This document shows positions 1-64,000 of a DNA stretch of 64,000 nucleotides, piece by piece. The stretch is from Planctomycetales bacterium 71-10. GTDB taxonomy: Bacteria > Planctomycetota > Planctomycetia > Isosphaerales > Isosphaeraceae. The first letter of the stretch is position 1. Each line of letters begins with the position of its first letter. The stretch spans positions 1,285-65,284 of the forward strand of contig MKTT01000089.1 in NCBI GenBank assembly GCA_001898385.1, given 5' to 3'. Both the position numbers and the translations under genes were made by a program. The notes under the pieces were generated by a model. It made no database searches and was not told where the DNA came from. It saw only the letters and a list, made by a program, of their open reading frames with translations.

Positions 1-8
1 CTCCCGGG

Positions 9-860
9 TCAGATGAGCGGCTCGTCCTTGTCGGTGGTGATCCGCACGTCCAGCCGGCTCATCAGGCGCTTCAGGGCCTCCTCCTTGGAGCTGATGAACA
101 GGACGTTGTCCAGGATGATCGCCCGGTCGATGTTCGGCACCCGCAGCACCAGCCGACCGGCCCCCAGCAGCATGTACTCCAGGACGTCCGGGATCTCCTT
201 GTCGAACTTCAGGTTCATCGTCGGGTACCGCTCCAGGTCGCTGAGCGGGCCGTGGTGGTGCAGGATCTCGTTGGGCATGATCTCCCAGTAGTCCAGCCAC
301 CGCGTGACGTACACGATGGCCAGCACGGTCATGACCATCAGGAAATACATCAGGTAGAACCCGGCGTTGGCGAAGGTGTAGATCGACCCCAGCAGGGTGT
401 TGATCGGCCGAAGCAGGTCGAGGTCGAAGTACGACCCCAGCCAGAGCACGAAGAACGTGCCGAACAGCACCGCCAGGATGATCCCGATCAGTTCGAAACG
501 CGGGAAGTCCAGGCCCATCACCACCAGGTTGAACCCGAGCATCACCAGGAACAGCACCCCCAGCAGGTTCTGGGGCGTGTTGAACCGCTCGCGGCGGGTC
601 ATCGGCGCGTCGGGGGCGCCGGTCGCGGGGACGGCCGGGTCGGCCGCCTTGGCCCCGGCCGCCACCGTGTCGGGCCCGACGCTGGGGTCGTACGCCTTGT
701 GCGGCAGCATGTACATCGTCACGGCGCAGAACAGGGCGACGACGGCCGACGGGAAGATGTAGATGACCTTGGGCCACATGAAGACCTTGATGCCCTTGTC
801 GCGGCCTCGGACCGCCGGGGCTGAGGTCGAGGGCTCGGGACTCTTCGCGTCTGTGGACAT
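9..860 (-). CDS. Multi-pass membrane protein of unknown function (283 aa)
   Basis: I do not recognise a characterised family. The protein has a short polar N-terminus, a hydrophobic segment near residues 30-52 (VIYIFPSAVVALFCAVTMYM), a Pro/Ala-rich linker, then three more hydrophobic stretches around residues 95-115, 120-145 and 160-185. A cytosolic-looking C-terminal domain of about 90 residues follows (EIMPNEILHHHGPL through ITTDKDEPLI). The open frame extends further upstream, but that part is low-complexity Arg/Pro/Gly typical of GC-rich non-coding DNA, so I chose the ATG at 860. It is divergent from the secreted protein starting at 1232 and reads towards the window edge, so any operon partner lies outside. 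Confidence 0.75.
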   Translation of the reverse strand: MSTDAKSPEPSTSAPAVRGRDKGIKVFMWPKVIYIFPSAVVALFCAVTMYMLPHKAYDPSVGPDTVAAGAKAADPAVPATGAPDAPMTRRERFNTPQNLLGVLFLVMLGFNLVVMGLDFPRFELIGIILAVLFGTFFVLWLGSYFDLDLLRPINTLLGSIYTFANAGFYLMYFLMVMTVLAIVYVTRWLDYWEIMPNEILHHHGPLSDLERYPTMNLKFDKEIPDVLEYMLLGAGRLVLRVPNIDRAIILDNVLFISSKEEALKRLMSRLDVRITTDKDEPLI

Positions 861-1231
861 GTGTTGAAGGCTCCATACGGCGAGGTCGGGGCGCCGGGCG
901 CGGGCCGCCGGACGTCGGCGGCGGGGCGGCCTGGGCCGGCCAGCGAAGATCGTAACTCCCGCGGCGGGTAGGGTAAAGACTCCGCCCCGCCCTCCGGGCC
1001 CGGGGCCGAGCCCGGTAGCTGTTCGTCGCGCGGGCCCCGATTCTTGGCGCCCGCCCGGCCGATCTTGGCCTCGGCCGGCATCCAGCCAAGCGAATCCCGT
1101 GCCCACCCGTCGCGTTGCATTCACGCAACATCGCGGCCCGGACCGTTGAGGGGGGCCGATCCGCGGGCTAGCCTTGGGATGTGGCCGGACGTAACGTCCG
1201 CCCTCCCTTGGTATCTCGGAAAGGTCGCCCC
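861..1231. other. 371-nt divergent intergenic region, no gene seen
   Basis: This region separates two divergently transcribed genes and must hold both promoters. It is GC-rich; open frames across it have the Arg/Pro/Gly composition of shadow frames. I see no convincing -10/-35 pair, repeat or RNA gene. Confidence 0.5.
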
Positions 1232-1795
1232 ATGACGAGTCTGCTTCGGAAGTCGGCGGCAGCGACCGCCGGCGCGGCCCTGTTCGCATTCGCCCTCGCC
1301 GCCCTCGCCCCCCCGATCGACGCCCAGGAGGCCCCGGCCGCCAAGGCGAAGGCGAAGGCCAAGACCTCGAAGAAGGCCCCCCCCAAGAAGGCCGACGAGG
1401 CCGAGGACGAGCCGGAGGCCAGGTCGTCCCGCACGGCTCCCCCGGACGCCTCCCATCGCGTCCCCATGCACTTCGGCGGCCTGGGCCTCAGCGACGAGCA
1501 GAAGGAGTCCATCTACGCCGCCGAGGCCAAGTACCAGCCCCAGATCCAGGAGCTGGAGCGCAAGGCCGACGCCCTCCGCGAGCGCCTAATGGTCGAGTGC
1601 GAGGACGTCCTGACCGCCCCCCAGAAGAAGGCCCTCGCCGAGGCCCGCTCGTCCGCCGCCGAGCGCCGCAAGTCGGCCGCCGCCCGCCGCAAGGCCGACG
1701 CCGAGGCCGAGGAGGAGCCCGAGGCGAAGGAGGAGGAGAAGCCCGCCGCGAAGAAGAAGGTGGAGTCGACGCGGAAGCCCGCCACCATCGACTGA
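1232..1795 (+). CDS. Secreted Lys/Ala/Glu-rich protein, Spy/LTXXQ-like
   Basis: A 187-aa protein with an N-terminal Sec-type signal (hydrophobic AAATAGAALFAFALAALAPP, then an IDAQEA cleavage-like site). Next comes a low-complexity Lys/Ala/Glu stretch, then a helical core near residues 80-135: GLSDEQKESIYAAEAKYQPQ, a run of heptad-like Glu/Lys/Leu, and VLTAPQKKALAEA. The two 'L-(S/T)-x-x-Q-K' elements resemble the LTXXQ motif of Spy/CpxP-type periplasmic helical proteins. The C-terminus is strongly charged (alternating Glu and Lys/Ala blocks). I infer a periplasmic, possibly chaperone-like or nucleic-acid/polyanion-binding role; the family link is weak. ATG 1232 was chosen because it begins the signal peptide. 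Confidence 0.7.
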   Translation: MTSLLRKSAAATAGAALFAFALAALAPPIDAQEAPAAKAKAKAKTSKKAPPKKADEAEDEPEARSSRTAPPDASHRVPMHFGGLGLSDEQKESIYAAEAKYQPQIQELERKADALRERLMVECEDVLTAPQKKALAEARSSAAERRKSAAARRKADAEAEEEPEAKEEEKPAAKKKVESTRKPATID

Positions 1796-1905
1796 CCTCC
1801 CCGGCCCTCGCGAAGGCCCCCGCGGCCCGTGGCGGCTGAACGGCCCGGCGTGGTACAATCGTCACGCCGGACCGCCCGCCCACGAGCCCACCGGAGGCCA
1901 GCCGC

Positions 1906-4347
1906 ATGCGACCCCGGGCCCGACGCGCCGCCGCGATCCTGGCCGCCCTGCTGGGGCTGGCCCCGTCCCCCGTCCGCGCGGGCGAGGACGCGGAGCCGAT
2001 GGCCCTCTTCGAAGCCTACTGCTTCGACTGCCACGCGAACGGCGCCCGCAAGGGGGGGCTCGCGCTGGACGAGTTGCTCGGCCGGGGCGGGGACGCGGGC
2101 GCGGAGTGGGGCCCGGTCTGGAAGATCGTCCGCCACGAGTTCATGCCCCCCGCCGACGCCGACCGGCCCACCGACGCCGAGCGTCGGGAGATGGCTCGCT
2201 GGATCGAGCGCGAGGCGTTCCATATCGACGAGGCCAGGCCCGACCCCGGCCGCGTCACCATCCGCCGCCTCAACCGGATGGAGTACCACCACACCGTCCG
2301 CGACCTCTTCGGGATCGACCTCGACATCGCCCGGGAGGTCCCTCCCGACGACACGGCCTTCGGCTTCGACAACATCGGCGACGCCCTGACCCTCTCGCCG
2401 GCCCTGCTCGAAACGTACCTGAACCTGGCCGAGAAGGTCGTCGCGAACGTCGTCGCGACAGACGGCCCCCGCCGCCCCCGCTTCGAGCTGGACCCGCGGC
2501 GGTTCCGCAATTCCAGGCTCGACGACGGCCGCGTCGAGCAGGTCGCCCAGGTCGAGCTGAAGCACGCCGGCCGCCACCGCGCCGAGGTCCAGTTCCGCCT
2601 GGGCGGCTTCCGGGCCTCGACCGGCGACTACGACGTCGCGATGGACTTCGGCGGGACCAGGCTCGCCGAGCAGGCCGTGAACGACGGCGGCGAGAAGACC
2701 TACGTCCTCGGCGGCGAGGTCGACCTGCCCGCCGGCAAGCACGCCCTGACCCTGACCACCACGCCCAAGGGGGGAGGCGATCGCGGGCGATCGCTGACCC
2801 TCTTCCCGAGGGGGAGCGTCGTCGGCCCGCTGGACGGCGACGTCTTCGAGTACCCCGAGACCCACCGCCGCGTCTTCTTCGACGGCCCCGCGCCCGAGGA
2901 CCCGGCGGCCCGCCGCGCCTACGCGAAGGCGATCCTGGCCCGCGTCGCCGACCGCGCCTTCCGCCGCCCCGCCGGCGAGGCGACCGTCGACCGCCTGGCC
3001 GACATCGCGACGGAGGGGGGCTCGTTCGAGGCCGGCGTCGCGCGGGCGATCGCCGCGGTCCTCAGCTCGCCCCGGTTCTTCTACCGGGCCGAACTCCAGC
3101 CCAACCCGGACGAGCCCGCGGAGGTCCGACCGCTCGACGATTATGCCCTGGCGTCGCGGCTCTCGTACCTCCTCTGGCTCAGCCTCCCCGACGAGGAGCT
3201 GGCCCGCCTCGCGGCCGAGGGGAAGCTCCGCGACGACGTCCCCGGCCAACTCCGCCGCATGCTGGCCGACCCGAAGTCGGACCGGTTCTTCGAGGACTTC
3301 GCCGGCCAGTGGCTGCGGACGCGGAACATCCTCCTCGCGCCGATCAACCAGCGCGACCTGGGCCGGATCGACCCCCTCCGCTTCCCCATGAAGCGCGAGA
3401 CGGAGATGCTCTTCGAGCACGTCGCCCGCAAGGGCCGCGACCTGGTCGAGCTGCTGACGGCCGACTACTCGTTCCTCAACCAGCGGCTCGCCGAGCACTA
3501 CGGGGTGGAGGGCGTCCGGGGCGACGAGATGCGGCTGGTGAAGCTCCCGCCCGAGAGCCGCCGCGGCGGCCTGCTCACGCACGGCAGCCTCCTGATCTCC
3601 ACGTCCAACCCCGGCCGGACCTCGCCCGTGAAGCGAGGCGTCTTCGTGCTGGAGAACCTGCTGGGGAAGGAGGTCCCGCCGCCCCCGCCGGACGTCGGCG
3701 ACCTGGACGACGCCCGGGTGGACGGCCGCCGGCCGCGGACGCTCCGCGAGCAGCTGGCCGCGCATCGCGAGCAGGCGTCGTGCGCCTCGTGCCACGCCCA
3801 CTTCGACCCGGTCGGCCTGGCGATGGAGAACTACGACCACCTCGGCCGCTGGCGCGACAAGGAGCGGAGCGGCGAGCCCGTCGACGCCACGGCGACCCTC
3901 GTCACCGGCGAGGCCGTCGCGGGCGCGACGGAGCTGGAGAAGGCCCTGGCCGCTCGGCCCGAGGTCTTCTACCGCTGCGTCGCCGAGAAGCTGCTGACCT
4001 ACGCCCTGGGCCGCGGCCTGGATCCGGCCGACGCGCCGGCCGTCGAAACGATCGTGGCGAAGACCGCGGCGGGCGGGGGTTCGTTCCTGGCGATGCTGTC
4101 GGCCGTCGTCGACAGCGTCCCGTTCCGGTCCCGCCGGGGCGACTCCGGCGAGGCCGTCGCCGCGGGCCGGTCCGACCGCTTCCAGCCCCCGCCCCCCGAG
4201 CGTCGCGGCGCTGCGGGCAGGAGCCTTGCCGCGGCCGAGCGCCGGGCGAAGCTCGAAGCGGAGGAGCGGGAGCGTGAAGCCCAGCAGGCGGGGGCCGGCC
4301 GGTCGTCGGCCCCCGAGGCCGCAAGCCCGGGGGAGGACCGACCGTGA
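1906..4347 (+). CDS. Exported DUF1592/DUF1588 haem-domain protein
   Basis: An 813-aa exported protein with the multi-domain order typical of planctomycete DUF1587-DUF1595-DUF1592-DUF1588-DUF1585 proteins. After a signal peptide (about 1-25) there is a CxxCH haem-c motif (C39, C42, H43; CFDCH), then the DUF1587 signature RRLNRMEYHHTVRDLFGID near 120. Later come the DUF1588 element GGLLTHGSLLISTSNPGRTS, a second CxxCH (C626, C629, H630; CASCHAHFDP) and the DUF1585 end. The last 70 residues are a charged low-complexity tail. GGAGG lies 8 nt before ATG 1906. The stop overlaps the GTG of the DUF1552 gene by 4 nt, so the two are translationally coupled. Such pairs are proposed to act in extracytoplasmic polymer oxidation; the substrate is unknown. 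Confidence 0.9.
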   Translation: MRPRARRAAAILAALLGLAPSPVRAGEDAEPMALFEAYCFDCHANGARKGGLALDELLGRGGDAGAEWGPVWKIVRHEFMPPADADRPTDAERREMARWIEREAFHIDEARPDPGRVTIRRLNRMEYHHTVRDLFGIDLDIAREVPPDDTAFGFDNIGDALTLSPALLETYLNLAEKVVANVVATDGPRRPRFELDPRRFRNSRLDDGRVEQVAQVELKHAGRHRAEVQFRLGGFRASTGDYDVAMDFGGTRLAEQAVNDGGEKTYVLGGEVDLPAGKHALTLTTTPKGGGDRGRSLTLFPRGSVVGPLDGDVFEYPETHRRVFFDGPAPEDPAARRAYAKAILARVADRAFRRPAGEATVDRLADIATEGGSFEAGVARAIAAVLSSPRFFYRAELQPNPDEPAEVRPLDDYALASRLSYLLWLSLPDEELARLAAEGKLRDDVPGQLRRMLADPKSDRFFEDFAGQWLRTRNILLAPINQRDLGRIDPLRFPMKRETEMLFEHVARKGRDLVELLTADYSFLNQRLAEHYGVEGVRGDEMRLVKLPPESRRGGLLTHGSLLISTSNPGRTSPVKRGVFVLENLLGKEVPPPPPDVGDLDDARVDGRRPRTLREQLAAHREQASCASCHAHFDPVGLAMENYDHLGRWRDKERSGEPVDATATLVTGEAVAGATELEKALAARPEVFYRCVAEKLLTYALGRGLDPADAPAVETIVAKTAAGGGSFLAMLSAVVDSVPFRSRRGDSGEAVAAGRSDRFQPPPPERRGAAGRSLAAAERRAKLEAEEREREAQQAGAGRSSAPEAASPGEDRP

Positions 4348-5711
4348 GCCGTCGAATCGCATCGCACGGGGCCAGCCGTCGCGCCTTCCTGCGCGGCCTG
4401 GGCGTCTGCGTCGCCCTGCCGACCCTGGAGTCCTTCGGCCCCGCGCGGGCCCTCGCCGCCGCGGCCCGGCCGGGCGAGACGGCGTCGGGCATGCCGCTGC
4501 GCATGGGCTTCGTGGCCTTCCCCAACGGCTCCAACTACGAGCGCTGGAAGCCGAAGGGGGAAGGGCGCGACTACACGCCCAACGAGACGTTCGCCCCCAT
4601 GGCGGCGCTCCGCGAGAAGTTCCAGATCATCACCAACCTGGCCCACGACGCGGCCAACGACTGGGGCGACGGCCCCGGCGACCACGCCCGCTCCGGTGCC
4701 ACCTTCCTCACCGGGGCCCACGCCTGGAAGGCCCGCGGGGCCCAGCTCCGGCTGGGGATCTCGGTCGACCAGGTCGCCGCGGCGCAGGTCGGCGGGATGA
4801 CGCGGATCGACTCGCTCCAGCTCGGCACCGAGTCGTCCAAACTCTATGGGGCGTGCGACACCGGCTACGCCTGCGCCTACCAGTACAACCTCTCGTGGGC
4901 CTCCGCGACGACCCCGCTCCCCCCGGAGCCCAACCCGCGCGTCCTCTTCGAGAAGCTGTTCGGCGGCGTCCCCGGCCCGGACCGCGAGGCGGCCCTGCGA
5001 CGCCGGATGGAAGGCCGCAAGAGCGTGCTCGACTTCGTCCTGGAGGACGCCCGCAGCCTGCGGAAGTCGCTGGGCCGGAACGACCGCGCCAAGGTCGACG
5101 AGTACCTGGCGGGCGTCCGTAAGCTGGAGGAGCAGATCCAGAAGCACGAGCGGTTCCGCCTGCCCGACGCCCCGCTCGCCCCGCCGGCCGGCATCCCCGA
5201 GGGCCACGGCGAGCACGTCGACCTGATGTACGACCTGATGGCCATCGCCTTCCAGACCGACTCCACCCGCGTCGTCAGCTTCTGCGTCGCCCCCGAGGGG
5301 AGCAACCGCCCGCTCCCCGAGCTGAACATCACCGAGGGCCACCACTACCTGACCCACCACGCCGGCGACGTCGAGAAGCGGAAGAAGGTGGGGATCATCG
5401 AGCGCTGGTACATGGAGCGGTTCGCCCGCTTCCTGGCGAAGCTCGACGCCATGCAGGACGCCGACGGCTCGACGGTGCTGGACAACGCGATGATCGTCTA
5501 CGGCTGCGCCATCGGCGACGGCAACCGCCACAACCACGACCAGCTCCCGGTGGCCCTCGCCGGCCGCGGCGGCGGCACGCTCAACCCCGGCCGCCACGTC
5601 CTGCTCCGCGACGCCGCCCCCATGACGAATCTCTACGCCGCGATGCTCGACCGCATGGGCGTTCGCGCCGAGCGCGTCGGCGACAGCACCGGCCGGCTGG
5701 AAGACATCTGA
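4344..5711 (+). CDS. Tat-exported DUF1552 family protein
   Basis: A 455-aa protein with a twin-arginine signal (SRRAFLRGLGVCVALPTLES) followed by a DUF1552-type body: MGFVAFPNGSNYERWKPKGE, the HDAANDWGDGPGDHARSGATFL region, and NHDQLPVALAGRGGGTLNPGR near the C-terminus. The family belongs to the alkaline-phosphatase-like fold group related to DUF1501, but no catalytic residue can be assigned by eye. It starts with GTG inside the stop of the upstream DUF1592 gene (4-nt overlap), so the two proteins are probably made together and act together outside the cytoplasm. Tat export implies folding, perhaps with metal, before transport. Confidence 0.9.
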   Translation: MSRRIASHGASRRAFLRGLGVCVALPTLESFGPARALAAAARPGETASGMPLRMGFVAFPNGSNYERWKPKGEGRDYTPNETFAPMAALREKFQIITNLAHDAANDWGDGPGDHARSGATFLTGAHAWKARGAQLRLGISVDQVAAAQVGGMTRIDSLQLGTESSKLYGACDTGYACAYQYNLSWASATTPLPPEPNPRVLFEKLFGGVPGPDREAALRRRMEGRKSVLDFVLEDARSLRKSLGRNDRAKVDEYLAGVRKLEEQIQKHERFRLPDAPLAPPAGIPEGHGEHVDLMYDLMAIAFQTDSTRVVSFCVAPEGSNRPLPELNITEGHHYLTHHAGDVEKRKKVGIIERWYMERFARFLAKLDAMQDADGSTVLDNAMIVYGCAIGDGNRHNHDQLPVALAGRGGGTLNPGRHVLLRDAAPMTNLYAAMLDRMGVRAERVGDSTGRLEDI

Positions 5712-5725
5712 GCGGAAGCACACCC

Positions 5726-6421
5726 ATGCCGACGCCCCGCGAAACGGTCGACCGTCGCCGCCTGGTCGTCAGCTCGGCGGCCACGCTGGCCATCATGGTC
5801 CTGGCCCTGTTCGTCCCCGCGGGGACGTGGGCGTGGCCCCGGGGCTGGCTGTTCCTCGGCGTGATGCTCGCGTCCACGGTCGCGGCGGGGCTCTACCTCC
5901 GGAAAGCCAACCCGGACGTGATCGCCGCGCGGACGAACCGCCACGAGGGGACCAAGCGCTGGGACCTCTGGATGGTCTCCGCGCTGCTCGCCCTGATGAC
6001 GGCGATCCTCCCCGTGGCGGCCCTGGACGACGCCCGCTTCCACTGGTCGCTCGTGCCGTGGGGCGTTTGCGCGGCCGGCTACGTCGCGGCGCTCGCCGGG
6101 CTGGCGGGGACGTTCTGGGCGGAGGCCGTCAACCGCTTCTTCGAGCCGACCGTCCGGATCCAGGCCGACCGGGGGCAGGTCGTGGTCGACTCCGGCCCGT
6201 ACGCGATCGTCCGCCACCCGGGCTACGCCTTCGCGTTCCTCCTGGTCCTGGGCATGCCGCTGGCGCTCGGGTCGTACTGGGCCCTCGTCCCCGCGGCGGC
6301 CTGCTGCATCGTCCTGGTCGCGCGGACGGTCCTGGAGGACCGGACCTTGCAAGCCGAATTGCCGGGCTACGCCGAGTACGCCCGGCGCGTGCGGCATCGC
6401 CTGATCCCCGGCGTGTGGTGA
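5726..6421 (+). CDS. Isoprenylcysteine carboxyl methyltransferase-like membrane protein
   Basis: A 231-aa integral membrane protein with five or so hydrophobic segments. The conserved C-terminal core is GPYAIVRHPGYAFAFLLVLG, then GSYWALVPAAACCIVLVART and LEDRTLQAELPGYAEYARRV, the signature of the bacterial ICMT/PEMT (NnrU-like) methyltransferase superfamily. These enzymes transfer a methyl group from SAM at the membrane; most bacterial members have no known substrate. It lies 14 nt after the DUF1552 gene and may be the third gene of that operon, although its function gives no obvious link. Confidence 0.85.
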   Translation: MPTPRETVDRRRLVVSSAATLAIMVLALFVPAGTWAWPRGWLFLGVMLASTVAAGLYLRKANPDVIAARTNRHEGTKRWDLWMVSALLALMTAILPVAALDDARFHWSLVPWGVCAAGYVAALAGLAGTFWAEAVNRFFEPTVRIQADRGQVVVDSGPYAIVRHPGYAFAFLLVLGMPLALGSYWALVPAAACCIVLVARTVLEDRTLQAELPGYAEYARRVRHRLIPGVW

Positions 6422-6719
6422 CCCTGGCCGGCCCCGTCGGGACGGATTCCGACTCTGCTGAGGCGGGTCGATCAGTTCTGCCATGGCTGGGTGGGTGGAG
6501 CGAGGTTGAGACCGAAGTCCGTACTTTCTCTCCCGCGCGCCGCTGCGAGTGCCGACCGAGACGAAATCTTAACGTAACCCAATCTTTCCTTGGACTTAGA
6601 CAGCGGCCTCACGTCCAATGGAGGTCGTGGAGACCATGGGCCCGGGGGCGAATCCCAATCGGGGAAAGCCTGAAAAGATCGGGCCGGCACTGTTCCGACT
6701 CAACCTTGCGAGGTGGCAC
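6422..6719. other. 298-nt intergenic region, presumed promoter region
   Basis: No gene is supported here. An AT-richer patch around 6565-6600 (AATCTTAACGTAACCC, then CTTGGACTTAGACA) stands out from the GC-rich background about 120-150 nt before the adaptor gene and may carry its promoter, but no clear hexamer pair can be assigned. Confidence 0.35.
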
Positions 6720-7754
6720 ATGAAAACCTCATGCGTCCTTGCCGCCGTATTCGTGTCGGCCTCCGTCAACCACTGCGCCCGGGCCCAGGCGTCCCCGGGC
6801 GAGCCCCAGAAGATCACGGTCGCCACCGCCGAGCCGAAGTCCTCGACCATCACCGAGCGCTACGCCTGCCGGGTCGAATCGCTGCGGAACATCGAGGTCC
6901 GGGCCCCGGACGAGGGATACGTGCAGGAGATCGTCGTCAAGGAGGGGCAGTCGGTGAAGAAGGGCGACGTGCTGATCCGGCTCACGTCGGTCCTCCGCCA
7001 TGCGAGGCTGGACGCCGAGCGGGCCGATGTGCAGGTGGCCCAGCTCGAGTACGAGAACGCCAAGGATCTGTTCGAGAAGAAGTCGGTCTCGGAGCGGGAG
7101 GTCCAGCTCCACGCGGCCAAGCTGGCCAAGGCGAAGGCCAAGGCGGACGCGGCCAGGGCCGAGTTGGAACTCGGCACCGTCAGGGCGCCTTTCGACGGGT
7201 CGGTGGGGCGGATGCAGAGGCAGTCGGGCACCTTCGTCCTGAAGGGAGAGGCCCTGACGACCTTGTCCGACAACAGCACGATGCGGGCCTATTTCAAGGT
7301 GCCCGAGACCCGCTACCTGGAATACGTTGCCTCCGCGGGCCGCGAGAAGGGCGATCCCAGGATCGAGCTCGTGCTGGCCAACGGCGAGCATTACCAGCAC
7401 GCCGGGAAGCTCGACGGGATCGACGGCGTGTTCGACGACGAAACCGGGACCATCGCATTCCGCGCCGATTTCCCGAACCCGGACGGGCTCTTGCGCCAAG
7501 GCCAGAGCGGCACGGTCTCACTCGGCACCACGCTCAAGGACGCGATCGTCATCCCTCAACGATCGACGATCGAGGCCGCGAACAGCCGGTGCGTCTACGT
7601 GGTCGGCGAAGACGGCGTGGCGCATCTGCGTGAGATCGTGGTCCAGGCCGAACTGGACGACCAATTCGTCCTGAAGTCGGGCCTGATCGCGGGCGAGAAG
7701 TTCGTGCTCGACGGGGTGAGGGGGGCTACTGACGGAGGCAAGGTCGAGGAGTAG
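6720..7754 (+). CDS. HlyD/RND-type periplasmic adaptor (membrane fusion protein)
   Basis: A 344-aa protein with a signal peptide (MKTSCVLAAVFVSASVNHCA, ARAQA cleavage-like site). The first half-lipoyl domain contains APDEGYVQEIVVKEGQSVKK. A coiled-coil hairpin follows (about residues 95-160, Ala/Glu/Lys-rich heptads), then the second lipoyl half ELGTVRAPFDGSVGRMQRQS and a beta-barrel region (MRAYFKVPETRYLEYV). This is the order of AcrA/MexA-like adaptors that bridge an inner-membrane pump to an outer-membrane channel. The start was set at 6720, where the signal peptide begins. Oddly, no RND or ABC permease and no TolC-like gene follow; the next gene is an aldo/keto reductase. The adaptor is an orphan or its pump is encoded elsewhere. 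Confidence 0.85.
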   Translation: MKTSCVLAAVFVSASVNHCARAQASPGEPQKITVATAEPKSSTITERYACRVESLRNIEVRAPDEGYVQEIVVKEGQSVKKGDVLIRLTSVLRHARLDAERADVQVAQLEYENAKDLFEKKSVSEREVQLHAAKLAKAKAKADAARAELELGTVRAPFDGSVGRMQRQSGTFVLKGEALTTLSDNSTMRAYFKVPETRYLEYVASAGREKGDPRIELVLANGEHYQHAGKLDGIDGVFDDETGTIAFRADFPNPDGLLRQGQSGTVSLGTTLKDAIVIPQRSTIEAANSRCVYVVGEDGVAHLREIVVQAELDDQFVLKSGLIAGEKFVLDGVRGATDGGKVEE

Positions 7755-8022
7755 AAGTCCCGAGCGGACCCCGGTTTTGAGACCACTCGACCGGTCATCC
7801 TCCGGTCGTCCGGGATTTGGGGGCGGCCAGGAAGAAGCCTCGCGGCGGCAGGCCGAAGGCGTCGGCGGGTCGACGACCGTGAAGGCCCTGCTGATCGACG
7901 CCTCGCTCTACTGAGGTCCTGCTGCCGAGAGCGATCCGTGCGACGCTGGCCCGCCGCGTCGGGACCGGATACGATGCCCGGATCGCTCACCCAACTCAAC
8001 TCCCCAACCGAGGAGCACCGCC
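7755..8022. other. Intergenic region with a possible gene-start remnant
   Basis: 268 nt without an intact gene. A short in-frame GTG segment ending at 7914 would encode VKALLIDASLY and then stops. The first residues resemble the beginnings of some planctomycete glycosyltransferase/radical-SAM proteins, but the match is only about ten residues. Nothing else is recognisable. Confidence 0.3.
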
Positions 8023-9003
8023 ATGGACCTCTCGCGTCGCCAGTTCATCCAGGCCGCGGCCGTCGGGGCCGCCGTCGCGCCGGGGTTGGGGGCGGGGGCC
8101 GCGGTCGCGGCGGGGACGCTGCCGAAGCGGCCGTTCGGCAAGACGGGGCTGGAGATCTCGATCCTGGGGTTCGGCTCCGGCAGCCGGTTCCTCATGTACA
8201 AGGACGACGACGAGGCCCTCGCCGCGCTGACGAAGGCGCTGGAGTTGGGGATCACCTACATCGACACGGCCCACAACTACGGGAACGGCAAGAGCGAGGA
8301 GCGCATCGGCAAGATCCTGCCGCAGTGGCGCGACAAGGTCACGGTCGCCACCAAGCTCGCGGGGCGGAGCGGCGACGAGGCCAGGCGGCAGCTCGAACTC
8401 AGCCTCAAGCGGCTGAACACCGACCACCTCGACGTCGTCCACATCCACGCCCTGTCCGGGCCGGAAGACCTGGCGAAGATCGAGGCCCCGGACGGCGTCC
8501 TGAAGGCTTTGTACAAGGCGCGCGACGAGAAGGTCGTCCGCGCCGTGGGGATCAGCTGCCACGCCGCGCCGGCGACCCTGAAGACGGCCCTGGAGCGGCA
8601 CGACTTCGACGCGACCCAGATGGCCCTGAACGCCGCCATGGCCCGCATGGCCGACGGCAAGGGGGGCATGAAGGCCACGCCGATGGGCCATGAGGGCTTC
8701 GAGGAGCAGGCGCTCCCCGTGGCGGTGAAGAAGGGGCTGGGGATCATCGCGATGAAGGTCTTCGCCCAGGAGCAGATCCTCGCCGACGCGCCCGTGGAGA
8801 AGCTGCTGGCCTACTCGCTGTCGCTGCCGGTCAGCCTGGCGAGCCTCGGCATGCCGAAGCCGGAGCACATCGAGCGCAACATCGAATTGGCCCGCGCCTT
8901 CGTCCCGATGCCCGACGACGAGCGCCGGCGCCTGAGCGACTCCATCGCCACGGCCCGCAAGGCGGCGGTCGTCGAGTTCTTCCGCGACCACCTCGACGCC
9001 TGA
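8023..9003 (+). CDS. Tat-exported aldo/keto reductase
   Basis: A 326-aa protein with a twin-arginine signal (SRRQFIQAAAVGAAVAPGLG) followed by an aldo/keto reductase barrel. The catalytic tetrad is visible: D81 and Y86 in YIDTAHNYGNGKSEERIG, K111 in VTVATKLAG, H142 in LDVVHIHAL. The usual strand-1 element FGKTGLEISILGFGSG is also present. Family members use NADPH to reduce carbonyls. Tat export of a nicotinamide-dependent enzyme implies that it carries its cofactor out bound and folded, or acts in the planctomycete periplasm. Upstream is the orphan adaptor (268-nt gap); downstream is a tiny convergent gene. Confidence 0.9.
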   Translation: MDLSRRQFIQAAAVGAAVAPGLGAGAAVAAGTLPKRPFGKTGLEISILGFGSGSRFLMYKDDDEALAALTKALELGITYIDTAHNYGNGKSEERIGKILPQWRDKVTVATKLAGRSGDEARRQLELSLKRLNTDHLDVVHIHALSGPEDLAKIEAPDGVLKALYKARDEKVVRAVGISCHAAPATLKTALERHDFDATQMALNAAMARMADGKGGMKATPMGHEGFEEQALPVAVKKGLGIIAMKVFAQEQILADAPVEKLLAYSLSLPVSLASLGMPKPEHIERNIELARAFVPMPDDERRRLSDSIATARKAAVVEFFRDHLDA

Positions 9004-9013
9004 CGTCCGACGC

Positions 9014-9157
9014 TCACGCGATCCTACGGGCGACGGCCCGGGCGAGCGTCCAGGCCCCGAACAGGGTCGTCGCGACGGCCAGCGTCACGGCCTTGGCCGG
9101 CGATTCCGATGCATCCGCCGTCGCCGCCAGGATCCCCCCCGCGAGCGCGATCGACAT
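9014..9157 (-). CDS. Small single-span membrane protein (47 aa), tentative
   Basis: A 47-residue frame beginning MSIALAGGILAATADASESP with one hydrophobic segment (AVTLAVATTLFGAWTLARAV) and a basic end (ARRIA). AGGGAG lies about 8 nt before ATG 9157 on the minus strand, which is the main reason to accept it. A longer start at 9241 would add residues with no signal or hydrophobicity. It ends 10 nt from the stop of the convergent aldo/keto reductase. No family is recognised; it could still be a chance frame. Confidence 0.4.
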   Translation of the reverse strand: MSIALAGGILAATADASESPAKAVTLAVATTLFGAWTLARAVARRIA

Positions 9158-9335
9158 GGGCCCGTCTCCCTTCGGATCGATCCTAAGAAATTCAGTGCGA
9201 CATGTGTCGTAGAGTGTCGCCCGGGGCCGCGCGTCCGTCAAGGGTCGACCGGGCGGATCGGCGAGGATTTCCCGGCGCGTCGCGGCCGGGATTCCGTCTT
9301 AACGGGTGGCGGGAAGACGCCGGAGGGATGGCGCG

Positions 9336-9836
9336 ATGGAACTCCTGGACGACCTGCTCGCGGAACTCACGCCCGAGAAGACGGCCGGCTACGACCGGGC
9401 CCGGATCCCGGACGAGGTCGACGACCTGCTGCTGCGGCTGGTCGGGAGGCTTCGCCGGGCCGATCCGTCCGAATTGCCGCAGGCGTGGCCGGAGCTGGGC
9501 GACCGGGTCGGCATGCTCTGCCTGATCTTCGCCGAGCGGATGGCGGCCCTGACGGTCCGGACGGGCGAGGCCGAGCACGCGCGCTGGGGCCTGGCCGCCG
9601 CGGGCGTCGGGGCCCGCCTGATCGACCCGCGCGACGGCATGGTCCGCCTGGCCCTGCTGCACGACGCCCTCGCCCGCATCGGCCGCGACCCCGCGCCGTA
9701 TTTCAAGGACGCCGAGCCCCTGGCCGGGCCGAGCTTCCTGGAGGACCTCCGCCGGTTCCCCGAGCGAGCCGAGGACGACCGCTCCCTCGCCGCCATGCGC
9801 TACGAGGCGGACGCGGACGCCGACGGGTTCCGGTAG
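9336..9836 (+). CDS. Hypothetical soluble helical protein (166 aa)
   Basis: A largely alpha-helical, acidic protein starting MELLDDLLAELTPEKTAGYD, with no signal peptide, membrane segment or catalytic motif that I can name. GGAGGG (9322-9327) sits 8 nt before ATG 9336, better placed than the alternative ATGs upstream. Its last 37 nt overlap the 3' end of the convergent gene 9800-10735. It is the first of three neighbouring uncharacterised genes (9336-11612) bounded by recognisable genes on both sides. Confidence 0.7.
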   Translation: MELLDDLLAELTPEKTAGYDRARIPDEVDDLLLRLVGRLRRADPSELPQAWPELGDRVGMLCLIFAERMAALTVRTGEAEHARWGLAAAGVGARLIDPRDGMVRLALLHDALARIGRDPAPYFKDAEPLAGPSFLEDLRRFPERAEDDRSLAAMRYEADADADGFR

Positions 9837-10735
9837 GTCCGGCGGTAGTGAGCAAGCCGGGCGAGCCAGCCGTAACGGCGGCGGACGCGGGCGAGGACGT
9901 CGGGACGATCGCCGGGCCCTCCGAGGAAAGCATCGGCCGCATGCCTGGCGTATCGCCCCCGCCCCTCGGCCCAGACGACGACGAGTGAGACCGACCGCAA
10001 GGCCGTGGGGGTGGGGATCAACAGCTGAACCTCGCGGATCCGGTGCGACCGCGTGCCGCGCCGTCGGACCATCGGGAACCGGAGCGGCGGCGGGACGCGG
10101 GACGACTCGACGATCATGCGGACGATCGCCTCGCGTCGCCCCGGGTCGCGGTCGGCGCGGGCGAGGGAGTCGGGCGAGTTTGCGTCGAACAGCCGGTCCA
10201 GCAGGCCGGGTGCGAGCATCACCATTCCGGCGACGAACTCGCCGTGCGCCGCGAGGCGGTCGCCCATCCGACCGGCCTGGATCGCAATTGCCTCCATGAG
10301 ATCGGTCGGCAGGTTCGCGGGCCGACGACCGGGGTCCACGAGCACGCCCAAGAGGATGGCCATGCCGGAGGGTTCGATGAGGGGGAATTCGCCCAGGATC
10401 AGGGCCCGGAGCGAGGCCTCGCGAACGACGGCCTCGGCCGCCCCGTCCCCGCACCACGCGGCGAGACGGCCGAACGTCGCGGCGCGGAAGCTCCCCACGT
10501 AAGTCCCGAGGAGCTCCAGGACCCGGAGGTGCTTGGCGGCCTCGGTGGCGTCCCCCGAGGACGCCCGGTCGATCAGGCCGACCTCGGCCGCGTCGGCGTC
10601 GGTCCGGGCCAGGTCGTAAGCAGCCTCGGCATAACCCCTCCAGAGGGCCTCCGATTCGTCCTCGGGAGCGAAGGGGGCGAGTCGCCCGACCGCATCGAGG
10701 ATCTGCGAGATCGACTCCTGTGGCGTATCGTCCAT
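9800..10735 (-). CDS. Hypothetical protein (311 aa)
   Basis: A soluble protein of unknown family. The N-terminal two thirds look helical and repeat-like (Ala/Glu/Leu-rich segments such as LARTDADAAEVGLIDRASSG and AAKHLRVLELLGTYVGSFRA). The C-terminal part, about 100 residues, is beta-rich and basic (PLRFPMVRRRGTRSHRIREV, LLIPTPTALRSVSLVVVWAE) and ends in RVRRRYGWLARLAHYRRTYR. ATG 10735 was chosen over 10759, which adds only MIHRPRPP. It is convergent with, and overlaps by 37 nt, the 166-aa gene, and is divergent from the DUF2262-like gene with a 58-nt gap. Confidence 0.65.
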   Translation of the reverse strand: MDDTPQESISQILDAVGRLAPFAPEDESEALWRGYAEAAYDLARTDADAAEVGLIDRASSGDATEAAKHLRVLELLGTYVGSFRAATFGRLAAWCGDGAAEAVVREASLRALILGEFPLIEPSGMAILLGVLVDPGRRPANLPTDLMEAIAIQAGRMGDRLAAHGEFVAGMVMLAPGLLDRLFDANSPDSLARADRDPGRREAIVRMIVESSRVPPPLRFPMVRRRGTRSHRIREVQLLIPTPTALRSVSLVVVWAEGRGRYARHAADAFLGGPGDRPDVLARVRRRYGWLARLAHYRRTYRNPSASASAS

Positions 10736-10793
10736 AGGCGGCCTCGGTCGATGTATCACACACTGATAACCCCCAGGTTACACTCGGGAGCGA

Positions 10794-11612
10794 ATGCCCG
10801 TCATCTCGACGGGTCGGGAGTCGCGGGAGAGGGCCATGGGCCGAACGTCGAGCGGAAAGATCGTCGGGCTGATCAACCCGGGCGGCTCGGGGGGCGTCGA
10901 GGTGGGTCGCAGGGAACGCGGCCGGGAGCGCTGGGCCCTCACGTTCACCTTCGTCGCGTGGAAGCCGGCCGGCGGGGAACTCGTCGCCGAACCGCTGCGA
11001 TGTCGGATGCCGACCTCGGTGCGATCCTTGAAGGGCTGGATGGAGCGACTCCAGCCCTACTCAATCATCGAGGTCGAGGCCGGCCGGAAGGGGAGCGACG
11101 GCGCGACGATCCTGAAGCGCATCATCCGGGTCGGGGTCGAGGATGCGGAGCTGGACGGGGTCGCCGCCGCCCAGAAGAAGCCGATCGTCCTCGTCCATCC
11201 CGCGCTCGGCCGGTTCAAATACGCCCGGCGGTACGGCTGGTATGAAGGGAAGCTAGGCTGGGACGGCCGGAAGGTCGACGTCTGTCTTTCGTGCGCCGAC
11301 CCCGAGCGACCCGGCCCCGCGATCGTCGCCGCCGAGCGACTGCATGCGGATCAGGTCGACTGGAAACGCCGCGTCGACGACTTGATGGTCCAGACGATCC
11401 TGCCTCGTTGGAACGACGACTGGAGGCCCGAAGAGGAGCCCACGCTCACGCGCGAGGAGTTCCTGTCGAAGGCCGTCCTTGATTCGATCGACGTCGACGG
11501 GGAAGGGCGCGTCAGCTTCTGGCATTCCGACGGCGACCTCCTGGGCGGCCATTCGATCGTCGTCCACGGCGACATCGACCGGGGGCCGACGGGCGTCGAC
11601 ATGCCGGGCTGA
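10794..11612 (+). CDS. DUF2262-like protein
   Basis: A 272-aa soluble protein. The C-terminal two thirds resemble DUF2262 as I remember it: RYGWYEGKLGWDGRKVDVCL, then ILPRWNDDWRPEEEPTLTRE and a final VSFWHSDGDLLGGHSIVVHG. Function is unknown for the family, which is often found in scattered accessory loci. Two starts compete: ATG 10794 (GGGAG 4 nt upstream) and ATG 10836 (GGGAG 6 nt upstream, giving MGRTSSGKIVGLINPGG); the shorter product would lose no recognisable domain. It is convergent with the GH16 gene (11-nt gap). Confidence 0.65.
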   Translation: MPVISTGRESRERAMGRTSSGKIVGLINPGGSGGVEVGRRERGRERWALTFTFVAWKPAGGELVAEPLRCRMPTSVRSLKGWMERLQPYSIIEVEAGRKGSDGATILKRIIRVGVEDAELDGVAAAQKKPIVLVHPALGRFKYARRYGWYEGKLGWDGRKVDVCLSCADPERPGPAIVAAERLHADQVDWKRRVDDLMVQTILPRWNDDWRPEEEPTLTREEFLSKAVLDSIDVDGEGRVSFWHSDGDLLGGHSIVVHGDIDRGPTGVDMPG

Positions 11613-11623
11613 CCGCGGTCGGC

Positions 11624-13360
11624 TCAGTTCTTCGCGTACGCCCTCACATAGTCCACCGTCATCACCGACGGGTCCGGCGTCCCGTCGATGGGCCAGCCGC
11701 CGCCGAGGGCGAGGTCGACGAGGATGTAGAGGGGGCGTTTGGCCTCGGGCGGGGTGGGGTGGCTGCGGAGGGGGCGACCGTCGAAGTAGTAGGTGATCCT
11801 GGCGTCGTCGACCATCACGCCGTAGGTGTGGAAGTCGGCCGTCATGTCGGGGACGAGGGCGACGTCGCCGTCGGCCGTGTGGAGTCCGCCGGGGAACCAC
11901 CAGTGGGTCGTGGCGTGCAGGGCGTGGTCGTTGACGCCGTATTGCTCGACCACGTCCAGCTCGATCCCCGTGGTCGTGGGCGCGTCCTTGGGGTCCTTCA
12001 GGCGGTCGACGCTCAGGAGCCAGAAGGCGGGCCATGTGCCGGGGCCCTTGGGGAACTTCGCGCGCATCTCGAAGTAGCCGAGCGCCTGCGAGAAGCCCCG
12101 GCCCTTCGGGTCGACCGAGGCCAGCAGGCCCGACCTCCACCGGCCGTCGACCTTCTTCGTCGTGATGCGGAGCAGGCCGTCCTTCACGTCGAACGGGAAG
12201 CCCGGCTGCGGGTCGGCGAAGCCGGCGTCGCCGAAGTCGCCCGAGTACGGCGTGTGGGCGATCCAGCGCGTGCCGGGTCCCCAGGCCGAGACGTCCAGGG
12301 GGCCGTCGAACTCCTCGGCGAACGTGAGCTTCCAGCCGGTCAAATCCAGGCTGACCGGCGGCAGCGGGGGCGCGGGGGCGTCGGCGCGGACGTCCAGGAA
12401 GCCGACTCGGCAGGCGTCGGGCTCGATCATCGCCAGGTTCGACGCCGGGCCCGCCCGGAACGGCTTGCGCCCGCCCCCTTTCTCCGCCGGCTTGCCGCAC
12501 CAGAAGCCGACCACGACCTCGTAGCGGCCGGGCGGGACCTCCTTCGGCACGACGACCGTGCGGCCGTACTCGACGCGACCCTTCCAGCGGCCGGTGGGGA
12601 TCGCCGGATCGTGATCGGCCTGGAAGACCATCTGTCCCTGGCCGTTGCGGAAGTGGACGAAGACCGAGCCGTCGACCCCGAGCGGCTCGGCGTCCCAGGC
12701 GTAAGCGATGCGCGTGCCGAGGCCGGGCCGGGCGGCCGGGGGGTCGATCGTACAGGCGACGAGCGTCGGCGTGCCGGCGGGGTAGGGGACCGCGACGAGG
12801 TCATCGATCCAGAGCGAGCCGCGGCCGTCGGCGACGACGTCCTTGCCGATGTTGAGCCCCAGCCCCTTCGCGGGCCCGCGCCAGGTCCCGTCGTCCAGGC
12901 TCCCCCAGTGCTCGCCGCGGACGAGGTCCGGGACGTGCAGGGTCAGCTCGCGCCAGCCAGCGTCGGCCCCCGCCGGGGCCGGGACCTTCGACTGGAAGCA
13001 CTGGCCGGTCGCGTCGACGAGCCGCACGCCGATCTCGCGGACGCCTCGCACCTTCACCGCCATGCGGAACCGCTCGACGTCCGGGAGGTCCAACCCTTCC
13101 AGGTCCCTCCACAGGCCGACGTACGCGCCGCCGCCGCGGAAATCGCCGTCGAGCCGCACCGCCCCCGCGCCGCCGCGCGCGAGCGTCGCGTCCCGCTCCA
13201 TCGACCCCTTCGCGCCGGGGAACTCCTCGCCGCCGATGAACTTCCAGCCCTTGAGTTCGCCCTCGAAATCGTCGATCGGCATCGCGACGGGGGCCGCGGC
13301 CCAGGCCGAGGAAGACGCGAGGAGCACGAGGGCGAGCCGGAGGATTCGCGGCGGATTCAT
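11624..13360 (-). CDS. Exported GH16 glycoside hydrolase with N-terminal binding domain
   Basis: A 578-aa secreted protein: signal peptide (RILRLALVLLASSSAWAAAP), a galactose-binding-like domain (about 28-195: DDFEGELKGWKFIGGEEFPG to GSLWIDDLVAVPY), a middle beta-sandwich (about 200-330), then a C-terminal GH16 domain (about 340-578). The GH16 active-site motif ExDxxE is complete: E467, D469, E472 in IELDVVEQYG. Flanking family features include WKLTFAEEFDG, YFEMRAKFPKGPGTWPAFWL and the end VDYVRAYAKN. GH16 enzymes cleave beta-1,3/1,4-glucans, laminarin, agar or carrageenan; the specificity cannot be read from sequence alone. Start ATG 13360 begins the signal peptide. Confidence 0.92.
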   Translation of the reverse strand: MNPPRILRLALVLLASSSAWAAAPVAMPIDDFEGELKGWKFIGGEEFPGAKGSMERDATLARGGAGAVRLDGDFRGGGAYVGLWRDLEGLDLPDVERFRMAVKVRGVREIGVRLVDATGQCFQSKVPAPAGADAGWRELTLHVPDLVRGEHWGSLDDGTWRGPAKGLGLNIGKDVVADGRGSLWIDDLVAVPYPAGTPTLVACTIDPPAARPGLGTRIAYAWDAEPLGVDGSVFVHFRNGQGQMVFQADHDPAIPTGRWKGRVEYGRTVVVPKEVPPGRYEVVVGFWCGKPAEKGGGRKPFRAGPASNLAMIEPDACRVGFLDVRADAPAPPLPPVSLDLTGWKLTFAEEFDGPLDVSAWGPGTRWIAHTPYSGDFGDAGFADPQPGFPFDVKDGLLRITTKKVDGRWRSGLLASVDPKGRGFSQALGYFEMRAKFPKGPGTWPAFWLLSVDRLKDPKDAPTTTGIELDVVEQYGVNDHALHATTHWWFPGGLHTADGDVALVPDMTADFHTYGVMVDDARITYYFDGRPLRSHPTPPEAKRPLYILVDLALGGGWPIDGTPDPSVMTVDYVRAYAKN

Positions 13361-13564
13361 TGGGAGGCATCCGAGATTGGGAGGATCGTTCGACGTCGAC
13401 CTCGTCCCGGAGTTTGCACCCGGCCGGCGTCGGCCACAAGGCCCCGCCGGCTGGGGCGGGTTCGATGCGGTTCGGCCCGTCGCTTGCATCAGGGATCCCG
13501 GCGGGGTGCCGCCCCGCGGAGATTGATCCGGTCCCATCAATCCGGGCGAACGGAGGACGCAGCC

Positions 13565-13822
13565 ATGACCGCTTCCAACAACCATCACGACGATCACGAC
13601 CACGAGTCCGAATGGGGCCTCTGCAAGGCGTGCAAGTGGTGGCAGCTCGAACCCGAGGCGCACGTCGAGAACCTGACGCTCGGCCTCTGCATCGACGAGG
13701 ACTTGCAGCCGTACAACCTGCGGGTCTCCGGCCTGAGCGGCTGCAACCACTTCATGCCTGGCAAGCCGGCGCGGGCGGAGGGCTCGGCCGAGGCCCCGCC
13801 CCGGGCCAAGGCGATGCGCTGA
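13565..13822 (+). CDS. Small four-cysteine protein, probable metal/Fe-S binder (85 aa)
   Basis: An 85-aa protein with a His/Asp-rich N-terminus (NNHHDDHDHESEWG) and four cysteines, C20-x2-C23-x18-C42-x17-C60, in WGLCKACKWWQLE, LGLCIDED and LSGCNHFMPG. The compact spacing suggests a zinc or [4Fe-4S] site. It is vaguely like small HiPIP-like accessory subunits of glycyl-radical enzymes, but I see no such enzyme nearby. The C-terminus is Ala/Pro/basic and probably disordered. It lies between the divergent GH16 gene and the convergent barrel protein (9-nt gap at the 3' end). Codon use and composition make it a credible real gene. Confidence 0.75.
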   Translation: MTASNNHHDDHDHESEWGLCKACKWWQLEPEAHVENLTLGLCIDEDLQPYNLRVSGLSGCNHFMPGKPARAEGSAEAPPRAKAMR

Positions 13823-13831
13823 GCCGGCCCC

Positions 13832-14977
13832 TCACGGCCTGGGGCCCACCCGGTACAGGTGGACCTGATACCCGTCGAAGCGGTCCGACCACGATCCCGC
13901 GGGGGCGTCGAGCATCCTCGATTCGTCGAGGACCTCGACCTTCGCGTCGGCCCGGTCCGCGAGTTGGAACGTCGCCGAGCGCCCGCCCTCGCGCAGCGAC
14001 GCGGCGAAGACGTAGGCGACGCCGTCGACCCGCTTGACGAGGGTCGCGATCGCGGCCGGCTCGTCGCACTCGACCCGGACGGCCTCGGGCGCGTCGGGGG
14101 CGTTCAGGATCGGGGCCAGCTCGCGGATCCGGCTGTTGATCGCGGCGACCTCGCGGGCCACATCCTCGTCGGCCAGCAGCCCGGCCTCGATGAACGTCGG
14201 CTTGAACTGGTGGGCGAAGTAGACGATCCCCTTCGCCCCCCGGATCAGGGCCATCCAGACCTCGGCGCGGATCTCGGCTGGGGTCGCCTTGCGGTCCTCG
14301 TTGCTGATCCGCGTCGTCTCGATGCAGGCCCAGACCGGCCGGCCTCCGGCCCACTTCCGCAGGCGTTCGACGCCGTGCGGGACGTACCACAGCTTGCCGG
14401 CCACCTCGACGTTGTCGTGGCAGGCGGGGTAGATGTCGAACGAGGCGACGTCGCAGCCCTCGACGTACTTCGGGTAGTCCTCGGGGTGGTTCGTGCGCGT
14501 CCCCCGGCCGTACCAGCCGTCCCACGCGACCCCCTGGCCCAGGTTCAGCAGGACGGGGCGGTCGGGGTCGGCCGACTTCATCTCGCGATAGCGTGCGACG
14601 ATCGCCTCGGGCGTCACCGGCGGGCCGTAGCCCTTCCCCTCGCCAAGCGACTGGGCGTTGTCCGGCTCGTCGTCGTGCATCCAGCCGACGATCGTCGGGC
14701 GGTCGCGGAACTTCAGCGCCGACCGGCCCTGGCCGGCGATCAGGCGGATCCCGGCCGCGTCGAGCGCATCGAGTTGGGCCTCGGTCGGCCCCCGCCACAG
14801 GCCGACGTACAGGTTGATCCCAACGTCGCGATACCGCGTCGCGTTGGCCGTGTCCTGGAGCCACACCGCGACCGGGAAGAAGTCGGGCCGATCGGGGAGG
14901 CCCTTCGCGAACCGGGGCTCCTCGCCCCGCGCCCCGATCGTCCACGCCGCCGCGATGAGGAACGCTGCGAACCGCAT
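13832..14977 (-). CDS. Secreted TIM-barrel/glycosidase-like protein
   Basis: A 381-aa protein with a signal peptide (RFAAFLIAAAWTIGARGEEP). The body reads like a retaining-glycosidase barrel: PDFFPVAVWLQDTANATRYR, INLYVGLWRG, TIVGWMHDDEPDNAQS with an acidic pair at a strand end, VASFDIYPACHDN, PVWACIETTRISNEDRKAT, and a GAKGIVYFAHQFKPTF strand. A beta-domain ends the protein (YVFAASLREGGRSATF). I cannot name the family; similar planctomycete proteins are annotated hypothetical or beta-galactosidase-like. Start ATG 14977 was chosen for the signal peptide. Proximity to the GH16 gene suggests polysaccharide metabolism. Confidence 0.75.
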   Translation of the reverse strand: MRFAAFLIAAAWTIGARGEEPRFAKGLPDRPDFFPVAVWLQDTANATRYRDVGINLYVGLWRGPTEAQLDALDAAGIRLIAGQGRSALKFRDRPTIVGWMHDDEPDNAQSLGEGKGYGPPVTPEAIVARYREMKSADPDRPVLLNLGQGVAWDGWYGRGTRTNHPEDYPKYVEGCDVASFDIYPACHDNVEVAGKLWYVPHGVERLRKWAGGRPVWACIETTRISNEDRKATPAEIRAEVWMALIRGAKGIVYFAHQFKPTFIEAGLLADEDVAREVAAINSRIRELAPILNAPDAPEAVRVECDEPAAIATLVKRVDGVAYVFAASLREGGRSATFQLADRADAKVEVLDESRMLDAPAGSWSDRFDGYQVHLYRVGPRP

Positions 14978-15059
14978 GGCAAGCCCTCCGATGCACCGTC
15001 GATCGTCCGCGTGGATCGTATCGCGGCCCGCGACCCGGGGCATCGGTGCAGTCGCCGTC

Positions 15060-15395
15060 CTACCGCCCCCGCGACTGCCCCCGCATGAACCGGGCCAGGC
15101 GCGATTGCGCCGATTCCCACGATCCCGCCTTGGCCTCGGAGGCGATGCCGCCGAGCGCGTCGAGCGGCCCGCGTTCGAGCTTGCCCGCCTCGTGGAGCGA
15201 CGTCAGGGTCGCCAGGCAATGGTCGACCCGCGCGGGCTCGCGGAGCGAGACGGCCGTGTACAGGGCGTCGACCGCCTTGAAGGTCGCGGGGTCGGCCCCC
15301 ATCTGGGCCTCGCCGCAGCCACAGATCAGGGCGGCCCAGAGCAGGGCCGTCGCCGTCGCGATCCGTCGCATCGTCATCTTCGACGTCGTCTCCAT
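15060..15395 (-). CDS. Small lipoprotein coupled to the DUF1559 gene
   Basis: A 111-aa predicted lipoprotein: METTSKMTMRRIATATALLW leads into a hydrophobic segment ending ALICGCGEAQ, with a lipobox-like ICGC. The mature part is helical (TFKAVDALYTAVSLREPARV to WESAQSRLARFMRGQSRGR). Its ATG shares one base with the stop codon of the upstream DUF1559 gene (TGATG), so translation is coupled. DUF1559 genes in planctomycetes are often followed by a small lipoprotein like this one. The function is unknown; a link to pseudopilus assembly or surface anchoring is inference. Confidence 0.8.
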   Translation of the reverse strand: METTSKMTMRRIATATALLWAALICGCGEAQMGADPATFKAVDALYTAVSLREPARVDHCLATLTSLHEAGKLERGPLDALGGIASEAKAGSWESAQSRLARFMRGQSRGR

Positions 15396-16447
15396 CAATA
15401 GTCCCCCGAGACGACCTCGCCGCCGTTCCGGGTGGAGATGGCGACCCAGGTGTAGGGGTGGATCGTCTCGCGGACCCAGCGCACGGAGCCGTCCCCCATC
15501 AGGACGTTGGAGCCGTCGCCGTCCTCGGAATACATTTCGTCGGTGTGGCCGAACGGGTGGTTCGGGGCGTGGATGATGACCTCGGGGTGGTCGCGGACGT
15601 CGGGGCCGCTGTGCGCCCCCACCAGGTTCCCGCCGCTGTTCGGGTCGGACGGCCACCGCGGGCGCTGGGGCGTGCTGGCGAACGGCACCACGCCGACCCA
15701 CGTCGAGTCGCACAGGATCGACGACTTCTCGCCGATGAACACCGTGTTCGAAAGCCCGTCCGTCACCGAAGCCGGCCGCGTCCGCGAGTTCCGATAGAAC
15801 GGCCCGTCGATGGCGTGCGGCCCCGGCGCGCCCGGGATCGGCTCGGCGATGTCGAAGTCGTACGAGTACGCCGTCGTCCGCCCCCAGGGCTGGTTGATCC
15901 CCGCGTTCGTGACGTAGTGGCTCCGCGAGAAGACGATCCGAGGCGCGAACTCGCCGGCGTCGTTCGGCCCGCCCGAGTCGCCGTTGTCGTACCGATGCAG
16001 CGCGAACGGCTCCGACCCGCCCGTCGCCGAGGGGCAGAGGAAGACCGACAGCCGCACCGTCGCCCCCGTCGAGTTGTCCGGTGCCCAGCACGGCAGGTTC
16101 GTGTTGAAGCTGGCGTAGACCGTCGCCTGCTCCAGATACGGCAGCACCAGCATCCCCCACGCGAACCCCGGCGTCGTGTTGATGTTGCCGTCGGGATAGC
16201 TCACCCCGTACGCCGTCCCCGTCGCCTTCGGGTTCCCGACGTAAGCCGGGGGGAACGCCCCCACCGCCGACTCGTAGTTCGCCAGCGCCAGCCCGATCTG
16301 CTTCAGGTTGTTCACGCACTGCGCCCGCCGCGCCGCCCCCCTCGCCGCCTGCACCGCCGGCAGCAGCAGGCTGATCAGCACCGCGATGATGCTGATGACG
16401 ACCAGCAGCTCGATGAGCGTGAAACCGTCCCTTCGATGCCTCGCCAT
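15395..16447 (-). CDS. DUF1559 pseudopilin-like protein
   Basis: A 350-aa protein with a type IV prepilin/type II secretion N-terminus (RRDGFTLIELLVVISIIAVL; cleavage expected between G and FTLIE). The DUF1559 body follows (AQCVNNLKQIGLALANYESA) and the family end NVLMGDGSVRWVRETIHPYT ... ISTRNGGEVVSGDY is intact. Planctomycete genomes carry many copies of this family. They are assumed to be processed by prepilin peptidase and displayed outside the cell, but the role is unproven. AGGAGA precedes ATG 16447. The stop overlaps the start of the lipoprotein gene by one base. Confidence 0.93.
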   Translation of the reverse strand: MARHRRDGFTLIELLVVISIIAVLISLLLPAVQAARGAARRAQCVNNLKQIGLALANYESAVGAFPPAYVGNPKATGTAYGVSYPDGNINTTPGFAWGMLVLPYLEQATVYASFNTNLPCWAPDNSTGATVRLSVFLCPSATGGSEPFALHRYDNGDSGGPNDAGEFAPRIVFSRSHYVTNAGINQPWGRTTAYSYDFDIAEPIPGAPGPHAIDGPFYRNSRTRPASVTDGLSNTVFIGEKSSILCDSTWVGVVPFASTPQRPRWPSDPNSGGNLVGAHSGPDVRDHPEVIIHAPNHPFGHTDEMYSEDGDGSNVLMGDGSVRWVRETIHPYTWVAISTRNGGEVVSGDY

Positions 16448-16542
16448 TTCATCTCCTACGCCTCAAGAGGCGGATTTCATGAATCTCGCGTCACTCGACA
16501 ACCACAAAACTAATCGACAATCTCTTTCGCGCCAACTCAATT

Positions 16543-16558
16543 TTTTGATCTATCAAAA
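16543..16558. promoter_or_regulatory. Operator-like perfect palindrome in a divergent AT-rich promoter region
   Basis: The 16-nt sequence TTTTGATCTATCAAAA has perfect 7-bp arms (TTTTGAT/ATCAAAA) separated by CT. It lies in the most AT-rich stretch of this part of the window, 95 nt before the DUF1559 start and 85 nt before the start at 16644. The position and symmetry fit a dimeric repressor or activator site; no regulator gene is adjacent. A second small palindrome, CGCCTC-AA-GAGGCG (16459-16472), sits just upstream of the DUF1559 ribosome-binding site and could form a 5'-leader hairpin. Confidence 0.4.
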
Positions 16559-16643
16559 TCCTGTTTGCCGGCCGTTTCGGGGCCCATCCCCATTACGATG
16601 GGGCCGCACGGGCTCCCGTGGTTCCCCGGAAGGAGGCGGATCG

Positions 16644-17657
16644 ATGGTGCGGAAGGGGTTGCCGTTGCTGCTCGCGTTCATGGCGGCCCCCGCGCTCGCC
16701 CCGTGGACGCAGGATTCAGGGACGACGGCCCGTCTTCGCGGCGTCTGCGCCGTGGACGACCGCGTCGCGTGGGCGAGCGGGGCGGACGGGACGGTGCTAC
16801 GGACGACCGACGGCGGCGCGACGTGGACGCGACGGCCCGTCCCCGATTCCGGTGCCCGCGACTTCCGCGACGTCCAGGCGTTCGACGACCGCGATGCTCT
16901 TGTGCTGGCGATCGGCCCGGGGGAGGAGTCGCGGATTTATGCGACGGCCGACGGCGGCGCGACGTGGGCCCTGCGGCACGTCAACCGCGACCCCGACGGC
17001 TTCCTCGACGCCCTGGCGTTCTGGGACCGCGACCACGGCCTGGCGCTCGGCGACCCCATCGGCGGCCGGTTCGTCGTCCTCGCGACCGACGACGGCGGCG
17101 CGACGTGGACGCGCGCGGGCCTGGACATGCCCGAGGCCCTGCCCGGCGAGGGGGCGTTCGCGGCCAGCGGGACGTGCCTGGCCGTGCAGGGCGACCGCCA
17201 CGCCTGGTTCGGCACCGGCGGCGGCCGGGTCTTCCGCAGCGATGACCGGGGCCGTACCTGGACCGCCCACGCCACGCCCATCCCGGCCGGGAACGGCTCG
17301 TCCGGCGTCTTCTCCCTGGCCTTCCGCGACGAGCGCCACGGCGTCGCCGTCGGCGGCGACTACAAGGCCCCCGACGCCCCCGGCCCGCGCGTCGCCCTCA
17401 CCGCCGACGGCGGCCGGACCTGGGCCGCCCCCGCCGGCCCCGACGCCCGCGGCTACCGATCGGCCGTCGCATATCTCTCCGCAACCTCCCTCATCGCCGT
17501 CGGCCCCGCCGGCTCCGACCGCTCCGACAACGGCGGGTCGTCCTGGCACCCCCTCGGCGACGAGGGCTTCCACGCCCTCGCCACGGCCGCCGGCTCGGCC
17601 TGGGCCGTCGGCGAGGGAGGGCGCATCGCCCGGCTGCTCCTTGCGCCGGCACCTTGA
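16644..17657 (+). CDS. Exported Asp-box beta-propeller, Ycf48/sialidase-like
   Basis: A 337-aa protein with a signal peptide (VRKGLPLLLAFMAAPALAPW). Six Asp-box (SxDGGxTW) repeats mark propeller blades: TTDGGATWTR, TADGGATWAL, TDDGGATWTR, SDDRGRTWTA, TADGGRTWAA and SDNGGSSWHP. This is the repeat of the Ycf48-like and BNR/sialidase propellers. No sialidase catalytic set is evident, so a scaffold or binding role is more likely than hydrolysis. GGAGG (16631-16635) precedes ATG 16644. It is divergent from the DUF1559 gene and followed after 70 nt by the PSCyt gene. Confidence 0.85.
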   Translation: MVRKGLPLLLAFMAAPALAPWTQDSGTTARLRGVCAVDDRVAWASGADGTVLRTTDGGATWTRRPVPDSGARDFRDVQAFDDRDALVLAIGPGEESRIYATADGGATWALRHVNRDPDGFLDALAFWDRDHGLALGDPIGGRFVVLATDDGGATWTRAGLDMPEALPGEGAFAASGTCLAVQGDRHAWFGTGGGRVFRSDDRGRTWTAHATPIPAGNGSSGVFSLAFRDERHGVAVGGDYKAPDAPGPRVALTADGGRTWAAPAGPDARGYRSAVAYLSATSLIAVGPAGSDRSDNGGSSWHPLGDEGFHALATAAGSAWAVGEGGRIARLLLAPAP

Positions 17658-17727
17658 CAGCCGACGCCCAAGATGCGCGAATTGTCGAAGGAATGTTGGA
17701 GACTTCGAGGCGGAGGGGAGGGGGCCG

Positions 17728-20526
17728 ATGGCGACGCGGCATGTCGGTCGGATGGCGATGGCGATCGCCGCGGCGTGCTGGGCCGGGGCGGCCTCCGGCG
17801 ACGACGCGGCGGAACGCGAGGCGTTCTTCGAGGCCAAGGTCCGGCCGATCCTCGTCGCGCGCTGCTACGGCTGCCACTCGGCGCAGGCGGAGAGCCTGAA
17901 GGGGAGCCTGGCCGTCGACTCGCTCGAAGGTCTGCTGAAGGGGGGCGACCTGGGCCCGGCCGTCGAGCCCGGCAAGCCCGACGAGTCGCTGCTCATCCAG
18001 GCCGTCGCCTACGAGGACGACGCGGTCAAGATGCCGCCGAAGCAGAAGCTCCCGGAGGGCGAGATCGACGTCCTGCGGCGGTGGGTGGCCGGCGGGGCGA
18101 CGTTCCCGAAGTCCATCGCCGTCGCGCCCGCCGCGCCGGCCCGCGGCTACGACTTCGCCGAGGCCCGCAAGCACTGGGCGTACCGGCCCGTGACGCGCCA
18201 TGACCCGCCGCCGGTCGCCGACGCCTCGTGGCCGCGGTCGCCGATCGACCCGTTCGTGCTCGCGAAGCTGGAGGCCGCCGGGCTCAGGCCCTCGCCGCCG
18301 GCCGACCGCCGCACGCTCCTGCGCCGGGTCTATTACGACCTGATCGGCCTGCCGCCGACCGCCGAGGAGGTCGCCGCGTTCGAGGCCGACCGCTCGGACG
18401 ACGCCTACGCGAAGGTCGTCGACCGGCTGCTCGTGAGCCCGCGGTACGGCGAGCGCTGGGGCCGGCACTGGCTGGACGTCGCCCGCTACGCCGACACCAA
18501 GGACGGCGTGCTCATGTACGGGGACGACCGCGTCCGCCCCTACGCCTACACCTACCGCGACTACGTCGTCCGATCGTTCAACGAGGACGCCCCGTTCGAC
18601 CGCATGATCCGCGAGCAACTGGCCGCCGACGTCGTCGCGCCGAAGGACGAGCCCTGGCGGCTGGCGGCGATGGGCTTCCTGACGCTCGGCCGCGCGTTCG
18701 ACAACAACGTCCATGACCAGATCGACGACAAGATCGACGTCGTCTCCCGCGGGCTGCTCGGCCTGACGGTCGCCTGCGCCCGCTGCCACGACCACAAGTA
18801 CGACCCCATCCCCACCGCCGACTACTACTCGCTCTACGGCGTCTTCGCCGGCGCCGAGGCCCCGCTGGAACTCCCGGCGCTCGACGACCCGGGGAAGACG
18901 CCCGACCGCAAGACCTTCGAGGACGCCGCCGCCGCCAAGCGGGCCGAGATCCGCAAGTTCCTCGACGACCAGTACGCCCTCCTGTCCGAAGAGGCCCGCA
19001 AGCGGGCCGGCGACTACCTGGAACGCGCCGGGACCACCCCCGCCGATCCGCTGGAAACGGCCGTGTTCTTCATGTCCCTGGCACCCGAAGACCTCCGCCC
19101 GCCGATCGTCGCCCGCTGGCGCCGCATGCTCAAGCAACGTGCCGTCCCGGGCGACCCCGTCTTCGGCCCCTGGTCCGAATTGATGAAGCTCGACGACGAC
19201 GCGATCGCCGCGCAAGTGCCCGCGGTCCTCGCGCGTTGGTCGGGCCGCCTCGGGGTCGGGCCGGATCAGCTCAATCCGCTCGTCGATTCGGCCCTCCGCG
19301 CCGCGCCGATCACCAGCCGCGCCGACGTCGCCGGGGCCTACGCCGACCTCCTCCGCCGGGCCTACGAGGAATCGAAGGCCGCCGCGCCCGATCCCGCCGA
19401 CGCGCCTCGGCGCCAGATCCTGGAGATCGTCGCCGGGCCGGAGAGCCCGTCGTACTTCCCCCGCGGCCAGACGCAGGCGTTCATGTCGCGCGGCGAGAAG
19501 GACACGTTCGGCGGCAAGGTCGTCGAGCTGGATCGGATGACCGTGAAGGCCGCCGACCCCGCGCCCCGGGCGATGGTCCTGGTCGATTCCGACGAGCCCT
19601 ACGCCGCCCGCGTGTTCGTCCGCGGCAACCCCGCGCAGCCGGGCGACGCGGTGCCTCGGCGGTTCCTCCGCATCCTGGCCGGCGATGAGGCCCCGCCGTT
19701 CGCCCGAGGCGGCGGCCGGCTCGACCTCGCCGACGCGGTCACCGACCCGAAGAACCCGCTCACCCCGCGCGTGATCGTCAACCGGGCCTGGATGCACCAC
19801 TTCGGCGAGCCCCTGGTCTCCACCCCCAGCGACTTCGGCGAGCGCAGCACGCCCCCCAACCATCCCGAGCTGCTCGACGACCTCGCCGCGCGGTTCGTCG
19901 AGGGGGGCTGGTCGCTCAAGGCGCTGCACCGGATCATCGTCCTCTCCGGCGCCTATCAGCAGGCGAGCGCCGATCGGCCCGACTGCCGCGCGGTCGATCC
20001 CGAGAACAAGCTGTTGTGGAAGGCCAACCGCCGCCGGCTGGACTTCGAGGCGATGCGCGACACGATGCTCGCCGTCTCGGGCCGGCTCGACGCGACGATG
20101 TACGGCCGGCCGGTCGACGTGGCGAACGACCCGAAGGTCGCGCGGCGGACGGTGTACGGCATGGTCGACCGCCAGGGCCTCCCCGCCGTCTTCCGCGCGT
20201 TCGACTTCGCCAGCCCGGACGCCTCGGCCGAGCGCCGGCCGCTCACGACGGTCCCCCAGCAGGCCCTCTTCGGCATGAACGCGCCGCTGGTGGTCGAGCA
20301 GGCGAAGGCCCTGGCCGACCGCCCCGAGGTCGCCGGCGGCGACGACGCGGCGGCCGTCGCGGCCCTCTACCGCCTGGCCCTCGGCCGCGCCGCCGAGCCC
20401 GACGAGGTCGACATGGCCGGCCGCTTCCTGCAAGCCGCGGCCGGCGGCCCGGCCCCGGCGCTCGCCCCTCGGGCGCAGCTCGCGCAGGTGCTCTTGATCT
20501 CGAATGAGATGATGTTCGTCGATTGA
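17728..20526 (+). CDS. Exported PSCyt1-DUF1549-DUF1553 haem protein
   Basis: A 932-aa exported protein: signal peptide (MAMAIAAACWAGAASGDDAA), Planctomycete cytochrome-c domain with C46-x2-C49-H50 (RCYGCHSAQ), DUF1549/PSCyt2 (LRRVYYDLIGLPPTAEEVAA; WGRHWLDVARYADT; GLTVACARCHDHKYDPIPTA, a second CxxCH-like motif), then DUF1553/PSD1 (NPLTPRVIVNRAWMHHFGEP; FASPDASAERRPLTTVPQQA). These proteins are characteristic of planctomycetes and nearly always precede a DUF1501 gene, as here (29-nt gap). The presumed role is extracytoplasmic electron transfer coupled to oxidation of a complex substrate. Start ATG 17728 follows a GGAGGGGAGGGG tract and begins the signal peptide. Confidence 0.93.
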   Translation: MATRHVGRMAMAIAAACWAGAASGDDAAEREAFFEAKVRPILVARCYGCHSAQAESLKGSLAVDSLEGLLKGGDLGPAVEPGKPDESLLIQAVAYEDDAVKMPPKQKLPEGEIDVLRRWVAGGATFPKSIAVAPAAPARGYDFAEARKHWAYRPVTRHDPPPVADASWPRSPIDPFVLAKLEAAGLRPSPPADRRTLLRRVYYDLIGLPPTAEEVAAFEADRSDDAYAKVVDRLLVSPRYGERWGRHWLDVARYADTKDGVLMYGDDRVRPYAYTYRDYVVRSFNEDAPFDRMIREQLAADVVAPKDEPWRLAAMGFLTLGRAFDNNVHDQIDDKIDVVSRGLLGLTVACARCHDHKYDPIPTADYYSLYGVFAGAEAPLELPALDDPGKTPDRKTFEDAAAAKRAEIRKFLDDQYALLSEEARKRAGDYLERAGTTPADPLETAVFFMSLAPEDLRPPIVARWRRMLKQRAVPGDPVFGPWSELMKLDDDAIAAQVPAVLARWSGRLGVGPDQLNPLVDSALRAAPITSRADVAGAYADLLRRAYEESKAAAPDPADAPRRQILEIVAGPESPSYFPRGQTQAFMSRGEKDTFGGKVVELDRMTVKAADPAPRAMVLVDSDEPYAARVFVRGNPAQPGDAVPRRFLRILAGDEAPPFARGGGRLDLADAVTDPKNPLTPRVIVNRAWMHHFGEPLVSTPSDFGERSTPPNHPELLDDLAARFVEGGWSLKALHRIIVLSGAYQQASADRPDCRAVDPENKLLWKANRRRLDFEAMRDTMLAVSGRLDATMYGRPVDVANDPKVARRTVYGMVDRQGLPAVFRAFDFASPDASAERRPLTTVPQQALFGMNAPLVVEQAKALADRPEVAGGDDAAAVAALYRLALGRAAEPDEVDMAGRFLQAAAGGPAPALAPRAQLAQVLLISNEMMFVD

Positions 20527-20555
20527 TCCCCGCATCCTCCCGATCGAGGCCCGCC

Positions 20556-21995
<1,440 letters not shown>

Positions 21996-22006
21996 GCGCC
22001 GCGCCG

Positions 22007-22012
22007 TATAAT
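22007..22012 (+). promoter_or_regulatory. Candidate -10 element for the HEPN module
   Basis: A perfect TATAAT lies 29 nt before the ATG at 22042, in the 46-nt gap after the DUF1501 gene. No good -35 hexamer is seen at 16-18 nt spacing, so this is only a candidate. It suggests the two-gene module is transcribed on its own rather than only by read-through. Confidence 0.35.
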
Positions 22013-22041
22013 CGGACGTGACGACCCCAAGGAGGCGACCC

Positions 22042-22560
22042 ATGTCCACGACCCCCGAAAGCCCCCCCAAGACCCTCAAGGACTTCCTCCTCGCCAAGGC
22101 CGACGAGTACGGCGTCCGCGATCGGATCCGCCGGCGCAAGGAATGGCTGGACGCCGTCCGACGCCTCTACGAACAGCTCAAGACCTGGATGCGCGAGGCG
22201 GATCCGGAAGGGCTCCTGGACGTGGTCCCTTACGAAGTTCAGCGCACTGAGCATGGGCTCGGCACCTTCGACGCCCCCGCCCTCCAGGTCTGCTTCGGCC
22301 CGGCGGAGCTATCGATCGAGCCGATGTCCTCGGGCCCCTCGCGCTATCTCTTCGAAGTCGCGACCGGATGCGATCGATCCTACACCGGCGAGATCGCCCC
22401 GCGATTCCAGGGGCGCGTCGATATTTCAAACGGCCTGCGCAAGTATAACTTCCTGCGAGAGGCGGCCCGGTCGGAGGTATGGCGGACCTGGGACGGGAAG
22501 CGCCTTGAGATCCTCGATCAGGCCCGCTTCGAGGCGATCCTCAAGGAATTGCTCGCGTGA
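22042..22560 (+). CDS. Unknown partner protein of the HEPN module (172 aa)
   Basis: A soluble 172-aa protein of no family I can name. The N-terminal half is helical and basic (DRIRRRKEWLDAVRRLYEQL, KTWMREADPEGLLDVV). The C-terminal half looks like a small beta-rich domain (PALQVCFGPAELSIEPMSSG, RYLFEVATGCDRSYTGEIAP) followed by a helix ([18 protein letters not shown]). GGAGG (22031-22035) lies 6 nt before ATG 22042. Its stop overlaps the start of the HEPN gene by 4 nt (GTGA), so the two are coupled. By position it could be the antitoxin or targeting subunit of the pair. Its base composition is visibly less GC-rich than that of the neighbours. Confidence 0.75.
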   Translation: MSTTPESPPKTLKDFLLAKADEYGVRDRIRRRKEWLDAVRRLYEQLKTWMREADPEGLLDVVPYEVQRTEHGLGTFDAPALQVCFGPAELSIEPMSSGPSRYLFEVATGCDRSYTGEIAPRFQGRVDISNGLRKYNFLREAARSEVWRTWDGKRLEILDQARFEAILKELLA

Positions 22561-23111
22561 TCCGCACCATCGACGACGCACGCAACTGGCACTCCTCGGT
22601 GCAGCGCCTCGCCGGCCTGGTGAATCGGCTCGCTCGGCGATATTGGTCGGAAGAATCCGGTTCGAAGACGCTCGCCGAGACAATCCATCGCGACGACGAC
22701 TTCCGAGAAATGGAGGCCGCCGACCTGGAGCAGCTCGCGAAACGTGTGCTGGAGGACCTGGACGACCTCGCCGTACTCTTGATCTTTTCCGTCTTCGAAG
22801 CCCAGGTGCGGGACCTGGCCCTCGAAGGGTTGGAAGAGATTACTCCGACGATCCCCGAGCATCCGGTCCTGGTAAAGGCGATCGACGAAGCCAGGGAGCG
22901 GATCGAACACGGGAGCTTCTTTCGCCTCACCGAATCCTACGGCGCGGGACATATCGACCTTCGAACTCAGGTGGATCAGATCCGCCGCTTCCGCAACTGG
23001 GTCGCCCACGGAAGGCGAGGCCAGGCGGCCCAAAACGTCACGCCGGAGAGCGCGGCCGATCGGCTCCGACGCTTCCTGCAAGCCCTGGAGCCCCCGCCGC
23101 CGGCCGAGTGA
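22557..23111 (+). CDS. HEPN-domain protein, putative RNase toxin
   Basis: A 184-aa all-helical protein carrying an RX4H motif, R146-N147-W148-V149-A150-H151 ([12 protein letters not shown]), and an upstream helix with [16 protein letters not shown] (residues 77-92). The combination of a conserved Phe-Glu helix with RN-xxx-H is the hallmark of HEPN-fold ribonucleases of toxin-antitoxin, abortive-infection and CRISPR-associated systems, in which the R and H cut RNA. It starts with GTG inside the stop of the 172-aa partner. Its 3' end overlaps the convergent luciferase-like gene by 74 nt. I infer a two-gene toxin-antitoxin or defence module; no nucleotidyltransferase (MNT) antitoxin is present, so this is not the standard HEPN/MNT pair. 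Confidence 0.75.
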
Positions 23112-24111
23112 CCTCCGGTCGGACCACCTCCATCAGAAGCTCGTAAGACCTCAGCCGCGCCTCGTGGTCGAAGATGTGGCCGGAGACGATGATCTCGTCG
23201 GGCTCCACGGCGTTGACGAGGGACTGGAGCGGGGCGCGGACGGATTCGGGCGCGCCGACGAGGGAGACGCGGGTCATGCGCGCCACGGCGGCCTTCTCGG
23301 CCGGGGACCAGAGGGCCTCGATGTCGTCGACGGGGGGCGGCAGCAATCCGGGCCTCCCGCGCACGAGGTTCAGGATCGCCTGCTGGTGCGAGCTGAAGAG
23401 GCGGGCGGCCTCGGCGTCGGTATCCGCGAGGAACGCGTTCACGCCGATCAACGCGTAGGGTTCGGCCAGGGCGTCCGAGGGGACGAAGTCCTCGCGGTAG
23501 ATCGACAGGGCGTCGAACAGGTGGTCGGGCGCGAAGTGCGAGGCGAAGCCGAACGGCAGGCCCATCTCGGCCGCCAGGCGGGCCCCGAAGTCGCTGGAGC
23601 CCAGGATCCAGAGCGGCACCCCCAGGCCCTCGCCGGGGATGGCCCGGACGAGCCGACCGGGCGTCGGCGGGGCGAAGTAGGATTGCAGCTCGCGGACGTC
23701 GCGAGGGAAGGCGTCGACCTCCTGGAAGTACCGCCGCAGCGCCCTCGCGGTGGCCTGGTCGCCCCCCGGCGCGCGGCCCAGGGCCAGGTCGATCCGACCG
23801 GGGTGCAGCGACGCCAGCGTCCCGAACTGCTCGGCGATCACCAGCGGGGGATGGTTCGGCAGCATGATCCCGCCCGCCCCCACGCGGATCCGCGACGTCC
23901 CCGCCGCGACGCGCCCGATCACCACGGCCGTCGCCGCGCTCGCCACGCCGGGGATGTTGTGGTGCTCGGCCACCCAGTACCGCTCATACCCCAGCCGCTC
24001 GGCGTGCCGCGCCAGGTCCACCGCGTTCCGGAACGCGTCCGCCGCCGTCCCCCCCTGCACGATCGGGCAGAGGTCCAGCACCGACATCTTCAGGCCGCTC
24101 AAGCTCGTCAC
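23038..24111 (-). CDS. LLM-class flavin-dependent oxidoreductase
   Basis: A 357-aa luciferase-like monooxygenase. Family signatures include [80 protein letters not shown] and [20 protein letters not shown]. Members use FMNH2 or F420 on small organic substrates; the substrate here is unknown. GTG 24111 has a GGGGGG ribosome-binding-like tract upstream; ATG 24087 is an alternative. The recognisable domain ends near LMEVVRPE; the last 25 or so residues (Ala/Gly/Pro/Arg) are antisense to the HEPN gene and look like read-through extension. Confidence 0.88.
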
Positions 24112-24192
24112 GCGAAGTCCCCCCGACCGGTCTGTCCGCCGGACGGGGAATTGTAGGAGGCGATGGGCTCGAAGGCGAATCGGTCGACACGT

Positions 24193-27100
24193 TCAAGGGA
24201 TGACCATCCGCGCAGCCTTCGACGGCTCGCGCACGAGTTGCCCCCGCATCCACGATTCCGATTCGACGACGGCCGCCGCGCCCGCATCGCCGCCCAGGGC
24301 CTCGCCCAGGCGGCGGCGGGAGGCGGCGGCGCAGAGGTTCATGTCGACGGCCTCGAAGGCGGCGACGGCCTCGCGCCAGAGCAAGGCCGCTTCTTCGTCG
24401 CGGCCCTCGATCGCGGCCAGCGAGGCGCGGATCATGCGGGCGTAGGCGTCGGGGCAGGGCATCCCCTCGCGGGCCAGGGCGCGGGCGTCGGCCGCGGCGA
24501 CGGCCAGCAGCCGGTGCCTTTCGGATGTATCGCCCGTCTCGATCGCCGCGGCGATCGCGGCGCGGGCGCGGAGGAACTTCATGGACGTCCGGACGAACTG
24601 CACGCGCAGCAGGAGCGATCGCCGCAGGGCCGGCCACGAGGCTTCCAGCAGCCGCCACGCCTCGCGCCCTCGGCCGTCGTACAGCTCGATCTGGACGGCG
24701 GCCCAGAGGGCGTCGTTGTGCTGGACGTGGTAGCCCCGGCGCGACCATCGGGCGTTCGTCGCGGCCAGCTCCGCGCGGGCGCGGGCGGGCTCGTCGGCGG
24801 CGAGGCGGACGACGGACATCAGGTAGGAGCTGAGGTTCATCGCCGCGTACAGGTCGCCGCGGTCGAGCGCCTGCGCCAGCAGGATCGGCCAGCGGCGCGT
24901 CAGCTCGCCCGTCTCGCCCTGGTGGCTGAGGGCCCAGAGCGAGAAGGCGTCGGCCGTGTTCCGCTCCCACGACACGCCCGTACAGCGGTCGCGGAAGGTC
25001 GCCTCGGCCTCGTCGCAGCGGGCCTGCGCGACGGCCCATCGCCCCTCCAGGTAGGCCGAGACCCCCTTCGCCAGCGTCACCATGCCCACGGCGTAGGGGT
25101 GCTCCACGCGGCGGGCCATCGCTTCGGCCGTGGCCAGCAGGCGCTCGGTCCGACGTCGGTTCGACCCGCCCGTCGAAGCCGCGTGGGCCGCCTCCATCGC
25201 CAGCGCCCGCGCCACCCGCGAGGGCTCGCCGGCCGCCAGCGAGAGCAGCAGCCCGCGGGCCTGGAAGTCGGCGCCCCGGATCGTGTCGACGACGCTCAGG
25301 CCCACGCCGGCCGACCAGCAGACGTCGATGCGCGCGAGGGCCTCGGGCTCGACGTCGGCCGCGTCGCGCTCGCGGAACCGCAGCCCGCGCAGCCGCAGCA
25401 GGGCGCGCCGCCACAGGAGCGACGCCAGGGCGCGGTTCGGCGTCCTCGGCAGGGTCATGCCGACGCGGGCCAGCACGTCCTGGAGGGTCTCCAATCCCTC
25501 GTCGACGTGGCCGCTGACGAGGAACTGCATGGCCGCGCGGCGTCGGCGCTCCAGCGCCTCGTCGGCCGACGCCCCCGCCGCGGCGTCCAGGTAGGCCGAC
25601 GCCGCCTCCACGCCCCGGCCGGCGTTCGCGAGCGCGTCGCCGAGCCTCGCGGAGAGCGTCGCCCTCGAAACATCGTCATGTCGGCCGATCTCGATCGCCT
25701 TGCGATAGAGCGCGGCGGCGCGCTCGAAGGCCAGGGCCTCGGCCGCCTCGTCGGCCGCGGCGGCGAAGTAGCCGGCGGCCTTCGCGGGCTCGTCGGCGGC
25801 GAGGAAGTGGACGCCCACGACCTCGGGGTCGGCCTCGCCGGACGCCTCCAGCACGGCGGCCAGCCGGCCGTGCTTCGCGCGCGAGACGTCCGGCGCCAGC
25901 CGCGCGGCGACGGTCTCGCGGACGCGGTCGTGATACGCCTCCACCTCGTCCGTCTCGGCGCGCCCGGTCCCGCGGACCAGCCTCGCGGCGCGCAGCAGGG
26001 CCAGGGCCGAGCGGCCGTCGACCGCCTCGTCGACGCAGCCGTTGAGGTCGACGAGCCGCAGGGGCCGGCCGGAGAGCGCCACGACCTCCAACACCTCGCG
26101 GGCGTCGTCGGGGAGGCGCCGCACGCGCGACCAGAGGACGTCGTCCAGGGCGAGCCGGCGGCCGGGGTCGGCGTCGGCCGCGTCCAGGTCGAGCGCGCCG
26201 GCCTGGACGTGGCGGACCAGCTCGGCGATGAAGTACGGGCTCCCCCGCGACTCCCGCGCGACGGCCTCCGCCAGCCCGCGATCGCCGTGGAGCAGCGACC
26301 CGGCGAGCGCGAGCGCCTCGCCCGGTGCCAGCGGCTCGACGCGCAGCGCGCGGGCGTCGAAGCCCCCGGCGGGCGCGTCGCCGACGCCCAGCGCTCCGGC
26401 GCTCGCCAGGGCGCGGAGCAGGGGGCTGGTCGACTCGTCCTCGGTCCGGTAGGTCGCGGCGAAGAGGAGGACGGGCGCGTCGGGAGGCCGCATCACCTCG
26501 ATCAGCATCGCCGCGCTGTCGGCGTCGCCCCATTGCAGGTCGTCCACCGCCACGATCAGCGCGCCGCGGTCGCCCAGGCGGGCGAGCAATTCCCGCAGCG
26601 CGGCGAACGCCCGGCGGCGCAGCTCCTGGAGGTCGGGCGTCTCGCGGCCCCGGCGCGACTCGCGGGCCACGGCCTCCACGCGCCGAAGGCTGGGGAAGAC
26701 GCGGGCCAGCGAGGCGACGTCGCGGGGCAGGACCGACGCCGCCTCCACCTCCGACATCCGGCCCAGCAGCCGCGCCAGCGCGTCGACCAGGCTGTCGAAC
26801 GCCTTGTACGGGACCGACTCGCGCTCGTAGCAGCGGCCGGAGAGGACGATCGCGTCGCCCCGCTCCGACTGCTCGTCGAGGAACCCCTGCAACAACGCCG
26901 TCTTCCCCGCGCCCGACCCGCCGTGCAGGTAGACCGCGACCGGCCGTCCGCCGCGGACGTCGTCGAGCGCCGCGCGCAGGGCCGCGCGATGGGCGTCGCG
27001 GCCGACGAGCGCCACGCCGCGGCCGACGGACGACGGCGGCGACGGCCCCCCCGGCGCGAGCCTCGCCCCGGGCCGCGCGACCTCGGCCGGCGCGCCCAGG

Positions 27101-28293
27101 CGTTGCAGCACTTGCGGGCCCGTCGGCCGCGCGACGGGGTCCCGCTTCAGCAGGTCGACGCACAGAGACGCCAGGTCGTCGGGGACGTCGGGGGCGAACT
27201 CGGCCGGCGAAGGGGCGTCGCGGCGTTGCTTGTCCATCAGCATCAAGATCGCGCCGCCGGCGAACGGGAGGCGGCCGGCGACGGACTCGAACAGCATGAC
27301 GCCCACGCTGTACCAGTCGCTCGCCGCGGAGACCGGCAGGGCCGCGGCCTGCTCCGGGGCCATGTAAGCGGCCGTCCCCACCAGCTTGTCGTCGCTGCTC
27401 TGGTGCCGGCCCTCCTCGTCCTGGTCGGCGGCCAGGCCGAAGTCCAGCAGGACGACGCGGCCGTCGCGCGTGACGATCACGTTGGAGGGCTTGATGTCGC
27501 GGTGGAGCTTCCCCGCCGCGTGCAGCGCCGCGACGCCGTCGGCCAGCCGGCGGGTCGCGGCCCGGATCCGGCCGAAGCGGTCGGGGCAGGGTTCGCGGAC
27601 GTACGCCAGGAAGTCGACGCCCTCCAGCAATTCCATCGTCAGATACCAGTTCTCGCCGTCGCCGATCAGCTCGTACAGCGTGACGAGGTTGGGGTGGACG
27701 ACGTCGAGCAGCGAGCGGAACTCGTGCTTGAACCGCAGGAGCGCCGCGGCCCCCGCGCGGTTCATGGTCTTCATGGCGATCAGGCGGCGGCCCTTGCGGT
27801 CGAACGCCTTGAAGACGGTCCCCATGCCGCCGCTCCCCAGCACGCCGAGCACGTCGTACCCGGCGACCACCGGCAGCCGGGGATCGCGCGGGTCGGGCGG
27901 CGCCTCGCCGGTCGTCGCGCCGGAGGAAGGGGTTTCCCGGACGTCCGTCGCGGCGTCGGACGTGGGGCCGTCCCAGGCGTCGGTCTCGCCGCTTCCCGAG
28001 GCCGTCGTGAGGGCCACGCTGAACGGCCGGTCGTCGCGCAGGGCCTCGTGGACCTCGAACTGCGCCCGCAGCGCGTCGGCGTGGTCGGGGAAGCGATCCA
28101 GGTATTCCTGAAGCGTCGGCGACTCGCCGTCCTCTTCCCGCAGGAGGAGTTCGTTGTACGCCAGGTCGAGCAGGTCGTCGGACGTGACGGAGGGGAGGCC
28201 GGCGCGATCCAGGTACGCCTCGACGCGCAGCCGCTCGCCGCGGCGCCAGCGCTCGCGATGGTCCTGCACCAGTCGCGCGACGGCCCCGGTCAT
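24193..28293 (-). CDS. Ser/Thr protein kinase fused to AAA-type ATPase and TPR-like region
   Basis: A 1366-aa cytosolic protein. Residues 1-90 are a helical N-terminal module common before planctomycete kinases (LQEYLDRFPDHADALRAQFE). The Ser/Thr kinase domain (about 146-400) has the Gly loop GSGGMG (153-158), K175, HRD (264-266), DFG (284-286) and MAPEQ. An ATPase domain follows, with Walker A GGSGAGKT (458-465, K464) and a likely Walker B ALIVAVDDLQWGD, similar to the ATPase of PknK or some transcription activators. The rest, to 1366, is helical and TPR-like. No transmembrane segment is seen. Its start overlaps the stop of the upstream ECF sigma gene by 4 nt, so the pair is coupled and the kinase may control that sigma factor. 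Confidence 0.92.
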   Translation of the reverse strand: MTGAVARLVQDHRERWRRGERLRVEAYLDRAGLPSVTSDDLLDLAYNELLLREEDGESPTLQEYLDRFPDHADALRAQFEVHEALRDDRPFSVALTTASGSGETDAWDGPTSDAATDVRETPSSGATTGEAPPDPRDPRLPVVAGYDVLGVLGSGGMGTVFKAFDRKGRRLIAMKTMNRAGAAALLRFKHEFRSLLDVVHPNLVTLYELIGDGENWYLTMELLEGVDFLAYVREPCPDRFGRIRAATRRLADGVAALHAAGKLHRDIKPSNVIVTRDGRVVLLDFGLAADQDEEGRHQSSDDKLVGTAAYMAPEQAAALPVSAASDWYSVGVMLFESVAGRLPFAGGAILMLMDKQRRDAPSPAEFAPDVPDDLASLCVDLLKRDPVARPTGPQVLQRLGAPAEVARPGARLAPGGPSPPSSVGRGVALVGRDAHRAALRAALDDVRGGRPVAVYLHGGSGAGKTALLQGFLDEQSERGDAIVLSGRCYERESVPYKAFDSLVDALARLLGRMSEVEAASVLPRDVASLARVFPSLRRVEAVARESRRGRETPDLQELRRRAFAALRELLARLGDRGALIVAVDDLQWGDADSAAMLIEVMRPPDAPVLLFAATYRTEDESTSPLLRALASAGALGVGDAPAGGFDARALRVEPLAPGEALALAGSLLHGDRGLAEAVARESRGSPYFIAELVRHVQAGALDLDAADADPGRRLALDDVLWSRVRRLPDDAREVLEVVALSGRPLRLVDLNGCVDEAVDGRSALALLRAARLVRGTGRAETDEVEAYHDRVRETVAARLAPDVSRAKHGRLAAVLEASGEADPEVVGVHFLAADEPAKAAGYFAAAADEAAEALAFERAAALYRKAIEIGRHDDVSRATLSARLGDALANAGRGVEAASAYLDAAAGASADEALERRRRAAMQFLVSGHVDEGLETLQDVLARVGMTLPRTPNRALASLLWRRALLRLRGLRFRERDAADVEPEALARIDVCWSAGVGLSVVDTIRGADFQARGLLLSLAAGEPSRVARALAMEAAHAASTGGSNRRRTERLLATAEAMARRVEHPYAVGMVTLAKGVSAYLEGRWAVAQARCDEAEATFRDRCTGVSWERNTADAFSLWALSHQGETGELTRRWPILLAQALDRGDLYAAMNLSSYLMSVVRLAADEPARARAELAATNARWSRRGYHVQHNDALWAAVQIELYDGRGREAWRLLEASWPALRRSLLLRVQFVRTSMKFLRARAAIAAAIETGDTSERHRLLAVAAADARALAREGMPCPDAYARMIRASLAAIEGRDEEAALLWREAVAAFEAVDMNLCAAASRRRLGEALGGDAGAAAVVESESWMRGQLVREPSKAARMVIP

Positions 28294-28904
28294 TCGAGGC
28301 CCAGCTCGTCCGCCACGCGGTCGACGGCGCGCGCGAGGCGTTTGCGCAGGGCCTCGGGGCTGCCGCCCAGGTCGGCGGCGATCTCGGCCCAGTCGCGGCC
28401 GGCCTCGCGGCCGTCGAGGATCCGGCGCTCGTCGGGCGAGAGGCGGCGGCGGGCCTCGTCGAGCATCTCGCGGGCGGCGACCTCGCGGCTGGGCGTCGGC
28501 AGCGGGCCGGCGACCTCGGCGAAGGCCCCGCCCTCGGACTCGTCCCCCTCGCCGCCGCCGGCCCGGGTGCGGCGGAAGTCGCGACGCTTGGCCCCCTGGG
28601 CCTTCACGGCGTTCGCCAGCTTGTTGCGGGTCATGGTCGCCAGCAGTTTCAGGAGCTGATCGGGCGCGTCCAGCTCGTACTGGCCCATCGCCGCACGGAC
28701 GAAGAAGCTCGCCATGACGGACTGGCAGACGTCCATCGAATCGAGCATGCGGTTCAGCCGGGTGTCGACCAACCGGACCCGCGCGGCGCGGCGGACGGCC
28801 GGCTCGTAGCGGCGCACCAGCTCGGCCGCCGCTCCCTCGTCGCCGTTGCGGACGCGGCCGATCAGCGCGCGGAAGCCGTCGGCCTCGGATTCGGGCGTGG
28901 ACAT
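28290..28904 (-). CDS. ECF RNA polymerase sigma factor
   Basis: A 204-aa ECF sigma factor. Sigma region 2 is near residues 20-95 (AAAELVRRYEPAVRRAARVR, NRMLDSMDVCQSVMASFFVR, LLKLLATMTRNKLANAVKAQ). A Gly/Glu linker follows, then region 4 near 150-200 (RRRLSPDERRILDGREAGRD with the helix-turn-helix WAEIAADLGGSPEALRKRLA). Planctomycetes have an expanded set of ECF sigmas linked to Ser/Thr kinases instead of anti-sigma factors, and that is the arrangement here: the kinase gene overlaps its stop. Regulation by phosphorylation is therefore likely, but it is inference. Confidence 0.92.
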   Translation of the reverse strand: MSTPESEADGFRALIGRVRNGDEGAAAELVRRYEPAVRRAARVRLVDTRLNRMLDSMDVCQSVMASFFVRAAMGQYELDAPDQLLKLLATMTRNKLANAVKAQGAKRRDFRRTRAGGGEGDESEGGAFAEVAGPLPTPSREVAAREMLDEARRRLSPDERRILDGREAGRDWAEIAADLGGSPEALRKRLARAVDRVADELGLE

Positions 28905-29104
28905 GGTTCGATCTCCCGTCGTTCCCGACCCATCCTCATCCGTCGATCATGCCGGGGCGGCCCCGACGGGGGAACCTCCCCCTCGGATAATTCCCGCCGA
29001 GTTCCCGTCCGGTCGGCCTCGCGACGGTGATAACCCACCGTGCGGGCGTCGAGGACGCCCGGGACCAGTACGAACGACGGCCCGACGATGCGACGGAGGT
29101 TCCG

Positions 29105-29488
29105 ATGAAGACGACGCGAATCCTGGCGACGGCCCTGGCCCTGACGATCGGCGGCGCGATGGCGACGGGCGAGGCCAAGGCCCAGTCGGGCGGCCACCGG
29201 GGCGGCCACTCGGCGAAGGGCTTCTTCCCCGGCGGCGGCTACGGAGGGGGCGGCTACGGGGGCGGCGGCTGGGGCGGCGGGTTCCCCGGCGGCGGATATC
29301 CGGGCGGCGGCTGGGGCTCGCAGCCCTGCTACCCGCCTCGGCCCTACCCGACGCCCTGCCCGCAGCCCTATCCGTCCCCCCGGCCGTATCCGCAGCCGTA
29401 TCCGTTCCCCGGCGGTGGCTGGGGCGGTGGTTACGGCGGCGGCTGGGGCGGGGGCTACGGCGGCGGTGGTTACGGCTTCAAGAAGTGA
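29105..29488 (+). CDS. Secreted Gly/Pro/Tyr-rich low-complexity protein
   Basis: A 127-aa protein with a clear signal peptide (TRILATALALTIGGAMATGE, AKAQS). The mature part is low-complexity: GGGYGGGG-type repeats, a central Pro/Tyr/Cys block (QPCYPPRPYPTPCPQPYPSP), a second Gly/Tyr/Trp block and a GFKK end. Two cysteines lie in the Pro/Tyr block. Such sequences occur in surface, adhesive or matrix proteins; no enzyme activity is expected. It is divergent from the ECF sigma/kinase operon, so their promoters share about 200 nt. A strong hairpin follows the stop. Confidence 0.8.
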   Translation: MKTTRILATALALTIGGAMATGEAKAQSGGHRGGHSAKGFFPGGGYGGGGYGGGGWGGGFPGGGYPGGGWGSQPCYPPRPYPTPCPQPYPSPRPYPQPYPFPGGGWGGGYGGGWGGGYGGGGYGFKK

Positions 29489-29498
29489 TCGACCCGTC

Positions 29499-29532
29499 GA
29501 CGCCCGGGGGCTCCGCGAGCCGCCCGGGCGTC
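29499..29532. terminator. Strong hairpin between convergent genes
   Basis: Perfect 10-bp arms GACGCCCGGG (29499-29508) and CCCGGGCGTC (29523-29532), with an inner GGCT/AGCC stem around a CCGCG loop. It starts 11 nt after the stop of the Gly-rich gene and lies 16 nt from the stop of the convergent ABM gene, so it could act in both directions. There is no U-tract. Confidence 0.6.
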
Positions 29533-29548
29533 CGCACGCGCGGCTCGA

Positions 29549-29833
29549 TCAGAGCGGGACGTACTTCTCCAGGTCGACGCTCTCGACCAGGGGCGGCAGT
29601 TCCTGGCGGACGTAGTGCGCGTAGTGCGCGGAGTTGTTGTGGGCCTGGAGGGCGTCCTCGTCGTCGTACTGCTCGTAGACGAAGAACTTGCGGGGGTCGG
29701 TCGGGCAGCGATGGAACAGGTACATGCGGCAGCCGGGCTCGGACTGCGAGTGCTCCATGAGCCTTCGGAAGCAGTCCGCGGCGCGATCCTCGGAGGCGGG
29801 CTTGATGACGAACGTGACGGCGAGGCAGATCAT
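29549..29833 (-). CDS. Antibiotic-biosynthesis-monooxygenase (ABM) domain protein
   Basis: A 94-aa ferredoxin-like ABM-fold protein: AVTFVIKPASEDRAADCFRR, then HSQSEPGCRMYLFHRCPTDP, KFFVYEQYDDEDALQAHNNS and AHYAHYVRQELPPLV. The SEPGC, FFVYEQY and ALQAHN elements match the YgiN/ABM family of small quinone or heme-related monooxygenases. It is full length for the family. It lies 24 nt downstream of the YqgE/AlgH gene on the same strand and is probably cotranscribed with it. Confidence 0.9.
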   Translation of the reverse strand: MICLAVTFVIKPASEDRAADCFRRLMEHSQSEPGCRMYLFHRCPTDPRKFFVYEQYDDEDALQAHNNSAHYAHYVRQELPPLVESVDLEKYVPL

Positions 29834-29857
29834 GGGGCGTCCTTTCGCTTCGGCGCG

Positions 29858-30412
29858 TCAGTTCGCGCGAGGGTCTTCGGGGACGTGGCGGGGGTCGACG
29901 AGGGAGTGGACCTCGCGACGGCCGGCGAGCGTCGCGGCCTCCTTCCAGAGGGCGTGGGCGCGGTCGCCGAAGGCGTGCTCGGGCCGCGCGGGCGCGAGCA
30001 GCCAGCTCCCCTCGGCCAGCTCGGCTTCGAGCTGGCCGGGGCCCCAGCCGGAGTGGCCGGCGTAGAACAGGGCCCTCCCCTCGGCCGATCCGGCCAGCGA
30101 CTCCATCGCGGCCAGCTCGGTGGCGACGTACAGGTCGTCGACGACGACGATGTTGGCCAGCGGCCGGCGGTCGTGCAGCGCCATCAGGGAGCCCGAGACG
30201 GGCCCCCCGTGGCGGAGCTTCCCCTCGCGGAGGCAGGGCTCCCCGCTGACCCGCCGCCAGACGTCGGTCAGGTCGGAGTCCAGCTCGCGGTTCAGGATCA
30301 GGCCCAGCGCCCCGGACTCGCCGTGCGCCGCGATCAGGACGACCGTCCGCGCGAAGTTCGGGTCGGTCAGGCTGGGGGCGGCGATGAGCAGGCGTCCTCG
30401 CAGCGATTTCAT
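29858..30412 (-). CDS. YqgE/AlgH family protein
   Basis: A 184-aa protein matching the YqgE/AlgH (UPF0301) family: MKSLRGRLLIAAPSLTDPNF, ARTVVLIAAHGESGALGLIL, NRELDSDL, HGGPVSGSLMALHD, and ALFYAGHSGWGPGQLEAELA. The family is widespread, often near ruvX or pyrimidine genes, with no firmly established biochemical role. The start ATG 30412 gives the conserved N-terminus; the frame is open further upstream but only in low-complexity sequence. The ABM gene follows. Confidence 0.92.
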   Translation of the reverse strand: MKSLRGRLLIAAPSLTDPNFARTVVLIAAHGESGALGLILNRELDSDLTDVWRRVSGEPCLREGKLRHGGPVSGSLMALHDRRPLANIVVVDDLYVATELAAMESLAGSAEGRALFYAGHSGWGPGQLEAELAEGSWLLAPARPEHAFGDRAHALWKEAATLAGRREVHSLVDPRHVPEDPRAN

Positions 30413-30462
30413 GGGAGGTTGATCGCGGCACGAGGCCGCGCCGAGGGTCCGGCGGGGGGATC

Positions 30463-30486
30463 GGCGCGGCGGTCCGACGCCGCGCC
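30463..30486 (-). terminator. Hairpin downstream of the NHL-propeller gene
   Basis: Arms GGCGCGGCG (30463-30471) and CGCCGCGCC (30478-30486), a 9-bp perfect stem with a 6-nt loop. It lies 24 nt past the minus-strand stop at 30511. There is no U-tract, so termination strength is uncertain. Confidence 0.45.
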
Positions 30487-30510
30487 TCCGGGGCCCGCCC
30501 CGGCGTCCGC

Positions 30511-31581
30511 TCAACTCAGCCGCTTCAGGAACGACACCCGCCCGGTCGCCACCCATTCGGCGACGAGGATGTTCCCGTCGCGGTCGAAGCAGGCGTCGTG
30601 GGGGTGGATGAACTTCCCATCCGGCCACTGGTCCGGCTGGCTCCGGATCTTGAACCCGTCCAGGACCTTCTTCGTCCACTCGGGGTCGTAGCCCAGGTGG
30701 GTCAGGACCTTGTCGTCCTTGTCCATCAGGGTGATGCGCGCGTGCAGGTCGGGGACCAGAAGGGTCTCGCCGCGGGTGTCGAAGTGGGCCGGGAACGAGA
30801 CGTCGTGGTTGTCATGGCCGACATGCTCGCCGTCGAGCGTGAACCGCTGGAGCCGGGCGTTGGCCCGGTCGGCGACCACCAGGGTCGGCGTGCGGCCCGG
30901 CCGGTCGTCCAGCCAGAGGCCGTGCGGGGTCCGGAACTGCCCCTCGCCCTCGCCCGTGCCGCCGAACGTCTTCACCCACTTCGCGTCCTTGTCGTACTTG
31001 TGGATGTAGTTCGACCCGTAGCCGTCGGCGACGAAGAAGCCGCCGTCGGGCGCGAACGCGACGTTCGTGGGCGCGAAGTTGGCCTTCGGGTCGTCGTAGG
31101 CGTGCGACTCCTTCGGGGCCTCCTTGATCCAGACGGGCTCCCCCTTCAGGTCGGTCTTCACGACGAGGTCGACGGGCATCATCATGGCGAGGTACAGGTA
31201 CTCGACGCCGCCTTCCGTGCGGACGTCGATCCCGTGGCCGCCGCCGTGGAACGCCTTGCCGAACGACCGGACGAACTTCCCCTCCGGGTCGTAGACGGCG
31301 ATCGTGTCCTGCGCCTCGTCGGGCGACTTCGGCTTCGCGCCGCCGGCGCGGTGGGCGATGTAGATGAAGCCCTGGGAGTCCACGGCGATCCCGTGGGTCT
31401 CGAACCAGCGGATGTCGCCGGGGGCCTGGAAGAAGTCGTGATGGCACTCGTAGCGGTGCTCGCCCTCGCCGACGATCGGCCGCTTCGACCCCGACTTGTC
31501 GTCGGCGTGGATGAACGGCCCCGCCGCCGAGGCGGCCAGCGCCCCGACCGCCCCGCGCTTGAGGAATTCGCGCCGATCCAT
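30511..31581 (-). CDS. Tat-exported NHL-repeat beta-propeller protein
   Basis: A 356-aa protein with a twin-arginine signal (MDRREFLKRGAVGALAASAA) followed by NHL/SMP-30-like blades: ETHGIAVDSQGFIYIAHRAG, APTNVAFAPDGGFFVADGYG, FRTPHGLWLDDRPGRTPTLV, FIHPHDACFDRDGNILVAEW. It resembles planctomycete peptidylglycine-monooxygenase-like NHL proteins (peptidyl-alpha-hydroxyglycine lyase propeller type), but I cannot confirm lyase residues. It is exported and likely binds or processes small ligands. It is single in its transcription unit, with a hairpin downstream and a repeat element upstream. Confidence 0.87.
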   Translation of the reverse strand: MDRREFLKRGAVGALAASAAGPFIHADDKSGSKRPIVGEGEHRYECHHDFFQAPGDIRWFETHGIAVDSQGFIYIAHRAGGAKPKSPDEAQDTIAVYDPEGKFVRSFGKAFHGGGHGIDVRTEGGVEYLYLAMMMPVDLVVKTDLKGEPVWIKEAPKESHAYDDPKANFAPTNVAFAPDGGFFVADGYGSNYIHKYDKDAKWVKTFGGTGEGEGQFRTPHGLWLDDRPGRTPTLVVADRANARLQRFTLDGEHVGHDNHDVSFPAHFDTRGETLLVPDLHARITLMDKDDKVLTHLGYDPEWTKKVLDGFKIRSQPDQWPDGKFIHPHDACFDRDGNILVAEWVATGRVSFLKRLS

Positions 31582-31709
31582 GTGACTGCGCCCCCGGTGG
31601 ATGGAGAGTTGCCGGACGTCGTCCCGATCCCGGCACCATACCACGACGGGACGGCCGGGTGAACGGAGTCGCGGGATTGGGTGGGCCTTTGGAATTCGGC
31701 AGTCGGCGT

Positions 31710-31888
31710 CTTCCCCCCTCGCGGGGGAAGACAGACCGCGAAGCGGTCAGATGAGGGGGACGCGAAGCGCGAGCGCCGTCGGGCTCCGAAGGCCCGCCCG
31801 ATCGGGCCGCCGCAAAATGCCACGGCCTTCTGACACGTCGTCCCCCTCATCCGGCCCTCCGGGCCACCTTCCCCCGCGAGGGGGGAAG
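31710..31888. repeat. 179-bp intergenic palindromic repeat, copy 1
   Basis: The ends (31710-31730 and 31868-31888) are perfect 21-bp inverted repeats beginning CTTCCCCC, each itself nearly palindromic. Inside each arm comes a short hairpin (ACCGC-GAA-GCGGT on the left; GCCC-TCC-GGGC on the right) and then GATGAGGGGGACG or its complement. The centre is unrelated between arms. It lies between the NHL-propeller gene and the M16 protease gene, both on the minus strand. Copy 2 at 51833-52011 has the same length and the same ends. It has no coding capacity and no transposase. Confidence 0.85.
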
Positions 31889-32035
31889 GCCGTTACGATG
31901 GCCCCTCGGCTTCCATCGCGAGTCGCCGAAATCTCAAGGCACCCCCACGGTATTCGAAAGAGGAGGGCGGCGGGGCCGAGGGATCTCGACGCCCGCCGCC
32001 CGGGGGGTCAGCGGCGATCGGTCGTCCGATCGCGG

Positions 32036-34813
<2,778 letters not shown>

Positions 34814-34886
34814 GCGCGTTCGCTTTCCTTGATGCCTCGAATGACGGGGATTCCGATGTCCTTCGGCTTGCTCCATCCGTGCCGAG

Positions 34887-35672
34887 TCACGCCCCGGGCC
34901 CCGATCGCGCCGCGCCCTCGGGCGGGGCGGGCCCGGACGGCGGCCGCGGGGTGATGACCATCGCGCCGTCCTTGACCTCCAGAGAGGCGATCCGCCTCAG
35001 GAAGCCCTTGAACCGGCGATCTTCGTCCGTGTCGTCCTCGTCGTCCTCGTCGTCCTCGTCGTCCAGGACGATGTCCGACCGGGCGAGGATGTCGCGGACC
35101 ATCGGCGGCAGCTCCTTCCCCTCGGCGAGCATGGAGACGACCTCCAGCTTGACCCGGCCGTCGCGCAGGGCGACCTTCACCTCGGCCTCGCCGTTGAGGT
35201 AGCGCCCGCGCGTGAGGCTGAAGTCCTGGAGTTCCGTGAGCGGTATGGAGACCCGGGCCTTCAGGTGGTCGCCGACGATCGAGAGGAAGACGTGGTCCTT
35301 CAGCCGCGGCGACTCCTGGATCAGCGCGTTGAGGTCGTCGCCGGAGAGGGACAGCGGCCCGACGGCCTCGCCCGCCTCCACGGCCTTGCGGAACGCCTCG
35401 ACCCGCGCCACGGCCCGCGCCCGCTCCTCCTCGGAGGTCGCGAGCTTCGGCAGCTCGACCGGGGCGTCGGACGTGTACATGTCGCGGTAGCGGACGATGG
35501 TCCGATAGCTCACCAGGGCCGCCAGGGCCAGGGCCAGCATCAGCAGGACCGAGAGGACCACCGCGCCGACGCAGCCGTAGAAGAGGCAGCCGCGGCGGCG
35601 GGGCTCGGCGTCGGCGGGCCAGGTCTCCTTGCCGGGGTCGACGCCGTGGAAGTCGGGATCGTAGCTCGCCAA
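34887..35672 (-). CDS. Membrane-anchored protein with acidic repeat
   Basis: About 261 aa: a short cytosolic N-terminus (LASYDPDFHGVDPGKETWPA), one transmembrane segment (YGCVGAVVLSVLLMLALALA), then an extracytoplasmic domain (LSLSGDDLNALIQESPRLKD; VSIPLTELQDFSLTRGRYLN) resembling planctomycete 'hypothetical' anchored proteins with a LEA/BPI-like beta domain. It contains a poly-Asp/Glu block (DDEDDEDDEDDTDEDRR) encoded by a 9-bp tandem repeat. A TTG start at 35672, preceded by GAGGGA, fits the protein best; ATG 35753 would add 27 Gly/Arg residues. Function unknown. Confidence 0.65.
   Translation of the reverse strand: MASYDPDFHGVDPGKETWPADAEPRRRGCLFYGCVGAVVLSVLLMLALALAALVSYRTIVRYRDMYTSDAPVELPKLATSEEERARAVARVEAFRKAVEAGEAVGPLSLSGDDLNALIQESPRLKDHVFLSIVGDHLKARVSIPLTELQDFSLTRGRYLNGEAEVKVALRDGRVKLEVVSMLAEGKELPPMVRDILARSDIVLDDEDDEDDEDDTDEDRRFKGFLRRIASLEVKDGAMVITPRPPSGPAPPEGAARSGPGA
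35031..35064. repeat. 9-bp tandem repeat inside the acidic protein gene
   Basis: GTCGTCCTC is repeated 3.8 times in perfect tandem (35031-35064), encoding Asp-Glu-Asp units on the minus strand. Unit length is a multiple of three, so copy-number change would lengthen or shorten the acidic block without a frameshift. Confidence 0.85.
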
Positions 35673-35794
35673 GGGTCCCTCGGGGCGAAAGTCTCGCGGC
35701 CGGCCGCGTCCCGATGCGACCCGTCCCCGGCCTCCGGCCGTGTCCCCGATCATCGCCGAACCCGCCCCCGAAGGGAAGGGGGGGCGGCCCCGGC

Positions 35795-38700
35795 TCAATC
35801 GATGATCGGCTGGCTCACGCGGAGGTAGGCCAGGAGGTCGCGGACCTGGTCGTCGGTCAGGTCGTCGAGCAGGCCGTCGGGCATGATGGACGTCTTCGCG
35901 GGCTCGATCGCCTCGACGTCCTCGCGGTCGAGCGTGCGCTCCTCGCCGTCGACCGTGCGGAGGACGACGATGCGAGGGTCGGCGTCGACCCGCACGCCCG
36001 ACAGGACGCGGCCGTCGGCCGTGGCGACGCTGCACGCGGCGTAGCCCTCGCGGATCTCGGCCGAGGGGTCGACCACGGCCAGGAGGAGCGAATCGACGTC
36101 GTCCCGGCGGAACGGCGTGAGGTCGGGCCCGACCTTGCCCCCCTTGTTGAACAGCGCGTGGCAGCGCTCGCAGCGCTGCTGGAACAGGGCCCGGCCCGGC
36201 TTGGGCGTGCCGCCGCCGCCGCGGGCCAGCTCGGCCAGCCTCGCGATGCGCGCCCGGCGATCCGCCGTCGTCGCCTCGGTCGCCGGGCCGAACAGGCGGT
36301 CGGCCAGGGCGTCGACCTTCGGGTCCTTCAGCGACCGCAGCCGCGGCGCGACGTCGCGCGGGATCGATCGGGGGTCGATCCGCCCCGCGGCGGCGGCTTC
36401 GAGGAGCGTCGCCGCCCAGGGCCGGCGCGTGGCCAGGAGGTCGCGGGCCGAGGACTGAACGTCGTCCGGGATCGATCCGTAGGTCGCCAGCACGGCGTCG
36501 GCGATGGCCGGGTCGTCGTACACCGCGAGCGCCGCCAGGGCCGCGGACCGCAGCGGGTTGATCGGCGACTTCAGCGCCAGGGCCTCGACCGCCGGCCGGC
36601 AGGCGTCGACGCGGACCTCGCCCAGCACGCGGAGGTACTGCAACTGCTTCTCACGGTCGCCGTCCGGGTCGGTCAGGACCCGGTTCGCCTCGGCGACGGC
36701 CTCGGGCTTCGCCCGCCGCAGGCCCATCACCACGGACGACCCGCCGTGCTTCTCCAGCGCGTCGGCCAGGGCGGGGGGGAGGTTGGCGGTGGACCGACCC
36801 TGATACGCGGCCTCCAGCCCGGTCATCAGCCGCTTGACGTCCTCGGGCCCCGGGGCCGCCTCCAGCAGCCCGACGCAACGGTCCAGGTCGACCGGCCCGC
36901 CCGCGGCGGCGAAGCGACGCATCAACCGTTCCTGGATCGTGGACCTGCCGACCGCCCCGCCCCAGGCGGCGGGCTTGCGGAATTCCGCCGCCACGGCGTC
37001 CGGATCGGTCGTCGCCTTCGCCTCGATCGCCCACCAGATCAGCAGCGGGAGCCGCGGGTCGGCCGCGTCCTCATCGTGCGACATCAGCCCCCGCACGACC
37101 GCCAGCGCCTGCGGCGCGGGGAGCCGACGCGCCGACGCGGCGAGCTGGGCGCGGACCTCCACCGACGGCTCGCTCGCGGCGATCTCGGCCAGCGCCTTCG
37201 CCACGGCCTCCGTCGCGTCCCCGCCGTCGCAGGCCAGCCGCGCGGCCCATTCCCGGACGGACGGCTCGACGTGCCGCAGCGCCGCCAACGTCGCCGCCTC
37301 GTCGAGCCCGCCGACGAGGTGCAGCGCCCACAGCGCCTCCAGCGCCGGCCGCCCCGCCCGCGACGTCATCAGCCGGCGCAGCTCCGGCGCGAGGCCCGAA
37401 TCCTTGCGGTCGCCGAGCACCCGCAGGGCCGTACGACGCACCCATCGATTGGGATCGTCCAGGCGCTCGACCAGTTCAGGAGACGTGAGGCGGCCCAGGT
37501 CGGGGAGCGGCCCGGCGGGCTTCGCGTCGCGGGGCCGGATGCGGTAGACCCGCCCGGTGTCGACGTCGACGAGGCCCTCGTTGTTCTGGGTGTGCGCCAG
37601 GTGGCCGTCGTGCCAGTCGGCGACGTACAGGAATCCGTCGGGCCCGAGCGTGACGTCGACCGGCCGGAACCTGGGGTCGTCGGTCGTCATGGCGAACCCC
37701 ACGTCGCGCGTGCGGAACGTCGAGCCATCGGGGATCAATTCGCTCATGACGACGTGATTGAGCAACGGGGCGACGCCGAACAGCAGGCCGTCGTACTTGC
37801 TCGGGAAGCGTCCTCCCTCGTAGACGGCGAAGTCGTGCGTGAACCGCGGCGTCGGGTCGTGCTTCATCGCGGGGAAGTAGCCGAACGCATACGGGTTGGA
37901 GAGGGCCCCGTGCTTGTCGAACCCCTTCTGGAGATAGCCCCCCTGGACGTAGTGGAAGCCGCGGGTGTCGCCGCCGTTGTGGCCGGAGAAGAGGCGGCCC
38001 CTCGCGTCGATCTCCACGCCGAACGCGTTGCCGCCGCCCTCGGCGAAGACCTCGTAGGCGCGGCGCTCGGGATGATACCGCCAGATGAGCTGGCCCAGCG
38101 AGCGGACGGCCCGATCCTCCGGCTCGCCGGGCCTCGCCACGCGGCCCGTCACCGTGCTCCCCTGCGCCGCGTAGATCCAGCCGTCGGGGCCCCAGGTCAG
38201 GCTGTTGGCGACGGAGTGCGTGTCCTCCAGGCCGAAGCCTTGCAGCAGGACCTCCGGGTCGCCGTCGGGGACGTCGTCGCGGTCGCGGTCGGGGTAGAAC
38301 AGGAAGTACGGCGGGTTGAGCACGAACACGCCGCCGCGGCCGACGAGCGACGACGTCGCCAGGTTCAGGCCCTCGACGAACGTCTTGCGGCGGTCGTAGA
38401 CGCCATCGCCGTCGACGTCCTCGTGGATCGTGATGCGATCCAGACCGCGGACGTGGTTCGGGGGCGGCTGGGGGACCCTGTCGTACGCCACGCGCCAGAC
38501 GCCGTCGCGGCTGAGCATCTTCAGGCCGGCGGGGTGGGGGTACTCGGCGTACTCGGCCACCCACAGCCGCCCGCGCTCGTCGAAGTTGATGTTCACGGGC
38601 TGGCGGATGACGGGATCGGACAGAACGAGGTCGACGGCCAGGTCGTCGGGCGTCTTGAACGACGTCGCCGGCGCGTTCGGTGCGCCGGGTGCGGCGCGGT

Positions 38701-40222
38701 CGAGGGCCCAGAAGACGGCGTTGCGCAGCAGCCGCCGGAACGACGGGTTCTGGAAGTCGTCGGGGTGCCCGAGCGACGTGTAGAAGACCCGCGACCGCCC
38801 CTTGAGGTTGACCCACGCGACGGGCTCCGCCGGATGGCCTTCGATCGATCCCATCAGCAGGGGGATCGTGGTCGGGGCCAGCGGGCTCGCCTTGTAGAGC
38901 GAGCCCTTGCTGCGGAAGCCGGCCGTCACGCCGTCCAGGATCGCGTGCCCCTTCGCCTCGGGGGCCAGGTCGATCGTCGGCTCCGCGTCGTTCGCGTGGT
39001 GGCCCGTGTAATGGCCGCCGAGGACGTCCGGGTCGAACGTCGGCCATTCCGAGTGGCCGGCCGGGGCCTTGCCGCGGGCGTCGAAGGCGTGGCTCGCCGT
39101 GCGGATGCCGACGACCGGCCTCCCGGACTCGACGAAATGCTTGATGATCCTCATATGCTCGTCCGACGGCGCACGTCGGCGGGCGCTGACGAACAGCAGG
39201 TCGGCGTCGGCGAGGGCTTCCAGGCCGGGGAAGTCGTGGGGGGACTTCGGGTCGGCGACGACGAACGTGCAGCGCACGCCGTTGGGCTCCAGCTCGGCCT
39301 CGGCGAACGCGGGGAGGGTCCGGGCCGTCTCGTACTCGTCGTCCCCGATCAGGAACACGGCGCTCGGGCGGCCGTCGGGCTTGAAGGCGAACGGCGGCAG
39401 GCCGGTGATCGCGGTCGAGAGGATCGTGGGGCAGACGAACTTCTCGATGTGCTCGACGACGCGGTTCGTCCCCTCGAAGTGCGCGACGTAGGGCCACCGC
39501 CGCGAGTTGTACATGGTGTCGGTGAGGTCGCGGATCAGGACGACGTCCTTGCCGCGCCGCGCCAGGTTGCGGAGGCCGAACGGGCGGCCGAGGACGCACA
39601 TGTTCGTGTGAACGCCCGTCAGCAGGACGTGGTCGATCCCGCGCGCGGCCAGGAGGTTCCAGACCTCGGCGCCGGAGTCGGTAATCGCGTCCTCGTCCTT
39701 GATCTCGACCGCGGGATGCTGCGACTTCCAGGCGATGCGCTCGGCGCAGCGGGGGCCGTCGTCGCAGCCGCCGTCGGATTGGTCGACGGGGTAGACTCCG
39801 CGCTCCTCGGCGGGGATCTTGTAGCACCACGATCCGATGTCGTCCGGCAGGTCAGCGGCCTTCGGGGCCGACTTCGCCCGCAGCCGCGCGGGATGATTTT
39901 CATAGGTCGCCATGCAGTCGCTGGGGGCGTGGATGATGAACACGCCCTTCTTGCGGGCCTCGGCGACCACGCCGTTCAGGAACGGCGCCAGCTCGCCGAC
40001 CCGGCGCGAGGCCCCCTGGCACCAGTGCTCGTCCCAGACGTCGCAGACGATCAGCGCCGTCTTCGAGGGGTCGCGCTTCACCGTCGACTGGACGATCTCA
40101 TAAGTGTTCGGGTCGGCGGCCGACGGGCGTCGCCAGCGGGCGTCGAGGGTCAATGCCGCGTCGTCGGCGAGGGCCGCGCCGGCGGCCGAGGCGAGGGCCA
40201 GGGCGAGGAGGATGGGCCGCAT
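35795..40222 (-). CDS. Exported isochorismatase-ThuA-dehydrogenase-HEAT-cytochrome c fusion
   Basis: A 1475-aa exported protein combining modules usually encoded separately. After a signal peptide (1-20) comes an isochorismatase-like cysteine hydrolase (about 50-265; D61 in ALIVCDVWDE, C209 in LLTGVHTNMCVLG). Next is a ThuA-like domain (about 285-515; FLIGDDEYETARTLPAFAEA, YTSLGHPDDFQNPSFRRLLR). A PVC-type membrane-bound-dehydrogenase propeller follows (about 535-880; VNINFDERGRLWVAEYAEYP), then HEAT-like repeats (about 885-1200). The C-terminal PVC-type haem domain has C1351-x2-C1354-H1355 (CERCHALFNKGG). ThuA-dehydrogenase-HEAT-haem proteins are common in planctomycetes; the added hydrolase is the unusual part. 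Likely a periplasmic sugar or small-molecule oxidoreductase complex on one chain. Confidence 0.92.
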   Translation of the reverse strand: MRPILLALALASAAGAALADDAALTLDARWRRPSAADPNTYEIVQSTVKRDPSKTALIVCDVWDEHWCQGASRRVGELAPFLNGVVAEARKKGVFIIHAPSDCMATYENHPARLRAKSAPKAADLPDDIGSWCYKIPAEERGVYPVDQSDGGCDDGPRCAERIAWKSQHPAVEIKDEDAITDSGAEVWNLLAARGIDHVLLTGVHTNMCVLGRPFGLRNLARRGKDVVLIRDLTDTMYNSRRWPYVAHFEGTNRVVEHIEKFVCPTILSTAITGLPPFAFKPDGRPSAVFLIGDDEYETARTLPAFAEAELEPNGVRCTFVVADPKSPHDFPGLEALADADLLFVSARRRAPSDEHMRIIKHFVESGRPVVGIRTASHAFDARGKAPAGHSEWPTFDPDVLGGHYTGHHANDAEPTIDLAPEAKGHAILDGVTAGFRSKGSLYKASPLAPTTIPLLMGSIEGHPAEPVAWVNLKGRSRVFYTSLGHPDDFQNPSFRRLLRNAVFWALDRAAPGAPNAPATSFKTPDDLAVDLVLSDPVIRQPVNINFDERGRLWVAEYAEYPHPAGLKMLSRDGVWRVAYDRVPQPPPNHVRGLDRITIHEDVDGDGVYDRRKTFVEGLNLATSSLVGRGGVFVLNPPYFLFYPDRDRDDVPDGDPEVLLQGFGLEDTHSVANSLTWGPDGWIYAAQGSTVTGRVARPGEPEDRAVRSLGQLIWRYHPERRAYEVFAEGGGNAFGVEIDARGRLFSGHNGGDTRGFHYVQGGYLQKGFDKHGALSNPYAFGYFPAMKHDPTPRFTHDFAVYEGGRFPSKYDGLLFGVAPLLNHVVMSELIPDGSTFRTRDVGFAMTTDDPRFRPVDVTLGPDGFLYVADWHDGHLAHTQNNEGLVDVDTGRVYRIRPRDAKPAGPLPDLGRLTSPELVERLDDPNRWVRRTALRVLGDRKDSGLAPELRRLMTSRAGRPALEALWALHLVGGLDEAATLAALRHVEPSVREWAARLACDGGDATEAVAKALAEIAASEPSVEVRAQLAASARRLPAPQALAVVRGLMSHDEDAADPRLPLLIWWAIEAKATTDPDAVAAEFRKPAAWGGAVGRSTIQERLMRRFAAAGGPVDLDRCVGLLEAAPGPEDVKRLMTGLEAAYQGRSTANLPPALADALEKHGGSSVVMGLRRAKPEAVAEANRVLTDPDGDREKQLQYLRVLGEVRVDACRPAVEALALKSPINPLRSAALAALAVYDDPAIADAVLATYGSIPDDVQSSARDLLATRRPWAATLLEAAAAGRIDPRSIPRDVAPRLRSLKDPKVDALADRLFGPATEATTADRRARIARLAELARGGGGTPKPGRALFQQRCERCHALFNKGGKVGPDLTPFRRDDVDSLLLAVVDPSAEIREGYAACSVATADGRVLSGVRVDADPRIVVLRTVDGEERTLDREDVEAIEPAKTSIMPDGLLDDLTDDQVRDLLAYLRVSQPIID

Positions 40223-40373
40223 CGGGGCCTCCGGGCGAGGGGACTCGGGGCGGGCCCCGCGCGGCGCGCGCGGGCCGTGGCGGAGGAATCGGGATGATTC
40301 TCCGCCCCGGCGTGCATCGCGTCAATGATCCTGGCCGTTCCGGACGCTCCCGCGGCCGGCAGGGATCGGGCCG

Positions 40374-41225
40374 TCAGATCGCGAAGACCTGCACGGAGAC
40401 GTCCATGTGCGAGAACGCCCCGGCGGGGCCGGACCAGGAGCCGGAGAGGGGGGAAGCCTTCTCGTGATCGCGGGAGACGGCGACGGAGACGTGCTCGGAG
40501 CCGGCGAGCTTGGCGTTGGTCGGGTCGAACCCACGCCAGCCGGCGCCGGGGATGTAGACCTCGGTCCAGGCGTGGGTCGCGCCGTGCTGATCCTCGCCCA
40601 TCTGGATGTAGCCGGTGACGAACCGCGCCGCGAAGCCCAGGTGCCGGGCCGCCTCCATCATCATGACGGCGTAGTCGCGGCAAGACCCCGTCCCCAGCCG
40701 CAGCGTCTCGCACGGGACCTGCACGCCGGGCTCCTCGCGGCGGTTGTAGCGGAACGAGCGGTAGACCAGGTCGTTCAGCCCGTTCAGCAGCTCGGCCGTG
40801 TGGATCAGCTTCCCCGGCGTGTACAGGTCGCGGAGCCACGCCTGGACCGCCGCGCCGTCGTGGGGGTAGCTGGGGAGGCGGTACGGGACGATCTCCACCT
40901 GCTCGGCCGCGTCGTACTGGAACGGATACCATTGCGCCGAGGGGTCGACGGCGCAGTCGATCGGGCCGTCCTCGTACAGGTCGACGTCCACCTCGCTCTC
41001 CAGCCGGAGCATGGGCGACGGCTCGTGGAAGGTGAGGAAGGCGATCGAGTTGCCGTAGACGTCGCGGATCCAGCGCACGTCGGCCGCCGGCTCCATCGCG
41101 AGCTTCGACCCCGCGATGTGGACGTCGTGCCCCTCGCGCGGCCGCAGCAGGGCCCGGTGCGGCCCGAACTGGACGGGCTCGTGGTAGTGGTATTCCGTCC
41201 GATGCACGATCCGGATGCGCTTCAT
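40374..41225 (-). CDS. Transglutaminase-like protein
   Basis: A 283-aa protein: an N-terminal beta domain ([20 protein letters not shown], the usual start of bacterial transglutaminase N-domains) and a transglutaminase core with a complete triad C182 ([20 protein letters not shown]), H218 ([16 protein letters not shown]) and D234 ([15 protein letters not shown]). No signal peptide is visible, so it is probably cytosolic. Members act as peptidases or cross-linkers; the substrate is unknown. It is divergent from poxB (139-nt gap). Confidence 0.9.
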
Positions 41226-41364
41226 GATCGCCCCCGCGCGACGACGCCCGATGCCGGGGCCCATCATACCACGCGGCCGTCGCGGATCGGGATTTGCTGG
41301 AGGAATGCGGGCGGGACGCCTAGAATGCGGCGTCCGCGACAGGGGCCCGAAGCCGGGGGACGAC

Positions 41365-43098
41365 ATGGCACAGACGGTCAGCGAGGCGTTCGTCGACACG
41401 CTCGTCGCGGCGGGCGTGCGGCGGGTGTACGGCGTGGTGGGGGACTCGCTCAACGGGATCACCGACGTGATCCGCAGGCGCGAGGGGATCGACTGGCTCC
41501 ACGTCCGCCACGAGGAGGTCGCCGCGTTCGCCGCCGGGGCCGAGGCCCACATCACCGGCGAGCTGGCCGTCTGCGCCGGGAGCTGCGGCCCGGGGAACCT
41601 CCACCTCATCAACGGCCTGTACGACTGCCACCGCAGCCGCGTCCCCGTCCTGGCCATCGCGGCGCAGATCCCCACCAGCGAGCTGGGCTCCAACTACTTC
41701 CAGGAGACCAACCCGCAGCTCCTGTTCAAGGATTGCAGCCATTATTGCGAGTTCATATCCCAGGCCGAGCACGCCGTGCGCGTCCTGGGGATCGCCATGC
41801 GGACCGCCATCGCGAAGAAGGGCGTGGCCGTCGTGGTCATCCCCGGCGACGTCGCCCTCCGCAAGACGAGCGCCGCCCCGGCGTTCCTGGCGCTCGACTA
41901 CGCCCCCTCGATCGTCCTGCCGCCGGCCGAATCGATCGCCGGGGCCGCCGACCTCCTGAACGGGGCCGACCGCGTGGCGATCCTCGGCGGCGCGGGCTGC
42001 GCCGGGGCGCACGACGAGCTGATGCAGGCCGCGGCCCGGCTCAAGGCCCCCGTCGTCCACGCCATGCGCGGCAAGGAGTCCATCGAGCCCGACAACCCGT
42101 TCGACGTCGGCATGACGGGCCTGCTGGGGTTCTCGTCCGGCTACCACGCCATGATGAGCTGCGACGCCCTGCTGATGCTGGGGACCGACTTCCCCTACCC
42201 GCAGTTCTTCCCGGCCGACGCCAAGGTCGTCCAGGTGGACGTCCGCGGCGAGCAGATCGGCCGCCGGACGCGCGTGGACCTGGGGCTCGTCGGCGGCGTG
42301 CGGGAGACCCTCTCCGCCCTCAACCCGCTCCTCCGGGAGAAGCCCGACCGCCGCTACCTGGACGACTGCCTGGAGCACTACGCGACCGCCCGGAAGGAGC
42401 TGGACGAGCTGGCCGTCGGCAAGCCCGGCAAGAAGCCGATCCATCCCCAGTACCTGGCGAAGGAGGTCGACGCCCTGGCCGCCGACGACGCCGTCTTCAC
42501 CTGCGACGTCGGCACGCCGACCATCTGGGCCGCGCGCTATCTCCGCATGAACGGGCGCCGCAACCTGCTGGGCTCGTTCTGCCACGGCTCGATGGCCAAC
42601 GCGCTGGCGCAGGCCGTGGGCGCGCAGGCGTCGCGGCCGGGGAGGCAGGTGGTGAGCCTCAGCGGCGACGGCGGCCTGGCCATGCTGCTGGGCGACCTGC
42701 TAACGCTCCGCCAGTTGAAGCTCCCCGCCAAGGTGGTCGTCTTCAACAACGGCTCGCTCGGCTTCGTGGAGCTGGAGATGAAGGCCGCCGGCCTGCTCCC
42801 CTACGGCACCGACCTGGAGAACCCGGACTTCGCGAAGCTCGCCGAATCGGCCGGCATCCTCGGGATCCGCGTCGAGGACCCCGCCGACGTCCGCCCGGCC
42901 CTGCAACGCGCCTTCGCCCACGATGGCCCCGCGCTGGTGGACGTGCTGGTCAACCGCCAGGAACTCGCCATGCCGCCGTCCATCTCCGCCGCCCAGGCCC
43001 TCGGCTTCAGCCTGTATCTGCTGAAGGCCGTCATCGGCGGCAAGGGGGACGAGGTGGTCGACCTGGCCAGGACGAACTTCCTGCCGCGAGGAAAGTGA
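41365..43098 (+). CDS. poxB: Thiamine-diphosphate-dependent pyruvate oxidase/dehydrogenase
   Basis: A 577-aa ThDP enzyme close in length to E. coli PoxB (572). The catalytic Glu is in [19 protein letters not shown] (E50/E51), the FAD-domain region is intact ([20 protein letters not shown]), and the ThDP motif is [20 protein letters not shown]...VVFNNGS. PoxB oxidatively decarboxylates pyruvate to acetate and CO2 with FAD and a quinone or other acceptor, at the membrane. ATG 41365 begins [20 protein letters not shown], typical of the family. A TAGAAT hexamer lies 38 nt upstream. The cutC gene follows 11 nt later. Confidence 0.9.
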
Positions 43099-43109
43099 CC
43101 GAACCATCC

Positions 43110-43865
43110 ATGGAACAGCACCCGTCGCCGCGTCCCCTCGTCGAGATCTGCTGCGGCGACCTCCGCTCCGCGCTGGAGGCGGGCAAGGGGGGGGCCGACC
43201 GCGTGGAGCTTTGCGACCGCCTGGAAGTCGGCGGCACGACGCCGGGGGCGGGGACGATCGCCGAGGCGTGCCGGTCGCTGGCGATCCCGGTCCACGTCCT
43301 GGTCCGCGTCCGCGCCGGCGACTTCGTCCCCGATCGCGCCGAACTCGCCGCGATGCGCGACGATGTGGACGTGGCCCGGAGGCTGGGGGCCTCGGGGGTG
43401 GTGCTCGGGATCCTCCGTCGCGACGGGACGATCGACCGCGACGCGACGGCCTCGCTGGTCGACCTGGCGCGGCCGATGAGCGTGACGTTCCACAAGGCGT
43501 TCGACCAGACGCCCGACCTCGACGAGGCGCTCGAAACGCTGATCGACCTGGGCGTCGACCGCGTGCTGACCTCGGGCGGCCGGGCGTCGGCCGAGGAGGG
43601 GGCGGAGGCGCTCGCGCGGCTGGTCGCGAGGGCCGGCGACCGCATCGGCGTCCTCGTCGCCGGCCGGCTGACGCTCGCGAACCTGGCGGCGGTCGTCCGC
43701 CGCACGGGGGCCCGCGAGGTGCATCTCGGCTCCGCGGCCGTCGGCCCGGTCGCCAGCCCTTGCACGTTCCGGCCCGGCGACGGGTCGACGCTCGACTGGT
43801 CCGGCGTCCGGGCCGAGAAGGTCCGCGCGGTCATGGAAGCCGTGTCGGGGCTCGCCCGGTCCTGA
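43110..43865 (+). CDS. cutC: CutC family copper homeostasis protein
   Basis: A 251-aa TIM-barrel protein of the CutC family: LVEICCGDLRSALEAGKGGA, DRVELCDRLEVGGTTPGAGT, HVLVRVRAGDFV, VVLGILRRDGTID, MSVTFHKAFDQTPDLDEALE and VDRVLTSGGRASAEEGAEAL. It is full length. The copper role proposed for CutC in E. coli is disputed and the biochemical function is uncertain. It is 11 nt downstream of poxB and likely cotranscribed. A G+C-rich palindrome separates it from the convergent ABC transporter gene. Confidence 0.92.
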   Translation: MEQHPSPRPLVEICCGDLRSALEAGKGGADRVELCDRLEVGGTTPGAGTIAEACRSLAIPVHVLVRVRAGDFVPDRAELAAMRDDVDVARRLGASGVVLGILRRDGTIDRDATASLVDLARPMSVTFHKAFDQTPDLDEALETLIDLGVDRVLTSGGRASAEEGAEALARLVARAGDRIGVLVAGRLTLANLAAVVRRTGAREVHLGSAAVGPVASPCTFRPGDGSTLDWSGVRAEKVRAVMEAVSGLARS

Positions 43866-43871
43866 CCGCCG

Positions 43872-43887
43872 CCGGCCCCGGCCGGCT
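43872..43887. terminator. GC-rich palindrome between convergent genes
   Basis: GCCGGCCCCGGCCGGC, 7-bp arms with a 2-nt centre, occupies the 21-nt gap between the convergent cutC and ABC transporter stops and touches the latter's stop. It may terminate in both directions; there is no U-tract. Confidence 0.4.
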
Positions 43888-45833
43888 CAGTGCCCCTCGC
43901 CCAGGCTTTGCAGCTCCACCATGTCGCGGTACGGGCCGGCGGCGGCCATCAGCTCCTCGTGGGGGCCGGCCTCGACGACGACCCCGTCTTGCAGGACGAG
44001 GATCCGGTCGGCGCTCTTGATGGTGCTGAGGCGGTGGGCGATGACGAACGAGGTCCGGCCTCGCAGCAGCCGGGCGAGGCTCTGCTGGATCAGCCGTTCG
44101 CTCTCGCTGTCGAGGTTGCTGGTCGCCTCGTCGAGGATGAAGATGCGAGGGTCGGCGAGGATGGCGCGGGCGATGGCCAGGCGCTGGCGCTGGCCGCCGC
44201 TGAGTCGGACGCCGCGCTCGCCGATGACCGTGTCGTAGCCCTCGGGCATGCGCTCGATGAACTCGGCGGCGTTGGCGGCCTCGGCGGCCTCGACGATCCG
44301 ATCGCGCGAGGCCGAGCGGTCGCCGTAGCTGATGTTGTCGGCGATGGTGCCGTCGAACAGGAAGACGTCCTGCTCCACCACGCCCAGCAGGCGGCGGTAG
44401 CTCTCGACGTCGTACTCCGGCAGGGGGACGCCGTCGAGCCGGACGACGCCGAGGGTCGGGTCGTAGAACCGGGCGACGAGGTTGCACAGCGTCGTCTTGC
44501 CGGATCCGCTACGGCCCACCAGCGCGATCGTCTCGCCGGGCTCCACGTCCAGGTCCACGTCCCGCAGGACCAGGCGGTCGGATCCGGGGTAGGCGAAGGA
44601 GACCCCCTCCAGCGTGATCCGGCCTTCCACGTCGGCCTTGTCCACCCGCCGCGAGCCCTCGCGGCCGGCCATCTCGCGGGGCTCGGCCAGCAGGTCGAGC
44701 ACGCGGTCGAAGCCGGAGAGGTTGTTCTGGAACTGGGTGACGCTCGTCGCCAGGACGGCCATAGGCTCCAGCAGCATGGTCAGGTAGACCAGGAACATCA
44801 TCATGTCGCCCAGCGAGAGCTTGCCGGCCAGCACCTGCGAGCCGCCGTAGTACAGCAGCGCCGCGGAGGCCAGCGGGACCAGCAGCTCCCACACCAGCTC
44901 CACCACCCGCGAGACCCACCAGACGAACAGCTCCAGGCGGGCCATCATGTGGTTCGAGATCGTGAACCGGGTGGACTCCGACTTCTGACGGCCGAACGCC
45001 CGCACCACCCTCATCCCGCCGAAGACCTCGGTCGCCTCGGCGTCGATCTGCTGGCGCTTCTTGCGGACCTCGCGGTAGATCGGCCGGATCCGGCGGTTCC
45101 AGAAGCGGTCGGAGACGTAGAGCGCCGGCAGCAGCAGGACGGCCCCGGCCAGCAGCCGCCAGTCGACCCAGGCCAGGACCAGCAGGCCGCCGACGAACTG
45201 GACGACGGCCCGCCAGGGGTTGTAGATCATGCTGAAGATCAGCTCGCCGACGCCCCCCGCGTCCTCGCGGAGCAGGCTCGAAGCGCCGCCGGACTTCAGG
45301 GCGTAGACCCGGTGCAGCGGCAGCCGCATGGCGTGGTCGTAGACCTTGCGGCGGACGTCGATCTGGACCCGCTTGGTGGTGCGGGTCGCGACCCAACGGC
45401 TCCACAGGCCGATGAACGTGGCGACGACCGTCACCGCGGCGACGGTCGCCACCAGCAGCCGGAGCCGGAGCGTCGGATCCTCCGGGATCGGGACCGGCGA
45501 CCACCGCGCCAGGGCCTCGGGGACGGGCCGGCCCATCAGGACGTAGTCGATGGCGGCCTTGGTCGCGGCGGGGGGGACGAGCTTCAGGACCGTGGCCAGC
45601 GACAGGGACAGCAGCGCGAACGCCAGCGCCGCGCGTCGGCCTTGCAGCAGGCGGTACAGCTCGCGGTACAGCTCGGGGAGCGAGCGGTGCCGCAGGGCCG
45701 GGTGGTTGCGGTTGCGGTCGTCGTGCGGGGCCTCCTCGGGCTTGCGCCTCAGGGCCTCGCGCTGCGAGCGGAGGAACGATCGGAATCCGCGACGACTGCC
45801 GGGCTGATGATGGTGGGTCGGCTGGGGAGGCAT
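43887..45833 (-). CDS. ABC exporter, fused permease and ATPase
   Basis: A 648-aa ABC transporter half-molecule (MsbA/LmrA-like). A basic polar N-terminus of about 55 residues precedes six transmembrane helices (about 65-330; ALAFALLSLSLATVLKLVPP; VQFVGGLLVLAWVDWRLLAG). The ATPase domain has Walker A GRSGSGKTT (440-448, K446), signature LSGGQRQRLAIARAI, Walker B IFILDEATSNLD and the H-loop VIAHRLS. It probably works as a homodimer exporting lipid, drug or peptide. AAGGA precedes ATG 45833. It is divergent from the spermidine-synthase-like gene (104-nt gap). Confidence 0.92.
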   Translation of the reverse strand: MPPQPTHHHQPGSRRGFRSFLRSQREALRRKPEEAPHDDRNRNHPALRHRSLPELYRELYRLLQGRRAALAFALLSLSLATVLKLVPPAATKAAIDYVLMGRPVPEALARWSPVPIPEDPTLRLRLLVATVAAVTVVATFIGLWSRWVATRTTKRVQIDVRRKVYDHAMRLPLHRVYALKSGGASSLLREDAGGVGELIFSMIYNPWRAVVQFVGGLLVLAWVDWRLLAGAVLLLPALYVSDRFWNRRIRPIYREVRKKRQQIDAEATEVFGGMRVVRAFGRQKSESTRFTISNHMMARLELFVWWVSRVVELVWELLVPLASAALLYYGGSQVLAGKLSLGDMMMFLVYLTMLLEPMAVLATSVTQFQNNLSGFDRVLDLLAEPREMAGREGSRRVDKADVEGRITLEGVSFAYPGSDRLVLRDVDLDVEPGETIALVGRSGSGKTTLCNLVARFYDPTLGVVRLDGVPLPEYDVESYRRLLGVVEQDVFLFDGTIADNISYGDRSASRDRIVEAAEAANAAEFIERMPEGYDTVIGERGVRLSGGQRQRLAIARAILADPRIFILDEATSNLDSESERLIQQSLARLLRGRTSFVIAHRLSTIKSADRILVLQDGVVVEAGPHEELMAAAGPYRDMVELQSLGEGH

Positions 45834-45902
45834 CCTGGTCCTTGACGATGCGCCGTGGGGCGTTGATCCTGGGTGGGGCCGCGGGTCGGCCTGCTACCTC
45901 TA

Positions 45903-45908
45903 TATATT
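45903..45908 (+). promoter_or_regulatory. Candidate -10 element (TATATT)
   Basis: TATATATTAG (45901-45910) is the only AT-only run in this divergent region and lies 29 nt before the ATG at 45938. No good -35 is seen at standard spacing, so this is a weak candidate. Confidence 0.3.
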
Positions 45909-45937
45909 AGGGCCCGGGCGGCGGACGGCGAGGGGAG

Positions 45938-48151
45938 ATGGGCGGGAAGTTCCGGGGGGCCCTGTTCGGGCTGGCGACGCTGGGGGCCTCCGGGCTGCTG
46001 TTCGCGGTCCAGCCGATGGCCGGGAAGATGCTGCTGCCGGCCTTCGGCGGGACCGCCGGGGTCTGGGGGGCGTGCATGCTGTTCTTCCAGGTCGCCCTCC
46101 TGGCCGGCTATGGGTATGCGCACCTCTCGACCCGCTTCCTGAAGGTCCGCGACCAGGTGATGGTCCATGCCCTGCTGGCGACGACCGTCCTGGCGACGCG
46201 CCCCGGGGCGACGCTCGCCGCGGCCCCGCCGACGTCCGGGTCTTGGGGGCCGGGGCTGTGGGCCTTCGCCGCCCTGGCGACCTCGATCGGGCCGGGCTTC
46301 GTGGTCCTCTCGGCCACGTCCCCCCTCCTCCAGCGCTGGTACTCGCGGTCCGGCCGCGACCCCTTCATCCTGTATGCGGCGAGCTGCGCCGGGAACCTCG
46401 CTGCGCTGGCGGCGTATCCGCTGCTGATCGAGCCGGCCACGACCCTGAGCTGGCAAGGACGAGCCTGGACGGCCGGGGTCATGCTGTCGACGCTGGCGAC
46501 GCTGGTCTGCGCCGGCACGTCCCGGCGGGGCGACGACCGATCCGAGCCCGCCACCGGCCTCACGTCCCCCCGCGAACTCCTCGCCTGGGCCGCGCTCGCC
46601 TGCGGGCCGGTGGTCTGGCTGCTGGCGCTGACGACGCACGTCACGTCCGAGTTGGCCCCGATGCCGCTCCTCTGGACGGTCCCGCTGGGGCTTTACCTGG
46701 CGACGTACATCCTGGCCTTCTCGGGCGTCGGGGATCGCTGGACGGCCCGGCTGGCGCCGGCGTTCCCCTGGCTGGCCGTCGCGCTCGCCCTGGTGCTGGC
46801 GGCGGGGTTCGCCCATCTGGCCTGGATCCCGCTGCACCTGTCGGCGTTCTTCGTCGCGGCGCTGACGGCCCACCATCGCCTGGCCCGGCTGCGGCCCGAT
46901 CCGTCGCGGCTGACGACGTACTACCTGGCCATCGGTGCCGGCGGGGCGATTGGGAGCCTGTTCGTCGCGATCGTGGCCCCCTGGGCCTTCGACCGGATGG
47001 TCGAGTACCCGCTCATCCTGTTCGTCGCCGGCCTGGCGACGGCCGCGGGGGCCGGATGGTCGCGGGGGGATCTGGCGATCCCGGCGACGGTGCTGGCGTC
47101 CGGCCTCGCCCTGGTCCGCTCGCCGGGCCTGAAGGACTCGGGCTTCGGGGCGATCCTTTTGACCCTGATCGCCGGGCTGGGGGTGCTGGCCGTGTGGCGG
47201 GCGCGATCTCGGCCATGGCGGTTCGCGCTGACGATCGGGGCGATCCTGGTCGTCGGGGGGCTCGCGCCCGACCCGGGGGGCGAGGTCGTCCGCCGTAGTC
47301 GGAACTTCTTCGGGCCGCTCCGGGTCCTGGTCGACCGGGAGGAGGGCGTCCGCCGCCTGATGCACGGCCGGACCCTGCACGGGCAGCAGAGTTTGGACCC
47401 CTCCCGCCGCGAGGAGCCCTCCACCTACTTCGCCCGCTCGGGGCCGGTCGGCGACGTCTTCGCCGCGTTAAAGCTGAAGCCCGACGCCCGGGTGGCGGTG
47501 GTCGGCCTGGGGACGGGGACCCTGGCCTGCTACGCCCGGCTCGGCCAGCGCTGGACGTTCTACGAGATCGACGACGCCGTGGTCCGCGTGGCCGAGGACG
47601 AGGGCTGCTTCACCTACCTGGCCGACGCCCGCCGTCGCGGGGCCGAGGTGGCGGTGATCGAGGGGGACGCCCGGCTCCGGCTGGCCGACGCCCCGGACGC
47701 CGCCCTGGACCTGATCGTCCTGGACGCCTTCAGCTCCGACGCGGTCCCTGTCCACCTGCTGTCTCGCGAGGCGATCGCCCTGTACCGCCGGAAGCTGGCC
47801 CCCGGCGGCGTGCTGGCGTTCAACCTCTCCAGCAAGTTCCTGGACCTGCCGCCGCTGATGGCCCGCCAGGCCGCCGACGCCGGCCTGGCCTGCCGCGTCC
47901 GCCGGGACCTGTCCGTCCCCGAGCCCGACCTCCGCGCCGGGCGTCGCCCCTCCATCTGGGCCGTCCTCGCCGACCTCCCCGGCCTGCCGCCGAGCTGGGC
48001 CGTCCCCTCCCCTCGCGTCGGCGCCTCGCCCTGGACCGACGACTATTCGGACCTGGTCTCGTACCTCATCCTGGGGCGTCGGCCGGCGGCCTCGGTTGGG
48101 TCCGTTCGTCAGTCCGAGACGGGCGGCCCCGGGGCTGACGACGAGCCTTAA
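45938..48151 (+). CDS. Fused multi-pass membrane/spermidine-synthase-like protein
   Basis: A 737-aa protein of the fused MFS/spermidine-synthase group. About 12 hydrophobic segments fill residues 1-440 (ALFGLATLGASGLLFAVQPM; GFVVLSATSPLLQRWYSRSG; CAGNLAALAAYPLLIEP). A cytosolic SAM/polyamine-synthase-like domain (about 480-710) follows, with the nucleotide-binding VAVVGLGTGTLACYARLGQR, YEIDDAVVRVAEDE and LDLIVLDAFSSDAVPVHLLS. These proteins are common in planctomycetes; whether they make polyamines or methylate is unknown. ATG 45938 starts the conserved N-terminus; GAGG at 45930-45933 is the nearest ribosome-binding-like site. Confidence 0.88.
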   Translation: MGGKFRGALFGLATLGASGLLFAVQPMAGKMLLPAFGGTAGVWGACMLFFQVALLAGYGYAHLSTRFLKVRDQVMVHALLATTVLATRPGATLAAAPPTSGSWGPGLWAFAALATSIGPGFVVLSATSPLLQRWYSRSGRDPFILYAASCAGNLAALAAYPLLIEPATTLSWQGRAWTAGVMLSTLATLVCAGTSRRGDDRSEPATGLTSPRELLAWAALACGPVVWLLALTTHVTSELAPMPLLWTVPLGLYLATYILAFSGVGDRWTARLAPAFPWLAVALALVLAAGFAHLAWIPLHLSAFFVAALTAHHRLARLRPDPSRLTTYYLAIGAGGAIGSLFVAIVAPWAFDRMVEYPLILFVAGLATAAGAGWSRGDLAIPATVLASGLALVRSPGLKDSGFGAILLTLIAGLGVLAVWRARSRPWRFALTIGAILVVGGLAPDPGGEVVRRSRNFFGPLRVLVDREEGVRRLMHGRTLHGQQSLDPSRREEPSTYFARSGPVGDVFAALKLKPDARVAVVGLGTGTLACYARLGQRWTFYEIDDAVVRVAEDEGCFTYLADARRRGAEVAVIEGDARLRLADAPDAALDLIVLDAFSSDAVPVHLLSREAIALYRRKLAPGGVLAFNLSSKFLDLPPLMARQAADAGLACRVRRDLSVPEPDLRAGRRPSIWAVLADLPGLPPSWAVPSPRVGASPWTDDYSDLVSYLILGRRPAASVGSVRQSETGGPGADDEP

Positions 48152-48573
48152 GTTTTTATTTCAATAGACATTGCATTCGCTCTTGTCGTTGGCTTTGAAC
48201 GTCGAAGTCGATGTTGTTTTCGACGGCCCTCGCGAAACCCAACGAGGTGCGACGCAAGCCGCTCGGACATGAGGGTTCTGATTCGGGGTGGCGTGGCCTG
48301 CCGCAGGCTGGCCACCGATCGCCGCCGCGCCAACGGTCCGACGCCGCACGCATCCAGTTCCCGCGCGCTGGAATTCGGCGAGGACTCTCTCCGTTTCGAG
48401 CCCGATCCGCTTCCGACTTGTCAAAGACCTTCTCACTCCGGGATGATCCGCCGTTTCGCCGACCGAATTTCAGCCTTGTCGGATTTCTTGCGACGAAGGC
48501 CGCGCACGACCGAGTTGGCAAACCTTGCCAGGCGGGCTACCCTTGAGTCATCTCTCGCAACGAGGAGGATCGC
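48152..48573. other. 422-nt intergenic region of lower GC before parD
   Basis: No gene is supported; short frames here have no recognisable product and no ribosome-binding site. Base composition is clearly less GC-rich than in the flanks (for example AAGTTTTTATTTCAATAGAC at the left end), which, with the following toxin-antitoxin genes, suggests acquired DNA. Confidence 0.5.
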
Positions 48574-48840
48574 ATGGCGACCATGAACGTCTCGCTGCCG
48601 GATCAGATGAAGGAATTCGTCGAGGCTCAGGCTCGGCGGGAGGGCTTCGGGACGGTCAGCGAATATCTCCGGATGCTCATCCGAGAGGCGCAGAAGCTGG
48701 CGGCGAGGCAGGCCCTCGAGGAGAAGCTTCGTGAAGGGCTGGAAAGCGGCGTCGCACCATCCCTGGAACCGCAGGAGTGGGACGCGATCGAGCGGGAAGG
48801 TCTTGAGCTGGCGGCCCAAAGGCGGCGACGCGGGATATGA
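48574..48840 (+). CDS. parD: ParD-type antitoxin (ribbon-helix-helix)
   Basis: An 88-aa ParD/CopG-family protein: MATMNVSLPDQMKEFVEAQA supplies the ribbon-helix-helix strand and helix, and EGFGTVSEYLRMLIREAQKL the second helix. The C-terminal tail (about 50-88, LEEKLREGLESGVAPSLEPQ) is the usual toxin-binding part. It would repress its own promoter and neutralise ParE. GAGGA precedes ATG 48574. The stop overlaps the toxin ATG by 4 nt (ATGA), the usual parDE coupling. It appears intact, unlike its toxin. Confidence 0.92.
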   Translation: MATMNVSLPDQMKEFVEAQARREGFGTVSEYLRMLIREAQKLAARQALEEKLREGLESGVAPSLEPQEWDAIEREGLELAAQRRRRGI

Positions 48841-49185
48841 GCGTTGTTCGTCAGACCTTCCGAGCACGACGCGATCTTGTCGAGACGATCGCCCACCTGG
48901 CGGAGCACAGCGAAGACGCCGCCCGTCGGTTCCGCGTGGAGGCGAGGGCGACCTTCGAGCGGCTCGCCTCACTGCCGGGACTCGGGGCTCGATATCGGCC
49001 GAATGATCCGGCTTACGCCGACTTGCGCTATGTCCCCGTCTCGAGATTTCGCAACCACATCGTCTTCTTATCGGCCGCGGGCCGGCGGGATCGAGGTCAT
49101 CCGGGTGTTGTACGGGGCGATGGACCTGGACTCCGTGCTCGCCGAGGAGTTCGGGATCTCCGACGACGACGACCCGAGTGTCTGA
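48837..49185 (+). pseudogene. parE: parE toxin gene with a +1 frameshift
   Basis: A ParE/RelE-fold toxin read in two frames. From ATG 48837 the frame gives a normal ParE start (VVRQTFRARRDLVETIAHLA; LPGLGARYRPNDPAYADLRY; VPVSRFRNHIVF) and then leaves the family pattern after codon 49065-49067. Skipping one T in TTCTT (49065-49069) restores the ParE end YRPRAGGIEVIRVLYGAMDL then DSVLAEEFGI and a stop at 49185. The unshifted frame runs on to 49193 with Arg/Gly nonsense. ParE poisons DNA gyrase. Either the toxin is dead, or it needs ribosomal +1 shifting, or the base is a sequencing error. Confidence 0.85.
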
Positions 49186-49329
49186 TTTCGTGAAGACGCC
49201 CCGCCGTATGGATCGAAGTAGATTCCGGGCCACGGTTGGCTTAGGATAGGGCCTCCTTGAACGGATGTTGGACATCGCAACACCAACGCCGACCGGCCCC
49301 CTCCCGCCGGTCGTGGGGGCCGTCGCCGC

Positions 49330-51819
49330 ATGGGTGCCGTTTCGAGGCGGTGGAGGCGCGGGGCATGGGCGGTCGCGACCCTGATGGTCGCGGTCGCGTC
49401 GGCGCGCGCGGGCGAGGGGGACGCGGGCGATCCCGCAACCCAGGCCGAACGGATCCGGTTCTTCGAACAGGAAGTCCGGCCGCTGCTGGTCGCCAAGTGC
49501 CAGTCGTGCCACGGCGGCGAGAAGCAGAAGGGGGGCCTGCGGCTGGACTCGCGCGAGGCCCTGACGGCCGGCGGCGAGTCGGGGCCGGTCGTCGAGCCGG
49601 GGAAGGTCGACGAGAGCCCGCTGATCGACGCCGTGCGGTATGAGGGGTTGGAGATGCCCCCCGACGGCAAGCTGGCCGACGCCGAGATCGCCGCGCTGTC
49701 GCGATGGGTCGCCGAGGGGGCCGTCTGGCCCGGCGGCGACGTCACGGCCGACGCCCCCCGCGCCGCGAAGGTCGAGAAGGCCGACGCCTCGTTCTGGTCG
49801 TTCCAGCCGCTGAAAGACGTCGAGCCGCCCGGCCTGGAGGCGTTCGCCGGCACGGCCTGGGGAGCCTGGGCGCGGAACCCGATCGACGCCTTCGTGCTGA
49901 CGACCCTGGCCGAGAACCGCCTCACGCCCTCGCCCGAAGCCTCGAGGCGCGAGCTGATCCGCCGCGTCACGTTCGACCTGACCGGCCTGCCGCCGGGGCC
50001 CGAGGAGGTCGACGCGTTCCTCGCCGACGAGTCCGCGGACGCTTACGAGAAGGTGGTCGACCGCCTGCTGGAGAGCCCGGCCTACGGCGACCGCTGGGGC
50101 CGGCACTGGCTGGACGTCGTCCGCTACGCCGAGTCCGACGGCCACAACGCCGACGTCTACCGCCCCCAGGCGTGGCGGTATCGCGACTACGTCGTCCGGT
50201 CGTTCAACGCCGACAAGCCGTATGACCGCTTCGTCGCCGAGCAACTGGCCGGCGACGAGCTGGCCCCCGGCGACCCCGACGCGACCGTCGCCACCGGCTT
50301 CCTCCGCCTCGGCCCGTATGAGGACAACCAGCGCGACGTGCGCGGGCAGTGGTCGGACATCCTCAACGAGATGACCGACGTGGCCGGCGAGGCGTTCCTC
50401 GGCCTGAGCATCGGCTGCGCCCGCTGCCACGACCACAAGTTCGACCCCATCGCCCAGACGGACTACTTCCGCCTCCGCGCCTTCTTCGCCCCCATCCTGC
50501 CGCTGGACGACCTGCCGCTGTATGACGCCGCGGCGAAGGAGGAGTACGAGGCCAGGCTCGCCGCCTGGAACGACGCGACGAAGGACGTCCGCGCGAGGCT
50601 CGACGAGCTGGAGGCGCCGTATCGCAAGAAGTTGGAATATGACGCCGTGATCAAGTTCACGGCCGACCTGCGGGCGCTCCTGGACCGCCCCGACGCCGAG
50701 CTGCCCCCCTACGACCGCCAGATCAAGGCGATGGCCTATCGCCAGGTGGTCGACGACCGCGACGGCCCCATCCCCGCCGCGACCGTCAAGGAGGCCGACC
50801 GCGCCCGCTGGAAGGAGCTGAACGACGAGCTGAAGAAGCGGACCGCGAGCAAGCCGGCCCCGCTCCCCGTCGCGCTCGGCGTGAAGGACGTGGGCCCCGA
50901 GGCCCCGCCGACGACCGTCGCCGGCTCGCGCAAGGCGACCGGGCCGATCGCGCCCGGCTATCCCTCGGTCGTCGAGCCGACGACGCCCGACATCGCCCCG
51001 ACGGCGACCTCGACGGGCCGGCGGTCGGCCCTGGCGGCCTGGCTGAACGAGCCCGACAACCCGCTGACGACCCGCGTGATCGTCAACCGCGTCTGGCAGA
51101 ACCACTTCGGCCGGGGGATCGTGGCGACGTCGAACGACTTCGGCCGGCTGGGCGAGGCCCCGTCGCACCCGGAGCTGCTCGACTGGCTCGCCCGCCGGTT
51201 CGTCGCCGACGGCCGCCGGTTCAAGGCGCTCCACCGGCTGATGGTCACGTCGGCCGCGTACCGCCAATCGGCGTTCCGCCCCGAGAGCGAGGCCGAGGAG
51301 GCCCGCCTGATCGACCCGGCGAACAGGTATTTGTGGAAGCGACCCGTCCGCCGCCTGGAGGCCGAGGCGATCCGCGACGCCATGCTGGCCGTGACCGGCG
51401 AGCTGTCCCCCGCGCGCGGCGGGCCGGCGGCCGACGCGACCTCGCCCCGGCGGTCGGTCGACTGCAAGGTGATCCGCAACCGCCGCGACCCGGTCCTCGA
51501 CGCATTCGACTCGCCCGACGGCTTCAACAGCGCCGGGCTGCGGAACAGCACCACGACCGTCACCCAGACGCTCCTGCTCATCAACGGCCCCTGGGCTCTG
51601 GATCGGGCCAAAGCCTTCGCCGCGAGGCTCGAACGCGACGCCCCCGACGACGATCGCGCCCGCGTCGCCCTGGCCTACCGCCTGGCCCTCGCCCGCGAGC
51701 CCGACGCCGACGAGGTCGCCGACGGCGTCGCCTTCCTGGGCCGCGGGGATCGCCGTGAGGCGCTGGCGGATTATTGTCATGTGTTGTTGAATTCGAGCGA
51801 ATTCTTGTATGTGGATTGA
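49330..51819 (+). CDS. Exported PSCyt1-DUF1549-DUF1553 haem protein (second copy)
   Basis: An 829-aa paralogue, in domain order, of the 932-aa protein at 17728: signal peptide (AWAVATLMVAVASARAGEGD), cytochrome domain C57-x2-C60-H61 (KCQSCHGGEKQKGGLRLDSR), DUF1549 (RRVTFDLTGLPPGPEEVDAF; WGRHWLDVVRYAESDGHNAD; GCARCHDHKFDPIAQTDYFR) and DUF1553 (NPLTTRVIVNRVWQNHFGRG; FDSPDGFNSAGLRNSTTTVT). The inter-domain region is shorter than in the other copy and has a Glu/Lys-rich helix. The DUF1501 partner follows, but with a 234-nt gap that holds a palindromic repeat. Start ATG 49330 was chosen for the signal peptide. Confidence 0.92.
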   Translation: MGAVSRRWRRGAWAVATLMVAVASARAGEGDAGDPATQAERIRFFEQEVRPLLVAKCQSCHGGEKQKGGLRLDSREALTAGGESGPVVEPGKVDESPLIDAVRYEGLEMPPDGKLADAEIAALSRWVAEGAVWPGGDVTADAPRAAKVEKADASFWSFQPLKDVEPPGLEAFAGTAWGAWARNPIDAFVLTTLAENRLTPSPEASRRELIRRVTFDLTGLPPGPEEVDAFLADESADAYEKVVDRLLESPAYGDRWGRHWLDVVRYAESDGHNADVYRPQAWRYRDYVVRSFNADKPYDRFVAEQLAGDELAPGDPDATVATGFLRLGPYEDNQRDVRGQWSDILNEMTDVAGEAFLGLSIGCARCHDHKFDPIAQTDYFRLRAFFAPILPLDDLPLYDAAAKEEYEARLAAWNDATKDVRARLDELEAPYRKKLEYDAVIKFTADLRALLDRPDAELPPYDRQIKAMAYRQVVDDRDGPIPAATVKEADRARWKELNDELKKRTASKPAPLPVALGVKDVGPEAPPTTVAGSRKATGPIAPGYPSVVEPTTPDIAPTATSTGRRSALAAWLNEPDNPLTTRVIVNRVWQNHFGRGIVATSNDFGRLGEAPSHPELLDWLARRFVADGRRFKALHRLMVTSAAYRQSAFRPESEAEEARLIDPANRYLWKRPVRRLEAEAIRDAMLAVTGELSPARGGPAADATSPRRSVDCKVIRNRRDPVLDAFDSPDGFNSAGLRNSTTTVTQTLLLINGPWALDRAKAFAARLERDAPDDDRARVALAYRLALAREPDADEVADGVAFLGRGDRREALADYCHVLLNSSEFLYVD

Positions 51820-51832
51820 ACGGTTTGATCGT

Positions 51833-52011
51833 CTTCCCCCCTCGCGGGGGAAGACAGACCGCGAAGCGGTCAGATGAGGGGGACGGCGTGCGAGCCGGCC
51901 GTCGGGCCGCAAGGCCGGCCCGTTGGGCGGGCCTCCGAGGCCCGACGGGGCCCGTGCTTCGCGTCCCCCTCATCCGGCCCTCCGGGCCACCTTCCCCCGC
52001 GAGGGGGGAAG
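51833..52011. repeat. 179-bp intergenic palindromic repeat, copy 2
   Basis: Same architecture as the element at 31710-31888: identical 21-bp inverted ends (51833-51853 and 51991-52011), the same left inner hairpin ACCGC-GAA-GCGGT, right inner GGCCC-TCC-GGGCC, and the GATGAGGGGGACG box with its complement. Only the central part differs, and the total length is again 179 bp. It sits between the PSCyt gene and its DUF1501 partner, 14 nt after the stop and 43 nt before the next start. Confidence 0.85.
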
Positions 52012-52053
52012 GACGTTCATCGCGGCCGAGAGGCTTCCCGAGGAGACGACGCC

Positions 52054-53463
52054 ATGACCCGCCCCGTCCCCCACGCCACGACGCCGACCTCGCGCCGGGA
52101 GTGGCTGCTCCAGGCCGCCGCGGGCTTCGGCGCGCTGCCGCTGCTGGACCTGATGGCGAAGGAGTCGGGGGCGTCGGCCCCGTCGTGGGCGGTCCCCGCC
52201 ACGGCGAAGAGCTGCATCTTCCTGTTCATGGAAGGCGGCCCGAGCCAGATGGACCTGTTCGACCCCAAGCCGCTGCTGAAGGAGCTGGCGGGGAAGCCGA
52301 TCCCGCCCAGCTTCAAGCCGGTCATCACGCCGATGGGCGAATTCTACTCGCCGATCCTGCCGTCGCGGCGGACGTGGAAGCAGCACGGCGAGAGCGGCGC
52401 GTGGGTCTCCGACTGGCTGCCGCACACGGCCGAGATCGTCGACGACCTGGCCATCGTCCGGTCTTGCTGGGCGGACGGGCTGAACCACGTCAACGGCGTC
52501 TGCCAGATGAACACCGGGTCGACCCGCAGCGGCCGGCCCTCGCTGGGGAGCTGGGTGAGCTACGGCCTGGGGACCGAGAACCAGGACCTCCCCGCGTTCG
52601 TGGTGCTCCAGGACTACCCCAAGTCGCTGGTGGCCGGCGGCCCGCGCAACTGGGGGACCGGGTTCATGCCGGCGACCCACCAGGGGACCCGCTTCGACGG
52701 CGTCGACGTCCCCGTCGCCAACCTCCGCCCCCCCGCGACGATCGCCGGCGGCCGTCAGGAGGCCAAGCTCGCCCTCCTGGACCGGCTCAACCGCCGCCAC
52801 CAGGACCCCCGCGCCGACCAGACCGAACTCGACGCCCGCATCAAGAGCTACGAGCTGGCCTACCGCATGCAGGCCGAGGCCCCCGACGCCGTCGACCTGT
52901 CGCTCGAATCGGCCGAGACGCGAGCCCTCTACGGCATGGACGATCCCGTCACCGAGGGGATGGCCCGCAACTGCCTGCTCGCCCGCCGGCTGGTGGAGCG
53001 CGGCGTCCGGTTCGTGCAGATCTACTGCGGCGCGGGATCCAAATGGGACTCGCACCAGGACCTGGAAGGCAACCACGGCCGATGCTGCCGGTCCAGCGAC
53101 AAGCCCGTCGCCGCGCTCGTCAAGGACCTGAAGCGCCGGGGGCTGCTCGACCAGACGCTGGTGGTCTGGGGGGGCGAGTTCGGCCGCACGCCGATGTCCG
53201 AGAAGGGGGACGGCCGCGACCACAACGCCAACGGCTTCACGATGTGGATGGCCGGCGGCGGCATCAAGCCCGGCATCACCCTGGGGGCGACCGACGAGGC
53301 CGGCCTGCACGCGATCGAGGACCGCCTGCACGTCCATGACCTCCACGCCACGATCCTCCACGCCCTGGGCGCCGACCACACCCGGCTGATCTACCGCCAC
53401 CAGGGCCGCCCCGAACGCCCCACCATCAACGAGGGCCAGGTCTGCAAGAAGCTGCTGGCCTGA
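52054..53463 (+). CDS. Tat-exported DUF1501 protein (second copy)
   Basis: A 469-aa DUF1501 protein with a Tat signal (TSRREWLLQAAAGFGALPLL). Signatures: SCIFLFMEGGPSQMDLFDPK, RSCWADGLNHVNGVCQMNTG, GVRFVQIYCGAGSKWDSHQD, VVWGGEFGRTPMSEKGDGRD and HNANGFTMWMAGGGIKPGIT. It is the partner of the PSCyt protein at 49330 but is separated from it by repeat copy 2. Start ATG 52054 follows GAGGAGACGACGCC and begins the Tat region; the frame is open through the repeat, which is not coding. Confidence 0.93.
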   Translation: MTRPVPHATTPTSRREWLLQAAAGFGALPLLDLMAKESGASAPSWAVPATAKSCIFLFMEGGPSQMDLFDPKPLLKELAGKPIPPSFKPVITPMGEFYSPILPSRRTWKQHGESGAWVSDWLPHTAEIVDDLAIVRSCWADGLNHVNGVCQMNTGSTRSGRPSLGSWVSYGLGTENQDLPAFVVLQDYPKSLVAGGPRNWGTGFMPATHQGTRFDGVDVPVANLRPPATIAGGRQEAKLALLDRLNRRHQDPRADQTELDARIKSYELAYRMQAEAPDAVDLSLESAETRALYGMDDPVTEGMARNCLLARRLVERGVRFVQIYCGAGSKWDSHQDLEGNHGRCCRSSDKPVAALVKDLKRRGLLDQTLVVWGGEFGRTPMSEKGDGRDHNANGFTMWMAGGGIKPGITLGATDEAGLHAIEDRLHVHDLHATILHALGADHTRLIYRHQGRPERPTINEGQVCKKLLA

Positions 53464-53572
53464 GCGCCGAATGCGATCGGCCTTGACGCGCCCGACGCTC
53501 CGGATGAAGATCCCCGATGGATGAGGTAGGCTCCATCGTCTCGCTTCGGGATGCGCCAGGGAGGGCGTCGCC

Positions 53573-54775
53573 GTGCTTCGATCCGCAGCCGTTCGAATGG
53601 GCCTGGCGCTGCTGGGCGGGCTTGGGTGCTGGGCGTCGTCGGCCTGGGCATCTTCTTACAAGATCACCGACCTGGGCGGCCCCGACGGCCGGCTCGCGTA
53701 CACCTGGGGGCTGTCGCTCAACAACCGCGGCCAGGTGGCGGGGGCGTGGGCGGAAAACAGGCCGGCGAGCCCTTCGGTCGCGACCGAGTACCACCCGTAC
53801 TTCTACGACCCGACGCAGGGCGGCAAGGTGACGCTGCCGGCCGTCGTCTCGCCGAGCGGCGACGACCCCGGCGGCTACGACCGGCGCTACGTCGGGTACA
53901 CCTACACGGGCCTGAACGACGCCGGCCGCGCCGTGACCGACTCCCGCGACGGCGCGATGAGCTTCGACGCCGCCAGCGGCCGGCTCGCCCCGGTCGCCGG
54001 GACCGCCGGGTTCCTGTCCGACTCGGGCGCGATGGTCGGCACGAAGCAAGTCGACCCGATCGGCGGCGTGGCGAACTTCGTCCCCGTCTCCTCGCAGGAC
54101 GGCCGGGTGGAGGAGCTGGGCCTGCCGCCGGGGGCCGTGGGGGCTCAGGTCCAGGCGATCAACGACGTGGGCGACGTCCTCGTCCGCGCCGCGATGTCGC
54201 CCGGCGTCTTCAACCGCTATTTCGTCCTGAGCGGCGGCGGGACCTGGACCGACCTGGGGGCCGCCTACGGCACGGCGATCAACGACCGCGGGGTCGTCGC
54301 GGGCAACCTGGGATACAGCCCCGAAGGCACGCCCTCGCACGCGGCCCTGATCGCGCCCGACGGGACCGCCACCGACATCGGGGCGCTGCCGGGCGACTCG
54401 TACGCCTCCGCCTATGGGATCAACAACCGCGGGGAGGCCGTGGGCCTGTCCTTCCCGGAGAACGCCAACTGGATGTACCGCGGCTTCCTGTACAAGGACG
54501 GGAAGATGATCGACCTGAACGACCTGGTCGATCCCGCGAGCGGATGGTCGATCCGGTGGGGGCTGGCGATCAACGACCTCGGCCAGATCCTCGCGCTCGG
54601 CGTCTTCGACGACCGGGAGGGGATCGCGCTGCTGACCCCCGACGGCATGGACGCCCCCCCGGCCCCGGCCTTCCCGGACCTGCCCGAGGTGCCCGTCCCC
54701 GAGCCGTCGACGCTCCTGGTCTTCGGCGGCCTGGCGCTGGGCGTCGGCCTCGCCCGGAGGGGCCGGCGGGCCTGA
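53573..54775 (+). CDS. PEP-CTERM protein with HAF-type repeats
   Basis: A 400-aa exported protein: signal peptide (RMGLALLGGLGCWASSAWAS), about five HAF-like repeats (LNNRGQVAGAW, INDVGDVLV, INDRGVVAGNL, INNRGEAVGLS, INDLGQILALG) forming a propeller-like body, and a PEP-CTERM sorting tag at the end (VPVPEPSTLLVFGGLALGVG, then LARRGRRA). PEP-CTERM proteins are processed by exosortase and released to the surface or matrix; no exosortase gene is in this window. It starts with GTG 53573, preceded by GGGAGGG. It is transcribed alone. Confidence 0.88.
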   Translation: MLRSAAVRMGLALLGGLGCWASSAWASSYKITDLGGPDGRLAYTWGLSLNNRGQVAGAWAENRPASPSVATEYHPYFYDPTQGGKVTLPAVVSPSGDDPGGYDRRYVGYTYTGLNDAGRAVTDSRDGAMSFDAASGRLAPVAGTAGFLSDSGAMVGTKQVDPIGGVANFVPVSSQDGRVEELGLPPGAVGAQVQAINDVGDVLVRAAMSPGVFNRYFVLSGGGTWTDLGAAYGTAINDRGVVAGNLGYSPEGTPSHAALIAPDGTATDIGALPGDSYASAYGINNRGEAVGLSFPENANWMYRGFLYKDGKMIDLNDLVDPASGWSIRWGLAINDLGQILALGVFDDREGIALLTPDGMDAPPAPAFPDLPEVPVPEPSTLLVFGGLALGVGLARRGRRA

Positions 54776-55090
54776 TCGACGGGGGCGTGCGGATCATCGC
54801 CGGCCGTCATGGCCTGGACCTGGGGGTCTCCACCTCGCCCGACCCTCCGGACGATGCTGTCGGGCACGATTTGCATGGGGAAGGGGCGGAAACGAGCCCG
54901 TCGTCCCGGCACGGCATGGATGGCCGAGGCTTTATGATTGGCGTCGGCGCGGGGGCTCGGTTAGGATGGTCGCGACGCGGGCCGTCGACGGGCGGCCGAT
55001 GCGGTCCCTCCCACCTGGATTGCAACGCCTCGGGATGGGGATGAACCCGGCCGGGGCGTCCCCACTCCATCACCATCAGGAGACAGCGCC
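54776..55090. other. 315-nt intergenic region
   Basis: No gene is supported. A TAGGAT hexamer (54962-54967) is a possible promoter element for the downstream oxidoreductase but lacks a -35. No repeat or RNA structure stands out. Confidence 0.35.
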
Positions 55091-56404
55091 GTGACCGAGC
55101 GACCTTGCGCGAACGACGGGGCCAGCCGGCGGGGGTTCTTGAAGGAGACGGCGGCCGCGGCGGGGGCGGCGGCGCTGGCGGCGTCGTGGACGCCGATGGT
55201 CCACGCGGCGGGGAGCGACGTCATCAAGGTCGGGCTCGTCGGCGCCGGCGGGCGCGGCACCGGCGCGGCCGAGCAGGCCCTCACGGCCGACAAGGGGACG
55301 CGCCTCGTCGCGATCGGCGACGTCTTCGGCGACCGGATCGAAGAGTCGCTCTCGGCGCTGAAGGGGCTCTCCGTCGGCCCGCAGGTCACGGTCGACAAGG
55401 ACCACACCTACACCGGGTTCGACGCCTACAAGCAGGTGATCGACCAGGTCGACGTGGTCCTGCTGGCCACCACGCCCCACTTCCGGCCGCTGCACACCGC
55501 CTACGCCGTCGAGAAGGGGGTCCATGCGTTCGTCGAGAAGCCGATGGCCGTCGACGGCCCCGGCCTGCGCAAGTTCCTGAAGGCCGTGCAGGACGCCAAG
55601 GCGAAGAACGTCGCCATCGTCAACGGCTTCTGCTGGCGGTATCACCCGCCCCGCCGCGCCACGATGCAGCAGGTGTTCGACGGCAAGATCGGCGAGATCC
55701 GCGCCATCGAGACGACGTACAACTCGTCGGGCGTGTGGGAGCCCCGCAAGACCCGCGAGCAGTGCAATTCGGACATGGAGTACCAGCTCCGCAACTGGTA
55801 CTACTACAACTGGCTCTCCGGCGACCACATCGTCGAGCAGGCCATCCACGGCCTGGACACCATGGGCTGGGCCATGGGCGACAAACTCCCCGAGCGCTGC
55901 TTCGGCGTGGGCGGCCGGCAGTCGCGCACCGACGGGAAGTACGGCAACATCTACGACCACTTCTCGCTCGTCTACGAGTACGAGAACGGCGTCCGCGGCT
56001 ATCACCAGTGCCGTCACTGGGTCAACACGGCCAACCGCGTGAAGGACTACATCCTGGGCAGCGAGGGGACGTGCGACGTCTTCGGCAACGCCCTGGCCGG
56101 CAAGACGAAGTGGAAGTACGCGAAGGACACCGGCGACAAGAAGACGTACGACATGTACCAGGTGGAGCACGACGAGATGTACGCCGCGCTCCGCGAGGGG
56201 AAGATCCTCAACAACGGCGAGCAGGCGGCGAACTCGACGCTGCTGGGCCTGATGGGCCGGGCCGCGGCCTACACCGGCGAGATCATCACGCCGGAGCGGA
56301 TCCTCGACTCCACCGAGGACCTCAGCCCGCCGTCCTACGCCTTCGGCCCCGACCCGCTGCCGGTCGCGCCGATCCCCGTGCCGGGGTTCACGAAGATCAT
56401 CTGA
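55091..56404 (+). CDS. Tat-exported Gfo/Idh/MocA oxidoreductase
   Basis: A 437-aa protein with a twin-arginine signal (SRRGFLKETAAAAGAAALAA) and a Gfo/Idh/MocA fold. The NAD(P) loop GLVGAGGRGTGAAEQA is intact (G51-A-G53-G54-R-G56). The family EKP motif is FVEKPMAVDGPGL, and the C-terminal domain includes YHPPRRATMQQVFDGKIGEI, DHIVEQAIHGLDTMGWAMGD and GVRGYHQCRHWVN. Tat export implies that the cofactor is bound before transport. Substrate sugars cannot be assigned. GTG 55091 is preceded by AGGAGA; a 14-bp hairpin follows the stop. Confidence 0.92.
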   Translation: MTERPCANDGASRRGFLKETAAAAGAAALAASWTPMVHAAGSDVIKVGLVGAGGRGTGAAEQALTADKGTRLVAIGDVFGDRIEESLSALKGLSVGPQVTVDKDHTYTGFDAYKQVIDQVDVVLLATTPHFRPLHTAYAVEKGVHAFVEKPMAVDGPGLRKFLKAVQDAKAKNVAIVNGFCWRYHPPRRATMQQVFDGKIGEIRAIETTYNSSGVWEPRKTREQCNSDMEYQLRNWYYYNWLSGDHIVEQAIHGLDTMGWAMGDKLPERCFGVGGRQSRTDGKYGNIYDHFSLVYEYENGVRGYHQCRHWVNTANRVKDYILGSEGTCDVFGNALAGKTKWKYAKDTGDKKTYDMYQVEHDEMYAALREGKILNNGEQAANSTLLGLMGRAAAYTGEIITPERILDSTEDLSPPSYAFGPDPLPVAPIPVPGFTKII

Positions 56405-56411
56405 TCCGGCC

Positions 56412-56451
56412 CGTCGGCCCCCGCCCGCCCTCGTCGCGGCGGGGGCCGACG
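56412..56451 (+). terminator. Strong 14-bp stem hairpin after the oxidoreductase gene
   Basis: Perfect arms CGTCGGCCCCCGCC (56412-56425) and GGCGGGGGCCGACG (56438-56451) with a 12-nt loop, starting 8 nt after the stop. The following CCCGCTTTA has only a short T run. This is the strongest terminator-like hairpin I see in the window. Confidence 0.65.
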
Positions 56452-56456
56452 CCCGC

Positions 56457-56485
56457 TTTACGTCGCCGCGCCGGCGCGTTGTAAT
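56457..56485 (+). promoter_or_regulatory. Candidate promoter for the Gly/Ala-rich membrane protein gene
   Basis: TTTACG (56457-56462) and TGTAAT (56480-56485) are separated by 17 nt, and the pair lies 59 nt before ATG 56545, just after a strong terminator. Both hexamers are imperfect. Confidence 0.35.
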
Positions 56486-56544
56486 CCGGGGTGTCTCGAA
56501 TCGAGTGACGCCCCGCATCGACGCACCAGGAACGGAACGACGCC

Positions 56545-57444
56545 ATGGCCGACACGCCCGAGGGGGCCATCCCGCCCGCGCCCGCCTTCGACCCGGAGGA
56601 TCCCCCCCCCGCCGAGGTCGTGGCGCCGGCGGCCGAGGCCGCCGCCAGGGCCGAGCCCGTGCCGGCGACGGCCGTGGACCTGCACGTCAAGCTCGGGCCG
56701 CTCCAGGACCCCGACGTGAAGCGTCCGCGCGCCGCGCAGGTCTGGGCGTGGGCGATGGCCGGCGGCGGCCTGGCCGGCCTGGCCGCCTGGCTGCTGGGCG
56801 AATACGCCCTGGACTGGTTCTCGCCCGAGCTGATCTCGGCCTCCGCCGGGGGCCGGATGGGGGGGCCGGACGCCCCCACGCCCGACACCACGCGGATGGC
56901 CGCCGTCAAGAACGCGGCGCTGGCGTTCGGCCTGCTGGGCTCGCTGCTGGGGGGCCTGCTGGGGGTGGCCGGCGGGATGATCCGGCCCTCGCTGCGGGCG
57001 GGCCTGGCCGCCGGGCTGGTCGGGGCCGCCCTGGGGATGGCCGCCGGTGCCTCCGCGTCGCTGGGCGTGCTGCCGGTCTACAACCGGATCCTCAACCGCC
57101 CGGGGGCGGCGGACGCGGAGGTCCTCTGGGCGATCACCGCGCTGGGCACCGTCTGGGGCGCCGCCGGCGCCGCGGGGGGGGTCGCGTTCGGCCTGGGGAT
57201 GGGGGGGTGGCGTCGCGCCGCGGCCGGCCTGGTCGGCGGCGCGCTGGGCGGCCTGCTGGGGGCCGTCGCCTTCGAGATGGTCGGCGCGATCGCGTTCCCC
57301 CTCGCGGCCACGACCCAGCCGATCTCCGAGTCCCAGGAATCCCGCCTGGTGGCCCGCGCCCTGGTCGCGCTGTTCGTCTCCGCCGGCGTCGCCGCGTTCG
57401 TCGCGCCGACGCGGTTCGAGGGGACGCACGAGCATCCGGCCTGA
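56545..57444 (+). CDS. Gly/Ala-rich multi-pass membrane protein, unknown
   Basis: A 299-aa protein with an acidic Pro/Ala-rich cytosolic N-terminus (about 1-65) and six or so short Gly/Ala-rich hydrophobic segments (AQVWAWAMAGGGLAGLAAWL; GLLGSLLGGLLGVAGGMIRP; LAAGLVGAALGMAAGASASL; LGTVWGAAGAAGGVAFGLGM; LVGGALGGLLGAVAFEMVGA; ALVALFVSAGVAAFV). I recognise no family. It is preceded by a terminator and its own candidate promoter, and is convergent with the MFS gene (27-nt gap). Confidence 0.75.
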   Translation: MADTPEGAIPPAPAFDPEDPPPAEVVAPAAEAAARAEPVPATAVDLHVKLGPLQDPDVKRPRAAQVWAWAMAGGGLAGLAAWLLGEYALDWFSPELISASAGGRMGGPDAPTPDTTRMAAVKNAALAFGLLGSLLGGLLGVAGGMIRPSLRAGLAAGLVGAALGMAAGASASLGVLPVYNRILNRPGAADAEVLWAITALGTVWGAAGAAGGVAFGLGMGGWRRAAAGLVGGALGGLLGAVAFEMVGAIAFPLAATTQPISESQESRLVARALVALFVSAGVAAFVAPTRFEGTHEHPA

Positions 57445-57471
57445 ACGGGGCCCTCGGCGGCCTGGCGATCC

Positions 57472-58806
57472 TCAGGCCGGGTCGGGGTCGTCGGCCGGCT
57501 TCGGCCCGCCGCCCCCGACCACGCGCCGGGGGTCGACGAGCGCCCAAAGAACCATGCCGACCAGCGCCAGGCCGACGTAGATCCAGAAGCCGGGCTCCCA
57601 CTTGGCCCGGCCGGTGCGGCCGGCGTCCTTCATGACGTCCAGGAACCGGCCGAAGAACGCGGGCGAGGCGATGCCGCCGACGTTCCCGATCATGTTCATG
57701 AATCCGAACAACGCCCCGACGTGCCGGCCGCTCACCTGCGTCGCCGCGGCCCACCACGACGGCATCTGGACCTGCACGCCGAAGCACGCCGCGGCCACCA
57801 GCGCCGTCGACAGCACGGGCGAGTCAACGCAGAGGCTCCCGCCCAGCGCCGCGGCGGCGAGCCCCGCCCCCAGCACGGCCTGGAGCGTCCGCCCCCAGCG
57901 CCGGCCGGCGCGGCCCCGGGTCAGGCGGTCGGTCAGCCACCCGCCCAGCAGGCAGCCGACGGCCCCCGTCCCCAGCACGCAGCTGGAGTACCATCCCGAG
58001 TCGCTCGCCGAGACCCCGCGGGCCTCCTGGAGGTACTTCGGATACCACGAGATCAGCAGGTTGTAGGTCGCCGCCATCGTCACCATCGCCAGCCCCAGCA
58101 GCCAGACGTCGGGCGAGCGCAGGACCAGCCGCCAGGGGATCGGCTCGTGGGCCGGCGAGACGTCCGCGCCGCGGCGACCCTCGGCGATCAGCCGACGCTC
58201 GGCCTCGTTGGTCGCGGGGTGGGACTCGGGGTCGTCGCGGAACCACCACCAGAACGCGAAGGCCCAGCCCGCGCCGACCAGCCCGAAGACGGCGAACGTC
58301 TTCCGCCAGCCGACGGCGTCCATCAGCCACTGGCTCACGAACGGCGAGAACGTCCCCCCCATCAGCATCGAGGTCGCCACGAACGCCTGGGCCCGCCCGC
58401 GGACGGCGTCCGAGAACCAGACCCGCAGCACCCGCGCCGAGTTCGGCAGCGCCCCGGCCTCCCCCGCGCCGAACAGGAAGCGGATCGCCAGCAGGCTCCA
58501 CAGCCCCCAGGCGAAACCCGTCAGCGCCGTGAAGGCCGACCACCAGACCACGATCCGCGTCAGCACCCCGCGCGACCCGTATCGGTCGCCCCATCGCCCC
58601 GTCGGGATCTCGAACAGGACGTAGGAGATGCTGAACGACGCGTAGACCCATCCCATCCAGGAATCGGAGATCCCCAATTCTTTCTGGATGACGGGCCCCG
58701 CCTGGCCCATGCAGACGCGGTCCAGGTACAGGACGAACGTCATCGCCGCCAGGAACGCCAGCACGCCGTACCGGACGCGCGTCGGGGATTCGATCGGGAC
58801 CGTCAT
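57472..58806 (-). CDS. MFS transporter, ACS (anion:cation symporter) type
   Basis: A 444-aa 12-helix transporter. The first segments read VLAFLAAMTFVLYLDRVCMG, VYASFSISYVLFEIPTGRWG (helix 2) with DRYGSRGVLTRIVVWWSAFT, then FLFGAGEAGALPNSARVLRV, which resembles hexuronate/phthalate/glucarate ACS permeases. A central cytosolic loop (RDDPESHPATNEAERRLIAE) and a second helical half complete it. The likely substrate is an organic anion such as a uronate, which suits the carbohydrate-active neighbours. The start ATG 58806 begins MTVPIESPTRVRYGVLA. Its upstream region is occupied by the nested repeat cluster. Confidence 0.88.
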   Translation of the reverse strand: MTVPIESPTRVRYGVLAFLAAMTFVLYLDRVCMGQAGPVIQKELGISDSWMGWVYASFSISYVLFEIPTGRWGDRYGSRGVLTRIVVWWSAFTALTGFAWGLWSLLAIRFLFGAGEAGALPNSARVLRVWFSDAVRGRAQAFVATSMLMGGTFSPFVSQWLMDAVGWRKTFAVFGLVGAGWAFAFWWWFRDDPESHPATNEAERRLIAEGRRGADVSPAHEPIPWRLVLRSPDVWLLGLAMVTMAATYNLLISWYPKYLQEARGVSASDSGWYSSCVLGTGAVGCLLGGWLTDRLTRGRAGRRWGRTLQAVLGAGLAAAALGGSLCVDSPVLSTALVAAACFGVQVQMPSWWAAATQVSGRHVGALFGFMNMIGNVGGIASPAFFGRFLDVMKDAGRTGRAKWEPGFWIYVGLALVGMVLWALVDPRRVVGGGGPKPADDPDPA

Positions 58807-58942
58807 CGGCGGGTCGGCTCCTCGGCGAGCGGGGCGGGGCGGGATGGGGATGGATGGCCGGGCGGGCGTCCTTCTCCTCTCGCGGAAGGAGGCGGCCGTC
58901 GGCGGAACCGTTCGGCACGAGGCTTGTACAATCTCCGAAGCC

Positions 58943-59281
58943 CCCTCTCCCGCCGGGAGCGGGCGGCCGCGCAGCGGCGGGTGAGGGTCGTCGGAGCGCG
59001 GAGGGCATGTCGGCCGCGTAAGATCCAGGCGGGCCGACGATCGACGTCCTTCTCTCCTTGAGGGAGAAGGTGGCCGAAGGCCGGATGAGGGGTCGACCGC
59101 CATGGCGCCCCCTCATCCGAATCGACTTCGAGCCCCGCGACCGTCGGTCGCGCCACCCATCATCCGCCCCTCCGGGGCACCTTCTCCCTCAAGGGGAGAA
59201 GGGTTCGTCCGCCCCGCCCGCTCCGAAATCCGACGACCCTCACCCGGCCCTTCGGGCCGCCCTCTCCCGGCGGGAGAGGGG
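58943..59281. repeat. Outer palindrome of a nested repeat cluster
   Basis: Left arm 58943-58995 (CCCCTCTCCCGCCGGGAG start, GGGTGAGGGTCGTCGG end) is matched by the near-complement at 59230-59281, about 52 nt each, with small differences in the inner hairpin. The design is the same as that of the 179-bp elements: end stem, hairpin, then a 'G(G/A)TGAGGG' box. The sequence differs, so it is a second repeat type. A further palindrome sits inside (59048-59202). The cluster lies between the divergently transcribed MFS gene (58806) and the tail of the Gfo/Idh/MocA gene (59331). Confidence 0.8.
59048..59202. repeat. Inner palindrome of the nested repeat cluster
   Basis: Left end 59048-59070 (CCTTCTCTCCTTGAGGGAGA...) and right end 59180-59202 are inverted repeats differing at one position, each itself palindromic. 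They are followed inward by TGGCCGAAGGCC-GGATGAGGGG on the left, with a GGATGAT/ATCATCC-type complement on the right. A third GGATGAGGGG/CCCCTCATCC hairpin lies near 59082-59119. No coding capacity. Confidence 0.8.
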
Positions 59282-59330
59282 ACTGCAAGCGGACCTCGCC
59301 AGGCGGCTTCTCCCGCGAGGGGCCGGGTCG

Positions 59331-60359
59331 TCACTTGCCGCGCGAGGCCGCCTCGGCGCGGGCGCGGGCCAGGACGCTCTCGATGGTCACGGGGCGGCCG
59401 TCCTGGCGCTTGCTCTCGTCGGCGGCCTCCATGAAGGCGAAGATTTCCAGCGTCTCCTCCGGCGAGACGGGGGCCTCGCCGCTCTTGAAGAACTTGACGA
59501 TCTCGGCGACGAGCGGCTGGTAGCCGACGTAGCCGCCGCTCTGGCCGATCCCCTTGGCGCCGAAGACCGTGGCGCCGAAGTCGTGCGGCGCGCCGTCGCG
59601 GATGCCGCGGAAGGTGCCGATGCGTCCCCCCTTCCACACGCCCACCGCCAGGTCGGACCCGGGGGTCGTGGTCCTCGACACCGACTCGCAGCCGGTCCCC
59701 AGGATGGTGAACAGGGTCTCGACGCCGTGGACGCCGTACCAGAAGAAGTCGGGGACGTGCTCCTCCAGCTCGCACGGGCTGTAGGCGTCGCAGCCGGCCA
59801 CGTCGCCGAGCTTCCCGGCGCGCATCGCGGCGATGCCCGGCGAGAACCTCAGGGCCGAGCTGGAGAAGACCGGCGTCCCGGTCTCCTTCGCCAGCTCGAA
59901 GATCTCGACCGCGTCGGCCAGGCTGCCGGCCACGGGCTTGTCGATGAACATCGGCTTGCGGGCCTTGAACACCGGGCGGGCCTGCTCCAGGTGCGGGCGG
60001 CCGTCGACGCTCTCCAGGAAGACGACGTCGACCTTCCCCAGCAGGGCCTCGATCGAGTCGACGACCTCGACGCCGTACTCCTCCTTCAGCGTCTTCGTGT
60101 ACTCGGGGACGCGGTCGCGGCTGGACGGGACGTCCGGGCTGCCGCCGGGGAACGCGGCCACCACGCGCACGCCGGCGACCTCGGGCGGCGCCTTGGGGTC
60201 GTTCAGCAGCTTCGTGAAGGCGACCGCGTGCGAGGTGTCCAGGCCGATGAGCCCCGCCTTCAGGACCTTCTCCGCCGGGGCGGGCTCCTCCGCGGCGGGC
60301 GCCGGCGCGGCGAGGAACGGCAGGGTCAGCGCGGCCGACAGGGCGATCCGAACGTTCAT
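59331..60359 (-). CDS. Exported Gfo/Idh/MocA-like protein with degenerate NAD loop
   Basis: A 342-aa protein with a Sec-type signal peptide (RIALSAALTLPFLAAPAPAA). It has the Gfo/Idh/MocA layout: VLKAGLIGLDTSHAVAFTKL, KVDVVFLESVDGRPHLEQAR, the DKP motif in PMFIDKPVAGSLADAVEIFE, and a C-terminal domain with HDFGATVFGAKGIGQSGGYV. The nucleotide loop reads GLIGLDTSH, without the usual GxGxxG. Together with Sec rather than Tat export, this suggests weak or no NAD(P) use, or a binding role. It is not closely similar to the 437-aa protein at 55091. Start ATG 60359 was set by the signal peptide. Confidence 0.85.
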   Translation of the reverse strand: MNVRIALSAALTLPFLAAPAPAAEEPAPAEKVLKAGLIGLDTSHAVAFTKLLNDPKAPPEVAGVRVVAAFPGGSPDVPSSRDRVPEYTKTLKEEYGVEVVDSIEALLGKVDVVFLESVDGRPHLEQARPVFKARKPMFIDKPVAGSLADAVEIFELAKETGTPVFSSSALRFSPGIAAMRAGKLGDVAGCDAYSPCELEEHVPDFFWYGVHGVETLFTILGTGCESVSRTTTPGSDLAVGVWKGGRIGTFRGIRDGAPHDFGATVFGAKGIGQSGGYVGYQPLVAEIVKFFKSGEAPVSPEETLEIFAFMEAADESKRQDGRPVTIESVLARARAEAASRGK

Positions 60360-60440
60360 GATGCTTCCTTCTGGACCGGTCGAGACGGGATCATCCACGG
60401 GCGTGATTATCCCCGGATCGGTCCTCGAAGGCCAGAACCG

Positions 60441-60470
60441 TTGGGCCCCGGATCGCGGCTCGATTACGAT
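60441..60470 (+). promoter_or_regulatory. Candidate promoter for the M61 protease gene
   Basis: TTGGGC (60441-60446) and TACGAT (60465-60470) with an 18-nt spacer, ending 51 nt before ATG 60522. The ATTACGATGGGGC context is repeated at 16592-16604 upstream of the Asp-box propeller gene, which supports a functional role. Confidence 0.4.
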
Positions 60471-60521
60471 GGGGCGATATCGCGCCCCCCGGGCCGGGAC
60501 ACGTCACCGAGAGGACCGTTC

Positions 60522-63467
60522 ATGCCTCCGCCCCCATCCCTCGCGAGCCGGGCCCGCCTCATCCTGGGCCTCGCCCTGACGGTCGCCGCCCCGGCGACGG
60601 CCGGCGAGCCGACAATGACCGTCGAGGTCGACCTCCGCGACCTGCCCAGGCGGCTCGTCCACGCGACCATCGACGTGCCGTGCAAGCCCGGCGAGGAGCT
60701 GGCCCTGTGGCATCCCAAGTGGATCCCCGGCACCCACGCCCCCTGCGGCGCCAACGAGCCCGTCGCCGGCCTTCGGGTCTTCGCCGCCGACGGCTCGCCC
60801 GTCCCCTGGCGCCGCGACGACCTGGAGCTGTACCGCATCGTCTGCAAGGCCCCCGAGGGGGCGACGTCGCTCCGCGTGAAGCTCGACACGATCACCAACG
60901 ACGCCGCCATCGAGGCGGCCGGCCACCTCACGTTCGGCGACGCCAGGGTCGGCGTCGTCAACTGGTCCACCTGCATCCTCTATCCCGAGGGCCCGACCGC
61001 CGCCGAGACGACCGTCGCCCTCTCGACGCGCCTCCCCGACGGCTGGAAGTACGCCACGGCGCTGAAGACCGAGGCGAACGCCGACGGCCTCGTGCGGTTC
61101 AGGCCCGCGTCGCTCGTCGAGGTGATCGACTCGCCGCTGATCGGCGGCGTGCATTTCAGGACGACGAAGCTCGACGCCGGCCCGTACCCGCCGGCGTCCT
61201 TCAACCTGGCCGCCGAGTCGTCCGAGGCGCTGGAGCTGCCGCCCGAGACGATCGCCAAATACTCCCGCGTCGTCCGCGAGGCGTGCGCCCTGTTCGGCTC
61301 GGCCCACTACGACGCGTTCCAGTTCCTCACCACCCTGAGCGACGAGCTGGGATACCTGGGCCTGGAGCACCTGACGTCCAGCATCAACGGCGTCCGCGAG
61401 CGCGACCTGATCGACGACTCCCGCCGCGTGGGATGGGTCGCCAACCTCATCCCCCACGAATACGTCCATTCGTGGTGCGGCAAGTACCGCATCCCGGCCG
61501 GCATGGCGACGAAGTCCTACCACGAGCCGATGGCCACCCGGCTCCTGTGGGTCTACGAGGGCCTGACGGAATACCTCGGCGAGGTCGTCATGGTCCGCTC
61601 CGGCCTGGTGAGCCCGGACGACTACAAGAGGACGCTGACGCACACGATCGAGGGCCTGATGCACCAGCACGGCCGGCGCTGGCGGCCCCTGGACGACACG
61701 GCCGCGGCGACGTCCTTCCTCCGCGCCCCCAGCGCCAACTGGAACGTCCTGCGGCGCGGCCAGGACTACTACATGGAAGGCTGCCTCCTCTGGATGGAGA
61801 TCGACGCCACGATCCGCGAGAAGACCGCCGGCGCGAAGTCGATCGACGACTTCTGCCAGACGTTCCTCGGCGGGCCGACGAAGCCGGAGAAGATCGACCC
61901 GTACACGTTCGAAGACGTCGTGGCCGCCCTGAACGGCGTGGTCGAGCACGACTGGGAGGGGTTCCTCGAAGGGCGGGTCTCGAAGCCGCTGGAGGAACTG
62001 CCGCTGGAGTTCGTGAGCAAGCTCGGCTACCGGCTGGAGTACGGGGCGGGCCCGGAGGCGACCTACAAGGGCCGTCGCGGCGGGGGCGGGACGGCCGCGC
62101 GGCACTCGCTGGGCCTGGCCTTCGACGCCGACGGCACCATCGCCGACGTCGTCCTCGGCTCGCTCGCCGAGAAGGCCGGCCTCGCGAAGGGCCGCAAGGT
62201 CCTGGCGATCAACGACCGCCTCTTCAGCGCCGAGGCCCTCCGCGACGCCCTCACGGCGAGCGTCGAGCGCGGCAAGGTCGACCTGACGCTCGCCGACGGC
62301 GACCGCCTGTCCACGCTCTCGCTGGCCTACCGCGACGGCGTCAAGAACCTGGCCCTCGTCCGCGACGACTCCAGGCCCGACGTCCTCGGCGAGATCCTCA
62401 AGCCCCGTGATGCGAGCGGCGAGGCCGAGGTCGAGGAGAGGAAGCCCGAGGAGCCCGCGAAGCCCGCCCCGGAGCATCCCAAGGGCTACGTCTCTTGCAA
62501 GACGCCCCGGCCCATCGACGTCGACGGCAAGCTCGACGAGGACGCCTGGCGTGCCGCGCCGTGGACCGATGCGTTCGTCGACATCGAGGGCGACCGCAAG
62601 CCGCGCCCGCGGTTCGAGACCCGGGTGAAGATGCTCTGGGACGACGAACACCTCTACATCGCCGCGAAGCTCGACGAGCCCCACGTCTGGGGGACGCTGA
62701 AGGACCACGACTCGGTCATCTTCCGCGACAACGACTTCGAGGTCTTCATCGACCCCGACGGCGACAACCACGACTATTATGAAATCGAGATCAACGCGCT
62801 CGACACCGAGTGGGACCTCTTCCTCCCGAAGCCCTACCGCGACGGCGGCCCGGCCGACAACTCCTGGGAGATCCCCGGCCTGAAGACGGCCGTCGCCGTA
62901 CAGGGGACGCTCAACGACCCGTCGGACGTCGACGAGGGATGGACGGTCGAGCTGGCCATCCCCTGGAAGGCCCTGGCCGGGCGCGCCGGCCGCCCCGCGC
63001 CCCCGAGCGACGGCGACCGGTGGCGCATCAATTTCTCGCGCGTGGAATGGCTCCACGAGGTCGTCGACGGCCGGTATCGGAAGGTCCCCGAGAAGCCCGA
63101 GGACAACTGGGTCTGGTCGCCCCAGGGGGTCGTCGACATGCACCGACCCGAGACGTGGGGATATCTCCAGTTCTCCACGCAGCCCCCCGGCGGCGAGCCC
63201 GTCGCCTTCCGCCCCGACCACGCGTATCCCGCGAAGCGAAGGCTGATGCAGGTCTACCACGCCCAGAACGCCTACAGGCGGAACAACGGCGCCTGGTCTT
63301 CCCGGGTCGAGCCGCTGGACCTCCCCGACGCCCCCGACGGCCTCCCCGAGCCGACCGTCGTCCTCACCCCCGAGGGCTACGAGGCGTCGCTCACCTTCAC
63401 GCCCGAGGGGGGGGCCGCGGAGACCTGGACCGTGCGGCAGGACTCGCGGCTGGCGCGCAAACCCTGA
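60522..63467 (+). CDS. Exported M61 metallopeptidase with PDZ and CBM9-like domains
   Basis: A 981-aa exported protein. Signal peptide (RARLILGLALTVAAPATAGE), an N-terminal beta domain (about 30-230), then an M61 (glycyl aminopeptidase-like) catalytic domain with the zinc motif H312-E313-x2-H316 (NLIPHEYVHSWCGKYRIPAG) and the Glu ligand in LLWVYEGLTEYLGE (E346). A PDZ domain lies near 525-600 (AFDADGTIADVVLGSLAEKA). From about 650 a CBM9/DOMON-like domain follows (RPIDVDGKLDEDAWRAAPWT; NDFEVFIDPDGDNHDYYEIE; LNDPSDVDEGWTVELAIPWK), not a usual M61 partner. The protein may cut peptides at a carbohydrate surface. ATG 60522 begins the signal peptide. The stop shares a palindrome with the convergent MFS gene. 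Confidence 0.92.
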   Translation: MPPPPSLASRARLILGLALTVAAPATAGEPTMTVEVDLRDLPRRLVHATIDVPCKPGEELALWHPKWIPGTHAPCGANEPVAGLRVFAADGSPVPWRRDDLELYRIVCKAPEGATSLRVKLDTITNDAAIEAAGHLTFGDARVGVVNWSTCILYPEGPTAAETTVALSTRLPDGWKYATALKTEANADGLVRFRPASLVEVIDSPLIGGVHFRTTKLDAGPYPPASFNLAAESSEALELPPETIAKYSRVVREACALFGSAHYDAFQFLTTLSDELGYLGLEHLTSSINGVRERDLIDDSRRVGWVANLIPHEYVHSWCGKYRIPAGMATKSYHEPMATRLLWVYEGLTEYLGEVVMVRSGLVSPDDYKRTLTHTIEGLMHQHGRRWRPLDDTAAATSFLRAPSANWNVLRRGQDYYMEGCLLWMEIDATIREKTAGAKSIDDFCQTFLGGPTKPEKIDPYTFEDVVAALNGVVEHDWEGFLEGRVSKPLEELPLEFVSKLGYRLEYGAGPEATYKGRRGGGGTAARHSLGLAFDADGTIADVVLGSLAEKAGLAKGRKVLAINDRLFSAEALRDALTASVERGKVDLTLADGDRLSTLSLAYRDGVKNLALVRDDSRPDVLGEILKPRDASGEAEVEERKPEEPAKPAPEHPKGYVSCKTPRPIDVDGKLDEDAWRAAPWTDAFVDIEGDRKPRPRFETRVKMLWDDEHLYIAAKLDEPHVWGTLKDHDSVIFRDNDFEVFIDPDGDNHDYYEIEINALDTEWDLFLPKPYRDGGPADNSWEIPGLKTAVAVQGTLNDPSDVDEGWTVELAIPWKALAGRAGRPAPPSDGDRWRINFSRVEWLHEVVDGRYRKVPEKPEDNWVWSPQGVVDMHRPETWGYLQFSTQPPGGEPVAFRPDHAYPAKRRLMQVYHAQNAYRRNNGAWSSRVEPLDLPDAPDGLPEPTVVLTPEGYEASLTFTPEGGAAETWTVRQDSRLARKP

Positions 63468-63474
63468 CGGTCCG

Positions 63475-64000
63475 TCAGTCGGGCAGGGGACGGCCGCGGG
63501 TCTCGGGGGCGAACGGGACGACGGCCAGGCCGAGGACGTAGATGAACGACATCAGGATCGCCGCGCGCGAGTACCCTCCCGCCCCGGCCGCCAGCCGCCC
63601 CAGCAGGACCGGCGCGGCGGCGGTCAGGTAGCGGGCTATGTTGTAGCAGAAGCCCATTCCCGTCGTGCGCAGGCGGGTGGGGTACAGCTCGGGGAGGTAG
63701 ACCACGATGACGCCGAAGATCCCGCAGGTGCAGAAGCCCAGCAGCGGCAGCATCCAGTCGACGTCGGCCCCGCGCGACATGCCGCCGAACACCAGCCAGA
63801 CCGAGGCCATCGCCATCGCGTAGGCGGTCGCGAACGCCTTCCGCCGGCCGAAGCGCACGGCGATCCAGGTGCAGAACGGCGCGCCGAAGAACGAGCCGAC
63901 GTCCTGCAACAGCGTCCCGCGGCCGACGTGGCGGTCGGCCTCGGCCTTCCATTCGGCGAGCTTCGGGGCCGGGTCGTCGCCCGTCTTCGCGGCCCAGGCG
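63475..64000 (-). CDS. MFS transporter, C-terminal part (truncated by window edge)
   Basis: Only the C-terminal 174 or so residues are inside the window; the frame is still open at 64000. The visible part has sugar/cation-symporter-like segments: WIAVRFGRRKAFATAYAMAM, the motif YLPELYPTRLRTTGMGFCYN at a helix boundary (PELYPTxxR is typical of SP-family porters), and helices to the end ETRGRPLPD. The substrate is unknown. The gene is convergent with the M61 gene, with 7 nt between stops. Confidence 0.85.
   Translation of the reverse strand, partial: AWAAKTGDDPAPKLAEWKAEADRHVGRGTLLQDVGSFFGAPFCTWIAVRFGRRKAFATAYAMAMASVWLVFGGMSRGADVDWMLPLLGFCTCGIFGVIVVYLPELYPTRLRTTGMGFCYNIARYLTAAAPVLLGRLAAGAGGYSRAAILMSFIYVLGLAVVPFAPETRGRPLPD

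Follow-up and report, generated by a model that had tools for sequence, protein, structure and literature searches.

Nested palindromic repeats with triplex-motif anatomy in a planctomycete genome and their probable history of insertion into one another

The window analysed here, a 64,000-nucleotide stretch of the Planctomycetales bacterium 71-10 genome (contig MKTT01000089.1), carries a nested palindromic element, A(B), between two minus-strand genes which, from reading of their translations, code for an oxidoreductase (59331-60398) and an MFS transporter (start at about 58806). The preliminary description had noted an outer inverted repeat around an inner one of different sequence and like design, and this was confirmed by arm complementarity and by folding. 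The outer arms lie at 58939-59003 and 59221-59284, with 58939-58968 pairing with 59255-59284 (30 nt, 93% complementary) and 58970-59003 with 59221-59254 (34 nt, 82%), while the inner arms, 59048-59075 and 59175-59202, are 93% complementary over 28 nt. Folded as DNA, 58935-59290 reached -145.3 kcal/mol, compared to -89.9±4.8 for shuffled sequences (z = -11.5). A third GGATGAGGGG hairpin (59082-59095/59106-59119) had also been proposed as a separate element; it does not stand as such, because 59083-59092 is the inner motif of B and 59109-59118 a variant of the B spacer (Table 1). A search of Rfam found no family that matches the nested element.

Table 1. Coordinates of the features of the nested element and of its surroundings in the window.
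Feature	Position	Strand	Remarks
Composite A(B), outer A enclosing inner B	58942..59281	.	340 bp; ends taken from 30 inner-free A copies and nested copies elsewhere
A left terminal hairpin CCCTCTCCCGCCGGGAGCGGG	58943..58963	+	
A spacer including small second hairpin CGGCCGCGCAGCGGC	58964..58978	+	stems in the spacer are conserved among copies
A left purine tract GGGTGAGGG, putative third strand	58979..58987	+	
Inner element B	59048..59202	.	bounds are the terminal hairpins, as in B-only copies of G002, G003 and G004
B left terminal hairpin	59048..59070	+	
B left purine tract GGATGAGGGG	59083..59092	+	
B-spacer variant, extra GGATGAGGGG (also given as CCCCTCATCC)	59109..59118	-	same variant in L002, L016 and L044
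B right purine tract GGATGATGGG, one mismatch	59156..59165	-	
B right terminal hairpin	59180..59202	+	
A right purine tract GGGTGAGGG	59237..59245	-	
A right terminal hairpin CCCTCTCCCGGCGGGAGAGGG	59260..59280	+	
Decayed arm of older TM pair around A(B)	58870..58901	.	alignment with G001 element; pairing with 59297-59322
Other, suggestive decayed arm of older TM pair	59297..59322	.	weaker alignment; pairing with opposite arm

A and B are different repeat families with the same arm layout, which consists of a 21-23 nt hairpin, then a spacer with a small stem, and then a purine tract, which is a mirror image of the purine strand of the hairpin except for one A-to-T change (GGGAGAGGG/GGGTGAGGG in A and GGGAGAAGG/GGATGAGGG in B). 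With a pyrimidine-purine hairpin and a tract that mirrors its purine strand with at most one mismatch, the arms have, at the sequence level, the anatomy of the intrastrand triplex motif (TM, TMECO) described from E. coli (Holder et al. 2015, PMC4666352), the triplex itself being putative. The likeness includes the sequence, as the hairpin CCCTCTCCC..GGGAGAGGG followed by GGGTGAGGG is the same as in the E. coli motif, and the location, which is intergenic in both cases and in E. coli sometimes involves inverted pairs. Here, in contrast, pairs are the rule, units are nested in one another and show signs of movement, and the second loop is mostly 12-15 nt long and usually has its own stem, exceeding the ITxF loop limit of 1-6 nt that was used in the TM search of Holder et al. 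(2015). That study found no mobile-element context for the motif and left its spread open. Hairpin and tract are strictly coupled: among 76 distinct arms from the fetched loci, A hairpins were followed by A tracts (45/45) and B hairpins by B tracts (31/31), with no mixed arms (0/76). Mirror identity between hairpin and tract is 8/9, against 7/9 when the tracts of A and B arms are swapped, and the mean spacer stem in the 76 arms is 4.3 bp, against 3.1 bp with halves swapped. Since the arms compared fall into two families, hairpin and tract may have changed together in a single event. A third family, C, is present in the window as two relatives of the TM pairs (31710-31888 and 51833-52011) with identical 21-nt arms (CTTCCCCCCTCGCGGGGGAAG, 100% complementary) and, judged by eye, matches the TM mirror criterion poorly.

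In the 7.7-Mb genome of the same organism, a 376-bp query gave at least 124 BLAST matches, about ten of which span nearly the full nested length, the others covering only B or parts; with 40 of 502 candidates scored and copies fetched piecewise, all these counts, the ten included, are lower bounds. A query with an inner-free A (L017:3062-3221, L numbers denoting loci) recovered more than 30 inner-free A copies. Of 30 copies read, 29 were 159-162 bp long and one 175 bp, and the boundary fell between T and CCCC on the left in most and between GGGG and A on the right in nearly all. Furthermore, the 12-mer GGGTGAGGGTCG occurs 156 times in this genome, compared to 3 for its reversed control, and in the 100 of these places that were listed at least 33 pairs of A tracts face each other and none face away. 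Among the 33 pairs listed, spacing was 86-88 bp in 17 (empty A), 135-137 bp in three (a lone B hairpin inside A), 267 bp in two (one B inside A, one of the two being the window copy), 318-581 bp in nine (further insertions), and 102 and 195 bp in one each. The copies with a lone B hairpin within A (L040, L047, L111, L112) would be deletion products of B. In the same genome, L016 and L026 contain B with A-like inner spacers and without A arms. L011 has its inner element in the opposite orientation to the outer. When filled and empty copies of A are compared, AGCTATCTCAACAGGTCC lies to the right of B in L111 and L049 and is also found in empty copies (e.g. L091). Composites were also observed at contig ends (L002 at the end of C104, L019 at the start of C70, and L050 in C46), so that the draft assembly is probably broken at these repeats and their copies are undercounted.

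Single-type copies were found in related species as well. B occurs without A in G002, G003 and G004, with the same start (CCTTCTCCCC) and end (GGGGAGAAGG) in unrelated surroundings (L060, L058 and L057). Some G003 copies (L104-L106) have about 20 bp in common outside B, and B in G003 may therefore sit within a host repeat too. In the sister species G005, C lies at the same internal place in four copies of A (L056, L095, L096, L097). As a separate observation, L108 (G001:C2:4727550-4727950) holds B at the exact midpoint of a palindrome, GGGCGATCCA/TGGATCGCCC.

The window locus itself can be followed across relatives, since the genes for the oxidoreductase and the transporter are neighbours in 5/5 of them (proteins 73-88% identical). 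Of the five, G003 and G005 lack any element between the two genes, and G001, G002 and G004 carry a single simple TM pair. Remains of such a pair, overlooked in the preliminary description, flank A(B) in the window. On the left, 67 bp of the 58870-58901 side aligned with the orthologous G001 element and its flank (score 38, against a maximum of 30 in 500 shuffles), whereas the 59297-59322 side scored 23-25 against the G001 element, a value reached by 4-6 of 500 shuffles. As the shuffles in both comparisons preserved base composition only, this weaker side is suggestive of a decayed arm. The two arms (58876-58901/59297-59322) are 73% complementary to each other. Given the simple TM pair in relatives and its remains around A(B), the window locus consists of three layers, B in A in a decayed older TM pair.

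The longest nested forms are accounted for by another element, Y, which is absent from the window copy. Its end, TGCTSCGTCGAAAACAT, was found with at most two mismatches at 79 places in the own genome and at 0-10 in relatives, Y being abundant in its own species only (copies in the own genome include L044, L114 and L117-L133). Both ends were read in 23 copies. A 9-bp direct repeat with no more than one mismatch is present in 15 of these (4.9 on average in shuffled sequences, maximum 10), and 19 are placed centrally in a TM hairpin; in L127, Y with the exact repeat AGTAACAGA is found in other DNA. Y carries B, C or a lone hairpin inside. Y resembles ISRm22, which inserts at the axis of REP palindromes (Tobes and Pareja 2006, PMC1525189), as both enter palindrome centres, those of TM hairpins in the case of Y and of REPs in that of ISRm22. 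Unlike ISRm22, Y is a small, non-autonomous element that generates duplications of 9 bp and has TM elements inside it.

A and B occur independently of one another and at sites that are empty elsewhere, and younger units have repeatedly inserted between the arms of their predecessors. Very probably, A (about 160 bp) and B (130-165 bp) are two families of non-coding, MITE-like mobile units. In an ancestor, a B unit would have inserted into the spacer at the centre of an A unit, and the resulting A(B) would then have been copied to many places as one unit. At the window locus, it would have inserted into an older TM pair, between its two arms, which have since decayed. The insertion of one element into another, which the preliminary description had put forward, is supported by inner-free A, by B without A and by C in A in G005, and its suggestion that the repeats can move is supported by the single-type copies together with the orthologous sites without the element. 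This reading needs refinement: as the composite itself has spread, the window copy does not necessarily mark a separate entry of B. Furthermore, composite copies share spacer sequence, and the own genome may therefore hold only one or few B-into-A events. The target-site duplication looked for at 59047/59203 was not seen there, nor at A or B ends generally (2.87 vs 2.72±0.16 in shuffled sequences at A ends; 1.38 vs 1.47 at B/C ends), and palindromic targets outside A showed no excess over shuffled flanks. In the mechanism that we prefer, an enzyme supplied in trans would work on the hairpin ends and leave the target unduplicated; among the mechanisms of movement, we would give such a transposase roughly an even chance.

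Other histories have to be weighed against this one. That the nested form is the normal structure of one complex element could be argued from the full nested form having the same layout at about ten loci. The preliminary description had held that this would follow if all copies were nested alike; instead, the search for single-type copies that it proposed yielded at least 30 inner-free A copies in the own genome and B without A in sister species. A single complex element is refuted by these copies, and the replacement of B by C in G005 and the lack of an Rfam match leave it with hardly any probability. A more serious possibility, although an improbable one, is that A units at first carried a lone 23-nt B-type hairpin, through which homologous recombination or gene conversion brought in whole B elements from elsewhere. 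The A copies with a single B hairpin (L040, L047, L111, L112) and the hybrid-looking copies L008 and L123 speak for it. Deletion between the two like ends of B would also leave a lone hairpin, however, and recombination explains neither the presence of A, B and C at many unrelated places nor the arrival of the hairpin in A.

The enzyme involved raises an alternative of similarly low probability, namely that these are REPIN-like elements moved by a RAYT (Y1) transposase. Inverted hairpin pairs, intergenic location, many copies and the lack of target duplication all fit, and the own genome contains Y1 transposases, one of them RAYT-like in length. Against it, no TM motif was found within about 1.5 kb of any of 13 Y1 loci in the genus (0/13; L034 being truncated at a contig end), and no Y1 match was obtained in G002, which does have TM elements. 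Like REP/REPIN and the CGTC/GTAG-tagged dimers (Di Nocera et al. 2013, PMC3733652), the units described here are short palindromic repeats arranged as inverted pairs, but they differ in sequence, in their three-part arm and in having no RAYT association here. Some of those tagged dimers were reported within longer palindromes, and CGTC repeats have no known transposase (Di Nocera et al. 2013, PMC3733652). Many A copies read CGT before the terminal CCCC and ACG after the terminal GGGG, and a CGTC-like end is therefore possible for A on its sequence; GTAG was not noticed at the hairpins.

A and B share with bacterial MITEs a short, non-coding unit with inverted terminal repeats, present in many copies between genes and at many unrelated places, and differ from them in making no target-site duplication and in that no parental transposase was found among the Y1 transposases looked at. 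TM repeats, TM pairs and dimers within palindromes were already known, the layering and the evidence of TM-pair movement being new. A broader proposal, that TM pairs are a distinct class of mobile DNA which makes no target duplication, prefers the centres of existing palindromes and stacks like Russian dolls, is rather unlikely in our estimation; if true, it would account for the presence of TM motifs, which have had no known mobility, in hundreds of bacterial genomes. With several TM families, nested copies and sites both with and without an element, the genus is a place to establish the ends, the rules of target choice and the enzyme responsible, and its nested palindromes are a record of insertion order.

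Lastly, other repeats were observed around these elements. A flanking repeat with TGTTCGGCACRAG ends was considered and set aside as weak against its reversed-pattern control (31 vs 13 places), and CCAAGC(T)AT around B in L049 and L111 is a candidate repeat only. Additionally, TTTTTCCTGACCGTCCCGGATTTTGGGG and its complement form another repeat around or within A or Y copies (L009, L037, L134), and in two copies B has a further palindrome, TAGGCTGGGTC...GACCCAGCCTA, at its middle (L021, about 1692-1758, and L024, about 1410-1476).
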